From contig DASSPH010000079.1 of NCBI GenBank assembly GCA_035699745.1, positions 1 through 64,000 of the forward strand: DNA of 64,000 bases, written 5' to 3'. Of this stretch, positions 1 through 64,000 are shown piece after piece (position 1 is the stretch's first letter; each line of letters begins with the position of its first letter). The translations under genes were made by a program, and so were the position numbers. The notes beneath the pieces are model-generated. The model was not told where the DNA came from. It saw only the letters and a program-made list of their open reading frames with translations, and made no database searches. The stretch is from Vicinamibacterales bacterium (lineage in GTDB: Bacteria; Acidobacteriota; Vicinamibacteria; Vicinamibacterales; 2-12-FULL-66-21).

Positions 1-1
1 C

Positions 2-202
2 GCCTTCACCGACGGCGTTCCCGAGGCGCACAGTCCTGAGAACGAGGAGTTCGGCGAGGAACGCCTGCAGGTGCTGCTCCGCCGGACCGCTCACCTCCCG
101 GCGAACGAGATCGGCGCGCGTCTTTCCGCGGAGCTGAAAGAGTGGATCGGCGAGGCGGAGCAGTACGACGATCTCACCTTCATCGTAATGAAGGTGCGCT
201 GA
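2..202 (+). CDS. PP2C/SpoIIE-type protein phosphatase, C-terminal fragment
   Basis: Only the last 66 codons lie in the window; the gene starts upstream. The fragment opens with AFTDGVPEA and closes with YDDLTFIVMKVR. In PP2C-like SpoIIE/RsbU phosphatases the TDG(V/I)xE motif and the C-terminal DD(I/L)T strand each carry a metal-binding aspartate, and both are visible here in the right order and spacing. Family members dephosphorylate phosphoserine or phosphothreonine on anti-sigma-factor antagonists or related partner-switch proteins. Any N-terminal sensor domain is outside the window, so the signal cannot be named. The next gene is convergent, ending at 277. Assignment to the family is firm; the exact role is not known. 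Confidence 0.8.
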   Translation, partial: AFTDGVPEAHSPENEEFGEERLQVLLRRTAHLPANEIGARLSAELKEWIGEAEQYDDLTFIVMKVR

Positions 203-276
203 CGCCGTCGGTCGGCGACGCGCCAGTTGCGGTCAAGATTCGCCGGCGGCGGCCCCGACCGGCGCATGCGTGTGTC

Positions 277-804
277 TCACTCGACTCGCGCGAGCAGCGT
301 GCGCCGCTCACGGCCCGGCGCGAACGGCGGATTGGCAATCGTCATCCGCACGCGATCGGCTTCGATCTCGACACTGTACCTGATGGGTTCGCCGGTCATT
401 TCGTTGGGATTCTTATGCAGGACGGCCGTCATCGTCAGCGTGGTCCCCTCGAGCGTGTAGGTCCCCGCGCCGGCGACGATGGAGTCATACGCCGCGATTT
501 TTTCCGCGTCCGACGGTTGACCGGGACCACCGGCGAACAACCGTCGCGGTCCCGCTCCCGGCGCAAAGATGTAGCTGTAGTGCCTGGGCGTGAAGATGTA
601 GACGCTCAAGTACGGCGGGGTGGCGGCCGTCCAGTCCGCTCCAGGCGCTCGCGTTGACAGCTCGACGACCTTCCAGACGCCCTCCAAAGGCGACCGGGAC
701 TGCGCACCAGGCGCCGGCGCCTTCGACGGTTGTTCTGCAGTGGTGACACGCGTAACGTGACCGGCGAGCAGCAGAACCATCACCACGAGCAGAACGCGGC
801 GCAT
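277..804 (-). CDS. Secreted lipocalin-like domain protein
   Basis: A 175-residue protein with an N-terminal hydrophobic signal peptide (RRVLLVVMVLLLAGHV, roughly residues 2-17). The mature part starts with SPLEGVWKVVELSTR and ends with an MTIANPPF...RTLLARVE strand pattern. The opening LxGxW motif and all-beta character match the lipocalin-like (DUF4488/lipocalin_4 type) secreted proteins common in Acidobacteriota and Bacteroidota, which probably bind a small hydrophobic ligand or act as envelope proteins. The start at 804 is supported by a strong Shine-Dalgarno (GGGAGG) about 6 nt upstream. No catalytic residue is recognisable. The family is moderately secure and the ligand unknown. Confidence 0.75.
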   Translation of the reverse strand: MRRVLLVVMVLLLAGHVTRVTTAEQPSKAPAPGAQSRSPLEGVWKVVELSTRAPGADWTAATPPYLSVYIFTPRHYSYIFAPGAGPRRLFAGGPGQPSDAEKIAAYDSIVAGAGTYTLEGTTLTMTAVLHKNPNEMTGEPIRYSVEIEADRVRMTIANPPFAPGRERRTLLARVE

Positions 805-1105
805 ACATCCTCCCTGATCGACCCCAAGCCGCGGCTCGATCGATGGCGACTCAGACGAGCCTCAGCACACCCTCAGCATCGGCGGCAGCCGCATCGAGCG
901 ACAGCGAGACCAGAACCAGGCCGGTGATCACCGCGGGCAGCCCATTCTAGTCGACGCCGGGGCATCCTGCCGCGGCGCGTCTTCCCGGCGCGGACGCGCC
1001 ATCACTCAGGACACCGGTGAAGGTCGCCTGTAACGCTCCCGCCGGTCGCGGCACTTCCTGTCAGAACGCACGAAACCACGGCGTCCAACAAGGAGTCGCA
1101 CCGAC
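805..1105. other. Intergenic region between divergent genes
   Basis: About 300 bp between the divergent lipocalin-like and cupin genes. It must hold both promoters, but I see no good -35/-10 pair. It contains the Shine-Dalgarno of the minus-strand gene (just right of 804) and an AAGGAG about 11 nt before the cupin ATG at 1106. No open frame here has convincing coding character, and I see no tRNA or clear terminator. Confidence 0.5.
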
Positions 1106-1585
1106 ATGTTCACGATCGCCAGCCTTCTCTTCGCGCTCACACTCGCCGCCCAGGCGCCCGCGCACCCGCATCAGGGCGCGCCGAAGACCAGCGCCAGCAC
1201 GGCGTACGACGATCTGAAGTGGGAAATCATGGTTCCGGAGCTCGGCGCCGACTCGCCGCAGGCGGCGATCCTGCGCGTCGATCCGAAGACGCAGGCGACG
1301 CAGCTCCTGATTCGCATCCCCAGGCAGATCCACGTGCCGATGCACTGGCACAGCGCCAACGAGACTCACACGGTGATCAAGGGAACGTTCGTCTTCGAGC
1401 ACGAAGGGGCGCGGCACGAGCTGGGCCCGGGCGGCTTCAACTACCTGCCCGCGCGCATGCACCACCAGGCGTGGGCGTCCGACGACGCGCTCGTCTTCAT
1501 CACCGTGGACGCGGGGTGGGACGTCAACTGGGTCAGCGGCCCGCCGACCAGGAGCAATCTGGGCAAGCGGCCGCCGACGCGCTGA
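1106..1585 (+). CDS. Secreted cupin-domain protein
   Basis: A 159-residue single-domain cupin. Residues 1-16 (MFTIASLLFALTLAAQ) form a signal peptide. The cupin motif 1 ligands appear in VPMHWHSANETHTVIKGTF (HxH, a Glu-type position and a later His) around residues 74-92, and motif 2 in GPGGFNYLPARMHHQAW near residues 111-127, where the second metal-binding His is expected. Family members are beta-barrel metal-binding proteins; some act as dioxygenases, isomerases or sugar-binding proteins, and sequence alone does not decide among these. The ATG at 1106 is preceded by AAGGAG. The following sigma-factor gene is separate and close (about 60 bp). The fold is secure and the activity unknown. Confidence 0.82.
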   Translation: MFTIASLLFALTLAAQAPAHPHQGAPKTSASTAYDDLKWEIMVPELGADSPQAAILRVDPKTQATQLLIRIPRQIHVPMHWHSANETHTVIKGTFVFEHEGARHELGPGGFNYLPARMHHQAWASDDALVFITVDAGWDVNWVSGPPTRSNLGKRPPTR

Positions 1586-1648
1586 CACGCTGCCGCGACG
1601 GCGCGGCGCGACTTGACCACGGCTGGGACGGCTGTTAGCGTCCCAGTC

Positions 1649-2233
1649 GTGCAGGAGATCTCAGGCGCGGGTCCGGCCACCGCGAGCGACGCCGACGTCG
1701 CGAAAGCGATCGCGACGGCGTCACCCGGTTCGGCGCAGGCGGCAGAGGCCGAGCTGTACCGGCGCTTCGCGCGCCGCGTGCGGCTGTACGGCATCAAGCA
1801 CCTGCGCGACGCCGCGGCCGCCGACGACCTCGCGCAGGAGGTCCTGCTCCTCACCATCGAACGGCTGCGCGCGGGCGAAGTCCGGAATCCCGACGAGATC
1901 GGCTCCTTCATTCTCGGCACGAGCCGGATGCTGGCCGGTTCCGCGGAGCGCAAGACCCGGCGCCGGGAGCATCTGACGTCGCAGTTCCACGTGCCGGAAC
2001 TCTACGCCGCGGCGACCGAGGACGCGACGGACATCGGGGCGGTGGAGCGCTGCCTGCGTCAACTCGCCGAGCGCGACCGCCGCGTGCTGGTGCTGACCTT
2101 CTATGCCGAGAAGAGCTCGGCGGACATTGCCGCGGATCTCGGACTGACCGGCGCCGCGGTTCGGGTTGCACGCCATCGCGCGCTCGAGCGCCTGCGCGAC
2201 TGCGTCGGCCTGCACGGAGCGAGGACGACATGA
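1649..2233 (+). CDS. ECF-type RNA polymerase sigma factor
   Basis: A sigma-70 family factor of the extracytoplasmic-function type with only regions 2 and 4. Region 2 is seen in AELYRRFARRVRLYGIKHL followed by DDLAQEVLLLTIERL, the latter a typical -10-recognition helix. Region 4 is the C-terminal helix-turn-helix around RDRRVLVLTFYAEKSSADI and AADLGLTGAAVRVARHRAL. The frame can also start at a TTG at 1613; I prefer the GTG at 1649, which leaves a shorter, less disordered N-terminus. The stop overlaps the next gene by 4 nt (ATGA at 2230-2233). That gene is a zinc-finger anti-sigma factor, so the two form a classic sigma/anti-sigma pair. Target promoters are unknown. Confidence 0.9.
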   Translation: MQEISGAGPATASDADVAKAIATASPGSAQAAEAELYRRFARRVRLYGIKHLRDAAAADDLAQEVLLLTIERLRAGEVRNPDEIGSFILGTSRMLAGSAERKTRRREHLTSQFHVPELYAAATEDATDIGAVERCLRQLAERDRRVLVLTFYAEKSSADIAADLGLTGAAVRVARHRALERLRDCVGLHGARTT

Positions 2234-2823
2234 CCGGAATGCGCTGCGGCGCGCCCATTGCCTTCGCCGACGTCGCCGACTACTGGGCCGGCGAGTTGAG
2301 CGGCGCGGACGAAGCGCGCATCGAAGACCACGTGTTCACCTGCGCCGAGTGCGCGCGGCAGCTCGAGGCGGGGGAGGCGCTGGCGCGCGGCATCGCGGCG
2401 ATGGCACGCCAGGGCCGGCTGCACACCATCGTCACCGACGCCATCCTCAATCGCCTGGCCGCCGACGGCGTGCGCATCCGGATGTTCACGCTCGAAGGCT
2501 CCGGCATCGTCCCCTGCGCGGTATGGGCCGACGACGACCTGGTCGTGTCGCGGATCCGCGCCGACTTCACCGGCGTCGAGACGGTGAGCGTCGTGACGCG
2601 CCGCGCCTCCGGCGAAGAGATCCGCCGCGTGTCGGACGTCACCGTGCGGCCGGGGCAGCTGGAGATCCTGAACGCGTTCCCGGCGGCACAGCTCCGCGCG
2701 CTTCCCGCGACGCGCGTTCACGTCACCGTGACCGGCAGGGCAGGTTCCGCCGAGCGAACCATCGCGGAGTACACGCTGGAGCACGCCGGCGCGTTCGATC
2801 GTGCGCGCAGCACGATGCCGTGA
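2230..2823 (+). CDS. Zinc-finger (zf-HC2) anti-sigma factor
   Basis: A 197-residue protein with an N-terminal anti-sigma zinc finger. The pattern DEARIEDHVFTCAECARQLE (about residues 29-48) supplies the H-x3-C-x2-C ligands of zf-HC2/ZAS domains. No transmembrane helix follows, so unlike many anti-sigma factors it appears cytoplasmic; the remainder (about residues 80-185) is a beta-rich domain of unknown ligand. The ATGA overlap with the ECF sigma gene implies translational coupling and 1:1 expression. By family knowledge it should bind and sequester that sigma factor; what releases it is not evident. Confidence 0.85.
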   Translation: MTGMRCGAPIAFADVADYWAGELSGADEARIEDHVFTCAECARQLEAGEALARGIAAMARQGRLHTIVTDAILNRLAADGVRIRMFTLEGSGIVPCAVWADDDLVVSRIRADFTGVETVSVVTRRASGEEIRRVSDVTVRPGQLEILNAFPAAQLRALPATRVHVTVTGRAGSAERTIAEYTLEHAGAFDRARSTMP

Positions 2824-2902
2824 TGCCCCAGGGGCGCCGGGACCTCGACCACCTCACGGTTCCTGATCAGCGCGTCCACGGCTCCATCATTCGGCCGCGG
2901 CG

Positions 2903-3133
2903 CTACGGCACGAGGAGCCGGACCGCGTTCTTGCGGCGAGCGCGGTTGTAGGCGGTGATCGCGGCGATCACGTGGCAGATCCAGCCGAGCAGGCCGCCCG
3001 AGCCGATCCATAAGCCCGGAGTGACGATCAACCAGAAGATCCCGCGGAGGAAGTCGCCGTTGTAGAACTGGCCGATGCCGGGAACCAACGCGCTGAGCAC
3101 CGCCGCGACGCCGGGGTTCTTCACGTCCGCCAT
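2903..3133 (-). CDS. Small TM2-like membrane protein
   Basis: A 76-residue protein starting MADVKNPGVAAVLSALVPGI. It has the GIGQFYNGDFLRGIFWLI motif of small bacterial membrane proteins related to TM2 and DUF5683, with two or three short hydrophobic segments (about residues 8-22, 28-46 and 48-62) and a basic C-terminus (YNRARRKNAVRLL). The start codon directly abuts the stop of the DUF1080 gene upstream (TAG then ATG at 3133), so the two are probably cotranscribed. Function unknown; these proteins are often hypothetical membrane components. Confidence 0.75.
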   Translation of the reverse strand: MADVKNPGVAAVLSALVPGIGQFYNGDFLRGIFWLIVTPGLWIGSGGLLGWICHVIAAITAYNRARRKNAVRLLVP

Positions 3134-3823
3134 CTAGCTGACTCCTCTCGGCAGCTCCATGATCCGGATATTGCGGAAGTGAATCTCCGCTCCCTCGGAT
3201 TCCAGGCAGAGGTAGCCCTTCTTCTGGGTCGATTTGCTGACGCCGTTCACGAACACGCCGTTCACCGCCAGCTTCACGACACCATCGACGGCGACGACGT
3301 CGTAGGTGTTCCACTCGCCGCGTCCCTTCGCGCGATTCTCGATCGACATGCTGCGTTCGCCGCGCGGGTTGTCGGGAACCGTCTTGACGCCGCCGACGCC
3401 GAACAATTCTCCATGCACGTACGCGACCGGCGGCACACGGCCGTCCCGGGTGTTCAGCTTCGGCCAGTCCAGCTCCAGCATCTGCACTTCGACGCCGTCG
3501 GGCAGCCGGCTCTCCGGATCGGGCGTCGCCCGGCTCCAGATGAACACCCCCGAGTTGCCGCCCGGCTCGGTGTGCATCCACTCGATGTGCAGCACGAAGT
3601 TCTCGTACTCCCTGGCGCTGCGCATCACGCCGATCGGACGGCCCGAGCAGATCAACACGCCGTCCCGCACCCGCCAGGTGTCCGGCGCGGTGTTCACGTT
3701 GACCCACCCGGCCAAATCGCGGCCGTTGAACAGATCGCGGAACTCCTGCGCGCCGGCCGGCAAGCGGCCGTCCGCGAGCAGAAGCGCCGCCAGCAGCGCG
3801 ATCGTCGGCGCACAGCGGGTCAT
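3134..3823 (-). CDS. Secreted DUF1080 (3-keto-disaccharide hydrolase-like) protein
   Basis: A concanavalin-like beta-sandwich protein of about 229 residues. The frame is open further upstream to 4030, but the ATG at 3823 is preceded by a GAGGTGA Shine-Dalgarno and begins a convincing signal peptide ([18 protein letters not shown]). The mature protein opens [15 protein letters not shown], the hallmark of DUF1080, and contains [11 protein letters not shown] and [13 protein letters not shown], which are conserved in this family, and ends [16 protein letters not shown]. Characterised DUF1080 proteins hydrolyse 3-ketoglycosides or bind polysaccharide; which applies here is inference. It shares a transcript with the small membrane protein directly downstream. 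Confidence 0.88.
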
Positions 3824-3986
3824 CACGGTCACCTCGCGGCCATTATCACCCGTCAGGATGCCATTGAGACGGCCGGGCTCGGCCGCTGACGTCGCGCGTC
3901 GTCCGCACCGCGAGGTGACCGGACTCGGGAGTTCGTGGGTGTCGGCCGTCGATGCAGGCGGCGGGCCGCGGTAACCTGTGTCGCGC

Positions 3987-4931
3987 ATGTGGCGTACGCC
4001 CGATCCCGATCGCTTTGTCGTCGGCGTCAATCTTCCCTGGGTCGGCTACGGGACGGACATCGGCGCGAGCGCGTGGTACCCGGACGTCGGCCTGGCACGG
4101 CAGCCGGCGTCGCTCGAGGCGCTCGATCGCGCTTTCGCGACGCTCGCCGGCGACGGCATCCGGGTGGTGCGCGTGTTTCTACTGTGCGATCTGCGATCCG
4201 GCGTGCTGTTCGATGCGCACGGCGTGCCGGCGTCGATCGACGCCGCCGTTCTGCCTGACGCCGCGGCGCTGGTCGCCGCGGCGCGCCGGCACGACGTCGG
4301 TCTGATGCCCGTGCTGTTCGACTTTCACCTCTGCGCGCCGCAACAGATCGTCGACGGCGTTCAGCTCGGCGGACGATCGCATCTGATTGCAGAGGCAGGG
4401 GACGCTGCCATCCTGGTCGATCGCGTCGTCCGGCCGATCGTCGCGGCGTTCGCCGACGAGCCCGCCATCGTCGCCTGGGACGTGATGAACGAGCCGGAGT
4501 GGTGCCTGCGCGGTGGCTTGTTCTCCCGCAAACGGGCGATTCCGTTCGCGGCCATGCAAGGTTTTCTCAGAGAGGCGGTGCGCTGCATCCACGACGCGGC
4601 CCGACAGCCCGTCACGGTCGGCTCCGCCGGGACGTGGAACCTCGATCTGGTCAGAGGGCTCGAGCTCGACTTCTACCAGGTGCATTGGTACGACCGTTTC
4701 GGCTGGGACGCGCTGCGGCGGCCGGTCAGCGAACTCGGGCTCGACGACCGTCCCGCCATTCTCGGGGAATTCTCGGGGCGCAGCGCGCGTCTCCGCGACG
4801 TGCTCGACGCGGCGAAGCAGGCGGGCTACGAGGGAGCGCTGGTCTGGTCGATGCTCGCCGGCGACGAGCACTCGGCCTACCCGCCGGCGCTCGCCGAGTG
4901 GATCAGGTCCGGGCGGCCAGATGCGTCTTGA
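3987..4931 (+). CDS. Glycoside hydrolase family 5-like (cellulase/mannanase-type) protein
   Basis: A TIM-barrel glycosidase-like protein of about 314 residues without a signal peptide. The acid/base glutamate sits in [10 protein letters not shown] (the NEP motif) and the nucleophile candidate in AILGEFSGR, about 105 residues later, the arrangement of clan GH-A enzymes. [10 protein letters not shown] supplies the usual aromatic and His residues between them. The start may be the GTG at 3978 or the ATG at 3987; a TAACCT hexamer 9 nt before the ATG could be a -10 element. The 3' end overlaps the convergent uvrA gene by 29 bp. Family level is fairly safe; substrate is unknown. Confidence 0.8.
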
Positions 4932-7797
4932 GGAAGCGCCCGGTGTGGGAAGCCTTGCTGCGGGTCACGTCCTCCGGCGTTCCGGCGGCGACGACGCGCC
5001 CGCCGGCGTGCCCGCCTTCGGGCCCGAGATCGATGACGTGATCGGCGGTCTTGATGACGTCCATGTGATGCTCGATCAGGATCACGGTGTGTCCCGCGTC
5101 GACCAGCTGGTTCAAGGCCAGGAGCAGCCGCTCGATGTCCGCCAGGTGCAGCCCGGTCGTCGGCTCGTCGAGGATGTACACGGTGTGCTTCGCGCGCTGC
5201 AGCTTGCTCAGTTCGGTCGCGATCTTGATGCGCTGCGCTTCGCCGCCTGACAGGGTCGTCGAGGACTGCCCGAGGGTGAGGTAGCCGAGCCCGAGCGCGT
5301 CGAGCACCTCGATCTTGCGCGCCAGCGCCGGTTCGGTCTTGAAGAACGTCACTCCTTCTTCGATCGACATGTTGAGCACGTCCGCTATCGTCTTGCCGCG
5401 GACGGTGACTTCCAGCGTGTCGCTGTTGAATCGCGCCCCCTTGCAGGCGCCGCACGTCACCTCGACGTCCGGCATGAAGTAGAGCTGCGTGGTGATCGAG
5501 CCTTCGCCCTGGCACTCCTCGCAGCGGCCGCCCTTCACGTTGAAGCTGAAGCGTCCGGGCTGGTACTCCCGCTCGACCGAAAGGGGCGCGGCCGCGAAGA
5601 GATCGCGGATGGTGTCGTAGAAGCCGACGTAGGTCGCGGGGTTCGAGCGGCTGTTGCGGCCGATCGGCGACTGGTCGATGCTCACCACCTTGTGGACGTG
5701 CTCGAGGCCGTCGACGCCGTCGTGCGCGCCGGGCAGCGTGCGGGTGTCTTCGAGCCGCTTCCACAGCGCCTTGTAGAGAATCTCGTTGATCAGCGTACTC
5801 TTGCCGGACCCCGACGCGCCGGTGATGGCGACCAGCTTTCCGAGCGGGATCCGGACCGCGATGTTCTTCAGATTGTTCTCGCGCGCACCGCGGATGAGGA
5901 GCGAGTGGCCGTTGCCGCCGCGCCGGCGGCCGGGCACCGGGATGGCCCGCCTGCCCGAGAAGAACTGGCCGGTCGGGGACGCCTTGCACTTCATGACGTC
6001 GGCGAGCGTGCCCTCGGCGACGACCCGCCCGCCGTGGACGCCCGGTCCCGGTCCCATCTCGATGACGTGATCGGCGGCGCGGATCGTGTCCTCGTCGTGT
6101 TCGACGACGATGACGGTGTTGCCGATGTCGCGGAGGCTCTTCAGCGTCGCGATCATCTTGGCGTTGTCCTTGGGGTGGAGCCCGATGCTCGGCTCGTCGA
6201 GCACGTAGAGCATGCCCATCAGGCCGGAGCCGATCTGTGTCGACAGCCGGATGCGCTGCGACTCGCCGCCCGAGAGCGTGCCGGAGCGGCGGTTGAAGTT
6301 CAGGTAGTCGAGACCGATCCCCAGCAGCAGCTGGAGCCGTGCGCGGATCTCGTTGAGGACCTGGCGCCCGGCGTCGGCGCCGCGGCCGGACGGCTTGATC
6401 GTCTGCAGGAAGGCCTGCAGCTCGTCGAAGTTCAGCTGCCCGACGTCGTAGAGCGTCCGTCCGGCAATGGTGAAGAGCAGCCGCGTGGCGCGCACGCGCG
6501 CGCCCTTGCAGTCCGGGCAGACGTGCTCGACCATCACCTTGTCGAGCCACGCTTCCATGCGCGAGTTCACTTCGCCGCGCTGCCGGTAGCGCCGGTAGTA
6601 CCGCTCGATCCGGCGCGCGATGCCGCCGAAGCCGACTTCGCGCCCCTCCTGGTCGGGCGGCAGCTTCACCTTCGCCTCCGGCGGGGAGGCGATGCGCACC
6701 TTCGCCGGCTCGATCCCGTAAAGGATCGCGTGCCGCACGTGCTCGGGCAACTGCGTCCACGGCGTATCGAGACCGAATCCGAGCTTCCGGGACAGGCTGT
6801 ACATCAGGCGGCCGTCCCACGTGTCCGGGTTGTACTTGAACGCCTCGCGCACGAAGCAGCCGCCGAGAATGCTGCGCCTGGGATCCGGAACCAGCAGCTC
6901 CGGGTGGGTGAGCTTGTCCACACCGAGGCCGCCGCACGTACGGCACGCGCTCTCGGGGTTGTTGAACATGAAGAAGTCCGGCCCGATCTCGCCGTAGACG
7001 AAGTGCTGGGACGGGCTCGTGACGGACTTGTACAGGCGCTCCGCGTCGGCCTTGCCCGCGCCCTTGCCGGCATGGAGCTGGATCAGCCCGTCGCCGACGA
7101 GCAGCGCGGCGGCGATCCCCGCCTTGATCGCCTTCTCGTGCCGCCGGCCGACGACGAACCGGTCGACGATCGCGTCCATGTGCTCGACGTCCGACGCCTC
7201 CAGCTCGGTCTTCTCCGACAGATCGATCGGCCGGCCGTCGACGATCAGGCGGCGCACGCCCTTCTTGCGCAGCTCGGTGAAGACGTACTCCAGATCCTCG
7301 CCGTAGACCTTGAAGACCGGCGCGCGCAGCTCGATCTCGGCTCCCTCCGGCAGGGCGAGAATCGCCTCGAGAATCTGGCTCGCGCTGCGGCTCGGCGTCG
7401 GCTCGCCGGTCCGCGGGCAGTGGGGCTGGGCGATGGTCGCGAACAGCAGGTTCAGATAGCTCGCGATGTCGGTCATCGTGCCCACGGTGGAGCGCGGATT
7501 GTTCGCGAGCGTCTTCTGCTCGATCGAGATCACCGGGGAGAGCCCGAACACGAAGTCGACGTCGGGCTTGGTCACCTGCGCGATGAACCGTTTGGCGAAG
7601 GTGGACAGCGATTCCATGTAGCGGCGCTGCCCCTCCGCGTAGATGGTGTCGAACGCGAGGCTCGACTTGCCCGAGCCCGACAGCCCGGTGATGACGACGA
7701 GCCGATCGCGGGGAATCTCGATCGAGATGTTCTTCAGATTGTGGACGCGGGCCCCCTGCACGGCCACCGTCGTGCGCGCCGTCCGTGATCGTGTCAT
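4903..7797 (-). CDS. uvrA: Excinuclease ABC subunit A, atypical zinc-finger I
   Basis: A 964-residue UvrA, the DNA-damage-recognition ATPase of nucleotide excision repair. Two ABC modules are present: Walker A GLSGSGKS (residues 38-45) and GASGSGKST in the C-terminal half, with signatures [12 protein letters not shown] and [12 protein letters not shown]. The C-terminal zinc finger CEEC...CGAC is intact, and a middle CPDC remains. The first zinc-finger position reads CPRTGEP where classical UvrA has CPxCG, so the N-terminal knuckle is altered; this resembles a UvrA subtype seen outside Proteobacteria. The ATG at 7797 overlaps the stop of the nucleotidyltransferase gene (ATGA), so both are probably cotranslated. 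A longer upstream frame is only an antisense shadow. Confidence 0.95.
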
Positions 7798-8774
7798 CGC
7801 CGTCCCGTGCCCGGCTCGCCTGGTTCCCAGTGTTCGTCGTCCAGCGGGTCCGCCGCCGGCTGGAGGTGCACGAATGCCAGCTCCTGCACCATCGCCGTGC
7901 TTCGCTTCGTGAGCCGGACCGGCAGCGAGACCTTGCCGATCAGTCTCTGATCGGCGAGATACTCGCAGGCGATCGTCACGCCGTCGACGCCCAGCGTCCG
8001 GGTGAAGTGATGCTCGATCTCGGCGCAGCCGCGCGCCTCGCCGGCGTCGCGCAGGTACTTGAAGACCGCGGCGAACAGGGCCGGCGTGCGGTCGGCGAGG
8101 TAGCGGTCGACGGTTGCGAGCGCGGTGTCGATGCGGGCCCGCGTCACCGGCTGATGCAGCAGACTGGTGTAGATCGCCGAAAAGACAGCAGGGTTCAACG
8201 TCAGCGCCTCCGGAATGACCTCGCGCCCGGCGACGCGCCCGGCGCCGATCACCTCGATCATCGCCAGCGGCGTCGCGGTGTACAGCAGCCACAGCGCGGC
8301 GTAGTCCAGATCGCCGCGCGTGATCAGCCACTTGTGCGCCTTGTAGAGCGGCCCCAGCGCGGCGGTTGCCGCCCGCAGCAGCTGCAGCTCGCGATCCCGC
8401 TCCCCCAGCGTGTGCAGGGTGTCGCACAGCTGCGCGATCGTCTGGTCGTGGGTGTAGAGCAGCCGTCCCTTGGCGAGGAACGAGTGCATGAACGAGTTCT
8501 GCAGCGATCCCTGCACCAGCTTGCGGAACGCGGCGCGCGTGATCAGCATCGCGTGGACGTTCACGCCGTCGGCGTAGAGCGAGATGCTGTCCGCCGCGAT
8601 CTTCGCTTCGTCGATCGTGATCAGCACCAGGTCGACGTCCGACTTGTCCCAGACGGTGTCGTGAGCCAGGCTGCCGCCGAGGATCGCGGCCAGGATGCTG
8701 GTGTCGCCGCGCAGTTGCGCGGCGAGCGCGTCAACGGCGGCGGTGAACGCTCGGCGGGGGTCGCGTGGAGGCAT
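7794..8774 (-). CDS. Nucleotidyltransferase-domain protein
   Basis: A 326-residue protein with a Pol-beta-type nucleotidyltransferase N-terminus: [20 protein letters not shown] has the G-S...D-x-D catalytic motif (about residues 32-51). The C-terminal two thirds is helical, with [20 protein letters not shown] resembling the accessory helices of aminoglycoside nucleotidyltransferase-like enzymes. Substrate unknown: members adenylylate antibiotics, proteins or tRNA. The stop overlaps the uvrA start, placing it first in a two-gene operon. It is divergent from the LigD-type ligase gene, with about 50 bp between the starts. Confidence 0.8.
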
Positions 8775-8809
8775 GCGGCGCCGGTACTCCGGCGAAGCAT
8801 AACGCACAC

Positions 8810-8815
8810 TAGAAT
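8810..8815 (+). promoter_or_regulatory. Putative -10 element of the LigD-type ligase gene
   Basis: TAGAAT (5 of 6 matches to TATAAT) lies 10 nt before the ATG at 8826 in the short divergent gap. No clear -35 is visible. If used, the mRNA would be nearly leaderless. Confidence 0.35.
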
Positions 8816-8825
8816 GCGAGCCGGC

Positions 8826-9773
8826 ATGCGTGCCCAATTCATCCCGCCGATGGCGGCGGAGCTGGTCGAACGCCTCCCCGAGGGAGACGACTGGTTCTAC
8901 GAGCTGAAGCTCGATGGCTATCGAGCGCTCGTCATCAAGAACGGCGCCGAGGTCCGGCTGCGGTCGCGCAACGACAAGGATCTGACGCGCGCGTATCCGG
9001 AGGTGGTGAGCGCCGGCCGCCGTCTGACGGCGCAATCCGCCGTGATTGACGGCGAGGTGGTCGCCGTCGACGCCGCCGGCCGCCCGTCGTTCCAGGCGCT
9101 GCAGCACCGCTCGGCGCACGCCGGCCATGCGATCGTGTTCTACGCGTTCGACCTGCTGCACGTGAACGGCGAAAGCCTCGAGGCGCGCCCGCTGAAGGAA
9201 CGGCGCGCGAAGCTTCCGGCCATCGTCGGCAGTTCCGGACTGCTCCTGTCGGAGCCGCTGCCGGGCAGCGCCGGCGAGGTCGCCGAGGCCGTACGCGCGC
9301 TGGGCCTCGAGGGGGTGATCGCCAAGCGCTGGAGCTCGCGCTACAGCGCCGGCCAGCGCGGCGGCGCGTGGGTGAAGCTCAAGCTCGACAGGCAGCAGGA
9401 GTTCGTCATCGGCGGCTACCGGCCCGGGCCGTACGGCATCGACGCGCTGCTGGTGGGCGTGTTCGAGGGGCGCGACCTGCGCTTCGCCGGCAAGGTCCGC
9501 GCCGGCTTCACGCCCCGGCTCCGCCGTGAGGTCGCCGCCGCCCTCGCGCCGCTGCAGGTCGCGCGCTGTCCGTTCCCGGATCTGCCCAACGCCAGACCCT
9601 CGCGCTGGGGCGGCGGCGTCACCGCCGAGCAGATGCGCGAGATGCGCTGGGTCGAGCCGCGCCTCGTCGCGCAGGTCCGGTTCGTGGAATGGACCGCGGA
9701 CGGTCACCTCCGGCACGCCGCATTTCTCGGCCTGCGCACGGACAAGCGCGCGCGCACGATTCGCCGGGAATGA
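8826..9773 (+). CDS. ligD: ATP-dependent DNA ligase, LigD ligase-domain type
   Basis: A 315-residue stand-alone version of the LigD adenylyltransferase/OB-fold ligase. Motif I is ELKLDGYRAL with the nucleotide-accepting Lys28; further motifs include AVIDGEVVAVD (III), YAFDLLHVNG (IIIa), LEGVIAKRWSSRYSAGQRGG (IV) and WVKLKLDR (V). The C-terminal OB domain ends in the WTADGHLRHAAFLGLRTDK pattern of bacterial NHEJ ligases. It joins DNA ends using ATP, normally with Ku. Polymerase and second ligase genes follow within 4 kb, but no Ku gene is in the window. The start is ATG 8826, with ATG 8814 possible. A TAGAAT hexamer at 8810-8815 may be its -10. Confidence 0.92.
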   Translation: MRAQFIPPMAAELVERLPEGDDWFYELKLDGYRALVIKNGAEVRLRSRNDKDLTRAYPEVVSAGRRLTAQSAVIDGEVVAVDAAGRPSFQALQHRSAHAGHAIVFYAFDLLHVNGESLEARPLKERRAKLPAIVGSSGLLLSEPLPGSAGEVAEAVRALGLEGVIAKRWSSRYSAGQRGGAWVKLKLDRQQEFVIGGYRPGPYGIDALLVGVFEGRDLRFAGKVRAGFTPRLRREVAAALAPLQVARCPFPDLPNARPSRWGGGVTAEQMREMRWVEPRLVAQVRFVEWTADGHLRHAAFLGLRTDKRARTIRRE

Positions 9774-9797
9774 CCGGGCGCCGCGCACACCTATAAT
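9770..9797 (+). promoter_or_regulatory. Sigma-70-like promoter for the MBL-fold gene
   Basis: A perfect TATAAT at 9792-9797 with ATGACC (4 of 6 to TTGACA) 16 nt upstream at 9770-9775. The predicted start near 9804 would leave a short leader containing the GGAGGA ribosome site at 9808-9813 before ATG 9817. Confidence 0.5.
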
Positions 9798-9816
9798 GGC
9801 CGCCACTGGAGGAAGC

Positions 9817-11268
9817 ATGCGCAAGACCGCCATCGGACTCGCGTTCGCCGCCGTGTTGTCGACCGGCGTCTCGGCTCAGGACGCCGCCGGCACCATCGCC
9901 GCCGTAAAGAAGGCCATGGGAGCCGAGGCGCTGACCTCGATCACCTATTCGGGCGCCGCGGCGACGGGCAACTTCGGGCAGAGCAAGAACATCGCCGGCC
10001 CGCTGGCGATGACGGCGATTGCCGGCTACCGCCGCACGCTCGATCTCAGCCAGCCGTCTTCACGTGCGATCGGCACGACGATGCCGCCGGCGGCGGCGGG
10101 AGGTCCGCCGCCGCAGCCGGGCACGTTCAATCAGGGCATCGCGCCGACGGCGACGTGGCCGCAGCAGGTCGAGATCTGGCTCACCCCGTGGGGGTTCCTC
10201 CAGGGCGCGGCGGCGAACAACGCCACCGCACGCGCTCAGCGGATCGACGGCAAGCCGTTCACAGCGCTGACCTGGTCGCCGTCCCAGAAAGCTCCGTCCG
10301 GGCAGCCCTATCGCGTCATCGGCTATGTCAACGATCGGCAGATGATCGAGCGGGTGGAGACGTGGATCGAGCATCCCGTGATGGGCGACCTGCACGTCGA
10401 GCAGAGCTACAGCGACTACCGTGACGTCAACGGCGTGAAAGTGCCGGGACGCATCGTCCAGAAGCGCGGCGGCATGCAGACGTTCGAGGCCACGGTGAAC
10501 GAAGCGATCGCGAATCCGCCGAACCTGGCGGATTTGCTCCAGCCGCCCACCGCGGGCGGCGGCCGCGCCGGCGGACCCGGCGGGGCGCCCGCCGGACCGC
10601 CCGCGCCGCCGGCGGTGCAGTCGGAGAAGCTCGCGGACGGCGTGTTCCGCATCACCGGCGGCTACGTCGCGCTCGCCGTCGAGCTCAGGAACGAGGTCGT
10701 GGTCCTCGAGGGCGGGCAGAACGAGGCGCGCGGGCTCGCGGTGATCGGCGAGACGAAGCGGCTCTTTCCGTCGAAGCCGATCCGCTACGTGGTGAACACG
10801 CACGCGCACTTCGATCACGCGAGCGGGCTGGCGCCATTCGCGGCGGACGGAGTGACGATCATCACGCACACGAACAATGCCGCGTTCCTCGCCAGAGCGC
10901 TCGGCAACGCGCGGACCCTGGCCGGCGACGCGCTCGCGAAATCACGGCGCAAGCCCATGGTGGAAGGCGCCGGCGACAAGCGCGTGCTCACCGACGGCGC
11001 CCGGACGATCGAGCTGCACCACGTGAAGGATCTCGAGCACAGCGACGGCATGCTCATCGCCTTCCTGCCGAAAGAGCGCATCCTCTTCACCGGCGACTTC
11101 AACGTGCCCGCCGCCGGCCAGCCCGTCAGTCCGGCGATCAGGACGCTGGTCGACAACACCGAGCGACTGAAGCTGGATTTCGAGCGTCATGTGACGGTGC
11201 ACGCGCCGAATCCCGATCGGCCGCTGACCAAGGCGGACCTGCTCGCGCTGCTGAAAGGCGGCAGCTAG
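9817..11268 (+). CDS. Secreted metallo-beta-lactamase-fold hydrolase
   Basis: A 483-residue exported protein. Residues 1-20 (RKTAIGLAFAAVLSTGVSAQ) are a signal peptide. Residues about 21-230 form a lipoprotein-carrier-like beta domain, followed by a Pro/Gly/Ala-rich linker. The C-terminal MBL domain has the zinc motif THAHFDHASG (HxHxDH) and a later HSDGMLIAFLPKERILFTGD, which supplies the downstream Asp and His ligands. Substrate unknown: the fold includes lactamases, lactonases and esterases, and this two-domain form is frequent in Acidobacteriota. The start has a very good GGAGGA Shine-Dalgarno and a perfect TATAAT upstream. It is embedded among DNA-repair genes but has no evident link to them. 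Confidence 0.88.
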   Translation: MRKTAIGLAFAAVLSTGVSAQDAAGTIAAVKKAMGAEALTSITYSGAAATGNFGQSKNIAGPLAMTAIAGYRRTLDLSQPSSRAIGTTMPPAAAGGPPPQPGTFNQGIAPTATWPQQVEIWLTPWGFLQGAAANNATARAQRIDGKPFTALTWSPSQKAPSGQPYRVIGYVNDRQMIERVETWIEHPVMGDLHVEQSYSDYRDVNGVKVPGRIVQKRGGMQTFEATVNEAIANPPNLADLLQPPTAGGGRAGGPGGAPAGPPAPPAVQSEKLADGVFRITGGYVALAVELRNEVVVLEGGQNEARGLAVIGETKRLFPSKPIRYVVNTHAHFDHASGLAPFAADGVTIITHTNNAAFLARALGNARTLAGDALAKSRRKPMVEGAGDKRVLTDGARTIELHHVKDLEHSDGMLIAFLPKERILFTGDFNVPAAGQPVSPAIRTLVDNTERLKLDFERHVTVHAPNPDRPLTKADLLALLKGGS

Positions 11269-11286
11269 CCGCATCCATCGTGAACC

Positions 11287-12600
11287 ATGCCCAGTCGCAC
11301 CGATCACGAGATCGTCCTGGCCGCGGGGCGGGAAGTTCCGATCTCGAACCCGCGCAAGATCCTGATTCCCGGCGCGGGCGTGACGAAGCTCGACCTGGTC
11401 CGCTACTACCTCGCGGTCGCGGACGGAGCGCTGCGCGCGGCGGGAAACCGGCCGAACGTACTGGTGCGGTATCCGAACGGCATCGACGGCGAGTTCTTCT
11501 ACCAGAAGCGCGCGCCGGCGTCCCGGCCGCCGTGGATCGACGTGGTCGCGCTGCAGTTTCCTTCCGGGCGCACCGCCGAGGAAGTGGTGCCGCGCGACGC
11601 CGCGGCGCTCGCCTGGATGGCGAATCTCGCCTGCCTCGAGCTGCACCCGCATCCGGTTCGTGACGACGACCTCGACCATCCTGACGAGCTGCGCGTCGAT
11701 CTCGATCCGGTGCCGGGCATCGGCTGGGCGCAGATTCGCCAGGTCGCCGCCGTCGTCCGCGCGACGCTCGTGGACGCGGGGCTCACCGGATGGCCGAAGA
11801 CCTCCGGATCCAGGGGCATGCACGTCTACGTGCGCATCGAGCGGCGGTGGAGCTTCACCGAGGTCCGCCGCGCGGCGCTGGCGCTGGCGCGTGAAGTCGA
11901 GCGGCGCGCGCCGCAGCTCGCCACCAGCAAGTGGTGGAAGGAAGAGCGGCACGGCGTGTTCCTCGACTACAACCAGAACGCGAAGGATCGCACGATCGCG
12001 GCGGCCTACTCGGTGCGCCCGCGGCCCGATGCCCGCGTCTCCGCACCGCTGGCGTGGGACGAAGTCGACGCCTGCGAGCCCGGGGACTTCACGCTGCTGA
12101 CCATGCCCGGCCGATTCGCGGCCATCGGCGACTGCCACGCCGCGATCGACGATCGCGCCGGGTCGCTGGACGCGCTGCTCGAGCTGTCGGCGCGCCAGGA
12201 AAAAGAAGGGCAGGGGGACGCGCCATGGCCGCCGCACTACCGCAAGCAGGCGGGTGAAGGTCCGCGCGTCGCTCCTTCGCGCCGGCGGACGCCGGCGCAT
12301 CCGCTCGTCGAGATCGGGCGCGCGCGAAAGAAGTCGGACGCGCTCGACGGTTTCGAGCGGTGGAAGCAGCGCCATCCCGACGCCGCCGCCCACCTCCAGC
12401 CGGCGGACGTCCTCGTGGACGCGATGCGCGGCCGCTTTCACACGTGGACGCGGGTCCGCGTCAACCTGCAGCACGTGCCGGCGGAGCTGCGGCCGCCCCA
12501 GGAACCGCTCGATCCGAACGACGATATCGCCGCCGACTGGCACGTCAGCGACTCCGGCCGGCGGCCCCGAAAACCTTCTCGAGCTCGTACGGAGTCGTGA
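11287..12600 (+). CDS. LigD-type primase/polymerase domain protein
   Basis: A 437-residue stand-alone PolDom of the archaeo-eukaryotic primase superfamily. The catalytic acidic pair is in LRVDLDPVPG, and SGSRGMHVYVRI is the nucleotide-binding loop conserved in LigD polymerases. TMPGRF and the basic C-terminal region also fit. Such enzymes add templated or ribonucleotides at broken DNA ends before ligation. In Pseudomonas and Mycobacterium this domain is fused to the ligase; here it is separate. The last 56 bp overlap the convergent ligase gene on the other strand. There is no phosphoesterase domain and no Ku nearby. Confidence 0.9.
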   Translation: MPSRTDHEIVLAAGREVPISNPRKILIPGAGVTKLDLVRYYLAVADGALRAAGNRPNVLVRYPNGIDGEFFYQKRAPASRPPWIDVVALQFPSGRTAEEVVPRDAAALAWMANLACLELHPHPVRDDDLDHPDELRVDLDPVPGIGWAQIRQVAAVVRATLVDAGLTGWPKTSGSRGMHVYVRIERRWSFTEVRRAALALAREVERRAPQLATSKWWKEERHGVFLDYNQNAKDRTIAAAYSVRPRPDARVSAPLAWDEVDACEPGDFTLLTMPGRFAAIGDCHAAIDDRAGSLDALLELSARQEKEGQGDAPWPPHYRKQAGEGPRVAPSRRRTPAHPLVEIGRARKKSDALDGFERWKQRHPDAAAHLQPADVLVDAMRGRFHTWTRVRVNLQHVPAELRPPQEPLDPNDDIAADWHVSDSGRRPRKPSRARTES

Positions 12601-13633
12601 TCTCGAGCTGGTCGTAGCGGCAGTCTGCGGGCCGCTTGTCGGATCGCCACCGCAGGAACACCGCCGCGTGGCGGAATCGATCCCCCTGCATGTGGTCGTA
12701 CTTGACCTCGCAGACGCGCTCGATCCGAAGCGGCTCCCACGACAGATCCTTGCCGGCGCTCCAGCGGCTCTGGCCGCCCGGCATGCGGGTCATCTCGCCG
12801 GCGCCGGCCTCGGCCCAGTCCCGCCACGGGTGATGCTCGAGCGCGTTGCTCCGCAGCGGCGCCAGCTCCCCGACGAGCTGGCGGCGCGCCGCCATGTTGA
12901 ATGCCGACGTGACGCCGACGTGATGCAGGCGGTCGCGGTTGTCGTAGAGGCCCAGCAGCAGCGAGCCGACCAGCGTGCCGCGCCCGTTCTTGTGCCAGCG
13001 GAAGCCGGCCACCACGCAATCGGCGGTGCGGACGTGTTTCACCTTGATCATCGTCCGCTTGCCGGGCTCGTAGACGGCGGAATCCGGCTTGACGATCACG
13101 CCGTCGAGCCCCGCTCCCTCGAACCGGGACAGCCACTCGGCCGCCTGGCCGCGATCGCGCGTCATCGGCGTGAGATGGACCGGCGGCCTGGCGCCGGCGA
13201 GGACGCGTTCGAGCCGCGCGCGCCGTTCCCGCTGCGGCGACTGGCGCAGATCCTCGCCGTCCGCGGCCAGCGCGTCGAACGCGACGAACGACGCCGGCGT
13301 CGCCGCCGCGAGCCTGGCGACGCGCGACGCGGCCGGATGCAGCCGCAACTGCAGCGCGTCGAAGTCGAGGCCTGTGGCGGTGGCGATGACGATCTCGCCG
13401 TCGATCACGCACCCCTCGGGCAGTTGCGCGATCAACGCGTCGTGCAGCTCCGGGAAGTAACGATCGAGCGGCCGCAGGTCGCGGCTCTGGATGTAGACGT
13501 CGCCGCCGCCGCGATACACGATCGCGCGGAAGCCGTCCCATTTCGGCTCGTAGATGAAGCCGTCACCCTCGGGAAGATCGGTGGCGAGCTTCGCGAGCAT
13601 CGGCTCGATCGGCGGTTGGAGAGGCAGGCCCAC
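12545..13633 (-). CDS. ATP-dependent DNA ligase (LigC/LigD-like)
   Basis: A second, paralogous ATP-dependent ligase of about 362 residues. Motif I is YEPKWDGFRAIVY, with the adenylated Lys at about residue 31; CVIDGEIVIA, FVAFDALA, LDGVIVKPDSAVYEPGKRT and MIKVKHVR are motifs III to V. The C-terminus (EVKYDHMQGDRFRHAAVFLR WRSDK, OB fold) is typical of the LigC group. The frame is open to an ATG at 13681 that overlaps the divergent ychF ATG; I prefer the GTG at 13633, which starts next to the conserved region and leaves room for promoters. The 3' end overlaps the polymerase gene. It probably serves end-joining or gap repair together with the two LigD-type genes. Confidence 0.88.
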   Translation of the reverse strand: MGLPLQPPIEPMLAKLATDLPEGDGFIYEPKWDGFRAIVYRGGGDVYIQSRDLRPLDRYFPELHDALIAQLPEGCVIDGEIVIATATGLDFDALQLRLHPAASRVARLAAATPASFVAFDALAADGEDLRQSPQRERRARLERVLAGARPPVHLTPMTRDRGQAAEWLSRFEGAGLDGVIVKPDSAVYEPGKRTMIKVKHVRTADCVVAGFRWHKNGRGTLVGSLLLGLYDNRDRLHHVGVTSAFNMAARRQLVGELAPLRSNALEHHPWRDWAEAGAGEMTRMPGGQSRWSAGKDLSWEPLRIERVCEVKYDHMQGDRFRHAAVFLRWRSDKRPADCRYDQLEITTPYELEKVFGAAGRSR

Positions 13634-13679
13634 GCGCGTCCCGGCTGAACGCGCGATGTTATCATCGTAGGTTCCATCC

Positions 13680-14783
13680 ATGCTCAGAGCCGGAATCGTA
13701 GGTCTCCCCAACGTCGGCAAGTCCACGCTCTTCAACGCCATCACCCGGACGCGGAAAGCCGAGGCTGCCAACTACCCGTTCTGCACGATCGACCCGAACG
13801 TCGGCATCGTCACCGTGCCTGACGCGCGTCTTCAGCAGCTTCAGCGGATCGCCAGGACGAATGTCGTCATCGCCGCCGCGATCGAGTTCGTCGATATCGC
13901 CGGGCTGGTGAAAGGCGCCAGCCAGGGCGAAGGACTCGGCAACAAGTTCCTGACGCATGTACGAGAGGTCGACGCGATCGTCCAGGTGGTGCGCTGCTTC
14001 GAGGATCCGGACGTGCATCACGTCAGCGGGACCGTGGACCCGGTGCGGGACATCGAGGTGATCAATACGGAGCTGATGCTGGCCGACCTCGAAACGGTGC
14101 GGAAGCGGCGCGAGCGCACGTCGAAGGACGCCAGACGGGGGGACAAAGCCGCGGCCGTTGAAGACGAGGTGCTGGCGAAGGTCGAGTCCGCACTCGACGC
14201 GGGGAGGCCGGCACTCACGGTCGAGCTTGCCGCCGAGGAGCGCGCGCTGTCGCGGCAACTGTTCCTGCTCACCGACAAGCCGACCATCTTCGCCTGCAAC
14301 GTCGCCGAGGCCGAGCTCGCCGCCGCGGACGCCAATCCCGGCGTCGTCAAGGTCCGCGAGTATGTCCGCACCCATCTGGCGTGCGAGGCGGTCGTCATCA
14401 GTGCGCAGATCGAGAGCGATCTCGTCGATCTGGATCCCGACGAAGCGCAGGCCTACCTGCGCGCGCTCGGGGTGCAGGAAAGCGGCATGGGCGACTTGAT
14501 CCGGGCGACGTATCATCTGCTCGGGCTGCAGACGTTCTTCACCGCCGGCGAGAAGGAAGTGCGCGCCTGGACGATCCACGCCGGCGACACCGCGCCGAGG
14601 GCCGCAGGCGTCATCCACTCGGATTTCGAGCGCGGCTTCATCAAGGCGGAGACCGTCGCCTATGACGACCTCGTCGCCTGCGGCTCGGTTGCCGCCGCGC
14701 GGGACAGGGGACTCTACCGGATGGAAGGCAAGGAGTACGTCGTCGCCGACGGCGACGTGCTGCTGTTCAAGTTCAACGTGTAA
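13680..14783 (+). CDS. ychF: Ribosome-associated GTPase/ATPase YchF (OLA1 family)
   Basis: A 367-residue YchF with full-length family architecture: G domain opening [20 protein letters not shown], a G3-type [17 protein letters not shown], a coiled-coil insertion with many Arg/Lys/Glu near residues 135-180, and the TGS-like C-terminus around [17 protein letters not shown]...[15 protein letters not shown]. The usual NKxD specificity motif is replaced by NVAE (in FACNVAEAE), the reason YchF prefers ATP. It binds ribosomes and modulates translation and stress responses. A TATCAT hexamer at 13660-13665 may be the -10. The stop is 11 nt before the next start. Confidence 0.97.
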
Positions 14784-14794
14784 TCTGTTGCGAC

Positions 14795-15736
14795 GTGCGC
14801 ACCACGCGTGGATTGATCGGCGCCGCGGCGTTCAGTGCGGTCGTGCTTTCCGCCTGGTTCATGGTCCGGGCGGGAATCGCGTCGGCGCCGGCAGCCAGCG
14901 TGCCGCAGCGGATCGCCGGCGGCAGGTTCGAAGCCTCCGGCGTGGCGCACGTCCCCGGCACCAACGGCGTCCTCTTCGTCGACGACGGCCGCACGCGCGA
15001 AATCTTCTGGATGGAGCTGAGCGCCGAGGGGCGCCAGCGGTCGGCGGCGCTGCCGATCTCACTCGGCGCAGACGTCACGGATCTCGAAGGGATCACGTTC
15101 GACGGCAGCCGCTTCTACGTGGTCGGATCGCAATCCAAGCACACCGGTTTCGACGGCGACGGACTGGTGCGGTTCCGCTTCGATCCTCGGACCCGCCGCA
15201 CGACCGATGTCGAGCGCATCCGCGGCCTCAAGGCGTGGCTGGCGGACCGGGTGCCCGAGCTGAAAGGCACCGCGCGCGTGCTCGGCGACGAAGCGCTCAA
15301 CATCGAAGCGATCGCGTGGGACCCTGAGCGCGGCCGCCTGCTGCTCGGGTTGCGGGCGCCGGTGATCGCCGGGAAGGCGCTGGTGATTCCGCTGAAGCTG
15401 CAGGATGCGGCCGGTCCCTTATCGGCGGCGAACCTGCGGGTGGACGGCGCCGCGATTCGCCTGCCGCTGCAGGGCGCGGGAATCCGCAGCCTCGAGTACG
15501 ATGCGGGCGCGCGCGCCTTCCGGGTGATCAGCGGGGCGGCGCTGAATGACGAGACGCGGGAGTTCCGGATCCTCGAATGGAAGGGTGACGCCGCGGCGGC
15601 GGGTCCGCTGTCGGTGCTGGCGACGTTTCCACGGAGCTTGAAGCCCGAAGGGATTACGACGGCATCAATCGGCGAGCGGCGGGTCAGCGTGCTCGTGTTC
15701 GACGTGGGGCGCTTCGCGCTGCTCAGTACTCAATGA
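14795..15736 (+). CDS. DUF3616 family exported protein
   Basis: A 313-residue protein beginning with a GTG. The N-terminus (RGLIGAAAFSAVVLSAWFMVRAG) is a signal peptide or membrane anchor. The rest is a beta-propeller-like domain with repeated strands such as GRFEASGVAHVPGTNGVLFVDD, DLEGITFDGSRFYVVGS and NIEAIAWDPERGRLLLGLRAP; this D(L/I)EG(I/A)(T/A) plus strand pattern is characteristic of DUF3616. Function is unknown. The gene follows ychF by 11 nt, probably on the same transcript, and its 3' end overlaps the convergent asparaginase gene by 14 bp. Confidence 0.82.
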   Translation: MRTTRGLIGAAAFSAVVLSAWFMVRAGIASAPAASVPQRIAGGRFEASGVAHVPGTNGVLFVDDGRTREIFWMELSAEGRQRSAALPISLGADVTDLEGITFDGSRFYVVGSQSKHTGFDGDGLVRFRFDPRTRRTTDVERIRGLKAWLADRVPELKGTARVLGDEALNIEAIAWDPERGRLLLGLRAPVIAGKALVIPLKLQDAAGPLSAANLRVDGAAIRLPLQGAGIRSLEYDAGARAFRVISGAALNDETREFRILEWKGDAAAAGPLSVLATFPRSLKPEGITTASIGERRVSVLVFDVGRFALLSTQ

Positions 15737-16829
15737 ACATCCGCTGGATCTCGCCGGGGCTCTGAGTCTTCGCCAGCGCCAGCATCAGCAGGATGCGCGC
15801 CTTGACCGGCGCGAGATCCTCCCCGGCGATGGCGCGCTCGCGGGGGTTGGGCGCCGCTGACGGGCCGGCGCTTGCGGCGCGGGGACGCGCGGCGATGCGA
15901 CCGCTGCCGGCGCGCGTCGTCGTGACCACGAAGACGCCTTTCTCGAGCGCGTAGCGGATGCCTTCGCCCTGGGTTCCGCTGGTCGCGCCGGCGCCCGCCG
16001 TGGCCATGACGATTCCTTTGGCCCCGTGATCGACGGCCGCCTTGATGAGGTCGCCCGGCGCTCCCTGGTAGGTGAGGATGACGTCGACACGCGGCAGCGA
16101 CGTCATGTCCTGGACGTCGAACTCGCTCTGCGCGGTGTGCCGCTTCTCCACCTTCCGGTAGAACGCGACGCGGTCGTCGTCGACGACGCCGAGGACGCCG
16201 TAGTTGCGCGTCTGAAAGGTGTGCAGCCGCAAGGCGTCGGTCTTGGTGGCTTCGCGCGCGGCGTTGATCTCGTCGTTCAGTACCACCATGACGCCGCGTC
16301 CGCGCGCCGCCGGACTTGCGGCGACGCGGAAACCCTCCAGCAGGTTGGCCGCGCCTTCGTATCCGAGCTCGCTCGGATTGCGCATCGATCCCACCACCGC
16401 CACCGGCTTGTCGGAGCGGACCGTGAGATTGAGGAAGTAGGCAAGCTCCTCGAGCGTGTCGGTGCCGCTGGTGACGACGATGCCGGCGAGGCCGGCGTCG
16501 TCTTTGTAGAGCTGATTGATCCGCCGCGCCAGCGCGAGCCACTGCTCGATCGTGATCTGGGAGCTGGAGGTGTTGGCGAACTGCTCGTGCTCGGCGCGGG
16601 CGTAGCGGCCGATATCGGGCATCGATGCGACGAGCTCCGCGGCGGAGAGGCGGCCGCCGTTGCGATTCGAGATCGTTCCGCCGGTTGCGAGCAGCCGGAC
16701 GCGCGGGAGGTCGGCCGCGGCCTGGGACGGGGCGGCGGCGGTCTGTCCGGCAGGCGGCTGCGCCGCGACGGACCGAACGCCCGCCGCGAGCGTCAAAAGA
16801 AGCGCGGCAGAGACGATGGAAGCGCGCAT
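15723..16829 (-). CDS. ansB: L-asparaginase, periplasmic type II
   Basis: A 368-residue exported asparaginase. Residues 1-23 form a signal peptide ending AAQ; a short Ala/Pro/Gln linker precedes the enzyme. The nucleophile threonine is in LLATGGTISN (about Thr52), and the second catalytic triad segment is VVTSGTDTLEELAYFL, matching the usual HGTDTxEET with Ser instead of His at the first position. GSMRNPSELGYEGAANLLEG and FQTRNYGVLG are conserved family segments. It hydrolyses asparagine to aspartate and ammonia in the periplasm. A small gene ends just upstream (16837) and may be cotranscribed; a TATAGT at 16836-16841 is 6 nt before the ATG. Confidence 0.94.
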   Translation of the reverse strand: MRASIVSAALLLTLAAGVRSVAAQPPAGQTAAAPSQAAADLPRVRLLATGGTISNRNGGRLSAAELVASMPDIGRYARAEHEQFANTSSSQITIEQWLALARRINQLYKDDAGLAGIVVTSGTDTLEELAYFLNLTVRSDKPVAVVGSMRNPSELGYEGAANLLEGFRVAASPAARGRGVMVVLNDEINAAREATKTDALRLHTFQTRNYGVLGVVDDDRVAFYRKVEKRHTAQSEFDVQDMTSLPRVDVILTYQGAPGDLIKAAVDHGAKGIVMATAGAGATSGTQGEGIRYALEKGVFVVTTTRAGSGRIAARPRAASAGPSAAPNPRERAIAGEDLAPVKARILLMLALAKTQSPGEIQRMFIEY

Positions 16830-16835
16830 GGCGCC

Positions 16836-16841
16836 ACTATA
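16836..16841 (-). promoter_or_regulatory. Possible -10 element before the asparaginase gene
   Basis: On the minus strand TATAGT lies 6 nt before ATG 16829, suggesting a leaderless transcript. It overlaps the stop codon of the upstream small gene, so part of the match may be coincidental. Confidence 0.3.
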
Positions 16842-17049
16842 CCTGACGGGGGGTGCGCGCGCAGTTCAGGGTGAGCCAGCTGCTCAAGTGGTGCACCGCT
16901 TCGTGGGGCGTGGCGCCGTAGAACGGCATCATCGCGCGGGAGCCGCCCGGTGCGCGCGCGATCTGGGCGCGCCATTTGGTCCCGACGGCAGAGACCTCGA
17001 TCTTGTACTCGCGGCCGTTGATGGTTTCGTCGAAGCGTTGGACTCTCAC
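16837..17049 (-). CDS. Small conserved hypothetical protein
   Basis: A 70-residue protein read from the GTG at 17049: VRVQRFDETINGREYKIEV, then GTKWRAQIARAPGGSRAMMP and FYGATPHEAVHHLSSWL. The frame stays open to ATGs at 17112 and 17118, but these extensions are Arg-rich and less protein-like. The strand-rich pattern and the invariant-looking FYG(A)TP segment resemble short proteins I associate with Acidobacteriota, without known function. It lies head-to-head with the secreted-protein/AddBA operon and 7 nt upstream of the asparaginase gene. Confidence 0.6.
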   Translation of the reverse strand: MRVQRFDETINGREYKIEVSAVGTKWRAQIARAPGGSRAMMPFYGATPHEAVHHLSSWLTLNCARTPRQV

Positions 17050-17175
17050 GGCGAGGCAGCATTCTAGCGCCGCGTCCGTGCGGCGCAAGCGAAAGAAGGC
17101 GCGAAGGCGCATCCACATGCAGCAGACGCCATGAATGTCGGCGCGCCCGCGAAAAAATTCTGCTGCCGTGTCAGA

Positions 17176-17219
17176 ATGTCCACAAGCTTTCCACCGTTCA
17201 TCCACATGTTTTCCACAGG
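17176..17219 (+). repeat. Four 11-bp-phased DnaA-box-like 9-mers
   Basis: Nine-mers begin at 17176 (ATGTCCACA), 17187 (CTTTCCACC), 17198 (TCATCCACA) and 17209 (TTTTCCACA), each exactly 11 bp after the last and all in the same orientation. The last fits the DnaA-box pattern TTWTNCACA perfectly and the third has 8 of 9 matches to TTATCCACA. A fifth weaker copy (GCATCCACA) is at 17109. An A/T tract (GAAAAAATTC) lies at 17151-17160. The array overlaps the likely start codon at 17206. Confidence 0.6.
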
Positions 17220-18642
17220 GCGGTTCCGCCGCGCTCTCGCCGTTGTCTCGATGCTGTCGTGCAGCCTGTCGGTGTCGGCGCAGACCGCGCCGGCAGACGT
17301 CTCGCTGTACCGGATTTTCCTGAACGACGGCACGACGCTCCTGAGCTACGGCGAGTTCGCGCGCGTCGCCGACCGTGTGGTGGTGTCGCTGCCGCTCGAC
17401 GCCGCGCCGCCGTCGAGCGATCCGGCGTCGCTGGTCGCAGGTCCGCCGCTGCACCTGCTCAGCATTCCGGCCGAGACCGTGGATTGGGAGAAGACGGACG
17501 CATATGCGGACTCGGTGCGCGCGACGCGTTATGCCGCCACGCGCGGGCCGGACGACTTCGCGCTGCTCAACGAAGCGGTGTCGCGATCGCTGAACGAGAT
17601 CGCCCTGACGGCGGATCCGGCGCGCAAGGTGGCGATGGCGGCCGAGGCGCGGCAGAACGTGACGAAGTGGGCGGCCGACCACTTCGGCTATCGCGCCGAG
17701 CGCGTCGCCGAGCTGGCCGGGCTCTTCGACAGCGTCATCGCGGAAACGCGCGCCCAGGGTGGCGCGGTGAACGTCGACTTGAGCCTGGTCGCCAATATGG
17801 CGGCGCCGCCGTCCGTGCCGCTGCTGCCGCCGCCGTCGTTCGAGGATCACATCGATCAGGCGCTCCGCGCCGCCGCGCTGTCCCCCGAGGCCAGCGAGCG
17901 GATTTCCCTGCTCCGCTCGATCGAACGCGTGCTGGTGGAGGCCGGGGTCGGACGTTCGGCGGCGACGGTGCCGCTGTACGCGCGGGCGCGGAGCGCGCTG
18001 GTCGCCGAAGAGCGCGCCAGCCGCGCCTACGAGGCCCTGACGCGCGACGCGATGCAGGCAGCGGATCGCTACGCGCGCGCCGCCGACGTCACCGGCGTCG
18101 AGCGGATCATCCGCCGCGCGCTGTCGGAGGACGATCGACTCGGGCAGCGGCGGCCGCAGGAGATGGCGGCGCTGCTGGCGACCCTGGACACGAAGCTCGA
18201 CGCGGCCAGGCGGCTCCGCCTGGCGCGCGACAACTGGGCCCTCCGGGCCGACGCGCTGCGCACCTATCGGGCGGCGGTGGCGCGGCCGCTGTCGCTGCTG
18301 CGCGTGTCGCGCGACTCGCTGGATCAGATCAAACGGCTGGCCGGCCCGTCGTACACGGTGCTGCAGCGCCTCAACGCGCGGATGAGCGAGGCGGCGCGCC
18401 TGATGGCCGCGATCGGCGCTCCCGCCGAAGCGGCGGCCGCCCACGCCATCGTCAAGAGCGCGGTGCAGTTCGCGGCGCGCGCCGGCGAGCTCCGCCTGCG
18501 CGCCGTCGCCACCCGCGAGATGCTGCCCGCCAACGAGGCATCGTCGGCCGCGGCGGGCGCCCTCATGTTCTTCGAACGGGCGAACGAGGAGCTGGCGGCG
18601 CTCGCCGCGCTGCCGGCGCTTCCGCCGGCCGGGCCGCGCTGA
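17206..18642 (+). CDS. Secreted, largely helical protein of unknown function
   Basis: About 478 residues. The frame is open from 17131, but the ATG at 17206 directly begins a good signal peptide (FSTGRFRRALAVVSMLSCSL, cleaved near SVSAQ). A short beta region (SLYRIFLNDGTTLLSYGEFA, RVVVSLPLD) is followed by about 350 residues of mostly charged amphipathic helices, for example RISLLRSIERVLVEAGVG and REMLPANEASSAAAG. I recognise no family. Helices and secretion suggest a periplasmic scaffold or tetratricopeptide-like fold, which is a guess. The next gene starts 2 nt after its stop, so it heads the AddB/AddA-like operon. Confidence 0.75.
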   Translation: MFSTGRFRRALAVVSMLSCSLSVSAQTAPADVSLYRIFLNDGTTLLSYGEFARVADRVVVSLPLDAAPPSSDPASLVAGPPLHLLSIPAETVDWEKTDAYADSVRATRYAATRGPDDFALLNEAVSRSLNEIALTADPARKVAMAAEARQNVTKWAADHFGYRAERVAELAGLFDSVIAETRAQGGAVNVDLSLVANMAAPPSVPLLPPPSFEDHIDQALRAAALSPEASERISLLRSIERVLVEAGVGRSAATVPLYARARSALVAEERASRAYEALTRDAMQAADRYARAADVTGVERIIRRALSEDDRLGQRRPQEMAALLATLDTKLDAARRLRLARDNWALRADALRTYRAAVARPLSLLRVSRDSLDQIKRLAGPSYTVLQRLNARMSEAARLMAAIGAPAEAAAAHAIVKSAVQFAARAGELRLRAVATREMLPANEASSAAAGALMFFERANEELAALAALPALPPAGPR

Positions 18643-18644
18643 TC

Positions 18645-21563
18645 GTGATCACTCCGCGCACCACCCGGCTGGTACGGGCAGCCGACCTGCAGGCATTTCA
18701 GCGCGCCATCCTCGCGTCGATTCCGGCCGATCCGATCGCGGCGCGCGGCTGCGCGGTGATCGTCCCGTCGCGGAGCGCCGCCGAAGAGCTGCGGCGGACG
18801 ATGGAGAACGCCGCGCTCGCCGCGGGCGCGGCGATCGTGATTCCGGACCTGGCGACGCGCGACGAGTGGTACGCGCGGCTGCGCGAGCGGCTGCCGGGCG
18901 CGCCGCCGCTGTTGACCGCGTTTCACCGCGAGGCGCTGCTGCGGCGCAGTGCGATCCGCGCGACGCAGGCGGGAGCCGAGCCCCCGTTCAATCTGCGCGC
19001 CGGACTCGTGGTCGAAATCCTCGCGCTGTACGACGAGCTGCGCCGCCGGCACAGGACCGTCGCGGACTTCGATCGCCTCATGACCGGCGCGCTCGAGCCC
19101 GGCGCCGAATACGATCGCGGCGCCGCCCGTCTGCTGGCGCAGACGCGGTTCCTGACCGCGGCGTTCACCGAGTTCGAGCAGGCGCTCGCCGGCGTCGGCG
19201 GCGTGGACGAACATCGCATCCGCGCGCTCGCCCTCGAATCGCCGCGCCCGTTGTATCGGCGCGTCGTCGTCACGGTGCCGGACCAGTCGGCGGACAAGCG
19301 GGGCCTGTGGACGGCCGACTTCGATCTCCTGGCGCGCATGCCGGGCCTCGCCGAGATCGACGTCATCGCGACCGAGGCGCTGCTCGAGGCCGGCTTCCAT
19401 CAGCGGCTGCACGAAACCATCCTGCCGGGCATCGAGGATGTCCGGTTCGGCGCGGCCGCGGCGCCGCTGCCGATCCTGGTCGTGCCGGACGCGGCTCCCG
19501 GCGCGGAGCCGGCGCGCGTGTTCCTGTGCCGCGATCGCGAGGAGGAGCTGGCCGCGTTCGTGCGCGCGCTGAAGACGCGCGGAGCATCCGCCGCCCCGCT
19601 GTCACGAACCGCGATCGCGTTCCAGCGTCCGCTGCCGTACCTCTATCTCGCGCGGCAGGTGTTCGCCGATGCCGGCATGCCGTATCAGGCGCTCGATGCG
19701 CTGCCGCTCGCCGGCGAGCCGTTCGCCGCCTCGGTGGATATCGTGTTCGGCGCGATCGCGGCGGATTTCACCCGCGGCGCGCTGATCGAGCTCCTGCGAT
19801 GCCCCCACTTCGTGTTCATCGCCGGCAGCGCGCCGCTGACGATCGCCGACGTCCACGTTCTCGATCGCCTGCTGGTGGATCGCAAGTACCTCGGAGGCAT
19901 CGATCGGCTGACGGCGCTGGCCGAAGAGCTGCGCGGCCAGGGTGAACACCGGTTGTCGGCGGCCGCGCAGATCGCGTCCGAGCTCGCGGCGGCCGCCGCT
20001 GCCGCCACCGCCCCGGCCCAGATCGAGGGCATCCTCGGGTTCATCGCGAAGCACGAGCGCCCTGCGCGCGGCGACGAGCCGTGGCTCGCGCGCCATCTGC
20101 GCGCCCGCGCCGCGGTGCGGTCGGCATTGACGATGCTGCGGGATGCGCATGCCGCCCACGATCCCGCACCGCTGTCGATCGCGCAGCTCTCCGGGTCGGT
20201 GCGGCGGTGGATCGACGGACAGACGTTCTCGCCGCGCCTGGGGGACAGCGGGGTCACCCTCCTGGATGCGTCGGCGGTGCCCTACGCGGATCTCGACGAG
20301 CTGCGTCTCGTCGGCCTCACCGAAGCGGACTGGCCGGAGCGCGGCGCGCGCAGCATCTTCTATCCGCAATCGCTGCTCGCCCAGCTCGGATGGCCCAAGG
20401 ATCAGGATCGCTTGTCGGCGTCCCGCGCGCGGTTCCAGGATCTGCTGCGGCTGCCCCGCCGCCGCGTCTCACTCTCGACCATCACGCTGGAAGACGATGC
20501 CATCGTGTCGCCGTCGCCGCTGATTGAAGATGTCGACGCCGTCGGACTGCCGATCGAACGATTCACGCCGGCGCCCGGCCTGGCGGGGGCGCGCGTCTTC
20601 GCGCACGAAGCGCTCAGTCTGCCGCCGGTGGTGCCGGGCGTGCTCGCCGGCGAGGCGTCGGCGTGGCTCGCGCTGCGCGCCGGCCGCAGCTTCGAGGCCG
20701 CACGTTTCCGCGGCGTCACCGGCCCGAGGGCCGCGTCGGTCTACGCCGTCAGCCGGCTCGAGCGATACCTCGAGTGCCCGTTCAAGTTCTACGCGGCGCA
20801 CGTGCTGAAGCTGCCCGAGGAGCGCGACGAGCAGGCCTGGATGACGCCGCAGGAGCGCGGCTCGTTCGTCCACGAGGTGTTCGAGAGCTTTTTCACCGAA
20901 TGGCAGCGCCTCGGCCGTGGAGCCGTGACGACCGCGAACATGGCCGAAGCGATCGAGCTGTTCGATCGGATCGCCACGCGGCACCTGGACGAATTGCCTG
21001 AAGGGGATCGGGCGCTCGAACGCACCTTGCTGCTGGGCTCCGCGGCGGCGGCCGGGTTCGGCGAGCGCGCGTTCGCGTTCGAGATCGAGGACGACGTGGC
21101 AGTGGTCGAGCGGCTGCTCGAGCATCAGCTCGAGGGCGTGTTCACGTTCGAGGCCGCGGGGGCGCAGCGCCGGGTCGCGCTCCGGTCGAAGGCCGATCGC
21201 ATCGACCTGCTCGCCGACGGCACGCTCAGAATCGTCGACTACAAGATCGGCCGCGCGCCGGAGCGCAAGCGCTCGCTGCAACTGCCGATATACGGCGCCT
21301 GCGCGGAACAGGCGCTGGCCGGCCGCCATGGGCGCCAATGGACGCTGGCGCGGGCCGGCTACATCGCCTTCAAGGAAAAGACCGCCTTCGTCGAGCTGCC
21401 CAACGTGCGCAAAGCGGCGAGCGAAGGGCAGGAGCGGCTGCTGGCGGTGATCGACGCGGTGGAGCGGGGTGAATTCCCCGTGCAGCCGGACGAGCCGTTT
21501 CTCTGCAACTGGTGCGCGTATCCGGGGGTCTGCCGCAAGGACTATGTGGGAGACGATCTCTGA
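18645..21563 (+). CDS. AddB-like PD-(D/E)XK nuclease of a helicase-nuclease pair
   Basis: A 972-residue protein starting with GTG. There is no functional Walker A motif; the helicase-like core is inactive, as in AddB. The C-terminal nuclease is complete: RGSFVHEVFESFF, SKADRIDLLADGTLRIVDYK with the catalytic Asp...Asp-Tyr-Lys, and RSLQLPIYGAC (QxxxY). The iron-sulphur cluster cysteines are at CPFKFYA and CNWCAYPGVC. AddAB processes double-strand breaks into recombinogenic 3' ends. The stop overlaps the AddA-like ATG by one base, and the secreted-protein gene lies 2 nt upstream. In this pair it probably supplies the only active nuclease (see the next gene). Confidence 0.9.
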   Translation: MITPRTTRLVRAADLQAFQRAILASIPADPIAARGCAVIVPSRSAAEELRRTMENAALAAGAAIVIPDLATRDEWYARLRERLPGAPPLLTAFHREALLRRSAIRATQAGAEPPFNLRAGLVVEILALYDELRRRHRTVADFDRLMTGALEPGAEYDRGAARLLAQTRFLTAAFTEFEQALAGVGGVDEHRIRALALESPRPLYRRVVVTVPDQSADKRGLWTADFDLLARMPGLAEIDVIATEALLEAGFHQRLHETILPGIEDVRFGAAAAPLPILVVPDAAPGAEPARVFLCRDREEELAAFVRALKTRGASAAPLSRTAIAFQRPLPYLYLARQVFADAGMPYQALDALPLAGEPFAASVDIVFGAIAADFTRGALIELLRCPHFVFIAGSAPLTIADVHVLDRLLVDRKYLGGIDRLTALAEELRGQGEHRLSAAAQIASELAAAAAAATAPAQIEGILGFIAKHERPARGDEPWLARHLRARAAVRSALTMLRDAHAAHDPAPLSIAQLSGSVRRWIDGQTFSPRLGDSGVTLLDASAVPYADLDELRLVGLTEADWPERGARSIFYPQSLLAQLGWPKDQDRLSASRARFQDLLRLPRRRVSLSTITLEDDAIVSPSPLIEDVDAVGLPIERFTPAPGLAGARVFAHEALSLPPVVPGVLAGEASAWLALRAGRSFEAARFRGVTGPRAASVYAVSRLERYLECPFKFYAAHVLKLPEERDEQAWMTPQERGSFVHEVFESFFTEWQRLGRGAVTTANMAEAIELFDRIATRHLDELPEGDRALERTLLLGSAAAAGFGERAFAFEIEDDVAVVERLLEHQLEGVFTFEAAGAQRRVALRSKADRIDLLADGTLRIVDYKIGRAPERKRSLQLPIYGACAEQALAGRHGRQWTLARAGYIAFKEKTAFVELPNVRKAASEGQERLLAVIDAVERGEFPVQPDEPFLCNWCAYPGVCRKDYVGDDL

Positions 21564-24500
21564 TGCCGAACCAGATGTCGTTGTTTTCTGAGGGATCGGG
21601 GAACGGGGGCCGGGGAACCGGGATCGGAGATCCGGATGCTGCGGCGCGGGAGTTCGCCCGCGATCCGGCCAACAACGTCGTCCTCGAAGCCTCCGCCGGC
21701 ACGGGGAAGACGAGCGTGCTGGTGACCCGGTACGTGAACCTGCTGGCGCGCGGCGTCGACCCGGCGAACATCCTGGCGATCACCTTCACGCGCAAGGCCG
21801 CCGCCGAGATGCGCGAGCGGATCATCCGCGAGCTGCGCCGGTCGGCGGAGCAGGCGGCGTTCGATCGCGGGGGCTGGGCGGCGATTCGCGATCGGCTCGC
21901 GGACATCCAGATCAGCACCATCGACGCGTTCTGCCTGTCGCTGCTGCGCGAGTTCCCGCTCGAGGCGGATCTCGATCCCGGCTTCGGCATGGCGGACGAG
22001 ACCGAAGTGCCGCGGCTGATCGATCAGTCGCTCGATAAATCGCTGGCCGCCTTCGTTGCCCTCGCCAGGCGCGATCCCGACATCGCCCTGGTGCTGGCGC
22101 AGCTGGGGCTCACGCGCGCGCGCGAAGGGCTCGCCTACCTGCTGCAGCGGCGCCTGGTGGCGTGGGACGTGCTCGATCGGTTCCTCGAGCGCGGCCCGGC
22201 GGACCTCGACGCGGACACGGTGTGCCGCAGAGCGGTCGACGCGCTCGTGGATCTGTTCGCCACGGTCTCCGGCGGACGCGACCGGTTCCTCGCCGAAGGG
22301 CCGGTACGCCAGCCGCGCTATCGGCTGCTGGCGCAGGACCTGCGGCGGCTCGAATCGTTTCGCGGAGCCGGCAACGCGGCGGTGCGCGGACTCATCGATC
22401 GGGCCGCGGCGCATTTCCTGAAATCCGACGGCAGGCCGCGGACCGCCGATCGCATTCATCCGTACACGAACGACGACTATCCGTCGCCCGAGGCAGGCAA
22501 GCGGCATCGGCTCGAGGCGCTGCGGCTCGGCCCCCCCTTCGAGAACATCCGCCGCGCCTTCAGCCGCGACCTGAACGTGGTGCTGTCCCGCGGGATCCGC
22601 AGCATGTTCGCCATCGCGCTGGCGCACTACCGCACGGCGCTCAACGATCGATCGCTGCTGGACTTCTCGGACGTGCTGCAGCGCGCGGTCGAGCTGCTCG
22701 CCCGCATGGACGAGTTCTCGCAGAGCCGCTACCGGCTGGAGGGGCGGTATCACCACGTCCTCGTCGACGAGTTCCAGGATACGAGCCGCAAGCAGTGGGA
22801 GCTGATCTCCCTGCTGGTCGAAGCGTGGGGGGAGGGCATCGGGATGATCGCGCAGCCCTCGATCTTCATCGTCGGCGATCGCAAGCAGTCGATCTACCGG
22901 TTCCGCGACGCCGAAGTGGCCGTACTGCAGGAGGCCGGCGCCTTCATCTCGGCGCTGCGCCCCGGCGGCAGCGCGCGCCGGGCGATTTCGCGCAGCTTCC
23001 GCGCCGTTCCCGGGCTGCTCGCGTTCGTGAACGATCTCTTTGCCGAGATCGGACGCGACGCACGCCGGGCGGACGATTTCAAGTACGACGAGGAGGACAG
23101 GTTCCCGGCAGGCCCGCCGGACGCGGCGGTCGTGCCGGACACCTCGGCGCTGCTGGGAATCGTCGCCGGCGCCGATGCGGATGCCTGCGCCGCCGCCGTG
23201 GCGGACGAAATCCGGCGGCTGCTTCGGACGGCGACCGTGCGCGACAAGGAGACCGGAATCCCGCGTCCGGCGCGGCCGGGGGACATCGCCATCCTGTTCC
23301 GATCGCGCGCGAGCCACCGCGAGCTCGAGGCGGCGCTCGAGGCGCGCCGCGTTCCGACCTATGTCTACAAGGGGCTGGGGTTCTTCGACGCGGACGAGAT
23401 CAAAGACGTATCCGCGCTCATTCGCTACCTCGCCAATCCTTCGTCGCAGCTCCGCGCCGCCGCGTTTCTGCGGTCGCGCTTCGTTCGGCTGTCGGACGCG
23501 GGGCTCGCGGCGCTCGCTCCGGACCTCGCGGCGGCGGTCACCGCGCCGGAGCCTCCCGCCGCGATCGCGCTGCTGCACGAGGACGATCGGCGCGCGCTCG
23601 ACCTGATCCGGCGGTTCGCGCCGGCGTGGATCGAGCAGGTGGACCGCGTTCCGCCGGCGGACCTGATCGAAGCGCTCATCCCGGCGACGGCCTATGCCCA
23701 TGAGCTGCGCGGCGGGCGCCGGTACCAGGCGTGGGAAAACCTGAAGAAAATGCGCGGTCTCATCCGCCGCATCCAGAACCGCGGCTACGCGACGCTCTCG
23801 CGGATTGCCGATCACCTGGATTCGCTGACCGCGGGCGACGAGTCCAACGCGGTGCTCGAAGCGCTCGACGCCGTGAACCTGATGACGATCCACGCTTCAA
23901 AGGGCCTCGAGTTTCCCATCGTCTTCGTGGTGAATCTGGCGAAAGGCGCGGCAGGGTTCCCGCGTCCGGTGCGCGTGGCCGGCGAGGACGTGTCCGTGGG
24001 GCCGTTCGTGTCCGAGATGGACGAAGCCGAGCGCCTGCGCGATCGCGAGGAAACGAAGCGGCTGCTCTACGTGGCGCTCACCCGCGCGCGCGATCGCCTC
24101 TACCTCGGCAGCATTCTCAAGGACGGCGCCTTCGCGACCGGCCGCGGCAGCCTGGGCGAGGTGCTGCCCGAGACGATGCGCGCGCTGTTCGTGCGCGCCG
24201 CGCGCGACCCGGGAGATGCCGTCGATTGGACCGCGGCATCGGGTATTTGCTACCGCTTCTCCGTATGCCGCGCCGACGCCGCGACGGGTGCGATCGCTGA
24301 GTCAGCCGTGACCGACGTGAGGCCCGCCGCCGGCACGGACCTGTTTGGAGGGCTCGCCGATTCGGCGGCGGTCGAGCGCGTGGCCGCAGACGCGCCCGAA
24401 ACGAGTACCGGCGTCCAACCCGGCGCGTGGCAGATCCTGACGGAACAGATGGAGACGGCCGCGGCGCTGGCCGGCGCCGAGGCGACGTTCGACGTCCCGT

Positions 24501-24709
24501 TCTCGCTGCCGGATCCCTCGCACGGACGAGTGATCCGGGGGACGATCGACGCGGTGATCAGGCGCGAAGGTTCGGTCGACGTCATGATGTGCGTGGCCGG
24601 GCCGACGTCGCCGAAACACGAGCAGACGCTCGCGCTCTACGTGGAAGCGGCCCAGCGCCTGTTCCCCGGCGCGGCCGTCAACGGCAGTTTCCTGAATTGC
24701 AATTCGTGA
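21563..24709 (+). CDS. AddA-like UvrD-family helicase with degenerate nuclease domain
   Basis: A 1048-residue SF1A helicase. Motifs: Walker A VLEASAGTGKTS (residues 40-51), TFTRKAAAEMRERI (Ia), LVDEFQDTSRKQW (II), VGDRKQSIYRFRDAE (III), TIHASKGLEFPIVFVVNLAK (V) and LYVALTRARDRLYL (VI). The C-terminal region should be a PD-(D/E)XK nuclease: GTIDAVI gives the first Asp, but the DYK motif is replaced by SVDVMMCVAGPTSP. No other frame restores it, so nuclease activity is probably lost. Residues 10-24 (GSGNGGRGTGIGDPD) are encoded by a G-rich repetitive tract. It is translationally coupled to the AddB-like gene and should be the motor of a break-resection complex. Confidence 0.9.
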   Translation: MPNQMSLFSEGSGNGGRGTGIGDPDAAAREFARDPANNVVLEASAGTGKTSVLVTRYVNLLARGVDPANILAITFTRKAAAEMRERIIRELRRSAEQAAFDRGGWAAIRDRLADIQISTIDAFCLSLLREFPLEADLDPGFGMADETEVPRLIDQSLDKSLAAFVALARRDPDIALVLAQLGLTRAREGLAYLLQRRLVAWDVLDRFLERGPADLDADTVCRRAVDALVDLFATVSGGRDRFLAEGPVRQPRYRLLAQDLRRLESFRGAGNAAVRGLIDRAAAHFLKSDGRPRTADRIHPYTNDDYPSPEAGKRHRLEALRLGPPFENIRRAFSRDLNVVLSRGIRSMFAIALAHYRTALNDRSLLDFSDVLQRAVELLARMDEFSQSRYRLEGRYHHVLVDEFQDTSRKQWELISLLVEAWGEGIGMIAQPSIFIVGDRKQSIYRFRDAEVAVLQEAGAFISALRPGGSARRAISRSFRAVPGLLAFVNDLFAEIGRDARRADDFKYDEEDRFPAGPPDAAVVPDTSALLGIVAGADADACAAAVADEIRRLLRTATVRDKETGIPRPARPGDIAILFRSRASHRELEAALEARRVPTYVYKGLGFFDADEIKDVSALIRYLANPSSQLRAAAFLRSRFVRLSDAGLAALAPDLAAAVTAPEPPAAIALLHEDDRRALDLIRRFAPAWIEQVDRVPPADLIEALIPATAYAHELRGGRRYQAWENLKKMRGLIRRIQNRGYATLSRIADHLDSLTAGDESNAVLEALDAVNLMTIHASKGLEFPIVFVVNLAKGAAGFPRPVRVAGEDVSVGPFVSEMDEAERLRDREETKRLLYVALTRARDRLYLGSILKDGAFATGRGSLGEVLPETMRALFVRAARDPGDAVDWTAASGICYRFSVCRADAATGAIAESAVTDVRPAAGTDLFGGLADSAAVERVAADAPETSTGVQPGAWQILTEQMETAAALAGAEATFDVPFSLPDPSHGRVIRGTIDAVIRREGSVDVMMCVAGPTSPKHEQTLALYVEAAQRLFPGAAVNGSFLNCNS

Positions 24710-25027
24710 CCGTTCTTGTGTGCTGTGTGACGGTACGACACACCAGCGCGGCAGATATCTCTTAACCCGCGCCCTGTGAGCGCTTTCCCGGCGGCGGACG
24801 GGCCGCCCGGGCTCCGGCGGCAGAACTGTCTCCTGCAGGCGTCAGGCGCACCAGCCTGCGTGCGGGGGCGGACACCGGCGCGAAGTCGTTATTTCTAAAG
24901 GAAGTTCTCTGTCGAAGGGAACCAAAGCCGCCGATACCTGGTCTAACGCAATAGCTGGTCCCGAAGTTGCAGTGAGGGTCAGCGGACGTCAGCCACAGCG
25001 GGTGGCCGACGACTGGAGGGTAACGGC
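24710..25027. other. Long non-coding leader region
   Basis: About 318 bp after the AddA-like gene and before a small gene with a strong Shine-Dalgarno. It contains a hairpin with arms GCAGGC (24835-24840) and GCCTGC (24854-24859), an A/T-richer stretch near 24888-24905, and two CTGGTC copies at 24948 and 24955 onwards. The length, local composition and position suggest a structured 5' leader or small RNA. It matches no riboswitch class I can recall, and no tRNA cloverleaf can be drawn. Confidence 0.35.
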
Positions 25028-25270
25028 ATGGCAGTCCCAGCGGCGTCCATCAGCTCCGTCCGGCCGACAGGCACGATCTTCGAGCTCGAAGCGCTCGAAG
25101 GGCTGCCGTGCGGCTGCGTGGCGGCGGCGTATCGGGCCCGGCCGTGGGACGTCGCGGTGGTTTCCCTCGAGGCCAAGGGGCCGCACTGCATTCTCGCGGG
25201 CCACGCGTCAGGTCAGGTGCTGCGCCTGGGCGATCCCGCTGAATTCGAAACCGAAGACGACGAAGAATAA
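25028..25270 (+). CDS. Small conserved-looking protein of unknown function
   Basis: An 80-residue protein with a strong ribosome site (GGAGGG about 7 nt before the ATG). The middle part, GLPCGCVAAAYRARPWDVAV then VSLEAKGPHCILAGHASGQV, has three cysteines and a compact alpha-beta pattern; the C-terminus is acidic (FETEDDEE). I do not recognise the family. It follows the 318-bp non-coding region and precedes a zinc-ribbon gene by 48 bp. Coding reality rests on the ribosome site, codon use and the absence of a competing frame. Confidence 0.65.
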   Translation: MAVPAASISSVRPTGTIFELEALEGLPCGCVAAAYRARPWDVAVVSLEAKGPHCILAGHASGQVLRLGDPAEFETEDDEE

Positions 25271-25281
25271 GCCGATCTTCA

Positions 25282-25311
25282 TTGCGTTCGGCCCGATCCA
25301 TTCCATACAAT
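25282..25311 (+). promoter_or_regulatory. Promoter directly before a zinc-ribbon gene (leaderless-like)
   Basis: TTGCGT at 25282-25287 and TACAAT (5 of 6) at 25306-25311 with an 18-nt spacer. The predicted transcription start falls at or next to the ATG at 25319, so the mRNA would be leaderless; no Shine-Dalgarno is present. Confidence 0.45.
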
Positions 25312-25318
25312 TTCACCC

Positions 25319-25540
25319 ATGCCGTTTACCTGTCCGAGTTGTGGCAACAACCATAACTTTCTGGTGAAGACCCTGCAGATGCACGTCGTCCGCCTCGACG
25401 ACGCGCGCGTTGAGGTGAACGACGAGGGCCGCCCCGCGGTCATCGAAGTCCTCTGCGACGAGTGCGAGACCGCGCTCAAGTTCGAGGACTTTGACGATGA
25501 CGTGCGAAAGGAAATGCTCCTGACGCTCGGCGCCCGCTAG
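25319..25540 (+). CDS. Small zinc-ribbon protein (CPSC...CDEC)
   Basis: A 73-residue protein: MPFTCPSCGNNHNFLVKTLQ, then a beta hairpin with RVEVNDEGRPAVIEVLCDEC and a mixed-charge tail. The two CxxC knuckles (Cys5/Cys8 and, about 40 residues later, CDEC) form a zinc ribbon. No catalytic feature is seen; such proteins are typically hypothetical nucleic-acid or protein-binding modules. Its last 4 nt overlap the stop of the convergent zinc-ribbon gene. Confidence 0.75.
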   Translation: MPFTCPSCGNNHNFLVKTLQMHVVRLDDARVEVNDEGRPAVIEVLCDECETALKFEDFDDDVRKEMLLTLGAR

Positions 25541-25710
25541 GCTCTCCCTTCGTTGCCCTCGGCTTCCTCCCAGTAGTCGCATTCGGGACACACCCATTCG
25601 CGGACCTGACGGGTCGTGGACTGCCCGGTACCCGGCACGCGATCGGTCAGATCGCGCAGCGTCATGCGCATCGCCTCGCCGCAGAGCGGACATTCTTTGA
25701 TGTCAGCCAT
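25537..25710 (-). CDS. Very small zinc-ribbon protein
   Basis: 57 residues: MADIKECPLCGEAMRMTLRD then basic/polar residues and VREWVCPECDYWEEAEG. The two CPxC knuckles (Cys7/Cys10, and CPEC near residue 42) make a rubredoxin-like zinc ribbon. The start at 25710 is the only ATG giving this compact protein; a longer upstream frame is the antisense of the J-protein gene. It is convergent and overlapping with another zinc-ribbon gene, and divergent from the J-protein gene with 27 bp between starts. Confidence 0.75.
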   Translation of the reverse strand: MADIKECPLCGEAMRMTLRDLTDRVPGTGQSTTRQVREWVCPECDYWEEAEGNEGRA

Positions 25711-25725
25711 TGGCCGGCATGGTAA

Positions 25726-26247
<522 letters not shown>

Positions 26248-26252
26248 AAGAC

Positions 26253-26651
26253 GTGCGTTCCCACGTCAGCCTGCTCGCCCTGCTCCAACTGACCTGGGGC
26301 GGGATGGGGCTGCTGCTCGGCGCATCGCTCCTGCTCCTCGCCGCGGGCGCGGCGGCCATCGCGCGGCAGCCGGAGGCGGATCCGCTGACGGCGGGCGCGA
26401 CGGCGTTTCTGTTCGTGGTGTTCGCCCTTGCCGTGGCGACCGCCGGAGCGGCCAGCGTCTGGGTCGGGCGTGCACTGCGCCGCTACCGCTCGCCCGGCCG
26501 GACCGGCGCGATGCTGCTGGCGCTGCTGAACCTGTTCGTGCTGCCGTTCGGGACCGCGCTTGCGATCTATACGTTCTGGGTGCTGCTGCACGACGAGGTG
26601 CGCGCGCTGTTCGAATCCGCCGCCGTGGCCGAACGCGCCGCGGCCCGGTGA
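26253..26651 (+). CDS. Three- or four-helix membrane protein
   Basis: A 132-residue hydrophobic protein from a GTG at 26253, 5 nt after the J-protein stop. Hydrophobic segments lie at about residues 12-35 (GGMGLLLGASLLLLAAGAAA), 48-69 and 85-110 (LLALLNLFVLPFGTALAIYT). The C-terminus is polar and Ala/Arg-rich. No family recognised. The stop overlaps the next start (TGATG), so translation is coupled to the DUF4870 gene; function unknown. Confidence 0.72.
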   Translation: MRSHVSLLALLQLTWGGMGLLLGASLLLLAAGAAAIARQPEADPLTAGATAFLFVVFALAVATAGAASVWVGRALRRYRSPGRTGAMLLALLNLFVLPFGTALAIYTFWVLLHDEVRALFESAAVAERAAAR

Positions 26652-26989
26652 TGGCGAAACATACGGAGAAGACGTCGACCGGACTCGACGCCAACGTCGC
26701 GGCGGCTCTCAGCTATCTCGTCGGCTTCGTGACCGGGATCATCTTCCTGGTGGTCGAGAAGGAGAACCGGTTCGTCCGCTTTCACGCCCTGCAGTCGACG
26801 CTGCTGTTCGCCGGCATCGTGGCGATCGACATCCTGCTCCAGATCGTGCCGATCCTCGGCGCGCTGGTGATGGTGTTCATCGTCGTTCCGGCTTCCGCGG
26901 TTCTCTGGCTGCTGATGATGTTCAAGGCGTACCAAGGTGAAGAGTTCAAGCTGCCGCTGGTCGGCCAGCTTGCCGCCGACCGCACGTGA
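26651..26989 (+). CDS. DUF4870-family membrane protein
   Basis: 112 residues with the family pattern GLDANVAAALSYLVGFVTGI, then EKENRFVRFHALQSTLLF and a final pair of helices around ILLQIVPILGALVMVFIVVP and LWLLMMFKAYQGEEFKLPLV. The ENRFVRFHALQS segment between the first and second helix is the recognisable signature. Three or four membrane segments in the inner membrane; no activity is known. Overlaps the preceding membrane-protein gene by one base; probably one transcript. Confidence 0.85.
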   Translation: MAKHTEKTSTGLDANVAAALSYLVGFVTGIIFLVVEKENRFVRFHALQSTLLFAGIVAIDILLQIVPILGALVMVFIVVPASAVLWLLMMFKAYQGEEFKLPLVGQLAADRT

Positions 26990-26995
26990 CCTCGT

Positions 26996-27024
26996 GATTT
27001 GCTGAAGTGGTGATCTGGTGATCT
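26996..27024 (+). repeat. Short degenerate GGTGATCT direct repeat before mrp
   Basis: GGTGATCT occurs twice in tandem (27009-27016 and 27017-27024), preceded by a decayed copy (GTGATTTGCTGA, 26994-27005). The GTG start of mrp (27018) lies inside the second unit. This resembles low-complexity spacer repeats found in some high-GC genomes. Confidence 0.45.
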
Positions 27025-28100
27025 CAGAAACAGCCGTTCTCGAAGCTCTCAAAGGCGTGCGCGACGCCACCGTCGATCGCGACATCGTCACCGCGAAGTT
27101 CGTCAAGGACCTCAAGATCGATGGCGGCCGCGTATCGTTCACGGTCGAGCAGGCGATTCACGGCGCCTCCACCCGCCAGCAGGTGGGCGAGCAGTCCGGC
27201 GCCGCTGTGAAGCGGCTGCCCGGCGTGTCCTCCGTCGAGGTGACGATGACGGCGCGGGTGCGTCCGGCGGTGATTCCGGACCTCTCGAAGCAGCCGGTCC
27301 CGGGGGTCAGGAACATCATCGCGGTTGGCGCCGGCAAGGGAGGCGTCGGCAAGACGACCGTGTCGGTGAACCTGGCGATCGCGCTCAGCCAGTCGGGGGC
27401 GCGCGTCGCGATGATCGACGGGGACGTCTACGGTCCGAACGTGCCGATCATGCTCGGCATCAACACGCAGCTGACGACTGACGGCCAGCGGATCGTTCCC
27501 GCCGACCAGTACGGCATCCAGCTCGTGTCCATGGCGTTCCTGACGCAGGACGACGTGCCGGTGATCTGGCGCGGCCCCATGCTCCACGGCGTCGTTCAGC
27601 AGTTCTTCCGGGAAGTGGCGTGGGATGACGTCGACTACCTGATCGTCGATCTGCCGCCCGGCACGGGGGACATCGCGCTCAGCCTCAGCCAGAGCGTCCC
27701 GGTGGCCGGCGCCGTGCTCGTGACGACGCCGCAGACGGTCTCGCTGGCCGACACCCGGCGCGCGGTCCGCATGTACGAGAAGCTCAACATCCCGCCGATG
27801 GGGCTCGTCGAGAACATGAGCCATTTCATCTGTCCGACGTGCCGCACCGCGAGCGACATCTTCGGCCAGGGCGGCGGGCAGCGGCTCGCGGCAGACATGA
27901 ACGTGCCGTTCCTCGGCGCGATTCCGATCTACGAACCGATCCGGATCGGCGGAGACACCGGCGTGCCGATCTGCGTCGGCGAACCCAAGTCGCCGGCGGC
28001 GCAGGCCTTCCGCGCCGCGGCGCACCAGCTCGCCGTCTCGCTTGCCGCGCTGGCCTTCAAGCCGCAGTCCAAGGCGATACCCCTCACGCAGGTCCGTTAG
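27018..28100 (+). CDS. apbC: Iron-sulphur cluster carrier ATPase Mrp/ApbC
   Basis: A 360-residue protein: N-terminal DUF59/MIP18-like domain (residues 1-90) followed by a deviant-Walker P-loop ATPase. Motifs: VGAGKGGVGKTTVSVNLAIA (about residues 102-121), the conserved VYGPNVPIMLG, YLIVDLPPGTGDIALSLSQS and the metal-site CPTC in FICPTCRTAS. It carries or inserts Fe-S clusters. The GTG start at 27018 lies in a short direct repeat; an in-frame alternative is not obvious. It follows DUF4870 by 28 bp and precedes the MFS gene by 55 bp. Confidence 0.94.
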   Translation: MISETAVLEALKGVRDATVDRDIVTAKFVKDLKIDGGRVSFTVEQAIHGASTRQQVGEQSGAAVKRLPGVSSVEVTMTARVRPAVIPDLSKQPVPGVRNIIAVGAGKGGVGKTTVSVNLAIALSQSGARVAMIDGDVYGPNVPIMLGINTQLTTDGQRIVPADQYGIQLVSMAFLTQDDVPVIWRGPMLHGVVQQFFREVAWDDVDYLIVDLPPGTGDIALSLSQSVPVAGAVLVTTPQTVSLADTRRAVRMYEKLNIPPMGLVENMSHFICPTCRTASDIFGQGGGQRLAADMNVPFLGAIPIYEPIRIGGDTGVPICVGEPKSPAAQAFRAAAHQLAVSLAALAFKPQSKAIPLTQVR

Positions 28101-28155
28101 CGGACGGGCGTTGGCAGTCACCAGTCAGCAGTCCGCAGTCACTCCCGCGCGGCGG

Positions 28156-29319
28156 ATGCTGCTGCTGGTGTCGGTGGCTGAAGTGCTGGGAATGACGCTG
28201 TGGTTCTCGGCCACCGCGGCCGCTCCCGCAATCGTGCGGGAGTTCGGCATGGCGGCAGGCGGCCTCGCCTGGCTGACGATGGCGGTGCAGGCCGGGTTCG
28301 TCGCCGGCACGCTGATCACCGCGGTGACGAACCTGGCCGATGCCGTCAACGCGCGGCGCCTGTTTGCCATGGGCTGCGTGGGCGGGGCCGCGGTGAACGC
28401 GGCGATCGCCTTCGTGCCGTCGGACGCCGCGGTGATCCTGCTGCGTTTTCTCACCGGCGTGGCTCTGGCCTGGGTGTATCCCCCCGGGATGAAGATCGCC
28501 GCCGGATGGTTCCGCGAGCGCCGCGGCACCGCGCTCGGCATCGTCGTCGGGGCGGTCGGCGTCGGGTCGGCGTTTCCGCATCTCCTCGCGTGGCTCGGCG
28601 CGGGGCTGCCGTGGCGCCTCGTGGTCAGCGCCTCGTCGGTGCTGGCGGTCGTCGGGGCGTCGATCGTCGCGCTCGCGGTGCAGGACGGGCCGTACGTGAG
28701 CGCGTCGGCGCCGTTCGACCGGCACGCCCTGCGCGTCGTCCTGCGCAGCCGGGGCACCCGTCTGGCGATGCTCGGATACTTCGGGCACATGTGGGAGCTG
28801 TACGCGATGTGGACGTGGATTGCCGTGTTCGCCTCGGCATCGCTGAGCGCGGCCGCCGCGGCATCGCTCGACGGAGCGCGCGTGGGATCGCTGGTCGCCT
28901 TCATCGCGATCGCCAGCGGCGCCGTGGGCTGCGTGGCGGCGGGATTCTGGGCGGACCGGTTCGGCAAGGCGCGGATCGCGGGGGCGGCGATGCTCGGCAG
29001 CGCGGCCTGCGTGCTGGTGTCGCCGCTGTTCTATGGCGCGCCGCTGGCGGCGCTGCTGCCGTTCACGGTGATCTGGGGCTTTACCGTCGTCGCTGATTCG
29101 GCGCAGTTCTCCGCGCTGGTCACCGATCACACGCCGCGAACGCACGTCGGCACGGCGCTGACGCTGCAGACCAGCGCGGGATTCCTCCTCACGATGGTGA
29201 GCATGCGCCTGGTGCCGCCGATCAGCGCGACCGCCGGCTGGCAGTGGGCGTTTCTGTTCCTCGCTCCGGGCCCGCTGCTGGGCGCGCTGGCGATGCGGCG
29301 CCTGACCCGGCAGCCCTGA
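28156..29319 (+). CDS. MFS transporter
   Basis: A 387-residue major facilitator with about 12 hydrophobic segments. It begins LLLVSVAEVLGMTLWFSATA (helix 1), the opening typical of the CynX/NimT-like and nitrate-type subgroup, and contains the loop 2-3 region TNLADAVNARRLFAMG and GFWADRFGKARIAG between helices 8 and 9, the weak MFS signature. Substrate unknown. The frame reaches a TTG at 28111, but the ATG at 28156 gives the normal N-terminus. The 55 bp before it contains repeated CAGTC units. Confidence 0.85.
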   Translation: MLLLVSVAEVLGMTLWFSATAAAPAIVREFGMAAGGLAWLTMAVQAGFVAGTLITAVTNLADAVNARRLFAMGCVGGAAVNAAIAFVPSDAAVILLRFLTGVALAWVYPPGMKIAAGWFRERRGTALGIVVGAVGVGSAFPHLLAWLGAGLPWRLVVSASSVLAVVGASIVALAVQDGPYVSASAPFDRHALRVVLRSRGTRLAMLGYFGHMWELYAMWTWIAVFASASLSAAAAASLDGARVGSLVAFIAIASGAVGCVAAGFWADRFGKARIAGAAMLGSAACVLVSPLFYGAPLAALLPFTVIWGFTVVADSAQFSALVTDHTPRTHVGTALTLQTSAGFLLTMVSMRLVPPISATAGWQWAFLFLAPGPLLGALAMRRLTRQP

Positions 29320-29338
29320 ACCGTAATAGGATCGGTCT

Positions 29339-31162
29339 GTGCTCAGCCGGCGCATTCTCCCCACTGTTACAGCGATCGCGGCCGCCGGAGCGACGCTGCT
29401 CGCTCAGACGCCCGCCGCGCCGGTTCGCGGCGAAGTGCGCGCCAGCCACGGCCTGGTGGCCGCCGGACGCACCTTCACGGCGGACGCCGGCGCGCGCCTG
29501 ATGACCGCGGGCGGCAACGCGATTGACGGCGGCGTCGCGGCGATCTTCGCCGCGGCGGTGACCGAGATCTCGCACTTCGGCCTCGGCGGGGAAGCGCCGA
29601 TCATCATCTATTCGGCGCGCGACAGGCGCGTGATCGTCATCAACGGCCAAGGCCCGGCGCCGAAAGCCGCCAATCCGCAGATGTTCGCCGGCAAGGACGC
29701 CATCCCCGGGAACGGCCCGCTCGGCGCGACGCTGCCGGCGGTGGTCGATTCGGCGGCGATCGCGCTCGCCAGGTACGGAACGAAGTCGCTGTCCGAGGTG
29801 CTGCAGCCGGCGATCGAGCTGGCGGACGGCTTCCCGATGTACGAGTTCCTGCACAATTACCTGCGCAGCGAACGCGCGGCGTCGGAGCAGTACGCGTGGA
29901 CGAAGTCGACGTATTACGCCAACGGGATCACGCCGGTCGGTCAGACGTTCCGCCAGCCGAATCTCGCCGCCACGCTGCGCGCGCTGGCGGCGGCGGAGAA
30001 GGCGGCGCTGTCGCGCGGCCTCCCGCGCGAGGGGGCGATCGAGGCGGGGCGCGACGCGTTCTACAAGGGGCCGATCGCGCGCGAGATGACCGCCGCCGTC
30101 CGGGAAGCGGGCGGGGTGATGACGGAGGAGGACCTGGCCGGCTATCACGGCCGGATCGAGGAGCCTGCGACCGTCACCTACCGCGGCTACACGGTACACA
30201 AGGCGGGCTTCTGGAACCAGGGTCCGTCGCTGCTGCAGACGCTGCGCATCCTGGAAGGCTTCGATCTGCGAACGATGGGGCGCGGATCGGCCGACGCCGT
30301 GCACACCATCGTGGAAGCGATCAAGCTGGGATACGCGGATCGCGATCGCTACTACGGAGATCCGGATTTCGTCCGCGTCCCCGGGGAGGTGCTGCTGTCC
30401 GAGCCGTACGCGGCGGCGCGGCGGCGGCTGATCGATCCGAAGAAGGCGAGCGTGGAGCAGCGGCCGGGCAACCCGGGCAACGCAACCGGTGAATTCAGAT
30501 CTGCAGGCAGCTTGCCCCTTCATTCGCAAGATCCGCGGATCGCACTCGAGGATTCGGCTGCAGCCAGGGAACCGGGCGATACCACCTCGATTCAGGCCGC
30601 CGACGCCGCCGGGAATCTCTTTTCGGCGACGCCCAGCTCCGGCTGGCTGCTCGGGGGGGCCTTCGTCGCCGGCCGCACCGGCGTGCCGATGAGCAACCGG
30701 ATGCAGGCGTTCAACCTCGATCCCGCGAGCCCGAACGTCCTCGCCGGCGGCAAGCGGCCGCGCACCACGCTGACGCCCACGGTGGTGATGAAGGACGGCA
30801 AGCCGTTTCTCGCCATCGGCACGCCCGGAGGCGACAGCCAGGACCAGCAGATCCTGCTCGTGCTGCTGAACATCATCGATTTCGGACTCGACGTGCAGGC
30901 CGCCATCGAAGCGCCCCGCGTCAACTCGCTGCATCCGGTCAGCTCGTTCGACAACCATCGCGCCCAGCCCGGCGTGCTCGAGATCGAGGCGTCGTTTCCC
31001 GCCGCGGTGCAGGACGAGCTGAAGGCGCGCGGCCACACCCTGCTCCTGCGCCGCGCCCATGCCATGTCGACGGGGATCGTCGCCGCCGGCATCGATCCGG
31101 CGAGCGGTCAACTCCGCGGCGGTGCGGATCTGCGGCGCGAACGCGCGATCGTCGCCTGGTAG
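29339..31162 (+). CDS. ggt: Gamma-glutamyltransferase precursor
   Basis: A 607-residue exported Ntn-hydrolase proenzyme, starting GTG. Residues 1-22 are a signal peptide. The self-processing threonine is in EPGDTTSIQAADAAG (Thr415), and the small subunit begins there; TPSSGWLLGGAFV and GGKRPRTTLTPTVV are conserved substrate-site segments, and GGNAIDGGVAAIFAAAV the large-subunit opening. It cleaves gamma-glutamyl bonds such as those in glutathione. A 30-residue insertion (residues about 383-412) precedes the cleavage site. The gene ends 1 nt before the M16 peptidase ATG. Confidence 0.95.
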   Translation: MLSRRILPTVTAIAAAGATLLAQTPAAPVRGEVRASHGLVAAGRTFTADAGARLMTAGGNAIDGGVAAIFAAAVTEISHFGLGGEAPIIIYSARDRRVIVINGQGPAPKAANPQMFAGKDAIPGNGPLGATLPAVVDSAAIALARYGTKSLSEVLQPAIELADGFPMYEFLHNYLRSERAASEQYAWTKSTYYANGITPVGQTFRQPNLAATLRALAAAEKAALSRGLPREGAIEAGRDAFYKGPIAREMTAAVREAGGVMTEEDLAGYHGRIEEPATVTYRGYTVHKAGFWNQGPSLLQTLRILEGFDLRTMGRGSADAVHTIVEAIKLGYADRDRYYGDPDFVRVPGEVLLSEPYAAARRRLIDPKKASVEQRPGNPGNATGEFRSAGSLPLHSQDPRIALEDSAAAREPGDTTSIQAADAAGNLFSATPSSGWLLGGAFVAGRTGVPMSNRMQAFNLDPASPNVLAGGKRPRTTLTPTVVMKDGKPFLAIGTPGGDSQDQQILLVLLNIIDFGLDVQAAIEAPRVNSLHPVSSFDNHRAQPGVLEIEASFPAAVQDELKARGHTLLLRRAHAMSTGIVAAGIDPASGQLRGGADLRRERAIVAW

Positions 31163-31163
31163 C

Positions 31164-32471
31164 ATGAACATCCCGTTCACCAAGTACACGCTCGACAACG
31201 GCCTCGACGTGCTGATCCACGAGGACCACTCGCTGCCGATCGTCGCGGTCAACGTCTGGTATCACGTCGGCTCCAAGAACGAAGTGCCGGGGCGCACCGG
31301 GTTCGCGCACCTGTTCGAGCACCTGATGTTCGAGGGCTCGCAGCACTACGACCGCGGCTACTTCCATCCGCTGCAGGAAGCCGGCGCGGCGCTCAACGGA
31401 TCGACCAACGCCGACCGCACCAACTACTGGGAGGTGGTGCCGACCAACGCGCTCGATCTGGCGCTGTGGATGGAATCCGATCGGATGGGCTACCTGCTGC
31501 CGGCGCTCACCGAAGCGAAATTCTCGAACCAGCGGGACGTCGTCCTCAACGAGCGCCGCCAGAACTACGAGAACCGACCTTATGGCCTCGCCGGCATGGC
31601 GATCGTCTCGGCGCTGTACCCGCCCGATCATCCGTATCACTGGCTCACCATCGGCGCCGCGGAAGACATCCGCGCCGCGCACCTCGACGACGTGAAGGCG
31701 TTCTTCCAGCGCTACTACCATCCGGCGAACGCATCGCTGACGCTGGCCGGCGACGTCGACGCCGACATGGGGATCCTGCTCGCCGACGAATACTTCAGCG
31801 AAGTGCCCGCCGGCGAGAAGCCGGCGCCGCTGACGCTGGCCGCGCCGGCGCCGCCCCGCGACGTCAAACTGGTGCTGGAGGATCGCGTCGAGCTGCCGCG
31901 CTTGTACATGGCCTGGCATTCGCCGGCGCTGTTCGCCGCCGACGACGCCGAGCTCGATCTGGTGGCCGAAGTCCTGGCGAGCGGGAAGACGTCGCGGCTG
32001 TATCGCGCGCTGGTCTACGAGCAGCGGATCGCGACGGAAGTGGCGGCGTCGCAGAATTCGCGCGAACTGGGCAGCTTCTTTCAGATCGTCGCCACCGCGG
32101 CGCCGGGGCGCACGCTCGCCGAGGTGGAACGGGCGATCGTCAAGGAGATTGCCGCGCTGCTCGACCGCGGCCCGACGGCGCCGGAGATGGAGCGATGCCT
32201 GGCGCAGGCGGAGGCGCACTTCCTGTTCCGGCTGCAGACCGTCGGCGGGTTCGGCGGCAAGTCCGATCAGCTGAACGCCTATAACGTGTTCCTTGGCGAC
32301 CCGGCGTACTTCGGGCGCGATCTGGATCGCTACCGCAACGCCACCGCGGATCAGCTTCGCGCCGCCGCGATCAAGTATCTGCAGCCGTCCGCACGCGTCG
32401 TGCTCAGCGTCGTGCCGCGCGGCCGGGTCGCGCTGGCGCTTCCCGGGTCGGCGCCGGTGGCGGTCTCCTGA
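31164..32471 (+). CDS. M16 family zinc peptidase, catalytic subunit
   Basis: A 435-residue insulinase-type peptidase with an intact inverted zinc motif: HLFEHLMFEG (His49, Glu52, His53) and the third ligand Glu130 in VVLNERRQNYENRP. N-terminal TLDNGLDVLIHEDHSLPIVA and later KTSRLYRALVYEQRIATEVA are family hallmarks. No signal peptide is visible, so it may be cytoplasmic or exported by another route. Its stop overlaps the start of the second M16 gene (TGATG at 32469-32473), and such pairs form heterodimers with one active site. It degrades peptides; natural substrate unknown. Confidence 0.95.
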   Translation: MNIPFTKYTLDNGLDVLIHEDHSLPIVAVNVWYHVGSKNEVPGRTGFAHLFEHLMFEGSQHYDRGYFHPLQEAGAALNGSTNADRTNYWEVVPTNALDLALWMESDRMGYLLPALTEAKFSNQRDVVLNERRQNYENRPYGLAGMAIVSALYPPDHPYHWLTIGAAEDIRAAHLDDVKAFFQRYYHPANASLTLAGDVDADMGILLADEYFSEVPAGEKPAPLTLAAPAPPRDVKLVLEDRVELPRLYMAWHSPALFAADDAELDLVAEVLASGKTSRLYRALVYEQRIATEVAASQNSRELGSFFQIVATAAPGRTLAEVERAIVKEIAALLDRGPTAPEMERCLAQAEAHFLFRLQTVGGFGGKSDQLNAYNVFLGDPAYFGRDLDRYRNATADQLRAAAIKYLQPSARVVLSVVPRGRVALALPGSAPVAVS

Positions 32472-33838
32472 TGGCGGCCCATCGCGGCCGCCCGCCGGCA
32501 CTCGGGCCCGAGCGTTCGTTCACGTTTCCCGACATCCATCGCACCACGCTCGACAACGGCCTGAAGGTGTGGACCGTCGAGCATCATCAGGTGCCGCTCG
32601 TGTCGGTGCTGGCGCTGGTGCCGGCCGGCGCGTCCGCCGATCCGCCCGATCGTCCGGGGCTCGCGGCGATCACCGGCGACATGCTCGACGAGGGGAGCGG
32701 CGATCGCTCCGCGCTCGACGTGCACGAGGCGCTGGGACGGATCGGCGCGCAGCTCGAGCTGGACGTCGGCCACGACGCGACGGTGCTCGGGCTGACGACG
32801 CTCGAGCGGTACCTCGATCGCGGGCTGGAGCTCGTCCGCGACATGCTGATCCGCCCGCGCTTCGAGCAGCGCGAGTTCGATCGCGTGCGCGATCTGCGGC
32901 TGAACCGGCTGCTGCAGATGAAGGACATGCCGCCGGCCCTGGCGGATCGCGCCTTCACGCAGCTGCTGTATCGCCACCATCCGTACGGGCACCTGCCGAT
33001 CGGCTCGGAGGGATCGCTGCGCGCGCTGATGATTCGCGACATCGCCGCGTTCCACCGGCGCGCCTACGTGCCGTCGCGAATCACGCTGATCGCCGTCGGC
33101 GACGCGCCGCATCAGGCGCTCACCTCCGCGATCGCGCGCGCGTTCGCGGACTGGCGCGCCGAGTCGCCCGATCCGATCCCCGATCCGGACGCGTTTCCCG
33201 CGCCGGCGGCGCCGGCCTCGCGCCTCGCGCTGGTGCACCGCAGCGCCGCGGCGCAGTCGGAGCTGCGGATCGGGCACGTCGCGCTGCCGCGCCGGTCCCC
33301 GGACTATCACGGCGCGCTCGTCGCCAACATGATCCTCGGCGGACAGTTCGTCAGCCGGATCAACATGAATCTGCGCGAAGACAAGGGCTACACCTACGGG
33401 GCGCGCACGGCGTTCGAGTTCCGGCGGGCGCCGGGCCCGTTCGTGCTGTACGCCAGCGTGCAGGCGGACGCGACGGCGGCGGCGCTCCGCGAATCGATCG
33501 CCGAGATTCGCGCGATCCGCGGCGAGCGCCCGGTGACGCGCCAGGAGCTGGAGCTCGGGCGCGCCTCGCTGACGCGCGGGTACCCGCGCAGTTTCGAGAC
33601 CGCCGATCAGATCGCGCGCGCCGCGGCGCAGCTCTCGCTCTACGGCCTGCCGGACGACTACTTCACCAGCTTCGTCCCGACGGTGCTCGCGCTGACCGAG
33701 GACGAGGTGACGGCGATCGCCGCCAGGCACATCGATCCGGCAAAGTTGCTGAGCGTGGTGGTGGGGGATCGCGAGAAGGTGCTGCCGTCCCTCCGCGCGC
33801 TCGACGCCGGGGACATCGCCGACGTGAGCGTCACCTGA
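32471..33838 (+). CDS. M16 family non-catalytic partner subunit
   Basis: A 455-residue homologue lacking the zinc motif: the HxxEH position reads ITGDMLDEGSG. It keeps the C-terminal substrate-binding signature (INMNLREDKGYTYGARTAFE, with the Arg/Tyr pair needed by the partner). Start overlaps the previous stop by one base, so equal amounts are expected. Together the two should form the peptidase clamp known from mitochondrial processing peptidase and PqqF/SPH2682-type pairs. No signal peptide seen. Confidence 0.94.
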   Translation: MAAHRGRPPALGPERSFTFPDIHRTTLDNGLKVWTVEHHQVPLVSVLALVPAGASADPPDRPGLAAITGDMLDEGSGDRSALDVHEALGRIGAQLELDVGHDATVLGLTTLERYLDRGLELVRDMLIRPRFEQREFDRVRDLRLNRLLQMKDMPPALADRAFTQLLYRHHPYGHLPIGSEGSLRALMIRDIAAFHRRAYVPSRITLIAVGDAPHQALTSAIARAFADWRAESPDPIPDPDAFPAPAAPASRLALVHRSAAAQSELRIGHVALPRRSPDYHGALVANMILGGQFVSRINMNLREDKGYTYGARTAFEFRRAPGPFVLYASVQADATAAALRESIAEIRAIRGERPVTRQELELGRASLTRGYPRSFETADQIARAAAQLSLYGLPDDYFTSFVPTVLALTEDEVTAIAARHIDPAKLLSVVVGDREKVLPSLRALDAGDIADVSVT

Positions 33839-33960
33839 TCGGCGTGATAACCAAACCGCAAGGAAACCGTAAGTAGCGATCGGACCAGGAACAGACCGCC
33901 GGGCTCCTCCGTCAAACTGGCGGATGAACCGGCCCGGTTGTACACTGGGCCCGTTCCGCT

Positions 33961-34176
33961 ATGACCTCCGCCCGGTTCAGTTTGAGCCTGCTCGGCGTGG
34001 TGGGTGTGCTCGCCGCGGTACTGGCGGCCGCGTCGCTGTGGCTCGTCATTACCGACCCTGTGAAGGTTGCCACCGGTGTGCAGGCGGCGACGGCGGACGG
34101 GAACGTCTCGCCGCTGGTCAAGGCGCTGGCCGACGTCCTCTACGACGCCCTCCAGGGCATCATCAAATATCTCTGA
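33961..34176 (+). CDS. Small single-pass membrane protein
   Basis: 71 residues with one strong membrane helix (LSLLGVVGVLAAVLAAASLW, about residues 9-28) followed by a periplasmic or cytoplasmic tail ending VLYDALQGIIKYL. The start follows a TTGTACACT promoter-like stretch at 33938-33946. Family unknown; composition and GC3 are coding-like. The TGA stop forms part of a hairpin (34174-34192). Confidence 0.65.
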   Translation: MTSARFSLSLLGVVGVLAAVLAAASLWLVITDPVKVATGVQAATADGNVSPLVKALADVLYDALQGIIKYL

Positions 34177-34192
34177 GGGGCTCCGCCCCTCA
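34174..34192. repeat. REP-like hairpin after a small membrane-protein gene
   Basis: TGAGGGG (34174-34180) pairs perfectly with CCCCTCA (34186-34192) around a CTCCG loop. There is no T-tract, so a Rho-independent terminator is not clear. The following AGACTCCCC looks like part of a repeated extragenic element. Confidence 0.5.
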
Positions 34193-34225
34193 GACTCCCC
34201 AACACGCTCGCTCGCGCCGCGCTGC

Positions 34226-35236
34226 CTAGAGCGCGCGATTCAGAAACCGGCTGAGCGCCAGGCCGTCCATCCACTTGAACGGCGTGACGCCCGTGCTGTA
34301 GTGGCCGCACGGCAGCACCAGCAGCTGGTGCGCGATCCCGCGCTCGGTGAACGCCGCGACCAGGCTGCGCGACAGCGCCACCGGGAACGTCAGATCGTAG
34401 AGCGCGTAGACCAGCAGCAGCCGCCGATCGCGGACGCGTTCCAGGTAGGGCAGCGGACTGATCGGCAGCCACATGCGCCGCAGTTCGTCGAGCGTGACGT
34501 TGCCTTCCAGCGTCTCGCGCACGTGCATCGTCGACAGTCCCTCCCACACCACGTCGGCGAAGTAGGGTGAGATGTGGTTCAGCGCCGCCGCCTTGATCAG
34601 CGGCTCGTGCGCCGCCGTCAGCATCGACAGGCACGATCCGAGGCTGGTGCCGAGGATCCCGATCGAGGTGTAGCCCTCCGCGTGCAGCCATGCGATCGCG
34701 CGCCGCGCGTCGAGCACGGCCTGCCGGCACACCTGCGCGGTACGCCCGACGTTGGCGCTGACGATGTAGTCGGCGCGGGTGAGCTCGGGCGGCATGCGCG
34801 CGTCGTGATACGGCATGCTGAGCCGCAGCGCCGAGATCCCGAAGCGGTTCAACAGCCGGCAGAGGCCGACGTGCCCTTCGGCGTCCGAGTTCCACTGCGG
34901 GAGGACGAGCACCGCGCGCTTCCGTCCGCGCGCCGACCGCTCGGGGAAGAAGCGCGCGTGCACGAGATCGTTCTCGGGATGCGGCGTCCGCAGCGCGCTG
35001 GAGAACGTGAGCACGCCGCCGCGCACGGCGTAGTCCGCCGCCGGCTGCACGGCGTAGAAATCGTCGCTGCGCGAGACCGTGGCCTCACCCCACGCCTGCA
35101 GGGCGCGGCGCGGATCGCCCGGCGGCAGCGCCTGGTCGAACAGCCAGTCGACGCCCCACTCGAACGGACGGGCGACGCGATCGGTCGCGATGGCCGCGAG
35201 CCGCCGCTCCCAACGGTGGAACGCGCGGGCGATCAC
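34226..35236 (-). CDS. Alpha/beta-hydrolase (ABHD18-like)
   Basis: A 336-residue alpha/beta-hydrolase. The nucleophile elbow is GILGTSLGSCLS (GxSxG, Ser in TSL), followed by the acid candidate LLLVYALYDLTFPV and the C-terminal His in VLPCGHYSTGVTPF. The N-terminal ERRLAAIATDRVARPFEWGV and FSSALRTPHPENDLVHARFF fit the DUF2048/ABHD18 group rather than lipases. Cytoplasmic; no signal peptide. It follows the rhodanese gene by 3 nt on the same strand, so both are probably one operon. Substrate unknown. Confidence 0.82.
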   Translation of the reverse strand: MIARAFHRWERRLAAIATDRVARPFEWGVDWLFDQALPPGDPRRALQAWGEATVSRSDDFYAVQPAADYAVRGGVLTFSSALRTPHPENDLVHARFFPERSARGRKRAVLVLPQWNSDAEGHVGLCRLLNRFGISALRLSMPYHDARMPPELTRADYIVSANVGRTAQVCRQAVLDARRAIAWLHAEGYTSIGILGTSLGSCLSMLTAAHEPLIKAAALNHISPYFADVVWEGLSTMHVRETLEGNVTLDELRRMWLPISPLPYLERVRDRRLLLVYALYDLTFPVALSRSLVAAFTERGIAHQLLVLPCGHYSTGVTPFKWMDGLALSRFLNRAL

Positions 35237-35239
35237 GCC

Positions 35240-35674
35240 TCAGCGGGCCCCGGCAGCCTTGGCCTGCAGCGCGGAGTACTCGCGCTCGTCCCCCGCGGTG
35301 GTCTCGACCGGCAGGCCCGCCTGGACCCAGCCGGGATGGCCGAATTGCGGCGCGCCGCCGTAGCCGCCAAGCACGTTCGCGACCTCATGGTAGCCGGCGC
35401 TTGCGAGGATCTCGGCTGCCTTCGCCGACCGGCCCCCCATCTGGCAGCCGATGACCAGGCGCGTATCCGGCGGGAAGTTGGCGCGCACCACCGCGAGGAA
35501 TTCCGGGTTGGGCCGCATCTGCCGCGTGGCGGGATCGGCGTGCATCAGCGGCACGTTGAACGCCCCTTCCGGATGCCCCTGCTCGAACTCGGGGATGGAC
35601 CGCACGTCGAGGTACTTCGCCCCCGCGCTCTGCTGCTGATGAGCCTGCTGAACCGTGATGTGTTTGATAGTCAT
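35240..35674 (-). CDS. Rhodanese-domain sulphurtransferase
   Basis: A 144-residue single rhodanese domain. The active-site loop is CQMGGRS (Cys77) preceded by DTRLVIG, and the family opening is KYLDVRSIPEFEQGHPEGAF. The active Cys accepts a sulphane sulphur to form a persulphide. The C-terminus extends 20 residues beyond the domain (GDEREYSALQAKAAGAR). It is first in a two-gene unit with the alpha/beta-hydrolase, separated by 3 nt. Confidence 0.9.
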   Translation of the reverse strand: MTIKHITVQQAHQQQSAGAKYLDVRSIPEFEQGHPEGAFNVPLMHADPATRQMRPNPEFLAVVRANFPPDTRLVIGCQMGGRSAKAAEILASAGYHEVANVLGGYGGAPQFGHPGWVQAGLPVETTAGDEREYSALQAKAAGAR

Positions 35675-35697
35675 CTTTTTTGCACGTCAATATCCGC

Positions 35698-35865
35698 ATG
35701 ATCGAACAGCCGCCCAAACCCGACACTCCGCAGCCGCCCGACCTGGTGCATAAACCCGGCGAGGTCGTGAACCACCCGGTTCCGACAGGGAAGCCGCCCG
35801 ACGAGACCAGCCCGGACATTCATCCGGCGCCGCCGCCGACGGATCCCGCCCCGCCAATTATCTGA
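35698..35865 (+). CDS. Possible short proline-rich protein
   Basis: 55 residues beginning MIEQPPKPDTPQPPDLVHKP and ending HPAPPPTDPAPPII, with about one third proline. Third-codon positions are mostly G/C, as in real genes here, and 35698-35819 has no other coding claim. However, there is no ribosome site, and the 3' end overlaps the convergent amidase gene by 46 bp. Treat as tentative. Confidence 0.3.
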   Translation: MIEQPPKPDTPQPPDLVHKPGEVVNHPVPTGKPPDETSPDIHPAPPPTDPAPPII

Positions 35866-37184
35866 TGCTCCACGGCGGCGGCGACGGCCAGCAGCCGATC
35901 GGTCCCGCCGCGGTGGCCCACCAGCTGCAGCGCGCGCGGCAGGCCGTCCGAGCCGCGGCCGCACGGGATCGCGATCGCGGGATGGCCGGTGATGTTGAAC
36001 AGCTGCGTCAGCCGCAGCATGATCGCGCGCACCGGCTCCACGGCGCCGCGGATCGTCACCGTTGACGCGCCGATCGGCGGGGCGCCAATCGCGAGCGCCG
36101 GCAGCAGGAGCGCGTCCAGCCCTTCGAGCGCCTTGTCGACCGCCTTCCTGAGCACGGTGCGCGCGTGCATCGCCCGCAAGTAGTCTTCCGCCAGCACGTA
36201 ACGGCCCATCTCCAGGCGCAGCCGCACACCTGGCGCGTAGCCCCCGGCGTGCCGCTCGATCAGCGGCGCGTGGTACCAGCTCGCCTCGGGGAGGACGATG
36301 TGCAGGTAGACTGCCGCGGTGCGTTCGGCGTGCGCGACTGACGCCGAGGCAACCGAATGCCCCGCCGAGGTCAGCGTCTGCCGCGCCTCCGCGAACAGCC
36401 GCGCCATCTCGTCGTCCAGCTTGTCCAGGAAGTACGGTTCCGGAACCCCCAGCCAGAGCGGCCCCGGGGCGGCGGCGGGCACCCGGTCGTGGCGCGCGTC
36501 GCCGTCGAGCATGGCGTAATAGAGCAGCGCCGCGCCGGCGACGTCCGACGCCAGCGGACCGACGTGATCCAGCGACACGCTCAGGGGAACGACCGCTTCG
36601 GCGGAAATCTCCCCGCTGGTGGGTTTTAATCCGATCACGCCGCACGCGGCGGCAGGGATGCGGATCGACCCGCCAGTGTCGGTTCCGACCGAGCCGTAGC
36701 ACATCCCCTCGACGAGCGCGACCGCCGCGCCGCCGCTCGACCCGCCGGCCGAGCGCGACAGGTCGAAGGGATTGCGCACCGCGCCGAACGCCGTCTCGTC
36801 GCTGGTGGTGCCGAAGGCGAACTCGTGCAGGTTGGTCTTGCCGACGATGACCGCGCCGGCGCGGCGGAGATTGGCGACCAGCGGCGCGTCGTGCGTCGCC
36901 TGTCGCGGCGGGACGTTCGACCCCGACGTCGTCGGCGTGCCGGCGACGTCCACCAGGTCCTTCACCGAGATCGGCACGCCGTGGAGCGCGCCGCGATACC
37001 GGCCGGCTGCGATCTCGGCGTCGGCGCGCGCCGCGTCCGCCATCGCCTGTTCGGTCATGACGGTGATGAAGGCGCGCAGCGATTCGTTGCCGGCCGCGAT
37101 GCGCTCGAGACACGCGCGGGTGAGATCCGCGGAGGCCGCCTCGCGGCGTTCGAGCCGGACGCTCACGTCTCGCAGGCTATGCAT
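35820..37184 (-). CDS. Amidase-signature hydrolase
   Basis: A 454-residue amidase-signature enzyme. The catalytic triad is visible: Lys in GVPISVKDLVDVAG, cis-Ser in SAGGSSGGAAVALVEGM and nucleophile Ser in GTDTGGSIRIPAAACG. It cleaves carboxamides; GatA, AtzE and fatty-acid amidases belong to the family. The start is the ATG at 37184, and it overlaps the small upstream gene by 8 bp. That small gene resembles GatC/AtzG, supporting a two-subunit amidase. The alternative start further upstream is an antisense artefact. Confidence 0.92.
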   Translation of the reverse strand: MHSLRDVSVRLERREAASADLTRACLERIAAGNESLRAFITVMTEQAMADAARADAEIAAGRYRGALHGVPISVKDLVDVAGTPTTSGSNVPPRQATHDAPLVANLRRAGAVIVGKTNLHEFAFGTTSDETAFGAVRNPFDLSRSAGGSSGGAAVALVEGMCYGSVGTDTGGSIRIPAAACGVIGLKPTSGEISAEAVVPLSVSLDHVGPLASDVAGAALLYYAMLDGDARHDRVPAAAPGPLWLGVPEPYFLDKLDDEMARLFAEARQTLTSAGHSVASASVAHAERTAAVYLHIVLPEASWYHAPLIERHAGGYAPGVRLRLEMGRYVLAEDYLRAMHARTVLRKAVDKALEGLDALLLPALAIGAPPIGASTVTIRGAVEPVRAIMLRLTQLFNITGHPAIAIPCGRGSDGLPRALQLVGHRGGTDRLLAVAAAVEHQIIGGAGSVGGGAG

Positions 37185-37371
37185 CGTCGGCCGGCTCCCC
37201 GGACTCGGAGGGCACAACCTCGAGCGCGGGATGTCCGAACTCCGCGTCCGCGTCTCGCAGCGTCTGCAGCGACGCCGCCAGGGATGTCAGCAGCGGCTCG
37301 AGTTGCGGCAGGTCACGCGCCCTCGCGTCCGCCACCGCGCGCGCGAGCCAGGCGGCAACGTCGGCGGTCAT
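37177..37371 (-). CDS. Small GatC/AtzG-like amidase partner (tentative)
   Basis: 64 residues: MTADVAAWLARAVADARARD then LPQLEPLLTSLAASLQTLRD and ADAEFGHPALEVVPSESGEP. Size, helical start and Pro-rich tail resemble the DUF4089/AtzG and GatC proteins that wrap around amidase-signature subunits. The start overlaps the previous stop by one base (TGATG) and the 3' end overlaps the amidase start by 8 bp, so three genes are translationally coupled. Homology is not certain from sequence alone. Confidence 0.6.
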   Translation of the reverse strand: MTADVAAWLARAVADARARDLPQLEPLLTSLAASLQTLRDADAEFGHPALEVVPSESGEPADDA

Positions 37372-38057
37372 CAGAAGGTGAGCGTCCCGCGGACGCTGAT
37401 CGGGATCATGTGTACGCTGTGCGTGATCGGCGTCGTGAAGCGGTTCATGGCGTACTTGAACGCGATGTCGACGCCGAGCGGACCGGACGTGATGCCGCCG
37501 CCCCCCTCGAGGAAGTAGCGCCGTCCGTCGAGCTGGTCGGTGTGGACCCGGCCGATGCCGCCGAGGACGAACGCATGCGCGCCCACACCCCACCCGGGGG
37601 CGCGGTCGCTGACGTCGATGCCGGCCCCGAGATCGCTGGCGCGGCCGCCGGTCAGGACGTAGCCGGGCATCGGCGCGGGGCCGCTGAAGCTGACGCGGAT
37701 CGGCGGCAGGCTCTCGATGCTGCCGCGGATCGCCAGCGTCGGGCCGACGCTCGACCCGAAGGGGTAGACGGTCGCGCCGACCGCGGCGGCGCGCTTCCCG
37801 TACTCGATCACGTTCACCAGCGTCTGCCCGTCTTCGGTCCGGTACTGAAACGCTTCGAGATGAACTTCGCTGACCTTCCGGCCGAGCAGCTCCTCCAGCG
37901 GATGTTTCGCGAACCCGTACGGCTGCACGTACTGCGTCTCGTACGAGACGCTGATGAAATGACGCCGCGCTTTCGCCGCGCGGTACGTCTGCGGCGCGGC
38001 GTCCGGCGCGGCGAGCGCGGCGACGAGCCACAGCGCGGATGCGGTTTGTATCAGCAT
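37371..38057 (-). CDS. Exported beta-barrel-like protein
   Basis: A 228-residue protein with a signal peptide (LIQTASALWLVAALAAP) and many short alternating strands with Gly/aromatic ends, such as GQTLVNVIEYGKRAAAVGAT and RRYFLEGGGGITSGPLGVDI, finishing in a beta strand (MIPISVRGTLTF). This is typical of small outer-membrane barrels, for example the outer-membrane beta-barrel family. It starts the amidase operon and is divergent from the alcohol dehydrogenase gene (24 bp between starts). Function unknown. Confidence 0.7.
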   Translation of the reverse strand: MLIQTASALWLVAALAAPDAAPQTYRAAKARRHFISVSYETQYVQPYGFAKHPLEELLGRKVSEVHLEAFQYRTEDGQTLVNVIEYGKRAAAVGATVYPFGSSVGPTLAIRGSIESLPPIRVSFSGPAPMPGYVLTGGRASDLGAGIDVSDRAPGWGVGAHAFVLGGIGRVHTDQLDGRRYFLEGGGGITSGPLGVDIAFKYAMNRFTTPITHSVHMIPISVRGTLTF

Positions 38058-38081
38058 CCGTTCAAGGATAACGTAAACCGC

Positions 38082-39182
38082 GTGAGCGCTCCCATTCGTG
38101 CCGCCGTGATGACGGCACCGCGCGCGCCGATCGAGGTGCGCGAGTTCCCCCGGCCCGATCTACCGCCCGGCGCGGCGCTGCTGCGCACGCTGCGATCCGA
38201 GGTCTGCGGCACCGACGTGCACTTGTGGCACGGCCGGCTGTCGGGCGTCCCGTATCCGATCATTCCCGGGCACGTCTCCGCCGGAACGATCGACGCCGCG
38301 CGAGGGACGCTGACAGGCATCGACGGATCCGATCTGCGCGAGGGAGACCGCGCCGTGTTCTTCGACGTGCACCGTACCTGCGGCCGCTGCCGCGCGTGTA
38401 CGGTGCACCGCACGCCGACGCGCTGCGCGGCGCGCCGCGTGTACGGCATCACCGACTCGGCCGACGAGGGGCTGTTCGGCGGCTGGGCCGAAGCGATCTA
38501 TCTGGAGCCGGGCGTCGCGCTTGCGCGGCTGCCGGACGGCGTCGCCCTCGACGATTACATCGGCGGCGGCTGCGGGCTGCTCACCGCGGTCCACATCGTC
38601 GAACGCGCGGAGATCCGGCTCGCCGATGCCGTGGTCGTGCAGGGCGTGGGCGCCGTGGGCCTCAGCGCCATCGCGCTGTCGCGAATCGCTGGCGCAGGAA
38701 CCGTGATTGCGATCGGCGCCCCCGCGGATCGCCTCGCGCTGGCGAGAGAGATGGGCGCGGACGTCGTGCTCGACCTGGCGCGCACCTCCGCGGACGAGCG
38801 GCGCCAGATCGTGCTGAACGCGACGCACGGCGAAGGGGCCGACGTCGTGCTCGAAGCGGCCGGCGCCGCGGCGGCGGTGCCCGAGGGGCTCGATCTGGCG
38901 CGTGCCGGCGGCCGCTACGTGATTGCCGGGCATTACACCGACGTCGGGCCGGCGTCCGTCAACGCGCACCACCAGATCAACCGCAAGCATCTCGAGATCC
39001 GCGGCTGCTGGGGCAGCGAGGCGCGCCACTTCCTGCGCGCGTTGTCGATCCTCGAGCGTCATCCCCATCTGCCGTTCCGGAAGATCGGCGCGCGCCGCTA
39101 CGGACTGCTGCAACTCAACGAGGCGCTCGCCGACGCGGAAGCGATGCGGATTCCCAAGGCGCTGGTCGATCCCTCGTTATGA
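38082..39182 (+). CDS. Zinc-dependent alcohol dehydrogenase (MDR family)
   Basis: A 366-residue medium-chain dehydrogenase. Catalytic-zinc Cys is in SEVCGTDVHLWHG, with the second His in IIPGHVSAGTI, where the usual GHE is GHV; structural-zinc cysteines are CGRCRACTVHRTPTRC. The nucleotide-binding fold is VVVQGVGAVGLSAIALSRIA. It oxidises an alcohol or polyol with NAD(P). GTG is the start; ATG 38109 is an alternative. The 3' end overlaps the pyruvate kinase start (ATGA). Confidence 0.92.
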   Translation: MSAPIRAAVMTAPRAPIEVREFPRPDLPPGAALLRTLRSEVCGTDVHLWHGRLSGVPYPIIPGHVSAGTIDAARGTLTGIDGSDLREGDRAVFFDVHRTCGRCRACTVHRTPTRCAARRVYGITDSADEGLFGGWAEAIYLEPGVALARLPDGVALDDYIGGGCGLLTAVHIVERAEIRLADAVVVQGVGAVGLSAIALSRIAGAGTVIAIGAPADRLALAREMGADVVLDLARTSADERRQIVLNATHGEGADVVLEAAGAAAAVPEGLDLARAGGRYVIAGHYTDVGPASVNAHHQINRKHLEIRGCWGSEARHFLRALSILERHPHLPFRKIGARRYGLLQLNEALADAEAMRIPKALVDPSL

Positions 39183-40651
39183 CGACGGCTCGTTGCCCGA
39201 TACACCGGCGCACGAAGATCGTGGCGACGCTCGGGCCGGCGAGCAGCCAGCCCGGAACGCTGGACGCGCTGGTGGCCGCCGGCGTCGATGTCTTCCGGCT
39301 GAACTTCTCGCACGGCACCCACGAATCACACGCCGCGACCTTCCACGCGGTCCGCGCCGCCGCACGCCGCGCCGGGCGGGACGTGGCGATCCTCCAGGAC
39401 CTGAGCGGCCCGAAGATCCGCACCGGACGGCTCGCCGGCGGAGCGCCGGTGGAGCTGAAGGACGGCGACGAAGTGCGGCTCGCCGCCGGCGACGGGGAAG
39501 GCAGCCGCGAGCGGATCTTCACGCGATATGCCGAACTGATCGACTCCGCCAGGGCCGGCGATCGCCTGCTCCTGGACGACGGCAAGATCGAATTGCGCGT
39601 CGAGAGCAGGGGCAGCGGCGAGCTGATCACGACGGTGGTGAACGGCGGCACGCTCGCCGAGAAGAAAGGGATCAACGCGCCGGGCGTGCAGCTTCCGCCC
39701 TGCGCGGTGACGCCCAAAGACGAAACGGATCTGAGATTCGGCCTCGATCTGGGGGTCGACCTGGTGGCGCTGAGCTTCGTCCAGGCCGCCGGCGACGTGC
39801 AGAAGGCCCGCGCGATCGTGCGGCAGGCGAAGCAGGACGTGCCGATCATCGCCAAGATCGAGCGGCCGCAGGCGCTCGAGCACCTCGACGCGATCCTCAC
39901 CGCGGCGGACGGCGTCATGGTCGCGCGCGGCGACCTCGGGCTCGAATGTCCGCTCGAGCAGATTCCGCGGATCCAGAAGGCGATCGTGGCGCGGTCGCGC
40001 ACGCTCGGGCGCCCCGTCATCCTCGCGACGCAGGTGCTCGAGTCGATGCGCACCGAGCCGCGGCCGACGCGCGCCGAGGTCAGCGACGCCGCGACGGCGG
40101 TCGATCAGGGCGTCGACGCGATCATGTTGTCGGGCGAGACCGCCTCGGGTGAGTTCCCCGTCCGGTCGGTTCAGACGCTGGCCGCGATCATCGCCGACGC
40201 CGAGACCGTGGCGACGCCGGCGGCGCTGCTCAGCGCGGATGTGCTGCTCGAAGGGCGCGACACGACGGGGCCGACTGACGGGTTCGACACGTTCAAGACC
40301 CGCCACGGCCGCGCGATGTGCGAAGCGGCCGTGACGCTCGCGTCCACCGGACAGGCGGAGGCGATCGTCGCGGTGACGCGGTTCGGCAAGACCGCCCAGC
40401 TGCTCTCCTCCCTGCGGCCGCCAGCCGCGATCCTCGCCGTCACGCCGTCGGGGGAGATCGCCCGCCGGCTGAATCTCTACTGGGGGGTGCAGGCGATGGT
40501 CTCGGACCTGCAGGATCTGCGCGCGTTGGAAGGCCCCATCCGCCTCTCGGGCCACCTTGGTCCGCGGGCGGTCGTCGTCTTCATCAACATCACGCCCGAC
40601 CTGACGCGGCAGGACGCCAACTTCCTGAACGTCCAGCAGCTGTCCTCGTGA
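39179..40651 (+). CDS. pyk: Pyruvate kinase
   Basis: A 490-residue pyruvate kinase. Conserved elements: TKIVATLGPASSQ at the N-terminus, LNFSHGTHESH, DLSGPKIRTG, the catalytic-lysine strand IIAKIERPQALEHLDAIL, MVARGDLGLE, AIVARSRTLGRPVILATQVL and MLSGETASGEFP. The C-terminal regulatory domain includes VAVTRFGKTAQLLSS. It converts phosphoenolpyruvate and ADP to pyruvate and ATP. The ATG overlaps the dehydrogenase stop (ATGA at 39179-39182), so both are translated from one mRNA. Confidence 0.97.
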   Translation: MTTARCPIHRRTKIVATLGPASSQPGTLDALVAAGVDVFRLNFSHGTHESHAATFHAVRAAARRAGRDVAILQDLSGPKIRTGRLAGGAPVELKDGDEVRLAAGDGEGSRERIFTRYAELIDSARAGDRLLLDDGKIELRVESRGSGELITTVVNGGTLAEKKGINAPGVQLPPCAVTPKDETDLRFGLDLGVDLVALSFVQAAGDVQKARAIVRQAKQDVPIIAKIERPQALEHLDAILTAADGVMVARGDLGLECPLEQIPRIQKAIVARSRTLGRPVILATQVLESMRTEPRPTRAEVSDAATAVDQGVDAIMLSGETASGEFPVRSVQTLAAIIADAETVATPAALLSADVLLEGRDTTGPTDGFDTFKTRHGRAMCEAAVTLASTGQAEAIVAVTRFGKTAQLLSSLRPPAAILAVTPSGEIARRLNLYWGVQAMVSDLQDLRALEGPIRLSGHLGPRAVVVFINITPDLTRQDANFLNVQQLSS

Positions 40652-40660
40652 CCTCCGGCG

Positions 40661-42028
40661 TCAAGCGGACGACCTGCGGCTGTACGAGTACAGACCGACA
40701 CCCAGGCCGAGCATCGCCGCGGCCTGCGCGATCAGGTTCACCTCGTAGGTGAGCGCGTTCGCGCCCGGCGGCGGCACGAACGTGAGTCCCACCGACACCG
40801 CCGTTGCCGCGAAACCCACGACTGGAGGCCAGCGCGAGGTCTCCGGAAGCAGCCGCATCTGCGCGGCGAAGAGATACAGGTACGGCACGAAGTAGATCAG
40901 GATCGTGAGATTCACCAGGATGTCGTAGGCCTCCTGGATCGACGTCGAGCGCCCCGCCACCGTGAAGAACACGCTGCCGAGGAAGATCGCGGAAGCGGCC
41001 AGCGACTGGACGATCAACGCCACGTGCGGCGTCCGGTATCGCGGGTGCAGGCGCGCGAACGCCCGCGGCATCACCGAATCCACGCCGGCGGCGAACGGAA
41101 CGCGTGCCGCGCCGGCCGTCCACGATGCCGTTCCCGCCAGGGCGCCCAACGTGAGCAGAGCGCCGGTCAGGACGCCGAGCCCGGTCACGCCGACCCGGCC
41201 GGCGACGAGCTGCACCGCGTCGGTGATCCCGCTCAGCTCTTTCAGTGACGAGACCGGCACCGCCACCAGGACCGACGCGGATCCCACGATGTAGACCACC
41301 GTCGTCACCGCGCCGGCGATGAAGATGCCGCGCGGGATCGTCCGCTCCGGCTTCTCGATCTCCTGTCCGATCAGCGAGGTGATCTCGAACCCGGAGAAGG
41401 CGAAGCACATTGCCGACCACAGCGCGACGGTCTCGAGGACGTCGCCGCGCGGCACCAGGGCGCCCGCCTGGAATGGCGTCGCCGATCCGAACCGCGCCAG
41501 CGCCAGCGCGCCGCAGCCGATCAGCAGCCCCGCGGGCACCCAGACGCCGAGGCTGCCGGCGTTCTGCAGCCACTTGCCCCAGCGCAGCCCGACGATGTTG
41601 ATGCCGGCCGCGATCCAGATGCCGGCCAGCACGAAGACAACCGAATACCAGCGCGCCGCGCCCATCCCCTGCCAGCGCTCCCCCCCGATCGCGGCGAAGT
41701 TGGCCGCGCCGAACAGCAGCAGCGACGGGAAGTAGAAGAGATTGTTCACCCACAGGCACCAGCCGCAGAGGAACCCGTGCCCCGATCCGAACGCGCGGCG
41801 GACCCAGGTGTAGACGCCGCCCTGCTCCGGATACCGGCGGGCCAGGGCCGCCACCGCGAGCGCGAGCGGGACGAAGAAGGCAATCCACGCCAGGATCCAG
41901 AGCGTCAGCGAGGGCGGGCCGGCGCGCGCGCCGCGCGCGATCCACCTCACGCTGATCACCGCGACGACGTTCATCAGGACGACGTCGCGCAGCGTCAGGA
42001 CCTTGAGCAGCCGCGCCGCGTCGTTCAC
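40661..42028 (-). CDS. APC-superfamily amino-acid permease
   Basis: A 455-residue integral membrane protein with about 12 hydrophobic segments. Helix 1 region TLRDVVLMNVVAVISVRWIA and the RYPEQGGVYTWVRRAFG motif are typical of the APC family; FAFSGFEITSLIGQEIEKPERTI is the conserved helix 6 and loop. It imports or exchanges amino acids or polyamines. The GTG start at 42028 overlaps the stop of the SRPBCC gene (GTGA), so it is the second gene of a two-gene operon. Substrate not decidable. Confidence 0.9.
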   Translation of the reverse strand: MNDAARLLKVLTLRDVVLMNVVAVISVRWIARGARAGPPSLTLWILAWIAFFVPLALAVAALARRYPEQGGVYTWVRRAFGSGHGFLCGWCLWVNNLFYFPSLLLFGAANFAAIGGERWQGMGAARWYSVVFVLAGIWIAAGINIVGLRWGKWLQNAGSLGVWVPAGLLIGCGALALARFGSATPFQAGALVPRGDVLETVALWSAMCFAFSGFEITSLIGQEIEKPERTIPRGIFIAGAVTTVVYIVGSASVLVAVPVSSLKELSGITDAVQLVAGRVGVTGLGVLTGALLTLGALAGTASWTAGAARVPFAAGVDSVMPRAFARLHPRYRTPHVALIVQSLAASAIFLGSVFFTVAGRSTSIQEAYDILVNLTILIYFVPYLYLFAAQMRLLPETSRWPPVVGFAATAVSVGLTFVPPPGANALTYEVNLIAQAAAMLGLGVGLYSYSRRSSA

Positions 42029-42504
42029 GAGCCGTGCTCCGCGTAGTCCTTCAGCGCGGCCAGCGACGATCGCCATCCGCTGGCGATGACGGCGTAGTAG
42101 CGGCGCCACCGCGGCGTTTCCTCGAATCCCGTCTGCTTCACCTGCAGCCGGCACGCCGGACCGGACATGCGGCAGCTCACCTCCAGCGCCATCGGACCGA
42201 TCGGTTCACCGTCGGGCGGCAGCCACCACGCGTCGGCGACGAAGAGTTCGCGCCCCGGCATGTACTCCATCACGCGCCCGTGGAAGATGCCGCCGAGCCG
42301 TCCGAGCACGTCATCGGCCTCCGCGGTCGGCGCCCATTCGATCGCGTACACGCCGATCGGGCGCGGCGCGGTCACCGAGCGGACCGCCTGCCACCAGATC
42401 GAGAGGGCGTGCGGATCGAAGAACGCGGCGAGCACCCGGGTCGGCGCGGCGTTGATGAGCAGCGAATAGTCGAACTCCGGGGATGGTTCGGCTGAACGGG
42501 GCAT
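42025..42504 (-). CDS. SRPBCC (AHSA1/START-like) protein
   Basis: 159 residues with the helix-grip fold pattern: FDYSLLINAAPTRVLAAFFD, DPHALSIWWQAVRSVTAPRP, FHGRVMEYMPGRELFVADAW and the C-terminal helix YYAVIASGWRSSLAALKDYA. These proteins bind hydrophobic ligands, activate Hsp90 or act as enzymes; no catalytic residue is apparent. A TAGCAT hexamer 9 nt upstream of the ATG may be a -10. Coupled to the permease gene by GTGA overlap. Confidence 0.82.
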   Translation of the reverse strand: MPRSAEPSPEFDYSLLINAAPTRVLAAFFDPHALSIWWQAVRSVTAPRPIGVYAIEWAPTAEADDVLGRLGGIFHGRVMEYMPGRELFVADAWWLPPDGEPIGPMALEVSCRMSGPACRLQVKQTGFEETPRWRRYYAVIASGWRSSLAALKDYAEHGS

Positions 42505-42539
42505 GCGTCGGCCATGCTACCGCAGTACACTGAGGCGTG

Positions 42540-43664
42540 ATGGCGACCGAGCACGCCGGGAAGCCGACGGCGGACGCGACCTGGGACGAGCACTACGCGG
42601 ACGAGAAGGACGCGGCGTGGCTCTATCGCGAGCTCGCCCGCGTCGAGACGCATACCGAGCGCCGCGATCTGTTCAGCCGCCTCGCCGGCGTGGAGGATCG
42701 GCACACCGCGCGCTGGGAGGAGCTGTTCCGCGAAGCAGGCCGTCCGCTGCCGCCGTACGCCGTCGGGCGCCGCACGCGGTGGCTGGCGTGGATCGCGCGC
42801 ATGCTCGGGCCCGGCGCGGTGCTGCCGCTCGTCCTCGCGGAAGAAGGGCGTGAAGTCCAGGCCTATCTGGGGCTGGCCCGCGCCTCGTCACACGCCACCA
42901 CGCACAAGGCGGCGCTGGACATCGCCGCCGAGTCGGCCGTGCACGCGCGCGAGCTGTCGGAAGTGATGGGGCGCGAAGGGGAGCCGTGGCACGTCGGCGG
43001 CGCCGGCGGCCTGCTCCGCAGCATCGTCTACGGCTTCAACGACGGACTCACGGCCAACTTCGGACTCGTCGCCGGCGTGGTCGGCGCCGATCTCGGCGGG
43101 CACGTCGTCATCGTCACCGGCGTCGCGGGAGCGATCGCCGACGCGCTGTCGATGGGCTCGAGCGGCTATCTCGCGGCCAAGAGCGAGGCCGAAGTGCAGA
43201 CGCACCAGATCGAGATGGAGCGTCAGGAGATGCGGCTGATGCCGGATCTCGAGGAAGAGGAGCTGGCGCTGATCTACGAGGCGAAAGGCATTCCGCCCGG
43301 GAACGCGCGCGAGATGGCGAAGACGATCATGATGGATCCGGCGCGCGCGCTGGAGACGCAGGTCCGCGAGGAACTGAACATCCATCCCGCCGAGCTCGCG
43401 CCGCTCAAGGACGGCATCGTCACCGGCACCGCCACCGCCGTCGGCGCGTTCATCCCGATTCTGCCGTTCCTGGTGATGGATCACGCCCCCGCGGTCTGGG
43501 TGTCGCTCGCGATCAGCATGGCGGCGCATTTCGGGATCGGCGCCGCGCGCAGCCTGTTCACCGGCCGCGGCGTGTGGGTGAGCGGCCGGGACATGTTCGC
43601 CGTCGGCTTCGGCGTCGCCGCCGTCGGCTACATCATCGGGGAGTGGCTGCCGAAGATCATGTGA
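42540..43664 (+). CDS. Ferritin-like/VIT1 membrane iron protein (MbfA type)
   Basis: About 374 residues. The N-terminal half (1-140) is a four-helix ferritin-like domain with Glu/His metal ligands: EKDAAWLYRELARVETHTER, VEDRHTARWEELF and EEGREVQAYLGLAR. The C-terminal half is a VIT1/CCC1 transporter: SIVYGFNDGLTANFGLVAGV and ADALSMGSSGYLAAKSEAE are its hallmarks, with membrane helices to the end. MbfA-type fusions export ferrous iron or resist peroxide and acid stress. GTG 42537 is another start; a TACACT lies 8 nt upstream. The stop abuts the cytochrome gene stop. Confidence 0.92.
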   Translation: MATEHAGKPTADATWDEHYADEKDAAWLYRELARVETHTERRDLFSRLAGVEDRHTARWEELFREAGRPLPPYAVGRRTRWLAWIARMLGPGAVLPLVLAEEGREVQAYLGLARASSHATTHKAALDIAAESAVHARELSEVMGREGEPWHVGGAGGLLRSIVYGFNDGLTANFGLVAGVVGADLGGHVVIVTGVAGAIADALSMGSSGYLAAKSEAEVQTHQIEMERQEMRLMPDLEEEELALIYEAKGIPPGNAREMAKTIMMDPARALETQVREELNIHPAELAPLKDGIVTGTATAVGAFIPILPFLVMDHAPAVWVSLAISMAAHFGIGAARSLFTGRGVWVSGRDMFAVGFGVAAVGYIIGEWLPKIM

Positions 43665-43665
43665 G

Positions 43666-44103
43666 CTACTGAGCGCCGCGCAGCGTCTGCGCATACGCGA
43701 CGATCTGCCAGACCTGGTCCTTCGTGAGCTCGTCCTTGAACGCCGGCATCTTCGGCGACTTGCGCCCGTTCCACACCTTGTAGAACACGGTGCCGTCGGG
43801 ATTGCGCGCGGCGCGCCGGGCCGTCGTCAGATCCATGTCCTGCATGTGATCCGGATCCGCGTCGGGACCGTCTCCCTTGCCGCCGGGACCGTGGCACCGC
43901 TCGCAGTTCTTCTTGAAGAGTGCCTTGCCGGACTCCACCGCCTTCGCGTCGCCGGCGAGCGGGTTCTTCTCCTTGTCGGCGTCGGGAGGGAGAGTCCAGC
44001 CGTTCGGGTTCGACGGGCGCGGCGACTGCGCCTGCATCGCATCGGCAAAGCTGCCGGCGAACAGAATGGCCGCAATCGCGAAGAGACTCCAGCGTATGCG
44101 CAT
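43666..44103 (-). CDS. Exported c-type cytochrome
   Basis: A 145-residue monoheme cytochrome c. Residues 1-23 (RIRWSLFAIAAILFAGSFAD) form a signal peptide. The heme site is KKNCERCHGPGGKGDGPDAD (CxxCH), and the distal methionine is in RKSPKMPAFKDELTKDQVWQ. ELTKDQVWQIVAYAQTLR is the C-terminal helix of cytochrome c family class I. It carries electrons in the periplasm. The start lies in the left arm of an inverted repeat shared with the divergent LOG-type gene. Confidence 0.93.
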   Translation of the reverse strand: MRIRWSLFAIAAILFAGSFADAMQAQSPRPSNPNGWTLPPDADKEKNPLAGDAKAVESGKALFKKNCERCHGPGGKGDGPDADPDHMQDMDLTTARRAARNPDGTVFYKVWNGRKSPKMPAFKDELTKDQVWQIVAYAQTLRGAQ

Positions 44104-44132
44104 ATGCAAATGATACAGTTTTTTGCATATGC
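44100..44132. promoter_or_regulatory. Perfect 11-bp inverted repeat over two divergent start codons
   Basis: GCATATGCAAA (44100-44110) and TTTGCATATGC (44122-44132) are reverse complements, separated by an 11-bp spacer TGATACAGTTT. The cytochrome c ATG (44103, minus) lies in the left arm and the LOG-type gene ATG (44129, plus) in the right arm. Only 25 bp separate the two start codons, so the genes would have leaderless or very short transcripts, and a dimeric regulator bound here would cover both. Confidence 0.6.
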
Positions 44133-45001
44133 AGGACCAGCCGCTCGCGTATCTGAACCGCGAGTTCCTCGAGAGTGATGACGCGCGGCCGCTGCGCATC
44201 CTTGCCGAATACCTCGAACCGCTCCGCCGCCTCAAAGAGCAGAACGTTCAGGACACGGTCGTGTTCTTCGGGTCGGCGCGCATCCACAGCCGCCTCTATG
44301 CGACGCGTGCGCTCGACCGCCTGCAGAAGCGCTCCGCACAGCGCACCGTCCGGCGGACCGCCGAACAGATGGCGCTGCTGAAGCGCACCCGCAAGGCGGT
44401 TGAATGGTCCCGCTACTACGAGGACGCGCGCGAGGTGGCCCACAAGCTGTCGAAGTGGAGTCTGTCGCTCGAGTCACCCCGCCACCGCTTCGTCGTGACC
44501 TCGGGCGGCGGCCCGGGCATCATGGAAGCGGCGAACCGCGGCGCGCACGAAGCCGGCGGCAAGAGCATCGGGTTCAACATTCGCCTGCCTTTCGAGCAGG
44601 GGGCGAACCGCTACATCACGCCCGGGCTGCATTTCGAGTTCCATTACTTCTTCATGCGGAAGTTCTGGTTCGCCTATCTTGCCAAGGCGCTGATCATCTT
44701 TCCGGGCGGGTTTGGCACGCTGGATGAAATGTTCGAGATCCTGACGCTGGCGCAGACCCAGAAGCTGTCGAAGCAGCTCGGCGTCTTCCTCTACGGACGC
44801 GAGTACTGGGAGGAGATTCTCGATTTGGCGCCGATGGAAGACTGGGGCGCAATCGGCCCGGCGGACCTGAACCTGCTGAAGTGGGTGGACACCCCCGAGG
44901 ACGCGTTCGCACAGCTGCGCGATCACCTCGTGGCGTTCCACCTCGTGCCGGAAACGGCGCAGGAGGAACAGGCGCCCGGCATCGCCAAGACCCGCGGATA
45001 G
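44129..45001 (+). CDS. TIGR00730/LOG-family nucleotide-binding protein
   Basis: A 290-residue Rossmann-type protein. The LOG motif is complete: VTSGGGPGIMEAANRGAHEA and, downstream, IIFPGGFGTLDEMFEILTLA (PGGxGTxxE). The family cleaves the N-glycosidic bond of cytokinin nucleotides or AMP-like compounds and includes bacterial phosphoribohydrolases. An N-terminal extension of about 60 residues and LPFEQGANRYITPGLHFEFH are as in the larger bacterial subgroup. The start is the ATG in the right arm of the inverted repeat. The next gene lies 18 bp downstream. Confidence 0.9.
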   Translation: MQDQPLAYLNREFLESDDARPLRILAEYLEPLRRLKEQNVQDTVVFFGSARIHSRLYATRALDRLQKRSAQRTVRRTAEQMALLKRTRKAVEWSRYYEDAREVAHKLSKWSLSLESPRHRFVVTSGGGPGIMEAANRGAHEAGGKSIGFNIRLPFEQGANRYITPGLHFEFHYFFMRKFWFAYLAKALIIFPGGFGTLDEMFEILTLAQTQKLSKQLGVFLYGREYWEEILDLAPMEDWGAIGPADLNLLKWVDTPEDAFAQLRDHLVAFHLVPETAQEEQAPGIAKTRG

Positions 45002-45019
45002 CAGAGTGGCGGAGGTTTC

Positions 45020-45499
45020 ATGCAACCGGACGAACGGCAGCAGCTCATCGCGCAATACAAGGACGGCTATCGGGTGGTGGCGGAGGCGCTGGTCAAGGCG
45101 ACGCCGGAGCAGCTCGATGCCGCGCCGGGGCCGGGGAAGTGGACGGCGCGGCAGATCGTGCATCACCTCGCCGACAGCGAGATGACCGCGGCGGTCCGGT
45201 TCCGGCTGCTCGTCGCCGAAGACCGCCCGTCGATCAAGGGCTACGACCAGGACCGGTTCGCCGATCGGCTGCATTACGAGCGGCCGCACGAAGCGTCGCT
45301 CGAGCTGTTCCGCGCCGCCCGCGCCTCGACGGCCGAGCTGATGGGATGCCTGACGGAGTCGGACTGGCTGCGCGAAGGCACGCACAGCGAGGTGGGACGC
45401 TTCGGGCTGGATACGTGGCTGCGCATCTACGGACCGCACGCCCATAAACACGCGGAGCAGATCAGGGTGGCGCTGCGCGCCGCCAAACAGACCCGGTGA
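45020..45499 (+). CDS. DinB-family protein
   Basis: 159 residues with the four-helix DinB/YfiT fold: KWTARQIVHHLADSEMTAAV (first metal His), RLLVAEDRPSIKGYDQDRFA and the C-terminal YGPHAHKHAEQIRVALRAAK with two more His. The three-His site usually binds a divalent metal; many members are thiol transferases or hydrolases with unknown substrate. Strong spacing from the preceding gene (18 bp) and a GGAGG site at 45010 before the ATG suggest one operon with the LOG-type gene. Confidence 0.9.
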   Translation: MQPDERQQLIAQYKDGYRVVAEALVKATPEQLDAAPGPGKWTARQIVHHLADSEMTAAVRFRLLVAEDRPSIKGYDQDRFADRLHYERPHEASLELFRAARASTAELMGCLTESDWLREGTHSEVGRFGLDTWLRIYGPHAHKHAEQIRVALRAAKQTR

Positions 45500-45517
45500 C
45501 CGGCCGCGGTCCCCGGT

Positions 45518-46690
45518 TCAGCGGTAGAGCAGAAACGGCTCGCGCAGCGTGCGGAACGCGTCTTCGTCGCGGTCCCACTCTTCCATGATCGACGCCGGCG
45601 TCTCGCCGGCATCGATGCCGCGCCGCAGCCGGTCGGATCCGTAGAGGATGTCGATCGGCGGCTTCACGTACTCGTATTCGTAGGGCGGGTCCCGCCACAA
45701 CTGTTCCGCCGGCGCCTCGCGCTTGAACTCGTCGAGCATCTCGACGGCCGTCCGCATCGGCGCAAAGGCGGCGCGGTCCGTCACGTGGATCTGGCAGCCG
45801 CCGCACAACGTCTGCGCGTGCTTGTGATGCGTCGGCTCGAAGAACACGGCGCGGAAGCGAGCCCCGGGGATGCCGCGCGCGTTCATCGCCGCCGCGAACC
45901 GCTCGCCGTCGATCCACGGCGCGCCGGCGAACTCGAACGGGCGGTTCGTGCCGCGCCCCTCCGACAGCAGCGTTCCCTCGAGCAGGACCGCTCCCGGGTA
46001 GACGACCGCCGTCTCGAGGGTCGGGATGTTCGGCGAGGGCAGCACCCAGGGCACGCCGGTCTCGTCGAAGTACATCGAGCGCCGCCAGCCCTCCATCGGG
46101 ACGACGTCCAGCGCCGCGTTCAGCGCGAAGTGCTGGTTGAACAGGCGCGCCGCCTCGCCGATGGTGAGGCCGTGGCGCATCGGAACAGGGAACTGTCCGA
46201 CGAACGACACGTAGGCGGGATCGAGCGTCGCCCCTTCGATGGTCTCGCCGTCGATCGGGTTCGGCCGGTCGCACACGACCACACGGACCCCGTGCGTCCT
46301 CGCCGCGCGCAGGCAGTTCGCCATCGTGTAGATGTAGGTGTAGATCCGCGTGCCCACGTCCTGCAGATCGATCACCAGCACGTCCACGTCGGCGAGCATG
46401 GCGGCGGTGGGCTCGCGGGTCTCGCTGTAGAGCGAGTGCACCGGGATCCGCCGCTTCACGTCCCGCGCGTGCGGCGTCTCGATCATGTTCTCCTGCAGGT
46501 CGGAGCGGATGCCGTGCTGCGGCCCGAAGAGCGCCGTCAGCGTGCAGCCGCCGGAGACCAGACGATCCGCCGCGTGCACCAGCGCGCGATCCACCGACGC
46601 GGGATTGCAGACGAGGCCGATGCGCCGGCCCTCGATCAGCGTGCGATCGGGGCCCTCGAGCAGACGTTCGAGACCGAGCCGGACGGACAT
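45518..46690 (-). CDS. Exo-beta-N-acetylmuramidase NamZ-type (DUF1343)
   Basis: A 390-residue DUF1343 protein. Family landmarks: RRIGLVCNPASVDRALVHAA, LTALFGPQHGIRSDLQENM, DVLVIDLQDVGTRIYTYIYT and VCDRPNPIDGETIEG, EGRGTNRPFEFAGAPWID. NamZ in Bacillus releases MurNAc from cell-wall oligosaccharides; here no signal peptide is visible, so recycling in the cytoplasm is more likely. A perfect TATAAT lies 6 nt before the ATG but overlaps the upstream stop codon. The gene follows a hypothetical gene by 7 nt. Confidence 0.92.
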   Translation of the reverse strand: MSVRLGLERLLEGPDRTLIEGRRIGLVCNPASVDRALVHAADRLVSGGCTLTALFGPQHGIRSDLQENMIETPHARDVKRRIPVHSLYSETREPTAAMLADVDVLVIDLQDVGTRIYTYIYTMANCLRAARTHGVRVVVCDRPNPIDGETIEGATLDPAYVSFVGQFPVPMRHGLTIGEAARLFNQHFALNAALDVVPMEGWRRSMYFDETGVPWVLPSPNIPTLETAVVYPGAVLLEGTLLSEGRGTNRPFEFAGAPWIDGERFAAAMNARGIPGARFRAVFFEPTHHKHAQTLCGGCQIHVTDRAAFAPMRTAVEMLDEFKREAPAEQLWRDPPYEYEYVKPPIDILYGSDRLRRGIDAGETPASIMEEWDRDEDAFRTLREPFLLYR

Positions 46691-46696
46691 CAGCGG

Positions 46697-46702
46697 ATTA
46701 TA
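46697..46702 (-). promoter_or_regulatory. TATAAT 6 nt before the NamZ-type gene
   Basis: A perfect minus-strand TATAAT at 46702-46697, 6 nt from ATG 46690, would give a leaderless message. It includes the TAA stop of the upstream gene, and no -35 is obvious, so it may be coincidental. Confidence 0.35.
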
Positions 46703-47255
46703 GCCGTGCCCCTCGCGCCTGCCGTACGAGGAAGCGCGCGATCGCCGCGCCGCAGAGCGCCTCCGCGTACGAGTTGCAGCGGAACCGCTGGCCGTCGCCG
46801 TCGCCGCGCGACGTGACGATGATCACGTCGCGCCCGGTCTGCACGACCTCCCGCACGCCGTGCCAGGGCAGCGCCGGCGTCCGCGCCCCGCCGGCGAACA
46901 CCGCCCGCGCCGACGTCAGCAGCAGCCGCCCCGTGGGCTGCGCCGGATCGTCGGGCAATGAGACCGGCGCGCTGAAGTGACAGCGATCGGCGCCGACGAC
47001 GCGGTGTGTGGTGTCGACGATGGGCAGGCGCGCGGCGCTCAGGTCGCGCTCGACGTCGAGCAGCTGGCGCAGCCCGTCGAGCATCTCCTCTTCCATCTCG
47101 ACGTCCTCTGCGATTGGCGGCTGACGGCGGAGCGCCGCCGCCAGCGGCGCGAGCGCGCCGGCGTCGAGAGAGGCGACCGCCCGCGCCCACTCGTCACGCC
47201 ACGCCCGCCGATCGCCATTCCCGGAGTTGCCTCGCAGCCAGCCGAAGAGACCCAT
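46698..47255 (-). CDS. Hypothetical protein with PH-like C-terminal domain
   Basis: A protein of about 185 residues; ATG 47255 is preferred to 47264. An N-terminal helical part (DEWARAVASLDAGALAPLAA, EMEEEMLDGLRQLLDVERDL) is followed by a beta-rich part: TGRLLLTSARAVFAGGARTP and LPWHGVREVVQTGRDVIIVT, a pattern of GRAM/PH-like domains where a vesicle or regulator may bind. Soluble, no signal peptide. It probably shares a transcript with the NamZ-type gene 7 nt downstream. Divergent from the parA gene. No family known. Confidence 0.6.
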   Translation of the reverse strand: MGLFGWLRGNSGNGDRRAWRDEWARAVASLDAGALAPLAAALRRQPPIAEDVEMEEEMLDGLRQLLDVERDLSAARLPIVDTTHRVVGADRCHFSAPVSLPDDPAQPTGRLLLTSARAVFAGGARTPALPWHGVREVVQTGRDVIIVTSRGDGDGQRFRCNSYAEALCGAAIARFLVRQARGARL

Positions 47256-47415
47256 GCACCGCAATTCCCCTGTCGCGATTCGCGACTGCCCGCAGCCTGT
47301 TCAGTCAGGTGTTCAAACGTAACCAAATCCGCGCCTCGCGGGGACGTGGCTGGCGCCCGCATTGCACAACCGCCCGCGTGGCACGCGCGCGCGGCACCTG
47401 GCATTTGTGGATAGA

Positions 47416-48207
47416 ATGCCGGAAAGATCTCCCGTGGTCATCGCCGTTCTGAACAGCAAGGGAGGCGTCGGAAAGTCCACGATCGCCGTCAACCTCGCCG
47501 CCGCGCTCGCCACCGCACGCCGCCGCGTGCTGCTCGTCGATCTCGACAGCCAGGCCTCGTCCTCGCTGTGGCTCGGCGTGCCGCGCCGGCATCTGACGCC
47601 GTCGGTTGCCTCGTGCCTGCTGGACAAGTATCCCATCCCCAAGGCGATCCGTCACACCAGCACCGCCAACCTCGATCTTCTGCCAGGGTCGATCGAGCTG
47701 GCCAATGTCGACGTGTCGCTGTGCAACGTCCGCGGCCGCGAACTGGCGCTGCGCCGCGCGCTGGCGGCGCTCGACGGCGACTACGACCTCGTCGTGCTCG
47801 ATTGCCCGCCCGGCTTTTCGCTGCTGGCAATCAACGCGATCTTCGCCGCGGAGACGATCGTGGTGCCGGTGTCGGCGGAGGCGCTGGCGCTGGATGCGCT
47901 CGAGCTGCTGCTCGGCTCGATCGAGCGGGTGCGCGCGCGCATGGGCGCCAGGGCGCGCGTGCTCGGATTCATCGTGAACGGGATCGACACGCAGCGGAAG
48001 CCGAGCCGCGAGCTGGCGGAGCGGCTTCGCGCCGAATTCCGCGATCGCGTGTTCCACACCGAGCTGCCGTGGGCGGCGGCGCTGAACGATGCCCCGGCCC
48101 GGCGTCAGACGATCTTCGAGGCCGCCCCCAAATCCGCCGCCGCCGATGCGTTCCGGCGGCTGGCCGGCGAGCTGCTGCAGCGGCTCCCGGCGCCGGTGCG
48201 GGGGTGA
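47416..48207 (+). CDS. parA: ParA-family partition ATPase
   Basis: A 263-residue deviant-Walker ATPase: VIAVLNSKGGVGKSTIAVNL (residues 8-27), VLLVDLDSQASSSLWLGV, and DYDLVVLDCPPGFSLLAINA. It lacks an N-terminal helix-turn-helix, so it belongs to the small ParA type used by plasmids and by orphan chromosomal loci. Such ParA proteins act with a site-specific ParB or ribbon-helix-helix partner to move DNA or large assemblies. A ribbon-helix-helix gene follows 180 bp downstream. No SD is seen before the ATG; leaderless start possible. Confidence 0.92.
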   Translation: MPERSPVVIAVLNSKGGVGKSTIAVNLAAALATARRRVLLVDLDSQASSSLWLGVPRRHLTPSVASCLLDKYPIPKAIRHTSTANLDLLPGSIELANVDVSLCNVRGRELALRRALAALDGDYDLVVLDCPPGFSLLAINAIFAAETIVVPVSAEALALDALELLLGSIERVRARMGARARVLGFIVNGIDTQRKPSRELAERLRAEFRDRVFHTELPWAAALNDAPARRQTIFEAAPKSAAADAFRRLAGELLQRLPAPVRG

Positions 48208-48386
48208 CGCGCCGCGCCGCCGTGCCATTAGGGGCGGAATAATTACCGCATTGCTCTTGCCCGTAAAGTTGAGCTTGAAGTAAGTGCCGTTTTTCGTGTT
48301 GAATACGGGCCGACCCAGCAGCATCTCGTTACGGGATTTAAGGGCGGCAGCAATGCCGGACCGGGCGGGCGGAATCCGGGGGAACC
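48208..48386. other. AT-richer gap between parA and the RHH gene
   Basis: 179 bp, visibly lower in GC than the neighbours near 48230-48340. On the minus strand, 48219-48324 reads VFNTKNGTYFKLNFTGKSNA-type codons (start ATG 48324), unlike the flanking shadow frames. It may be a gene remnant or a centromere-like parS site. A GGGGGA ribosome site precedes the RHH ATG. Confidence 0.4.
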
Positions 48387-48743
48387 ATGGTGCGTGCGCG
48401 CAAGGGAAACGGCGGGAAGAGCAGTCAGGATATTTTCACGCCGACGCGTCCCAGCGCGCGTCCAGCGCACGGACGCCGGCCCGGACGCCCTCCAGTGCAC
48501 GAAGAAGCCTGGACGAAGGTCACGGTGGTCCTCTTCAACCGGCAGATCGTGTTCCTCGATCGGCTGGCGGCGAACATCCGCGCGCAGAGCGGCGCGGCGA
48601 TCAGCCGCGCGCAATTGATCCGCGCGCTGCTCGACGCGGTGGCCGACGCCGACGTCGATCTCACCGCGGCCATGTCCGAGGCGGATCTCAAGGCCACGCT
48701 GCTGACGCGGCTCGGCCGGTATCGCCTCGGCGGTGACCACTAG
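48387..48743 (+). CDS. Ribbon-helix-helix DNA-binding protein, probable ParA partner
   Basis: 118 residues. A basic disordered N-terminus (about 38 residues, RARKGNGGKSSQDIFTPTRP) precedes a ribbon-helix-helix: the strand KVTVVLFNRQIVFLDRLAAN and helices with AISRAQLIRALLDAVADADV. This is the arrangement of ParG/omega-type centromere-binding proteins encoded next to small ParA. A GGGGGA Shine-Dalgarno is 3-8 nt upstream. The stop overlaps the kinase gene by 11 bp. It should bind DNA as a dimer, possibly autoregulating and recruiting ParA. Confidence 0.72.
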   Translation: MVRARKGNGGKSSQDIFTPTRPSARPAHGRRPGRPPVHEEAWTKVTVVLFNRQIVFLDRLAANIRAQSGAAISRAQLIRALLDAVADADVDLTAAMSEADLKATLLTRLGRYRLGGDH

Positions 48744-49179
48744 TCCGGACCCGCCGGCGGGCGCGACGGAATGCGTCATCCTCGTCGGGCTCCCCGGCGC
48801 CGGCAAGTCGACCTTCGCGCGCGCGCGATTTCCCGGGCACGTCTACATCAGCAAGGACGCCTTTCCGCCGGGCGCGCGTGACAAGCAGGCGCGCCAGGAT
48901 GCGGCGCTCCGCGCGGCGTTCTCCGCCGGCCGCCCGGCGCTCGTGGACAACACGAACGTGACGCCTGCCGATCGCGCGGCGATCATCGCCATCGCCCGCG
49001 AGTACGGCGCGCGCGTCATCGGCTATTACCTCGAGGTGACGCCGCGCGATGCCGTCGCGCGCAACGAGCGGAGGGAGGGGCGTGCGAAAGTGCCGAAGGT
49101 GGCGATCTTCGCCAGCGCCAAGCGCCTGGTGGCGCCGTCGCTCGCCGAAGGGTTCGACGAGCTGCACACGATCCGCTAG
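48733..49179 (+). CDS. Small P-loop kinase (polynucleotide-kinase/zeta-like)
   Basis: A 148-residue kinase. The Walker A motif is VILVGLPGAGKSTFARARF (residues 16-34), then HVYISKDAFPPGARDKQARQ, and RPALVDNTNVTPADRAAIIA with the conserved DNTN found in PNK-like, phosphotransferase and zeta-toxin kinases. YYLEVTPRDAVARNERR contains the lid arginines. Substrate unknown. It overlaps the RHH gene and the convergent zinc-ribbon gene by 4 bp, so the three-gene parA-RHH-kinase unit is tight. Confidence 0.8.
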   Translation: MTTSPDPPAGATECVILVGLPGAGKSTFARARFPGHVYISKDAFPPGARDKQARQDAALRAAFSAGRPALVDNTNVTPADRAAIIAIAREYGARVIGYYLEVTPRDAVARNERREGRAKVPKVAIFASAKRLVAPSLAEGFDELHTIR

Positions 49180-49379
49180 CGCGGACCGCCGTCGCCGGCG
49201 CGCTTGCGCGGTCGCGCGACCGGGCGCGGGAAATCGACGATCTTCGCCTGCCGCTTCGGACGGGCGACGAGCCAGCTGCGCTCGCACGCCTCGCACTCGT
49301 ATTCGTGGAGGCCATGGATCGGAAGCCGCGCGCGGATCCGGTTCGACTGGCAGAACGGGCAGGCGGTCATGCCGGGCAT
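49176..49379 (-). CDS. Small zinc-ribbon protein
   Basis: 67 residues: MPGMTACPFCQSNRIRARLP then IHGLHEYECEACERSWLVAR and a basic tail. The two knuckles CPFC and CEAC (16 residues apart) form a zinc ribbon as in many nucleic-acid-binding small proteins. The ATG at 49379 is chosen; MTACPFC at 49370 is an alternative. Convergent overlap of 4 bp with the kinase gene; divergent from the MerB-like gene with 81 bp between them. Confidence 0.72.
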   Translation of the reverse strand: MPGMTACPFCQSNRIRARLPIHGLHEYECEACERSWLVARPKRQAKIVDFPRPVARPRKRAGDGGPR

Positions 49380-49439
49380 AGGCGCTCCAGGTCCCCTCCA
49401 GTCTTGGCGGCGGACCGGCCCGAACGCAAGCTCAGCCTT

Positions 49440-49448
49440 TGCTAGAAT
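49440..49448 (+). promoter_or_regulatory. Extended -10 promoter of the MerB-like gene
   Basis: TGCTAGAAT at 49440-49448 fits an extended -10 (TGnTATAAT with one mismatch). It ends 12 nt before ATG 49461, implying a leader of only about 6 nt. No clear -35 is needed with an extended -10. Confidence 0.5.
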
Positions 49449-49460
49449 TCCGGCCGGCCC

Positions 49461-50129
49461 ATGACCGCCCTGATCCGGGACGTCCGCCTCTATATCTACA
49501 ACCAGCTGATCGAGACCTCCGCCGCGCCGTCGACGGCGGATACCGCGGCCGCGCTGGCGCGCCCCGAGGCGGAGATCACCGCCGCGTATCGCGAGCTGGC
49601 CGACGCGAAGGTCCTCGTCCTCCGCCCCGGATCGCACACCGTGTGGATGGCGATGCCGTTCTCGAACATGCAGACGGCGTTCACGGTCATCGCCGGCGGC
49701 CGCGCCTACTACGCCAATTGCGCCTGGGACGCGTTCGGCGTGCCGGCAATGCTCGGCATCGACGCGCGCATCTTCACCACCTGCCCGGACTGCGGCGGCG
49801 TGCTCGAGCGCAAGATTGCGAACGGCGCGGTGACGGAAACGCGCGGCGTCGTCCATTTTGCGCTGCCGCCGTGGCGCTGGTGGGACGACGTCGGCTACAC
49901 GTGAGCGACGATTCTGCTCTTCAGTTCCGAAGAGCACCTCGACGCCTGGCTGGTGAAACGGCGGCTGCCGCGCGGCGCGGTTCTCACGCTGGAGCAGACC
50001 TGGGCGCTCGCCCGGGCGTGGTACGCGGATCGAATGCACCCGGACTGGCGCCGCCGCACGCCGCAGGACGCCACCGACGCGTTCGCGTCCGTCGGGCTCA
50101 CCGGCGAGTTCTGGACGATGACGCCGTGA
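49461..50129 (+). CDS. MerB-like (organomercurial lyase family) probable selenoprotein, UGA-Sec at 49902-49904
   Basis: Reading 222 residues with one in-frame TGA decoded as selenocysteine. MerB landmarks appear in order: N-terminal helical domain; NCAWDAFGVPAMLG with Cys87 and Asp90 (MerB Cys96/Asp99); FTTCPDCGG; then WWDDVGYT and the TGA at residue 148, followed by ATILLFSSEEHLDAW. In MerB of plasmid R831b the same position is catalytic Cys159, 63 residues after Cys96 (here 61), and 15 residues before a Trp in both. Downstream codons have high GC3 and end in the MerB C-terminal helices. A SECIS-like hairpin follows the TGA. Stopping at 49904 would delete a third of the family domain. An ordinary nonsense mutation or base error is the alternative. 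Substrate (mercury or otherwise) is not proven. Confidence 0.8.
49915..49936 (+). promoter_or_regulatory. Bacterial SECIS-like hairpin downstream of in-frame UGA
   Basis: TGCTCTTC (49915-49922) pairs perfectly with GAAGAGCA (49929-49936) around a six-base loop AGTTCC (49923-49928). The loop has G in its second position followed by T, and starts 18 nt after the TGA. Bacterial SECIS elements, as described from fdhF onward, have a short stem, a small loop with an exposed GU and a UGA-to-loop distance of about 16-37 nt. SelB binding is inferred. Confidence 0.75.
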
Positions 50130-50153
50130 CGTCCTGATCGCCGGCCAGTCCGG

Positions 50154-52388
50154 CTACCGCAGCACGCTGAGAATGTTGGAGAAGTCGTCCGTCCAGAGCG
50201 GCGTCCCGGCGCGGACGACCGGCGGCTGCCACCGCGGGTCGTTGACCAGCGAACCGAGATCCGCCGGACTGCGCGCGATCACCATCCACTCCGAGGGGAA
50301 CTTGCCCTCGGCCAGCGACCCGGCCGTCGCGGGCTCGCTCTGGCGCAGCACCGCGAGCCCCTGATCCGCCGCCAGCCGTCCGAGCACCGGGCTCAGGGAC
50401 AGGTGGAGATTCGAGATGTGCAGCGCGATGATGCCGTTCGGCGCCAGCCGCGACAGGTAGAGCGACAGCGCCTCACGCGTGAGCAGGTGCATCGGGATCG
50501 CGTCCGAGCTGAACGCGTCCAGGATCAGCACCCCGAACTGTCCGGGTCTGGCGCGGCCCAGTGACACGCGCGCGTCGCCGATCACCACGGTGCACCGCGC
50601 GCCGCAGTCCTCGAGATAGGTGAAGAACGCCGGGTTCCGCGCGACGTCTTCGACCGCCGGATCGATCTCGTAGATGGTCCAGCGCTGCGACGGCCCTGCA
50701 TAGCTCGCCAGCGAGCCCACGCCGAGGCCGACCACCGCCACCTCGCTCGCGGCGGCCGCATTGGGCACTGCGTCGAACACCTGACCGATCGGGCCGCTCT
50801 TGTGGAAGTAGCTGAGCGAGACCCGGCGGCGCGCCGGATCCATGCTCTGCATCCCGTGAAGGGTCGGCCCGTGGAACATGAACCGGTAATTGAGCTTCTC
50901 GTCGACGCGCACGCGGTAGACGCCGAAGAACGTGCGATCGGCGTAGACGGCGCGCCCGAACCGGCTCTGCACCAGCGCGCCCGACAACAGCAGCACGGCG
51001 ACGCAGCCGGCGAAGCGCAGGGGACGGCGCTGCTGCCCGAACGCGAGCAGCGCAGGGATCGACGCGCCGATGATCAGGAAGCGCGACATCGATCCGAACA
51101 GCCCGTTCAGCCATACCGAGCCCACCGCCAGCGCGCCGACGGCGGCGATCCACGCGGCGTCCGCCATCCACGACGCCTTCGGCGGCGCCGGCGCGCGCCG
51201 CACCAGGCACGCCACCACCAGCACCAGCGGGTATTCGACAATACCGGTGAAGAGCACGGGGGCGAGCAGCGCGTTGAACAGGCCGCCGAGCATGCCGCCG
51301 AGCGAGATCCAGAAATAGAACTCCGTCAGCCGCGACGGGTTCGGCCGGTCGTCCGCCAGCTCACCGTGGCACGCGAGCGCAATGATGCCGAACACGATCA
51401 GGTGCAGCGGGATCACCAGCGCGATCGGACGGCTCATCTGCGCGACGAGGAGCAGCGCCAGCGCGATGACGGAGAGCGGCATGAACCGCGAGCCCAGGGC
51501 CCGGGCGCGCGCCGCACCGGGACTGAACGCCACGATGAAGGTGCCGAGATAGACGCAGAGCGGCACCATCCACAGCAGCGGCACCGACGCGACGTCGGTG
51601 GACATGTAGCTGGTGACCGCGAGCAGCAGGCTCGACGGCACGAACGCCAGGACCGTCCAGCGCGCGCGGCGGCTCCACGCGATCGGCTCGGCCGCCCGGG
51701 CTGCGCTCGCGGCGACGGCCGCCGCGGCGTGGCTGCCGCGGCGCCACACCGGGAGGGCGCAGGCGATCGTCAGCAGCGCGAGCATCGCGTACCCCACCGT
51801 CCACAGCTGCGCCTGCTGCTGGAGCCGCAGCGTTCGTTCCACCAGCAGCGGATAGGCGATCAGCGCCGCGAAGCTCCCGAGGTTGCTGGCGGCGTAGAGA
51901 AAATACGGATCGCTCGATCGGTGATCGTCCGTGACCGAGTACCACTTCTGCAGTACCGCGGCGCTGGTCGACAGCGCGAAGAACGGCAGCCCGATCGACG
52001 TGAGGAGCGTCAGCAGCAGCCAGCCCGCCGGGTTGTCGGTCGCCGGCGGCGTGCTGGCCCCGAGACCCACCGGGAGGAAGAGCAGCGGCAGCAGGACGAC
52101 GCCGATGTGCAGCACCGCATGCCGGCGCGGGCCGAGCAGCGTGGTCGCGCCGTGCGCGTAGCCATAGCCGCAGAGCAGCACCGCCTGGAAGAACACCAGG
52201 CACGTCGTCCACACCGCCGCCGCGCCGCCGAGCAGCGGCAGCACCATCCTCGCGATCATCGGTTCGACGATGAACATCAGGAAGGCGCTGAGGAAGATCG
52301 TGGTGCTGAAGACCGCCACGAGCGCCCGCGAGCGGCGGCGCGTGGCCGCCGCGGGGACGGCGATCACCTGGGCAACGGTGGATTCCAT
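50154..52388 (-). CDS. MFS-like/spermidine-synthase fusion membrane protein
   Basis: A 744-residue protein. The N-terminal two thirds carry about 12-14 hydrophobic segments (FSTTIFLSAFLMFIVEPMIA, VLPLLGGAAAVWTTCLVFFQ, VASVPLLWMVPLCVYLGTF). The C-terminal 210 residues are a methyltransferase-like fold of the spermidine synthase class: VVGLGVGSLASYAGPSQRWT, IYEIDPAVEDVARNPAFFTY and FGVLILDAFSSDAIPMHLLT. Such fused MFS/spermidine-synthase proteins are common in environmental genomes and have no proven function. The start ATG is at 52388; a structured 148-bp gap separates it from the subtilase gene upstream. Confidence 0.88.
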   Translation of the reverse strand: MESTVAQVIAVPAAATRRRSRALVAVFSTTIFLSAFLMFIVEPMIARMVLPLLGGAAAVWTTCLVFFQAVLLCGYGYAHGATTLLGPRRHAVLHIGVVLLPLLFLPVGLGASTPPATDNPAGWLLLTLLTSIGLPFFALSTSAAVLQKWYSVTDDHRSSDPYFLYAASNLGSFAALIAYPLLVERTLRLQQQAQLWTVGYAMLALLTIACALPVWRRGSHAAAAVAASAARAAEPIAWSRRARWTVLAFVPSSLLLAVTSYMSTDVASVPLLWMVPLCVYLGTFIVAFSPGAARARALGSRFMPLSVIALALLLVAQMSRPIALVIPLHLIVFGIIALACHGELADDRPNPSRLTEFYFWISLGGMLGGLFNALLAPVLFTGIVEYPLVLVVACLVRRAPAPPKASWMADAAWIAAVGALAVGSVWLNGLFGSMSRFLIIGASIPALLAFGQQRRPLRFAGCVAVLLLSGALVQSRFGRAVYADRTFFGVYRVRVDEKLNYRFMFHGPTLHGMQSMDPARRRVSLSYFHKSGPIGQVFDAVPNAAAASEVAVVGLGVGSLASYAGPSQRWTIYEIDPAVEDVARNPAFFTYLEDCGARCTVVIGDARVSLGRARPGQFGVLILDAFSSDAIPMHLLTREALSLYLSRLAPNGIIALHISNLHLSLSPVLGRLAADQGLAVLRQSEPATAGSLAEGKFPSEWMVIARSPADLGSLVNDPRWQPPVVRAGTPLWTDDFSNILSVLR

Positions 52389-52447
52389 GTCGCGGCGGCC
52401 ACGTTCACAAGATCCACGCCAGACGGTAACGCCGCGTTGTCAGGTAC

Positions 52448-52502
52448 TTGCAGAGATCTGCCGGGCCCGGTCCGACAGATCTGCAATCGGATTACGAATC
52501 CG
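52448..52502. terminator. Two adjacent hairpins between the subtilase and MFS-fusion genes
   Basis: Hairpin 1: left arm TTGCAGAGATCTG (52448-52460) with right arm CAGATCTGCAA (52476-52486), the left arm having a 2-nt bulge. Hairpin 2: CGGATT (52488-52493) and AATCCG (52497-52502) around ACG. Neither has a T-tract. They could terminate the subtilase transcript or structure the leader of the downstream gene. Confidence 0.5.
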
Positions 52503-52536
52503 GCGGATCCCCCGCGCCGGCCCGTCGGGCGAGCTG

Positions 52537-55500
52537 TTACTGCACGATCACCGGCACGCTCGTCGCCGCGCGCGTGTAGCCGTTGTTCAGGAACAGGCGG
52601 AACTCGTAGGTCCCCGGCGTGGACGGTGCGGTCACGGTCCACGTCCGCGAGGTGATGCCGCCGCCGACGTAGACGAACGTGACGAAGCTGGAATTCGCGG
52701 CGGTTACCGGCGCGAACGACAGCCAGTCATACAGCCCGCCCAGTCCGTCCGTCAGCGTCACCGTAACCGGCGTCCCGCGCGCGACCGTGGTCGCGCTCAC
52801 CGTCAGCGTCGGCGGGGGGGCGATCGTGAAGGCGAGCGGCGCCGACGTGCCGCCGCCCGGCGCAGGCGAGAACACCGTCACCTGCGCGGTGGACGGAACC
52901 GCGATGTCCGCCGCCGGGATCGACGCCCGCAGCTGCGTCGCGCTGACGAACGTCGTCGCGCGCGGCGCGCCGTTCCACCGCACCTCGGATGCGGCGACGA
53001 AGTTCGTGCCGTTGACCGTGAGGGTGAAGCCGGCGGAGCCCGCGCTCGCGCGCGCGGGACTCAGGGACGTTGCCGCCGGCGCCGGGTTCACCGCCGCCGA
53101 CACGGTGACCGGGGGACTGGTTCCCGCCCGCGTATACCCGTTGTTCAGGAACAGGCGGAACTCGTACGTGCCGGCCGTCGCCGGCATCGACACCGTCCAC
53201 GTGCGCGACGTGACGCCGGCGCCGACATACGTGAACGTCACGTAGCTGCTGTTCGCCGCCGAGGTCGGCGCCAGCGCGAGCCAGTCGTAGGCGCCGCCCG
53301 GCGCGTTCGTCAGCGTCACCGTCACGCTCGACCCCGGCGCCACCGTCGTCGCGCTCACGGTCAACACCGCCGGCGGCGTCGCCGAGAACGGGAGCGCGTT
53401 CGACACGCCGCCGCCCGGCGCAGGACTGGAGACGGCCACCGACGACTGGCCCACCACGGCGACGTCCGCGGCGTCGATGGCGGCGCGCACCTGGGTGGCG
53501 CTCACGAACGTCGTCGGCCGCGGCGTTCCGTTCCAGAGGACGACGCTGCCGGTGACGAAATCCGCGCCGTTCACCGTCAGCGTGAAGGCGGGACTCGTCG
53601 CCGCCACGCTCGCGGGACTGAGCGACGCGATCGATGGCTGCGGGTTCTGCCCCACGTCGACGACCACCGGGGCGCTGGTCGCAACGCGGGTGTAGCTGTT
53701 GTCGAGGAACAGCCGGAACTCGTAGGTGCCGAGCGTCGCCGGCGCGGTGACCGTCCAGGTGCGCGTGGTGACGCCGGCGCCGACATATGTGAACGTCTGA
53801 TAACTCGAGTTGGCCGCCGTGGCCGGGGCGAACGACAGCCAGTCGCCCGACCCGCCGTATCCGTTCGCCAGCGTCACGGTCACCTGGGCGCCGGGCGCGA
53901 CCGCCAGCCGATTCGGGACCAGAGATGGCGGTGGATCGATCGGAACGGTGAGGGACGCGGTCGTGCCGCCTCCCGGCGACGGCGTCCTGACTGCAACCTG
54001 CGCCGACGCCGCGGCGGTGAGATCGGACGGCGAAATCAGCGCCGTCAACTGCGTCGTGCTCACCACCGTCGTCGGTCTGGGCGACCCGTTCCACAACACC
54101 ACCGAGAACGCGTTGAAGCTGGCGCCGTTCACGGTGAGGGTGACCGGCGAGATCCCGGCACGCAGCCGCGCCGGAGAGAACGAGGAGATGACGGGCACCG
54201 GGTTGGTGATCGGCACCAGGGTCGCGAGCGCCTCGAGGATGTTGATTCGCGGCGCGGTGCTGCCGACGCTCCACCATCGTGAATCGGTGATCGGCCGTCC
54301 GGTCGATCGCAGCGCCGAGAGCACCGCGCTGACGCTCCTGCCGGGCGCCGCCTGCCGGACGATCGCCCACGCGCCGGCGACGTGCGGCGCCGCCATCGAC
54401 GTGCCGCTCAGCTCGCTGAAGCCGGCTCCGGGAACCGAGGATCGAATCGCTTCGCCGGGGGCGAAGAGCGAAATGAACGGCGCGACGTTCGAGAAGAACG
54501 CGACCTCGTCGGTCTTGGTGGTCGCGCCGACGCTGATCGCCGACGAAATGCACGCCGGCGAGGAGATCGCGTTGCCGGCGAAGCTGTTGCCGGACGCGAC
54601 GACGCTCGCGATCCCGATCGCGCGCAGGTTGTCGATCGCCGGCTTGTACGGTTGATCGTCGCAGAACGAGGCGTAGGTGGTGCTGCCGAGGCTCATGTTC
54701 ACGGCCGCGACGTTCAGCGCGGCCGGCGCGCTGTAGACGTACTCGAGGCCCGCGATGATGTCGGACGAGAAGGCGCCGGCGCACGGAGCGGCGCCGCCGC
54801 AGCTGGTGGCGCTGGTGACCACGGAAAAGACCTGGATGGCCATGACGCGGGCATTGCGCGCGACCCCGGAGTAGGGCACGCCTGCGCTCGAGCCGCTGCC
54901 GGCGGCGATGCCGGCGACGTGCGTGCCGTGGAGGCAGTCCGCCAGCGAGCACGGCGCCGCGGCGCCCGGTCCGACCTGCACCTCGCCCCCGTTGGGACAT
55001 GTCGTCTGGCTCACGCCGGGCACGGTGCTCGAGAAGCAGGCTTCGGCGACGACGCGCCCGCCCAGGAAGGGATGCTGCGCGTCGACGCCGGTATCGAGGA
55101 CCGCGATCGTCGTGCCGCTGCCGTCGTACCCGGCGGCCCACGCCTGGTCCCCTTGGACGAGCGGCACGCTCTGCGCCAGCACGGGCCGGACGATCTCGTC
55201 GTCGAGCACCCGGACCACTTCGGCGGCGCGCTGGAGCGCGGTCCGGCCGCCGGGTGTCACTTCCAGCGCGAGGAACGGCACGGTCTGGTAGCGCCGCACG
55301 ACGCGATGGCCGGCGCCGGCGAGCCGTGTCAGCAGCCGATCGGCGGCTGCCTCGATCGCGCGCCGCTGCGCCGCAACCGCGGTGGCGCTGCCCAGCCGCG
55401 CTTCGGGCTGATACGGGTCGGGCGTGCGCAGTTCGACCAGCACGCGCGCGCGCGGCACCTGCGCCGGCGCCGGTGGTTGCGCCGCGATCGTTGCCGTGCC

Positions 55501-55554
55501 GAGCAGGAATACCAGCAGCGTCGACGAGCACGCCGATGCGCGCGAGCCAGTCAT
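52537..55554 (-). CDS. Secreted subtilisin-like (S8) protease with three C-terminal repeats
   Basis: A 1005-residue exported serine protease. Residues 1-25 are a signal peptide, residues about 30-130 a propeptide. The catalytic triad is Asp154 (AVLDTGVDAQHPF), His209 (LADCLHGTHVAGIAAG) and Ser386 (ELSGTSMAAPHVAGA), with the oxyanion Asn in VVASGNSFAG. Residues 451-636, 637-822 and 823-1005 are three copies of a 183-186-residue unit that combines an IPT/TIG-like beta domain (NPxPxIxSxSPA) with a second beta domain (YDWLSFAP...TYEFRLFLNNGYTR), probably for binding cell wall or substrate. Cysteine-rich loops suggest disulphides. Confidence 0.93.
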   Translation of the reverse strand: MTGSRASACSSTLLVFLLGTATIAAQPPAPAQVPRARVLVELRTPDPYQPEARLGSATAVAAQRRAIEAAADRLLTRLAGAGHRVVRRYQTVPFLALEVTPGGRTALQRAAEVVRVLDDEIVRPVLAQSVPLVQGDQAWAAGYDGSGTTIAVLDTGVDAQHPFLGGRVVAEACFSSTVPGVSQTTCPNGGEVQVGPGAAAPCSLADCLHGTHVAGIAAGSGSSAGVPYSGVARNARVMAIQVFSVVTSATSCGGAAPCAGAFSSDIIAGLEYVYSAPAALNVAAVNMSLGSTTYASFCDDQPYKPAIDNLRAIGIASVVASGNSFAGNAISSPACISSAISVGATTKTDEVAFFSNVAPFISLFAPGEAIRSSVPGAGFSELSGTSMAAPHVAGAWAIVRQAAPGRSVSAVLSALRSTGRPITDSRWWSVGSTAPRINILEALATLVPITNPVPVISSFSPARLRAGISPVTLTVNGASFNAFSVVLWNGSPRPTTVVSTTQLTALISPSDLTAAASAQVAVRTPSPGGGTTASLTVPIDPPPSLVPNRLAVAPGAQVTVTLANGYGGSGDWLSFAPATAANSSYQTFTYVGAGVTTRTWTVTAPATLGTYEFRLFLDNSYTRVATSAPVVVDVGQNPQPSIASLSPASVAATSPAFTLTVNGADFVTGSVVLWNGTPRPTTFVSATQVRAAIDAADVAVVGQSSVAVSSPAPGGGVSNALPFSATPPAVLTVSATTVAPGSSVTVTLTNAPGGAYDWLALAPTSAANSSYVTFTYVGAGVTSRTWTVSMPATAGTYEFRLFLNNGYTRAGTSPPVTVSAAVNPAPAATSLSPARASAGSAGFTLTVNGTNFVAASEVRWNGAPRATTFVSATQLRASIPAADIAVPSTAQVTVFSPAPGGGTSAPLAFTIAPPPTLTVSATTVARGTPVTVTLTDGLGGLYDWLSFAPVTAANSSFVTFVYVGGGITSRTWTVTAPSTPGTYEFRLFLNNGYTRAATSVPVIVQ
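52540..54204. repeat. Three tandem ~555-bp coding repeats in the subtilase gene
   Basis: Units at 53647-54204, 53089-53646 and 52540-53088 (in coding order on the minus strand) encode 186, 186 and 183 residues. Unit boundaries start at NPVPVISS, NPQPSIAS and NPAPAATS. The protein repeats are clearly related, with strongest identity in the second half of each unit, so copies can recombine. Confidence 0.75.
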
Positions 55555-55677
55555 GCGAGCCTCTCACGGGAGTCGAGGTCGCCGGGGGTGTGCTCCTAGT
55601 GTGCGCGCGGGCCGGTTGCCCGAGTCAAGCGCTTTCTCGGGACATACCGTAATGTGATCGGGCCGTCAGATCCGTCG

Positions 55678-56100
55678 TTACGAAATCGCGCGCAGGGCCA
55701 TGCCGCAGACTGCCGTCACATAGATCCAGCCGAGGGAAAACACGCCGTGCAGGACGGTGTGCAGGCGATTCCCGCGCCAGACCTCCGGCGAGTAGAAGAA
55801 CCACTGCATCAACATCCGCAGCCCCCAGAAGACGGTCAGGCCGAGCAGCACGGCGCGGCTCAGGCGCGTCGGCTCGAGCAGCGCTTCCGCGCAGAACAGG
55901 AGCAGCGCCGACATCAGCGCGATGACCAGGACGATGAACACCGTGTGCGCCTGAAAGATCTGGCGGTTGAGCAGCGAGACGCGCGCCAGCTCCTCGCGCC
56001 AGTTGAAGCGGCCGGGCACGAACAGGTTCACCGCCGCGAGCAGCGCCATCAGCACCCCGACGGTGCGGAGGTGAAAGACCAGCATGGGATCGGGCGTCAT
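55678..56100 (-). CDS. Four-helix membrane protein
   Basis: 140 residues with four hydrophobic helices: HLRTVGVLMALLAAVNLFVP, FQAHTVFIVLVIALMSALLL, LSRAVLLGLTVFWGLRMLMQ and HTVLHGVFSLGWIYVTAVCG. Charged residues at helix ends and WFFYSPEVWRGNR in the last loop suggest a small integral membrane protein of unknown family. It is the last of four genes in the GbsR operon, overlapping the methyltransferase gene by 4 nt. Possible partner of the membrane-anchored methyltransferase. Confidence 0.72.
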   Translation of the reverse strand: MTPDPMLVFHLRTVGVLMALLAAVNLFVPGRFNWREELARVSLLNRQIFQAHTVFIVLVIALMSALLLFCAEALLEPTRLSRAVLLGLTVFWGLRMLMQWFFYSPEVWRGNRLHTVLHGVFSLGWIYVTAVCGMALRAIS

Positions 56101-56831
56101 GTCAGTCTCCTGAGGACGAAGATCCGGACGAACGGCGTGATCGAGAACTCGCGGTGCACGTCGAAGCGGTGCCGCGAGAAGCAGCGCAGCCACGTCCGCC
56201 GCGAGTGGAAGTGGAGACATCCCGGACCGAAGGCGAGGAAGTTCGCCCAGTCGCGCAGGTGCTCCGCCACGACGACGCGGCCGCCGGGGCCGAGGACGCG
56301 GCGCAGTTCGGCGAAGAGCGCGCTCCGCGCGGCGTCGCTCCTCAACTCGTGCGCTGACAGCAGCAGCATCGCGGCGTCGATCGTTCCTTTGGTCAGCGGC
56401 AGGTGCCGGTAGTCGGCCGGTTCGGCCGGCACCGCGCGATCGGCCAGCCTGCGCGCGATCGCGATCGACGACTCCGGCATCTCCCGCGGGTCGTAGATGT
56501 CGAACACGCGGCCGCGGGCGCCCGGGAAGATCCGCTGCAGCGCCGGGCTGGCGGGATCGTGGCCGGCGTGCAGGTTGATCCAGGCCGACGGCGTGAAGCC
56601 GAGCGCCTGCAGCACCCAGTCCCAGTCCATCAGGCGCGAGCGGTCGTAGACGATCCACGAGACGACCAGCGACGCGATCAGCCACGCCGCCACGATCGCC
56701 GCGCCGCCGATGATGGCGTAGCGCATCCACGCGAACGGCGCCCGCGGCGCGGCGACGAGCGCCGCGGCGACGCCGCCGCCGGCTGCGGCGTAGTACGGCC
56801 AGTTGAAGCGGACGATCTGTTCAAAGCGCAT
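56097..56831 (-). CDS. Membrane-anchored SAM-dependent methyltransferase
   Basis: 244 residues: an N-terminal anchor of two helices (YYAAAGGGVAAALVAAPRAP, YAIIGGAAIVAAWLIASLVV), then a Rossmann-like class I methyltransferase. The SAM-binding motif region GRVFDIYDPREMPESSIAIA is diverged at motif I, then HLPLTKGTIDAAMLLLSAHE and LRRVLGPGGRVVVAEHLRDW resemble motifs IV-VI. It could methylate a lipid or quinone. ATG 56831 is 10 bp inside the preceding gene; all four genes of the operon overlap by a few bases. Confidence 0.75.
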   Translation of the reverse strand: MRFEQIVRFNWPYYAAAGGGVAAALVAAPRAPFAWMRYAIIGGAAIVAAWLIASLVVSWIVYDRSRLMDWDWVLQALGFTPSAWINLHAGHDPASPALQRIFPGARGRVFDIYDPREMPESSIAIARRLADRAVPAEPADYRHLPLTKGTIDAAMLLLSAHELRSDAARSALFAELRRVLGPGGRVVVAEHLRDWANFLAFGPGCLHFHSRRTWLRCFSRHRFDVHREFSITPFVRIFVLRRLT

Positions 56832-57921
56832 GGCGTACTCCCCGATGCCAGTGATAGTCGACGTCGGCGACGTGGAAGGCGGCGGCCAGCCGCGGCGTGC
56901 AGCCCCGGAACGGCGCCTGATCGAAGAAGGCCAGGCGTTCGACGTCGACGGCAATCGCCGCGGGGCGCCAGCTGGTCCGCGACGCCTGGACCGCGACGAT
57001 CGCGTGCGTGTCGGGCTCGTAGTCGAACGTGAACGGCAGCGGTCCGGCAAAGCGCCCGGCCTCGCGCGTCGACGCGAACGGCGATCCGGGGGGCAGCCGG
57101 TGTTGCGAGGGATGCGCGGTGATCCGCAGGTCGCCGCGGCCGTCGGGAGTGCGGACCTCGATGTCGAGCGCATCGCCACGGCGGCGCAGCGCCGCCGTGC
57201 AGCGGTGGTACTTGTAGTGGGTCAGCAGGTTGCCGGCGACCACCATCGGCCGGCGATCGGTGTCGCTGCGCAGAATGCGCAGGCCGCGCAGCGACCGTCC
57301 GCTCCTGGTGCGGAAGCGCGCGAACACGCGATAGCCGGCGAGGAAGAAGTCCTGGCCCGCCGCGGCGGGCAGCGGAGAGGGGCGCAGCGCTTCGGCCTGC
57401 ACGAGCGCCACGGCGAGAAAGCCGGAGCCGTTCACCGTTTCGAGCTCGAGACCGGGCGGCAGCAGCGGCCGCAGCACCTCGGCGGGCAGCGCGTAGGTCA
57501 GCGACAGGCACTCGCGGAAATGGGCGTCGATCGGGAGCGGATGCCGGGCGAGCCTCGCCCGCAGCCGCCGCGGCCCGCGCCAGCCGGCCGCCGTCCACGC
57601 CGCGGCGAGAAACAGCGCGTTGATCGGCAGGAGGCCAGCCGGCCAGATCAGGAGGTCGCGGGCGTAGGTCAGTTCGAGCGCGTTCATCGAGAGGAGCAGC
57701 CCTGTCTGCGCGGCGGCGCAGGTGCGCGGGGCGCGCTTCGACAGAATCCACCCTGCGATCGCCACCTCGCAGAGGCCGACGAGGAGCAGGACGCCGCGGC
57801 CGGTCTCGCCGTCGAGCCCCGGAACGGACTGCACGATCGCCAGGTGGCGCGGCGATCCGCCGAGCAGCTTGTTGTAGAGGCCGTGTATCAGCCACACTGC
57901 GGCGACGGCGGCGGCCATCAT
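56821..57921 (-). CDS. DoxX-like/DUF2071 fusion protein
   Basis: 366 residues in two parts. The first 115 contain four hydrophobic helices of DoxX-like type (AAAVAAVWLIHGLYNKLLGG, GVLLLVGLCEVAIAGWILSK). From about residue 125 a DUF2071 domain follows, related to acetoacetate decarboxylase folds: LSLTYALPAEVLRPLLPPGL, VAGNLLTHYKYHRCTAALRR and FTFDYEPDTHAIVAVQASRT. DUF2071 enzymes are not well characterised. The start overlaps the GbsR stop (ATGA). In the same operon are a methyltransferase and a membrane protein, suggesting a shared membrane pathway. Confidence 0.82.
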   Translation of the reverse strand: MMAAAVAAVWLIHGLYNKLLGGSPRHLAIVQSVPGLDGETGRGVLLLVGLCEVAIAGWILSKRAPRTCAAAQTGLLLSMNALELTYARDLLIWPAGLLPINALFLAAAWTAAGWRGPRRLRARLARHPLPIDAHFRECLSLTYALPAEVLRPLLPPGLELETVNGSGFLAVALVQAEALRPSPLPAAAGQDFFLAGYRVFARFRTRSGRSLRGLRILRSDTDRRPMVVAGNLLTHYKYHRCTAALRRRGDALDIEVRTPDGRGDLRITAHPSQHRLPPGSPFASTREAGRFAGPLPFTFDYEPDTHAIVAVQASRTSWRPAAIAVDVERLAFFDQAPFRGCTPRLAAAFHVADVDYHWHRGVRHAL

Positions 57922-58460
57922 CCGAACATCCTGGCGATCTTGTCGCCGGCCTTGACCATCCGGACGAGCGCGGCGGTGGGCAGCTTGCGCGTCTGCTCGA
58001 CCCAGCTCGTCATCTGCTCGAAGAACTGGAGCATGTCGCCGAGCCGCTCGCGCGTGTAGGCGTCGGCGGCGCCGGGCTTCTTCGCCTCGCCCGCCGCCTC
58101 CCGCAGCATCGCGAGGACCGGATCGGTCTCGCGCTTCTTCCGCTCGTCGACGATGATGCGGAACATCTCCCAGACGTCCTTGAGGCTCTCGAAGTGATCG
58201 CGCCGGTCGCCGAGCAGGTGCGTGACGCGGACGATTCCCCAGCCCTGCAGCTCGCGCAGGCTGGTGCTGACGTTCGACCGGGCGACGCCGAGCGTGGTGG
58301 CGATGTCCTCGGCATGGAGCGGACGGGGGGAGAGAAACAGCAGGGCATGCACCTGGGCGACGGTGCGGTTGATGCCCCAGCGGGCGCCCATCTCCCCCCA
58401 GTGGAGGATGAACCGCTGCTGAATGGGGGTGAGGCCCCCGTGTTTCGATGTGTCAGTCAT
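57918..58460 (-). CDS. GbsR/MarR-family transcriptional regulator
   Basis: 180 residues of the GbsR/OpcR-type winged helix: FILHWGEMGARWGINRTVAQ, VHALLFLSPRPLHAEDIATT, LGVARSNVSTSLRELQGWGI and VRVTHLLGDRRDHFESLKDV. The DNA-recognition helix is SNVSTSLREL. The family senses small cations or osmolytes such as choline or betaine, or other ligands. The start codon is covered by a perfect palindromic operator (58459-58478), so it most likely represses its own operon, which contains the DoxX-like/DUF2071, methyltransferase and membrane genes. Confidence 0.92.
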   Translation of the reverse strand: MTDTSKHGGLTPIQQRFILHWGEMGARWGINRTVAQVHALLFLSPRPLHAEDIATTLGVARSNVSTSLRELQGWGIVRVTHLLGDRRDHFESLKDVWEMFRIIVDERKKRETDPVLAMLREAAGEAKKPGAADAYTRERLGDMLQFFEQMTSWVEQTRKLPTAALVRMVKAGDKIARMFG

Positions 58461-58478
58461 TTCTGTTACAACAGAAAT
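58459..58478. promoter_or_regulatory. Perfect palindromic operator over the gbsR-like start
   Basis: ATTTCTGTT (58459-58467) and AACAGAAAT (58470-58478) are perfect inverted arms separated by AC. The GbsR-type gene starts at 58460 within the left arm. This TGTTacAACA-centred 20-bp palindrome fits MarR/GbsR-type sites. The divergent AI-2E gene starts at 58535, so both directions may be repressed. Confidence 0.72.
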
Positions 58479-58534
58479 ATCAGAATAGACGGGCTGATGT
58501 CAAATCCGCCCGCCGCAGGCTACCCTTGACGCCT

Positions 58535-59626
58535 ATGTCGGGCTTCGTCGCCCTGATCGCCGGGCTGCTGATCGCGCTCTACGTCTGCTGGCTGATGTTC
58601 CAGCCGTTCCTGAACGTGCTGATGTGGGCCGCGGTGCTGGCCGTCGTCTTCTACCCGATGCACTGGCGCATCCGCGCCCAGACACGGCGGCCCACCCTCG
58701 CGGCGGCGCTCTCCACCCTGCTCGTCGTCCTCTTCATCCTGCTGCCCGTGACCTTCATCACCGTCGCCGTCGTGCGGGAGCTGACGCAGGTGGCGCAGTC
58801 GTTCCAGGCGCCGGACCACAGCTGGAACATCCCGGTGCCGGCGGTCGTGACCCGCCTGATCGACTGGGCCGGCCAGTACGTCGACATCCAGCTCGATCGG
58901 GAGCTGGCGCGGAAGTTCCTGGCCGAGCGGATGCAGACCTGGGGCACCACGCTCGCGGCGAGCACGCTCATGGTCGTCGGCGGCGCCGTCGGCGCCGTCA
59001 CGCAGACCCTGCTGGTCATCTTCACGCTCTTCTACTTCTTCCGCGACGGCGAGCGCATCCGGCAGGCGACCTACGAGACGGTGCCGCTCGAGCGGGTGCA
59101 GTGGCAGGACATCATCACCCGCACCAAGGAGGTGATCGGCGCGACCGTCTACGGCGTCCTGGCGATCGCCGCCATCCAGGGCACGCTGGGGACGTTCATC
59201 TTCTGGGTGCTCGGCCTGCCGTCGCCGCTGCTGTGGGGCGTGGTGATGTTCTTCCTGTCGATGATCCCGATGGCCGGGGCGTTCCTCGTGTGGGTGCCGG
59301 CGGCGCTCTATCTCGCGCTCACCGGCGCGATCACCCAGGCCGTGGTGCTCGTCGTCTGGGGAGTGCTGGTCATCGGCGGGATCGACAACATTCTCTCCCC
59401 GCGGCTGGTCGGCCGCCGCGCGTCGCTCCACGAGCTGCTCATCTTCTTCGCCGTGCTCGGCGGCCTGCAGGTGTTCGGCGTCCTCGGCCTGATTCTCGGA
59501 CCCGTCGTCGTCGCCATGACCCTGGCGCTGATCGAGATGGTGCGCCAGTCCGGACACCCGCCGGAGGACACGCTGCCGAAGGACACCGTCATGGAAGAGC
59601 AATCGCAGCTGCGTGACGTCGAGTGA
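58535..59626 (+). CDS. AI-2E family permease
   Basis: A 363-residue integral membrane protein with about seven hydrophobic segments. Family landmarks: GLLIALYVCWLMFQPFLNVL (first helices), then FPVTFITVAVVRELTQVAQS-type helix 3, GAVTQTLLVIFTLFYFFRDG in the middle and GVLVIGGIDNILSPRLVGRR near the C-terminus, with FFAVLGGLQVFGVLGLILGP. AI-2E proteins export autoinducer-2 or other small molecules (for example YdgG/PerM type). The C-terminal 30 residues are hydrophilic. Divergent from the GbsR operon across its operator. Confidence 0.9.
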   Translation: MSGFVALIAGLLIALYVCWLMFQPFLNVLMWAAVLAVVFYPMHWRIRAQTRRPTLAAALSTLLVVLFILLPVTFITVAVVRELTQVAQSFQAPDHSWNIPVPAVVTRLIDWAGQYVDIQLDRELARKFLAERMQTWGTTLAASTLMVVGGAVGAVTQTLLVIFTLFYFFRDGERIRQATYETVPLERVQWQDIITRTKEVIGATVYGVLAIAAIQGTLGTFIFWVLGLPSPLLWGVVMFFLSMIPMAGAFLVWVPAALYLALTGAITQAVVLVVWGVLVIGGIDNILSPRLVGRRASLHELLIFFAVLGGLQVFGVLGLILGPVVVAMTLALIEMVRQSGHPPEDTLPKDTVMEEQSQLRDVE

Positions 59627-59648
59627 CGCGCGTCTCCCTACGGTCGAG

Positions 59649-59676
59649 TTAAGGACGTCACGAATCGTGCAATACT
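59649..59676 (+). promoter_or_regulatory. Weak promoter with palindrome before a response-regulator gene
   Basis: TTAAGG (59649-59654) and AATACT (59671-59676) with a 16-nt spacer. The spacer holds a palindrome CACGA-A-TCGTG (59659-59669) that could be an operator. GTG 59686 follows the -10 by 9 nt. Confidence 0.35.
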
Positions 59677-59685
59677 CTGTCCGCA

Positions 59686-60060
59686 GTGAAGACCGTTCTC
59701 ATCGTCGAAGACGATGCCGATTTGCGCCGCATGTTCCGCGCGGTCCTGGCGCTCGCCGGCTTCGACGTGCTCGAGGCCGGCGATGGCCTCGACGCCCTCC
59801 ACGTCATCGACGCCCAGACGCCCGACGCCGTGATCCTGGATCTCGGCCTGCCGCGCCTGAGCGGCATGAGCGTGCGCCAGGAAATCGCCGCGCATGCGCA
59901 CACGCGGCACGTACCGGTGATCATCGTGACTGGAATGCCCGGCTCGCATGACGACATCGATGCGGCGTGCGTGCTGCGAAAACCCGTCTCACCGGATAAA
60001 CTGGTCGATGTGGTGAAGTCCTGCATTGCGGCGGGAGGCCGCGGCCCCGCCGCCACGTAG
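59686..60060 (+). CDS. Single-domain response regulator (receiver)
   Basis: 124 residues, a CheY-like receiver with no output domain. Asp9/Asp10 (IVEDDADLRR), phosphoacceptor Asp52 in DAVILDLGLPRLSG, conserved Thr/Ser in VPVIIVTGMPGS and Lys in VLRKPVSPDKLVD are all present. It should accept phosphate from an unidentified histidine kinase and bind a partner such as a diguanylate or chemotaxis protein. GTG start; followed 4 nt downstream by the zinc-ribbon gene. Weak promoter with palindrome upstream. Confidence 0.92.
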   Translation: MKTVLIVEDDADLRRMFRAVLALAGFDVLEAGDGLDALHVIDAQTPDAVILDLGLPRLSGMSVRQEIAAHAHTRHVPVIIVTGMPGSHDDIDAACVLRKPVSPDKLVDVVKSCIAAGGRGPAAT

Positions 60061-60064
60061 CGCG

Positions 60065-60259
60065 ATGCTGGTCTTTCCGCCCGTCTGCCCGGCGTGTGCA
60101 TCGTCCAGCGGACGGCGCGTCATCCCGCAGAGTCCGGAAGTCGAAACGTTCCGCTGCGGCCAGTGCGGGCACGAGTGGAGCGAGCCGGCCCCGCCGCCGC
60201 TCCGGCCCGTGCCGGACCAGGCATTGCCGCGCGAGTGGTTCCTGCCGAAGAAGAACTGA
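60065..60259 (+). CDS. Small zinc-ribbon protein
   Basis: 64 residues: MLVFPPVCPACASSSGRRVI, then VETFRCGQCGHEW and a Pro-rich tail. Cys8/Cys11 (CPAC) and CGQC (18 residues on) form a zinc ribbon of the type found in many small transcription-related or hypothetical proteins. The ATG lies 4 nt after the response-regulator stop, suggesting a two-gene operon. No catalytic or membrane feature. Confidence 0.72.
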   Translation: MLVFPPVCPACASSSGRRVIPQSPEVETFRCGQCGHEWSEPAPPPLRPVPDQALPREWFLPKKN

Positions 60260-60375
60260 TCACGTCCGACGCCCCGGAACGCTCCACGTCTGCGTTCTTG
60301 CTCCGAGTAGACCGCACCCTGCTGTGGGCGCGGAACAGCCGACCGGAGCTGTGCCTTGCGCCCGAGGAGAACCAG

Positions 60376-61179
60376 ATGACCCCCACGGGCCGGATTAGTC
60401 TCAAGAATGCTCTAAGTGCGTGTGCGGTGCTCGCTTCACTCCTGTTGAGCAGCACCGACGCGTTTGCCCAGCGGTCTCAACGCGTACCGCAGAACTTCAA
60501 CGTCGTCCAGATCGATATCAGTCGCGTCACCGTCCAGAATGGGCAGTTGATTGCCGAGGGTCTCGTCGGGACCAACCCTTTCACTTCCGTCGTCAATCTG
60601 GCGAGCCAGGCCGCGCCGGCCGGCCAGGCGTGTCCGATCCTCGACCTCAGCCTTGGCCCGATCGATCTGAACCTGCTCGGACTTCGTGTGCAGACGAGTC
60701 CGATCTGTCTCGAAGTCACCGCGTATGACGGCGGCGGTCTGCTCGGGGACTTACTGTGCTCGGTCGCCAACCTGCTGCAGCAAGGCGTACCGCTGAACGA
60801 CATCCTGGCGCTTCTGGAGGCTCAGGGCAATCTGCCGCGTTTCCTCAACGGGATTACCTCGCTGCTGAACGGCGCCCTCGACGCGGTCACGGCGAACTCC
60901 GTCGGATCCGAGCCGACCGGAGCGATTGCGGCGTCGTGCACCGTGCTGGATCTCTCGCTGGGTCCGGTGCAGCTCAATCTGCTGGGCCTCGAAGTCATCC
61001 TCGACAACTGCAACAACGGGCCGGTCACGGTGACGATCACCGCGATCCCCGGCGGCGGCCTGCTCGGCGATCTGCTGTGCAGCCTCTCGGACGTGCTGGG
61101 CGGTCCACGACCGGCGCCCACTGCCGTTCAAACGCTGCTCTGGCAGATCAGCAGGGTGCTCGCAGGCCTGCTCGGCTGA
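60376..61179 (+). CDS. Secreted protein with two CxxLDLSLGPxxLNLLGL repeats
   Basis: 267 residues. Signal peptide about residues 7-32 (NALSACAVLASLLLSSTDAF). Two repeats, CPILDLSLGPIDLNLLGLRV...GGGLLGDLLCSVANLL and CTVLDLSLGPVQLNLLGLEV...GGGLLGDLLCSLSDVL, each with two cysteines (likely a disulphide). The short conserved core is shared with many bacterial exported proteins without a known role. The start has an upstream GAGGAGA ribosome site (60365-60371) and 115 bp of leader. It ends at a strong hairpin terminator. Confidence 0.85.
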   Translation: MTPTGRISLKNALSACAVLASLLLSSTDAFAQRSQRVPQNFNVVQIDISRVTVQNGQLIAEGLVGTNPFTSVVNLASQAAPAGQACPILDLSLGPIDLNLLGLRVQTSPICLEVTAYDGGGLLGDLLCSVANLLQQGVPLNDILALLEAQGNLPRFLNGITSLLNGALDAVTANSVGSEPTGAIAASCTVLDLSLGPVQLNLLGLEVILDNCNNGPVTVTITAIPGGGLLGDLLCSLSDVLGGPRPAPTAVQTLLWQISRVLAGLLG

Positions 61180-61202
61180 CGGATGTCCTGATCTGATCGC
61201 GG

Positions 61203-61239
61203 CGGACTGGCGCAGTGACGATTCGACTGCGTCAGTCCG
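61203..61239. terminator. Strong bidirectional-style hairpin terminator
   Basis: Arms CGGACTG-G-CGCAGT (61203-61216) and ACTGCG-T-CAGTCCG (61226-61239), a 14-bp stem with one G-T pair and a 9-nt loop, followed by TTCT. It lies between two convergent genes (stops 61179 and 61288), so it can serve both. Confidence 0.7.
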
Positions 61240-61287
61240 TTCTCGATGCGCGGCACTCGCCGGATGCGCTGCGGCCGTCGGACCGGA

Positions 61288-61539
61288 TCAGCCGCTCCCC
61301 ACGCGCGCGGCCAGATAGTTCACGGTCGCATTCATCGAGGCGAGCTTGGGATAGTCCGCCTCCGGCACGTCGACGCCGAGACTCGCGTGCAGCGCGATGA
61401 CGAAGTTCAGGAAGTCCATCGAGTCGAGATCGACCTGCTGGCGGAACTCGCCGTCCGGCGTCAGTGACGACGGATCGATCTCCGGGGCGACGCTGGTGAG
61501 CGCCTTCACGACCGCGTCCCGAATCGCCTCGCGCGTCAC
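61288..61539 (-). CDS. Acyl carrier protein
   Basis: 83 residues, a canonical-size ACP: REAIRDAVVKALTSVAPEID, then FRQQVDLDSMDFLNFVIALH with Ser40 in the DS(M/L) motif, the phosphopantetheine attachment site. VDVPEADYPKLASMNATVNY completes the fold. GTG start overlaps the stop of the E2 gene (GTGA), so it is the last gene of the 2-oxoacid dehydrogenase operon. It probably receives an acyl group from the E2 product or a dedicated synthase; that link is inference. Confidence 0.9.
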   Translation of the reverse strand: MTREAIRDAVVKALTSVAPEIDPSSLTPDGEFRQQVDLDSMDFLNFVIALHASLGVDVPEADYPKLASMNATVNYLAARVGSG

Positions 61540-62690
61540 AACGACTCCGGCGCCTGCAGCGCCCGGTCGATTGCGGCCAGGAACAGACCCGCCTCGCGGC
61601 CGTCGGTCGCGCGATGATCCGCCGACACGCTCATCGACACGACGGACCGGGGCTCGATGCGTCCCTCTGCCACCCACGGCCGTTCGACGACGCGGCCGAC
61701 GGCGAGGATCGCCACCTGCGGCGGATGGATGATCGCGTAGGCCGACTCGACGCCGAGATCGCCGAGGTTCGTCACCGTGATCGTCGCGTCGCTCATCTCC
61801 GAGCTGCGCAGCCCGCCGGCTCGCGCCCGCTTGACCAGGTCGGCGAGCTCGCGCGCCAGCACGTCGAGCGGCTTCCGGTCGACATCGTGCAACGCCGGCG
61901 CGACGAGACCGCCCCCGCGAAGCGCGATGGCGCAGCCGATGTGCACGCCGGCGCCGGCGGTGAATCCGCTCTCCGTCCAGAAGCCGTTCACGGCGGGGAC
62001 CTCGACGCATGCCCGCGCGGCCGCCTTGATGAACAGTACGACGGGCAGCAGCCGATCCGCGACCGCCCGTCGCTGGTTCTCCGCGGTCAGCCAGGCGAGC
62101 GAACGGGACAGATCCACCGTGGTCGTGAGGTAGAGGTGCGGGATCTCGCGCTTTGCGCGCGCCATCGCTGCGCCAATCGCGCCCCGCATGGAGGTAGCGC
62201 GATCGGCCGGCGCGGCCGGCGCCCGCCGTCGAGCTGCCGCGCGTTCGACGTCGGCGACGGTGATCGATCCGTCCGGCCCGCTCGCCTCGATCGCGCCGAC
62301 GTCCACCTGGAGCTCGCCGGCGCGTTTGCGCGCGGCGGGAGAGACCCGCGCGCGCGTGACAATCGCTGCGGCGGGGCTCGGGGCGGCGGCTGACGGCGGC
62401 TGCGGGGCCGCCGCCGACGCCGCGGCGCCAGCCGCCGGCGCGCCCGGGCCTTCTCCTGGCGCGCGGATGACGGCCAGCAGCGTGCCCACCGGCACCTTCG
62501 CGCCGGGTTCCACCACCGTGCTCTCAATCACGCCGGCGTCGAAAACCTCGATCTCGATCGCGCCCTTCTCGGTGTCGACCACCGCGATGATGTCGCCGCG
62601 GGCCACGGGATCGCCCGGCTTCTTCACCCATTCGACGAGCGTTCCCGCTTCCATGTCGGCGCCGAGCGACGGCATGCGGAACTCGATCAT
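61536..62690 (-). CDS. Dihydrolipoamide acyltransferase (E2)
   Basis: 384 residues. Lipoyl domain 1-75 with the modified lysine in [14 protein letters not shown] (Lys42), a Pro/Ala linker, an E3-binding motif ([20 protein letters not shown]) and the catalytic chloramphenicol-acetyltransferase-like domain ending [18 protein letters not shown], with the active His in DHRATDG. Transfers the acyl group from lipoate to CoA or possibly to ACP. Its stop overlaps the ACP start and its start overlaps the E1beta stop, so the operon is tightly coupled. Confidence 0.95.
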
Positions 62691-63691
62691 GCGGCGGCGC
62701 CGGCGGGGACGAGCGCCCGAACCGCCTCGACCACCGCCGCGGGCTGCGGGAGCGCGGCGTCTTCGAGGTGCTTGGGGTAGGGGATTGGCACTTCCGCCGA
62801 GCAGACGCGCCTCACCGGCGCATCGAGATCGTAGAACGCGGATTCGGCAATCCGCGCGAGAATCTCGCCCGCGAGGCTTCCGCTCCGCCAGCCCTCGTCC
62901 ACGACGACGACGCGCCGCGTCTTGCGCACGGACGCGAGCACCGTGTCCATGTCGAGCGGCCGCAGCGTCCTCAGGTCGATCACCTCGGCGTGGATGTTCT
63001 CGCCGGCGAGCGTCTCCGCCGCCGCCAGCGTCTTGACCAGCGTGCCGCCGTAGGTGACGAGCGTCACGTCGCGTCCGGGCCGGCGCACCGCGGCACGGTC
63101 GATGTCAACCGCGCCGGCGCCGGCCGGAAGCTCCCCTTCCAGGTTGTAGAGCGCCTGGTGCTCGAAGATCAGCACCGGATCGGGATTCTCCAGCGCGGTC
63201 CAGAGCATGCCGCGCGCGTCCTCGATCGTGGCGGGCGTGACGATTCGCAGGCCGGGCACGTGCGCGAACCATCCCTCGAGGCTGTGCGCGTGCTGGGCCG
63301 CGAGCTGTCGTCCGGCGCCGGTGGCCATGCGGATGACCAGCGGCACGCTGAAGCCGCCGCCCGACATGTGGCGAATCGTCGCCGCGTTGTTGACGATCTG
63401 GTCGAGCGCCAGGAGGCTGAAGTTCACCGTCATCACTTCGACGATCGGCCGCGTGCCGCCGAGCGCGGCGCCGATGCCGGCGCCGACGAACGTGGACTCG
63501 GACAGCGGCGTATCACGGATCCGCTCGGGACCGAACTCGGCGAGGAGGCCCTTGCTCACCGCATACGCCCCGCCGTAGCGGCCGACGTCCTCGCCCATCA
63601 GGAAGACGCGCGGGTCGCGCAGCAGCGCTTCTCGAATCGCCTCCCGCACCGCCTCCCGGTACGTGACGCGGTCAGCTGGCGGCGAAGCCAT
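62687..63691 (-). CDS. 2-oxoacid dehydrogenase E1 component, beta subunit
   Basis: 334 residues of the transketolase-like E1beta: [80 protein letters not shown] and [20 protein letters not shown] are conserved family segments. With the alpha subunit it decarboxylates a 2-oxoacid using thiamine diphosphate. The 5' end overlaps the E1alpha gene by 20 bp, the 3' end the E2 gene by 4. Whether pyruvate, acetoin or branched-chain is not decided. Confidence 0.95.
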
Positions 63692-64000
63692 GAGCCTTCT
63701 CCGCCGCCGGCGTGTAGACGTCGCGGGTCAGCTGCTCGACGGGTTCCCACGAGCCTGCGTCCGCGAACTCGACGGCACGCGCGATCTCGCGCTGTACCTC
63801 GCCGTCCAGGCGCGCCGCCGCGGCCTCGTCGACGATCGCTGCGGCTTCGAGGGTCGTCCGCAGCAGCGCAATCGGATCGCGCTTCTTCCAGTCCTCGACC
63901 TCCGCCTTGTCGCGATAGAGCTCCGCGTCGAACATCGAATGGGCACGGAAGCGATAGGTGCGGCACTCGAGGAAGAACGGGCCGCCCCCGCCCCTCACCG
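63672..64000 (-). CDS. 2-oxoacid dehydrogenase E1 component, alpha subunit, C-terminal part
   Basis: Only the last about 109 codons are present; the gene runs off the window. The pattern [20 protein letters not shown] then [20 protein letters not shown] and a helical end ([20 protein letters not shown]) is the C-terminal third of PDH-type E1alpha, including the RxxxHS loop. Its stop overlaps the E1beta start by 20 bp. Fits a heterotetrameric E1 (alpha2beta2) in a tight operon with E2 and ACP. Confidence 0.9.

Follow-up and report, generated by a model that had tools for sequence, protein, structure and literature searches.

The window, a stretch of 64,000 nucleotides from a Vicinamibacterales bacterium (contig DASSPH010000079.1, positions 1 to 64,000), carries on its plus strand, at 49461-50129, a gene comprising 222 codons when an in-frame UGA at 49902-49904 is read through, and terminated by a TGA at 50127-50129. 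Translation identified the TGA at codon 148 as the sole internal stop in this frame. MerB, the enzyme that breaks carbon–mercury bonds, employs Cys96, Asp99 and Cys159 in catalysis. In the window protein, Cys87 (TGC, 49719-49721, plus strand) and Asp90 (GAC, 49728-49730, plus strand) lie within the motif NCAWDAFGVP and correspond to Cys96 and Asp99, and the TGA, located 61 residues past Cys87 and 15 residues ahead of Trp163, falls onto Cys159 in alignments with the solved MerB and MerB2 chains; with selenocysteine (Sec, U) inferred at codon 148, the motif at the second catalytic site reads T-U. A gene of MerB length with one TGA interruption and a second stop, the spacing of these residues, and the placement of the TGA at the second catalytic Cys had all been put forward in an earlier note made from the sequence alone, and were confirmed by translation and alignment. 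Its expectation that automated annotation would truncate the gene was likewise met, the list of open reading frames giving a 147-aa product. A perfect 8-bp hairpin directly after the TGA, with a GU in its six-base loop, was also found as described, at 49915-49936 on the plus strand and within the gene, with the loop AGUUCC at 49923-49928.

Against the Pfam MerB model (PF03243), the window protein scored 97.5 bits at a cut-off of 27, which meets the criterion for the superfamily; the criterion for the catalytic positions is met with Cys87, Asp90 and Sec148 (UGA) at the places of MerB Cys96, Asp99 and Cys159. The NCBIfam equivalogs for organomercurial lyase MerB were missed (NF009710, 42 of 193 bits; NF033555, 33 of 200 bits). 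In alignments to MerB/MerB2 sequences from the PDB, the best solved chain was 5c17 (E 8e-9). An AlphaFold model of the protein (pLDDT 95.9) matched MerB2 (5c17) with a Z-score of 19.9 across 188 residues and MerB (3f2f) with a Z-score of 15.6, and the Foldseek match had an E-value of ~5e-11; the best non-MerB structures reached only about Z 6 and covered mainly the N-terminal winged helix. By sequence and predicted structure, the gene encodes a MerB-superfamily protein with the MerB fold. It shares with MerB/MerB2 (PF03243; 3f2f, 5c17) the fold (Z 15-20), the length, the positions of Cys96, Asp99 and Cys159 and an N-terminal winged-helix-like part, and differs from the characterised members in having ~20% identity to them, Sec replacing Cys159, no Cys160, scores under the NCBIfam MerB cut-offs and a location outside any mer operon.

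A search of species genomes for relatives yielded 34 loci, 26 of which have a TGA at exactly the window's codon, making 27 such loci with the window itself. According to their titles, the 26 relatives stem from Acidobacteria/Terriglobia, Gemmatimonadetes, Chloroflexi groups, Calditrichota and Marinimicrobia; archaeal relatives from Euryarchaeota, Thermoplasmata, Nitrososphaeria and Bathyarchaeota have TGC at the aligned codon. Cys87, Asp90 and the UGA/Cys column are all invariant in alignment A1 (32 sequences). Of 98 aligned relatives, 69 have UGA, 26 have Cys and one has Trp at the second catalytic position, where two sequences are unaligned; the catalytic pair is Cys/UGA in 55, UGA/UGA in 14, Cys/Cys in 26 and Ser/Trp in one. 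The Ser/Trp case (L066, genome G211), a locus from the window's own order with Trp encoded by TGG, is apparently a degenerate or repurposed copy; its genome has selA.

A single in-frame stop and a truncated 147-aa call by standard annotation are also what would be expected of a pseudogene, that is, of a MerB-like gene interrupted at codon 148 by a nonsense mutation or a sequencing error. This reading is countered by the TGA recurring at the identical codon in dozens of genomes, with Cys found there otherwise, by the synonymous constraint on the hairpin (see below), and by the equal identity on either side of the stop: relatives are 41% identical to the window protein upstream of the TGA and 40% downstream, so the downstream part is conserved equally to the upstream part. 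As the same TGA occurs in dozens of independent genomes, sequencing error is excluded, and the concern that reads might show TGC/TGT at 49902-49904 falls away. The checks proposed in the earlier note, for conservation past the TGA and for TGA or a Cys codon in relatives, thereby came out in its favour, with one degenerate TGG exception. Going by these comparative data, we regard the pseudogene or error reading as already refuted, with scarcely any probability left to it.

In bacterial SECIS elements, the loop lies 16-37 nt from the UGA and has a G early in the loop. The window hairpin, UGCUCUUC-AGUUCC-GAAGAGCA with a perfect 8-bp stem, satisfies this rule, with its loop beginning 19 nt past the UGA, and is conserved and covarying among relatives. 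Their hairpin, UCUUCC-GGUC-GGAAGA, is likewise found 19 nt past the UGA, and none is present in Cys forms: the mean stem length is 6.6 bp in 69 UGA contexts versus 1.7 bp in 26 Cys contexts, and 61 of the 69 have the loop GGUC. The window hairpin is unusual in missing the innermost pair and in having two additional outer pairs. Taken alone, its local folding stands out only slightly (z about -1.8 to -2.2), and single-sequence folding separates UGA forms (mean z -0.63) weakly from Cys forms (+0.07); the case for the hairpin was built on codon and pair analysis, not on these z-scores. The top five of 99 A1 columns for excess synonymous-codon identity were codons 153-157, i.e. those of the hairpin. 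In a separate set of 29 UGA loci from a profile search, picked on amino acids only, Ser156 was encoded by TCG in 29 of 29 (background 31%), Arg155 by CGG in 27 of 28 (background 23%) and Glu157 by GAA in 24 of 29 (background 37%). Compensatory exchange was seen at pair 22-27 (C-G 56, U-A 10) and at pair 16-33 (C-G 21, U-A 20) in the 69 UGA contexts. As far as aligned codons and base pairs can establish it, the hairpin is selected as RNA, at synonymous sites.

The host genome (6.3 Mb, estimated completeness 100%) contains selA (527 bits), selB (352 bits) and one tRNA-Sec with a UCA anticodon; these three components of the selenocysteine machinery, among those the earlier note had proposed to look for, were searched and all are present. 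Their presence is permissive and not decisive, since selA was also detected in six of six tested genomes of the same family or order that lack the gene. The match between codon and machinery across genomes is closer. SelB was above cut-off in 25 of 26 UGA-form genomes (in the remaining one, G024, just a fragment was seen, at the edge of a contig) versus none of seven archaeal Cys-form genomes. Among further, profile-found genomes, selA was present in 13/13 with single-UGA genes from the window's phylum, in 15/15 single-UGA Chloroflexota and in 12/13 with double-UGA genes (all but G148, an assembly of 750 contigs), and in 0/4 Chloroflexota carrying a close Cys form. UGA forms are hence confined to genomes with Sec genes, except for the two incomplete cases. 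The Cys-type MerB-like proteins of archaea and Chloroflexota (L027, L030, L034, L094, L096, L098) are close homologues with the NCAWD and TC motifs; they differ from the window protein in having Cys at that position, in the absence of the hairpin, and in genomes without selB or selA above cut-off.

Decoding of the UGA as another residue, by stop-codon reassignment or near-cognate read-through, might be suggested by the Trp (TGG) at this site in L066. That lone Trp form also lacks Cys87 and looks degenerate, of the 27 aligned relatives without UGA 26 have Cys, the window gene itself terminates at TGA, and the host has selA, selB and tRNA-Sec; we consider non-Sec decoding very improbable. The selenoprotein reading of the earlier note is supported by the aligned UGA/Cys column, the host selA, selB and tRNA-Sec, and the constraint on the hairpin, and we put the probability that the window gene is a Sec-encoding MerB-superfamily gene at roughly 90%, Sec incorporation itself being inferred. 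UGA codon 148 would be translated as selenocysteine by SelB and tRNA-Sec, steered by the hairpin just downstream.

Whether a MerB-like selenoprotein had been described before was left undecided in the earlier note. A member of the superfamily is indeed known: SaoL, a MerB-like selenoprotein and organometallic lyase encoded in the multi-selenoprotein SAO operon, was described in a 2026 review, where its motif is given as CU (PMC13188914). SaoL (NF040728) resembles the window protein in belonging to the MerB superfamily and having one Sec, and differs from it in the motif, CU versus T-U. With NF040728, the window protein scored 43 bits at a cut-off of 140; this criterion was missed and identity with SaoL rejected. 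The relatives tested, double-UGA forms included, were also under this cut-off. The NF040728 model has 159 positions, the last of them lying roughly at the second catalytic site, so the Sec of SaoL is probably located at or next to that site; as no SaoL above cut-off was found in 400 Chloroflexota genomes, this position is inferred from model coordinates only. None of the tested proteins with one or two UGAs falls under an NCBIfam model (June 2026), our literature searches found no description of the window subfamily or of the double-UGA forms, and the Deep-Sep, GOS and ISME selenoproteome papers contain no MerB selenoprotein in their main text. The window protein and its relatives constitute a real selenoprotein subfamily, probably undescribed, inside a superfamily with one known selenoprotein.

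Profile searches revealed two further, more distant clades in which each of the two catalytic positions has an in-frame UGA. Clade II, with the pattern AAUxxDA...(Y/F)UxxxFFWSEEHAR, comprises loci from the window's phylum (L074, L075, L076, L080, L083, L084, L124) and from Chloroflexota (L110, L129, L130); its first UGA is followed by the hairpin GCCCUU-CGUGC-AAGGGC and its second by UUCUUCU-GGUC-AGAAGAA, both with GU in the loop, and all three proteins tested were above the Pfam MerB cut-off (34-49 bits). Clade III (L107, L126, L127, L128, L125) has the pattern QUG(F/L)(E/D)...UxxMxLFRSEEH, with Glu replacing the catalytic Asp in most members and, in L125, UGA only at the second site, the first having kept Cys. 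Of the two hairpins of clade III, the second resembles that of the window clade; the one after the first UGA is weaker and contains G-U pairs. In some relatives, both catalytic positions thus appear to be occupied by selenium. A structure prediction for one double-UGA protein was poor (pLDDT 53, six sequences) and was set aside. In one genome, a double-UGA MerB-like gene has a second selA some 0.7 kb away (G247:C19:231471-234244, L119).

The neighbours of the window gene, judged from sequence, look like genes for a P-loop NTPase, a zinc-ribbon protein and a spermidine-synthase-like protein, with no SAO operon apparent among them at this level of reading; none is a mer gene, and the window gene is not part of a mer operon. 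No gene was common across lineages among the neighbours within 5 kb of the relatives, and no MerA was found above the curated cut-off in the host genome (best 336 bits versus 454). A mer-operon context was rejected on these grounds. Without a MerA above cut-off, a route for released Hg(II) is not evident, and in the absence of mer neighbours, a shared gene and MerA, mercury is the likeliest but not the sole candidate metal.

For the enzyme itself, a catalytic triad Cys87-Asp90-Sec148 instead of MerB Cys96-Asp99-Cys159 is proposed. Following established MerB chemistry, from which all steps are inferred, Cys87 and Sec148 would bind the metal of an organometal (R-Hg+), methylmercury or another organomercurial being the likeliest substrate, Asp90 would protonate the carbon, and the hydrocarbon RH would be released with the metal remaining on Cys/Sec. 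As a ligand, Sec would be more acidic than Cys and bind mercury more avidly. Organomercurial cleavage is the reaction we lean towards, with substrate and catalysis inferred by analogy and activity untested. The proposal lacks a read-through or activity experiment, identity to characterised MerB is low, and the substrate could be another organometal.

A MerB-fold Sec protein might instead perform another job, either cleaving other organometals or metalloid compounds, or binding metals or thiol metabolites without carbon–metal cleavage, which rivals the assigned reaction only and leaves the selenoprotein claim untouched. The lack of mer neighbours and of a clear MerA in the genome, the distance from real MerB and the replacement of Asp90 by Cys or Glu in some relatives are in keeping with such a role, and SaoL was named an organometallic, not an organomercurial, lyase (PMC13188914). 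Within the window subfamily, neither Asp90 nor either of the two thiol/selenol positions varies; together they make up the catalytic set of MerB, and we hold a different function to be possible, if the less probable assignment. In two MerB-like proteins, L070 and L071 (PCMWCALG / PCLWCAFG), the catalytic Asp is replaced by Cys, and the second site is Cys as well; for L070, no NCBIfam model matched.

Mercury toxicity and selenium are chemically linked, and MerB, the best-known demethylating enzyme, is a pure thiol enzyme. With organomercurial cleavage as the reaction, the natural series of Cys/Cys, Cys/Sec and Sec/Sec forms in one fold would render the effect of selenium on C-Hg cleavage directly measurable. 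Standard gene calling truncates these genes and drops one catalytic residue. This may account for the absence of MerB entries for Acidobacteria in a large mer-gene survey (PMC8261052), and loci titled Acidobacteria do carry MerB-like UGA genes; owing to such truncated calls, the methylmercury-demethylating potential of soils may be undercounted. As a conjecture that could fall either way, these proteins may form a widespread, previously unrecognised group of organometal lyases that depend on selenium and are encoded outside mer and SAO loci, graded from Cys/Cys over Cys/Sec, as in the window, to Sec/Sec, and providing soil and subsurface bacteria with high-affinity demethylation of trace methylmercury. 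Nearer to canonical MerB, a further Chloroflexota locus (L133, genome G504) has UGA at the Cys159 site, followed by Cys160 (LUCKIYYFAS) and a downstream hairpin.
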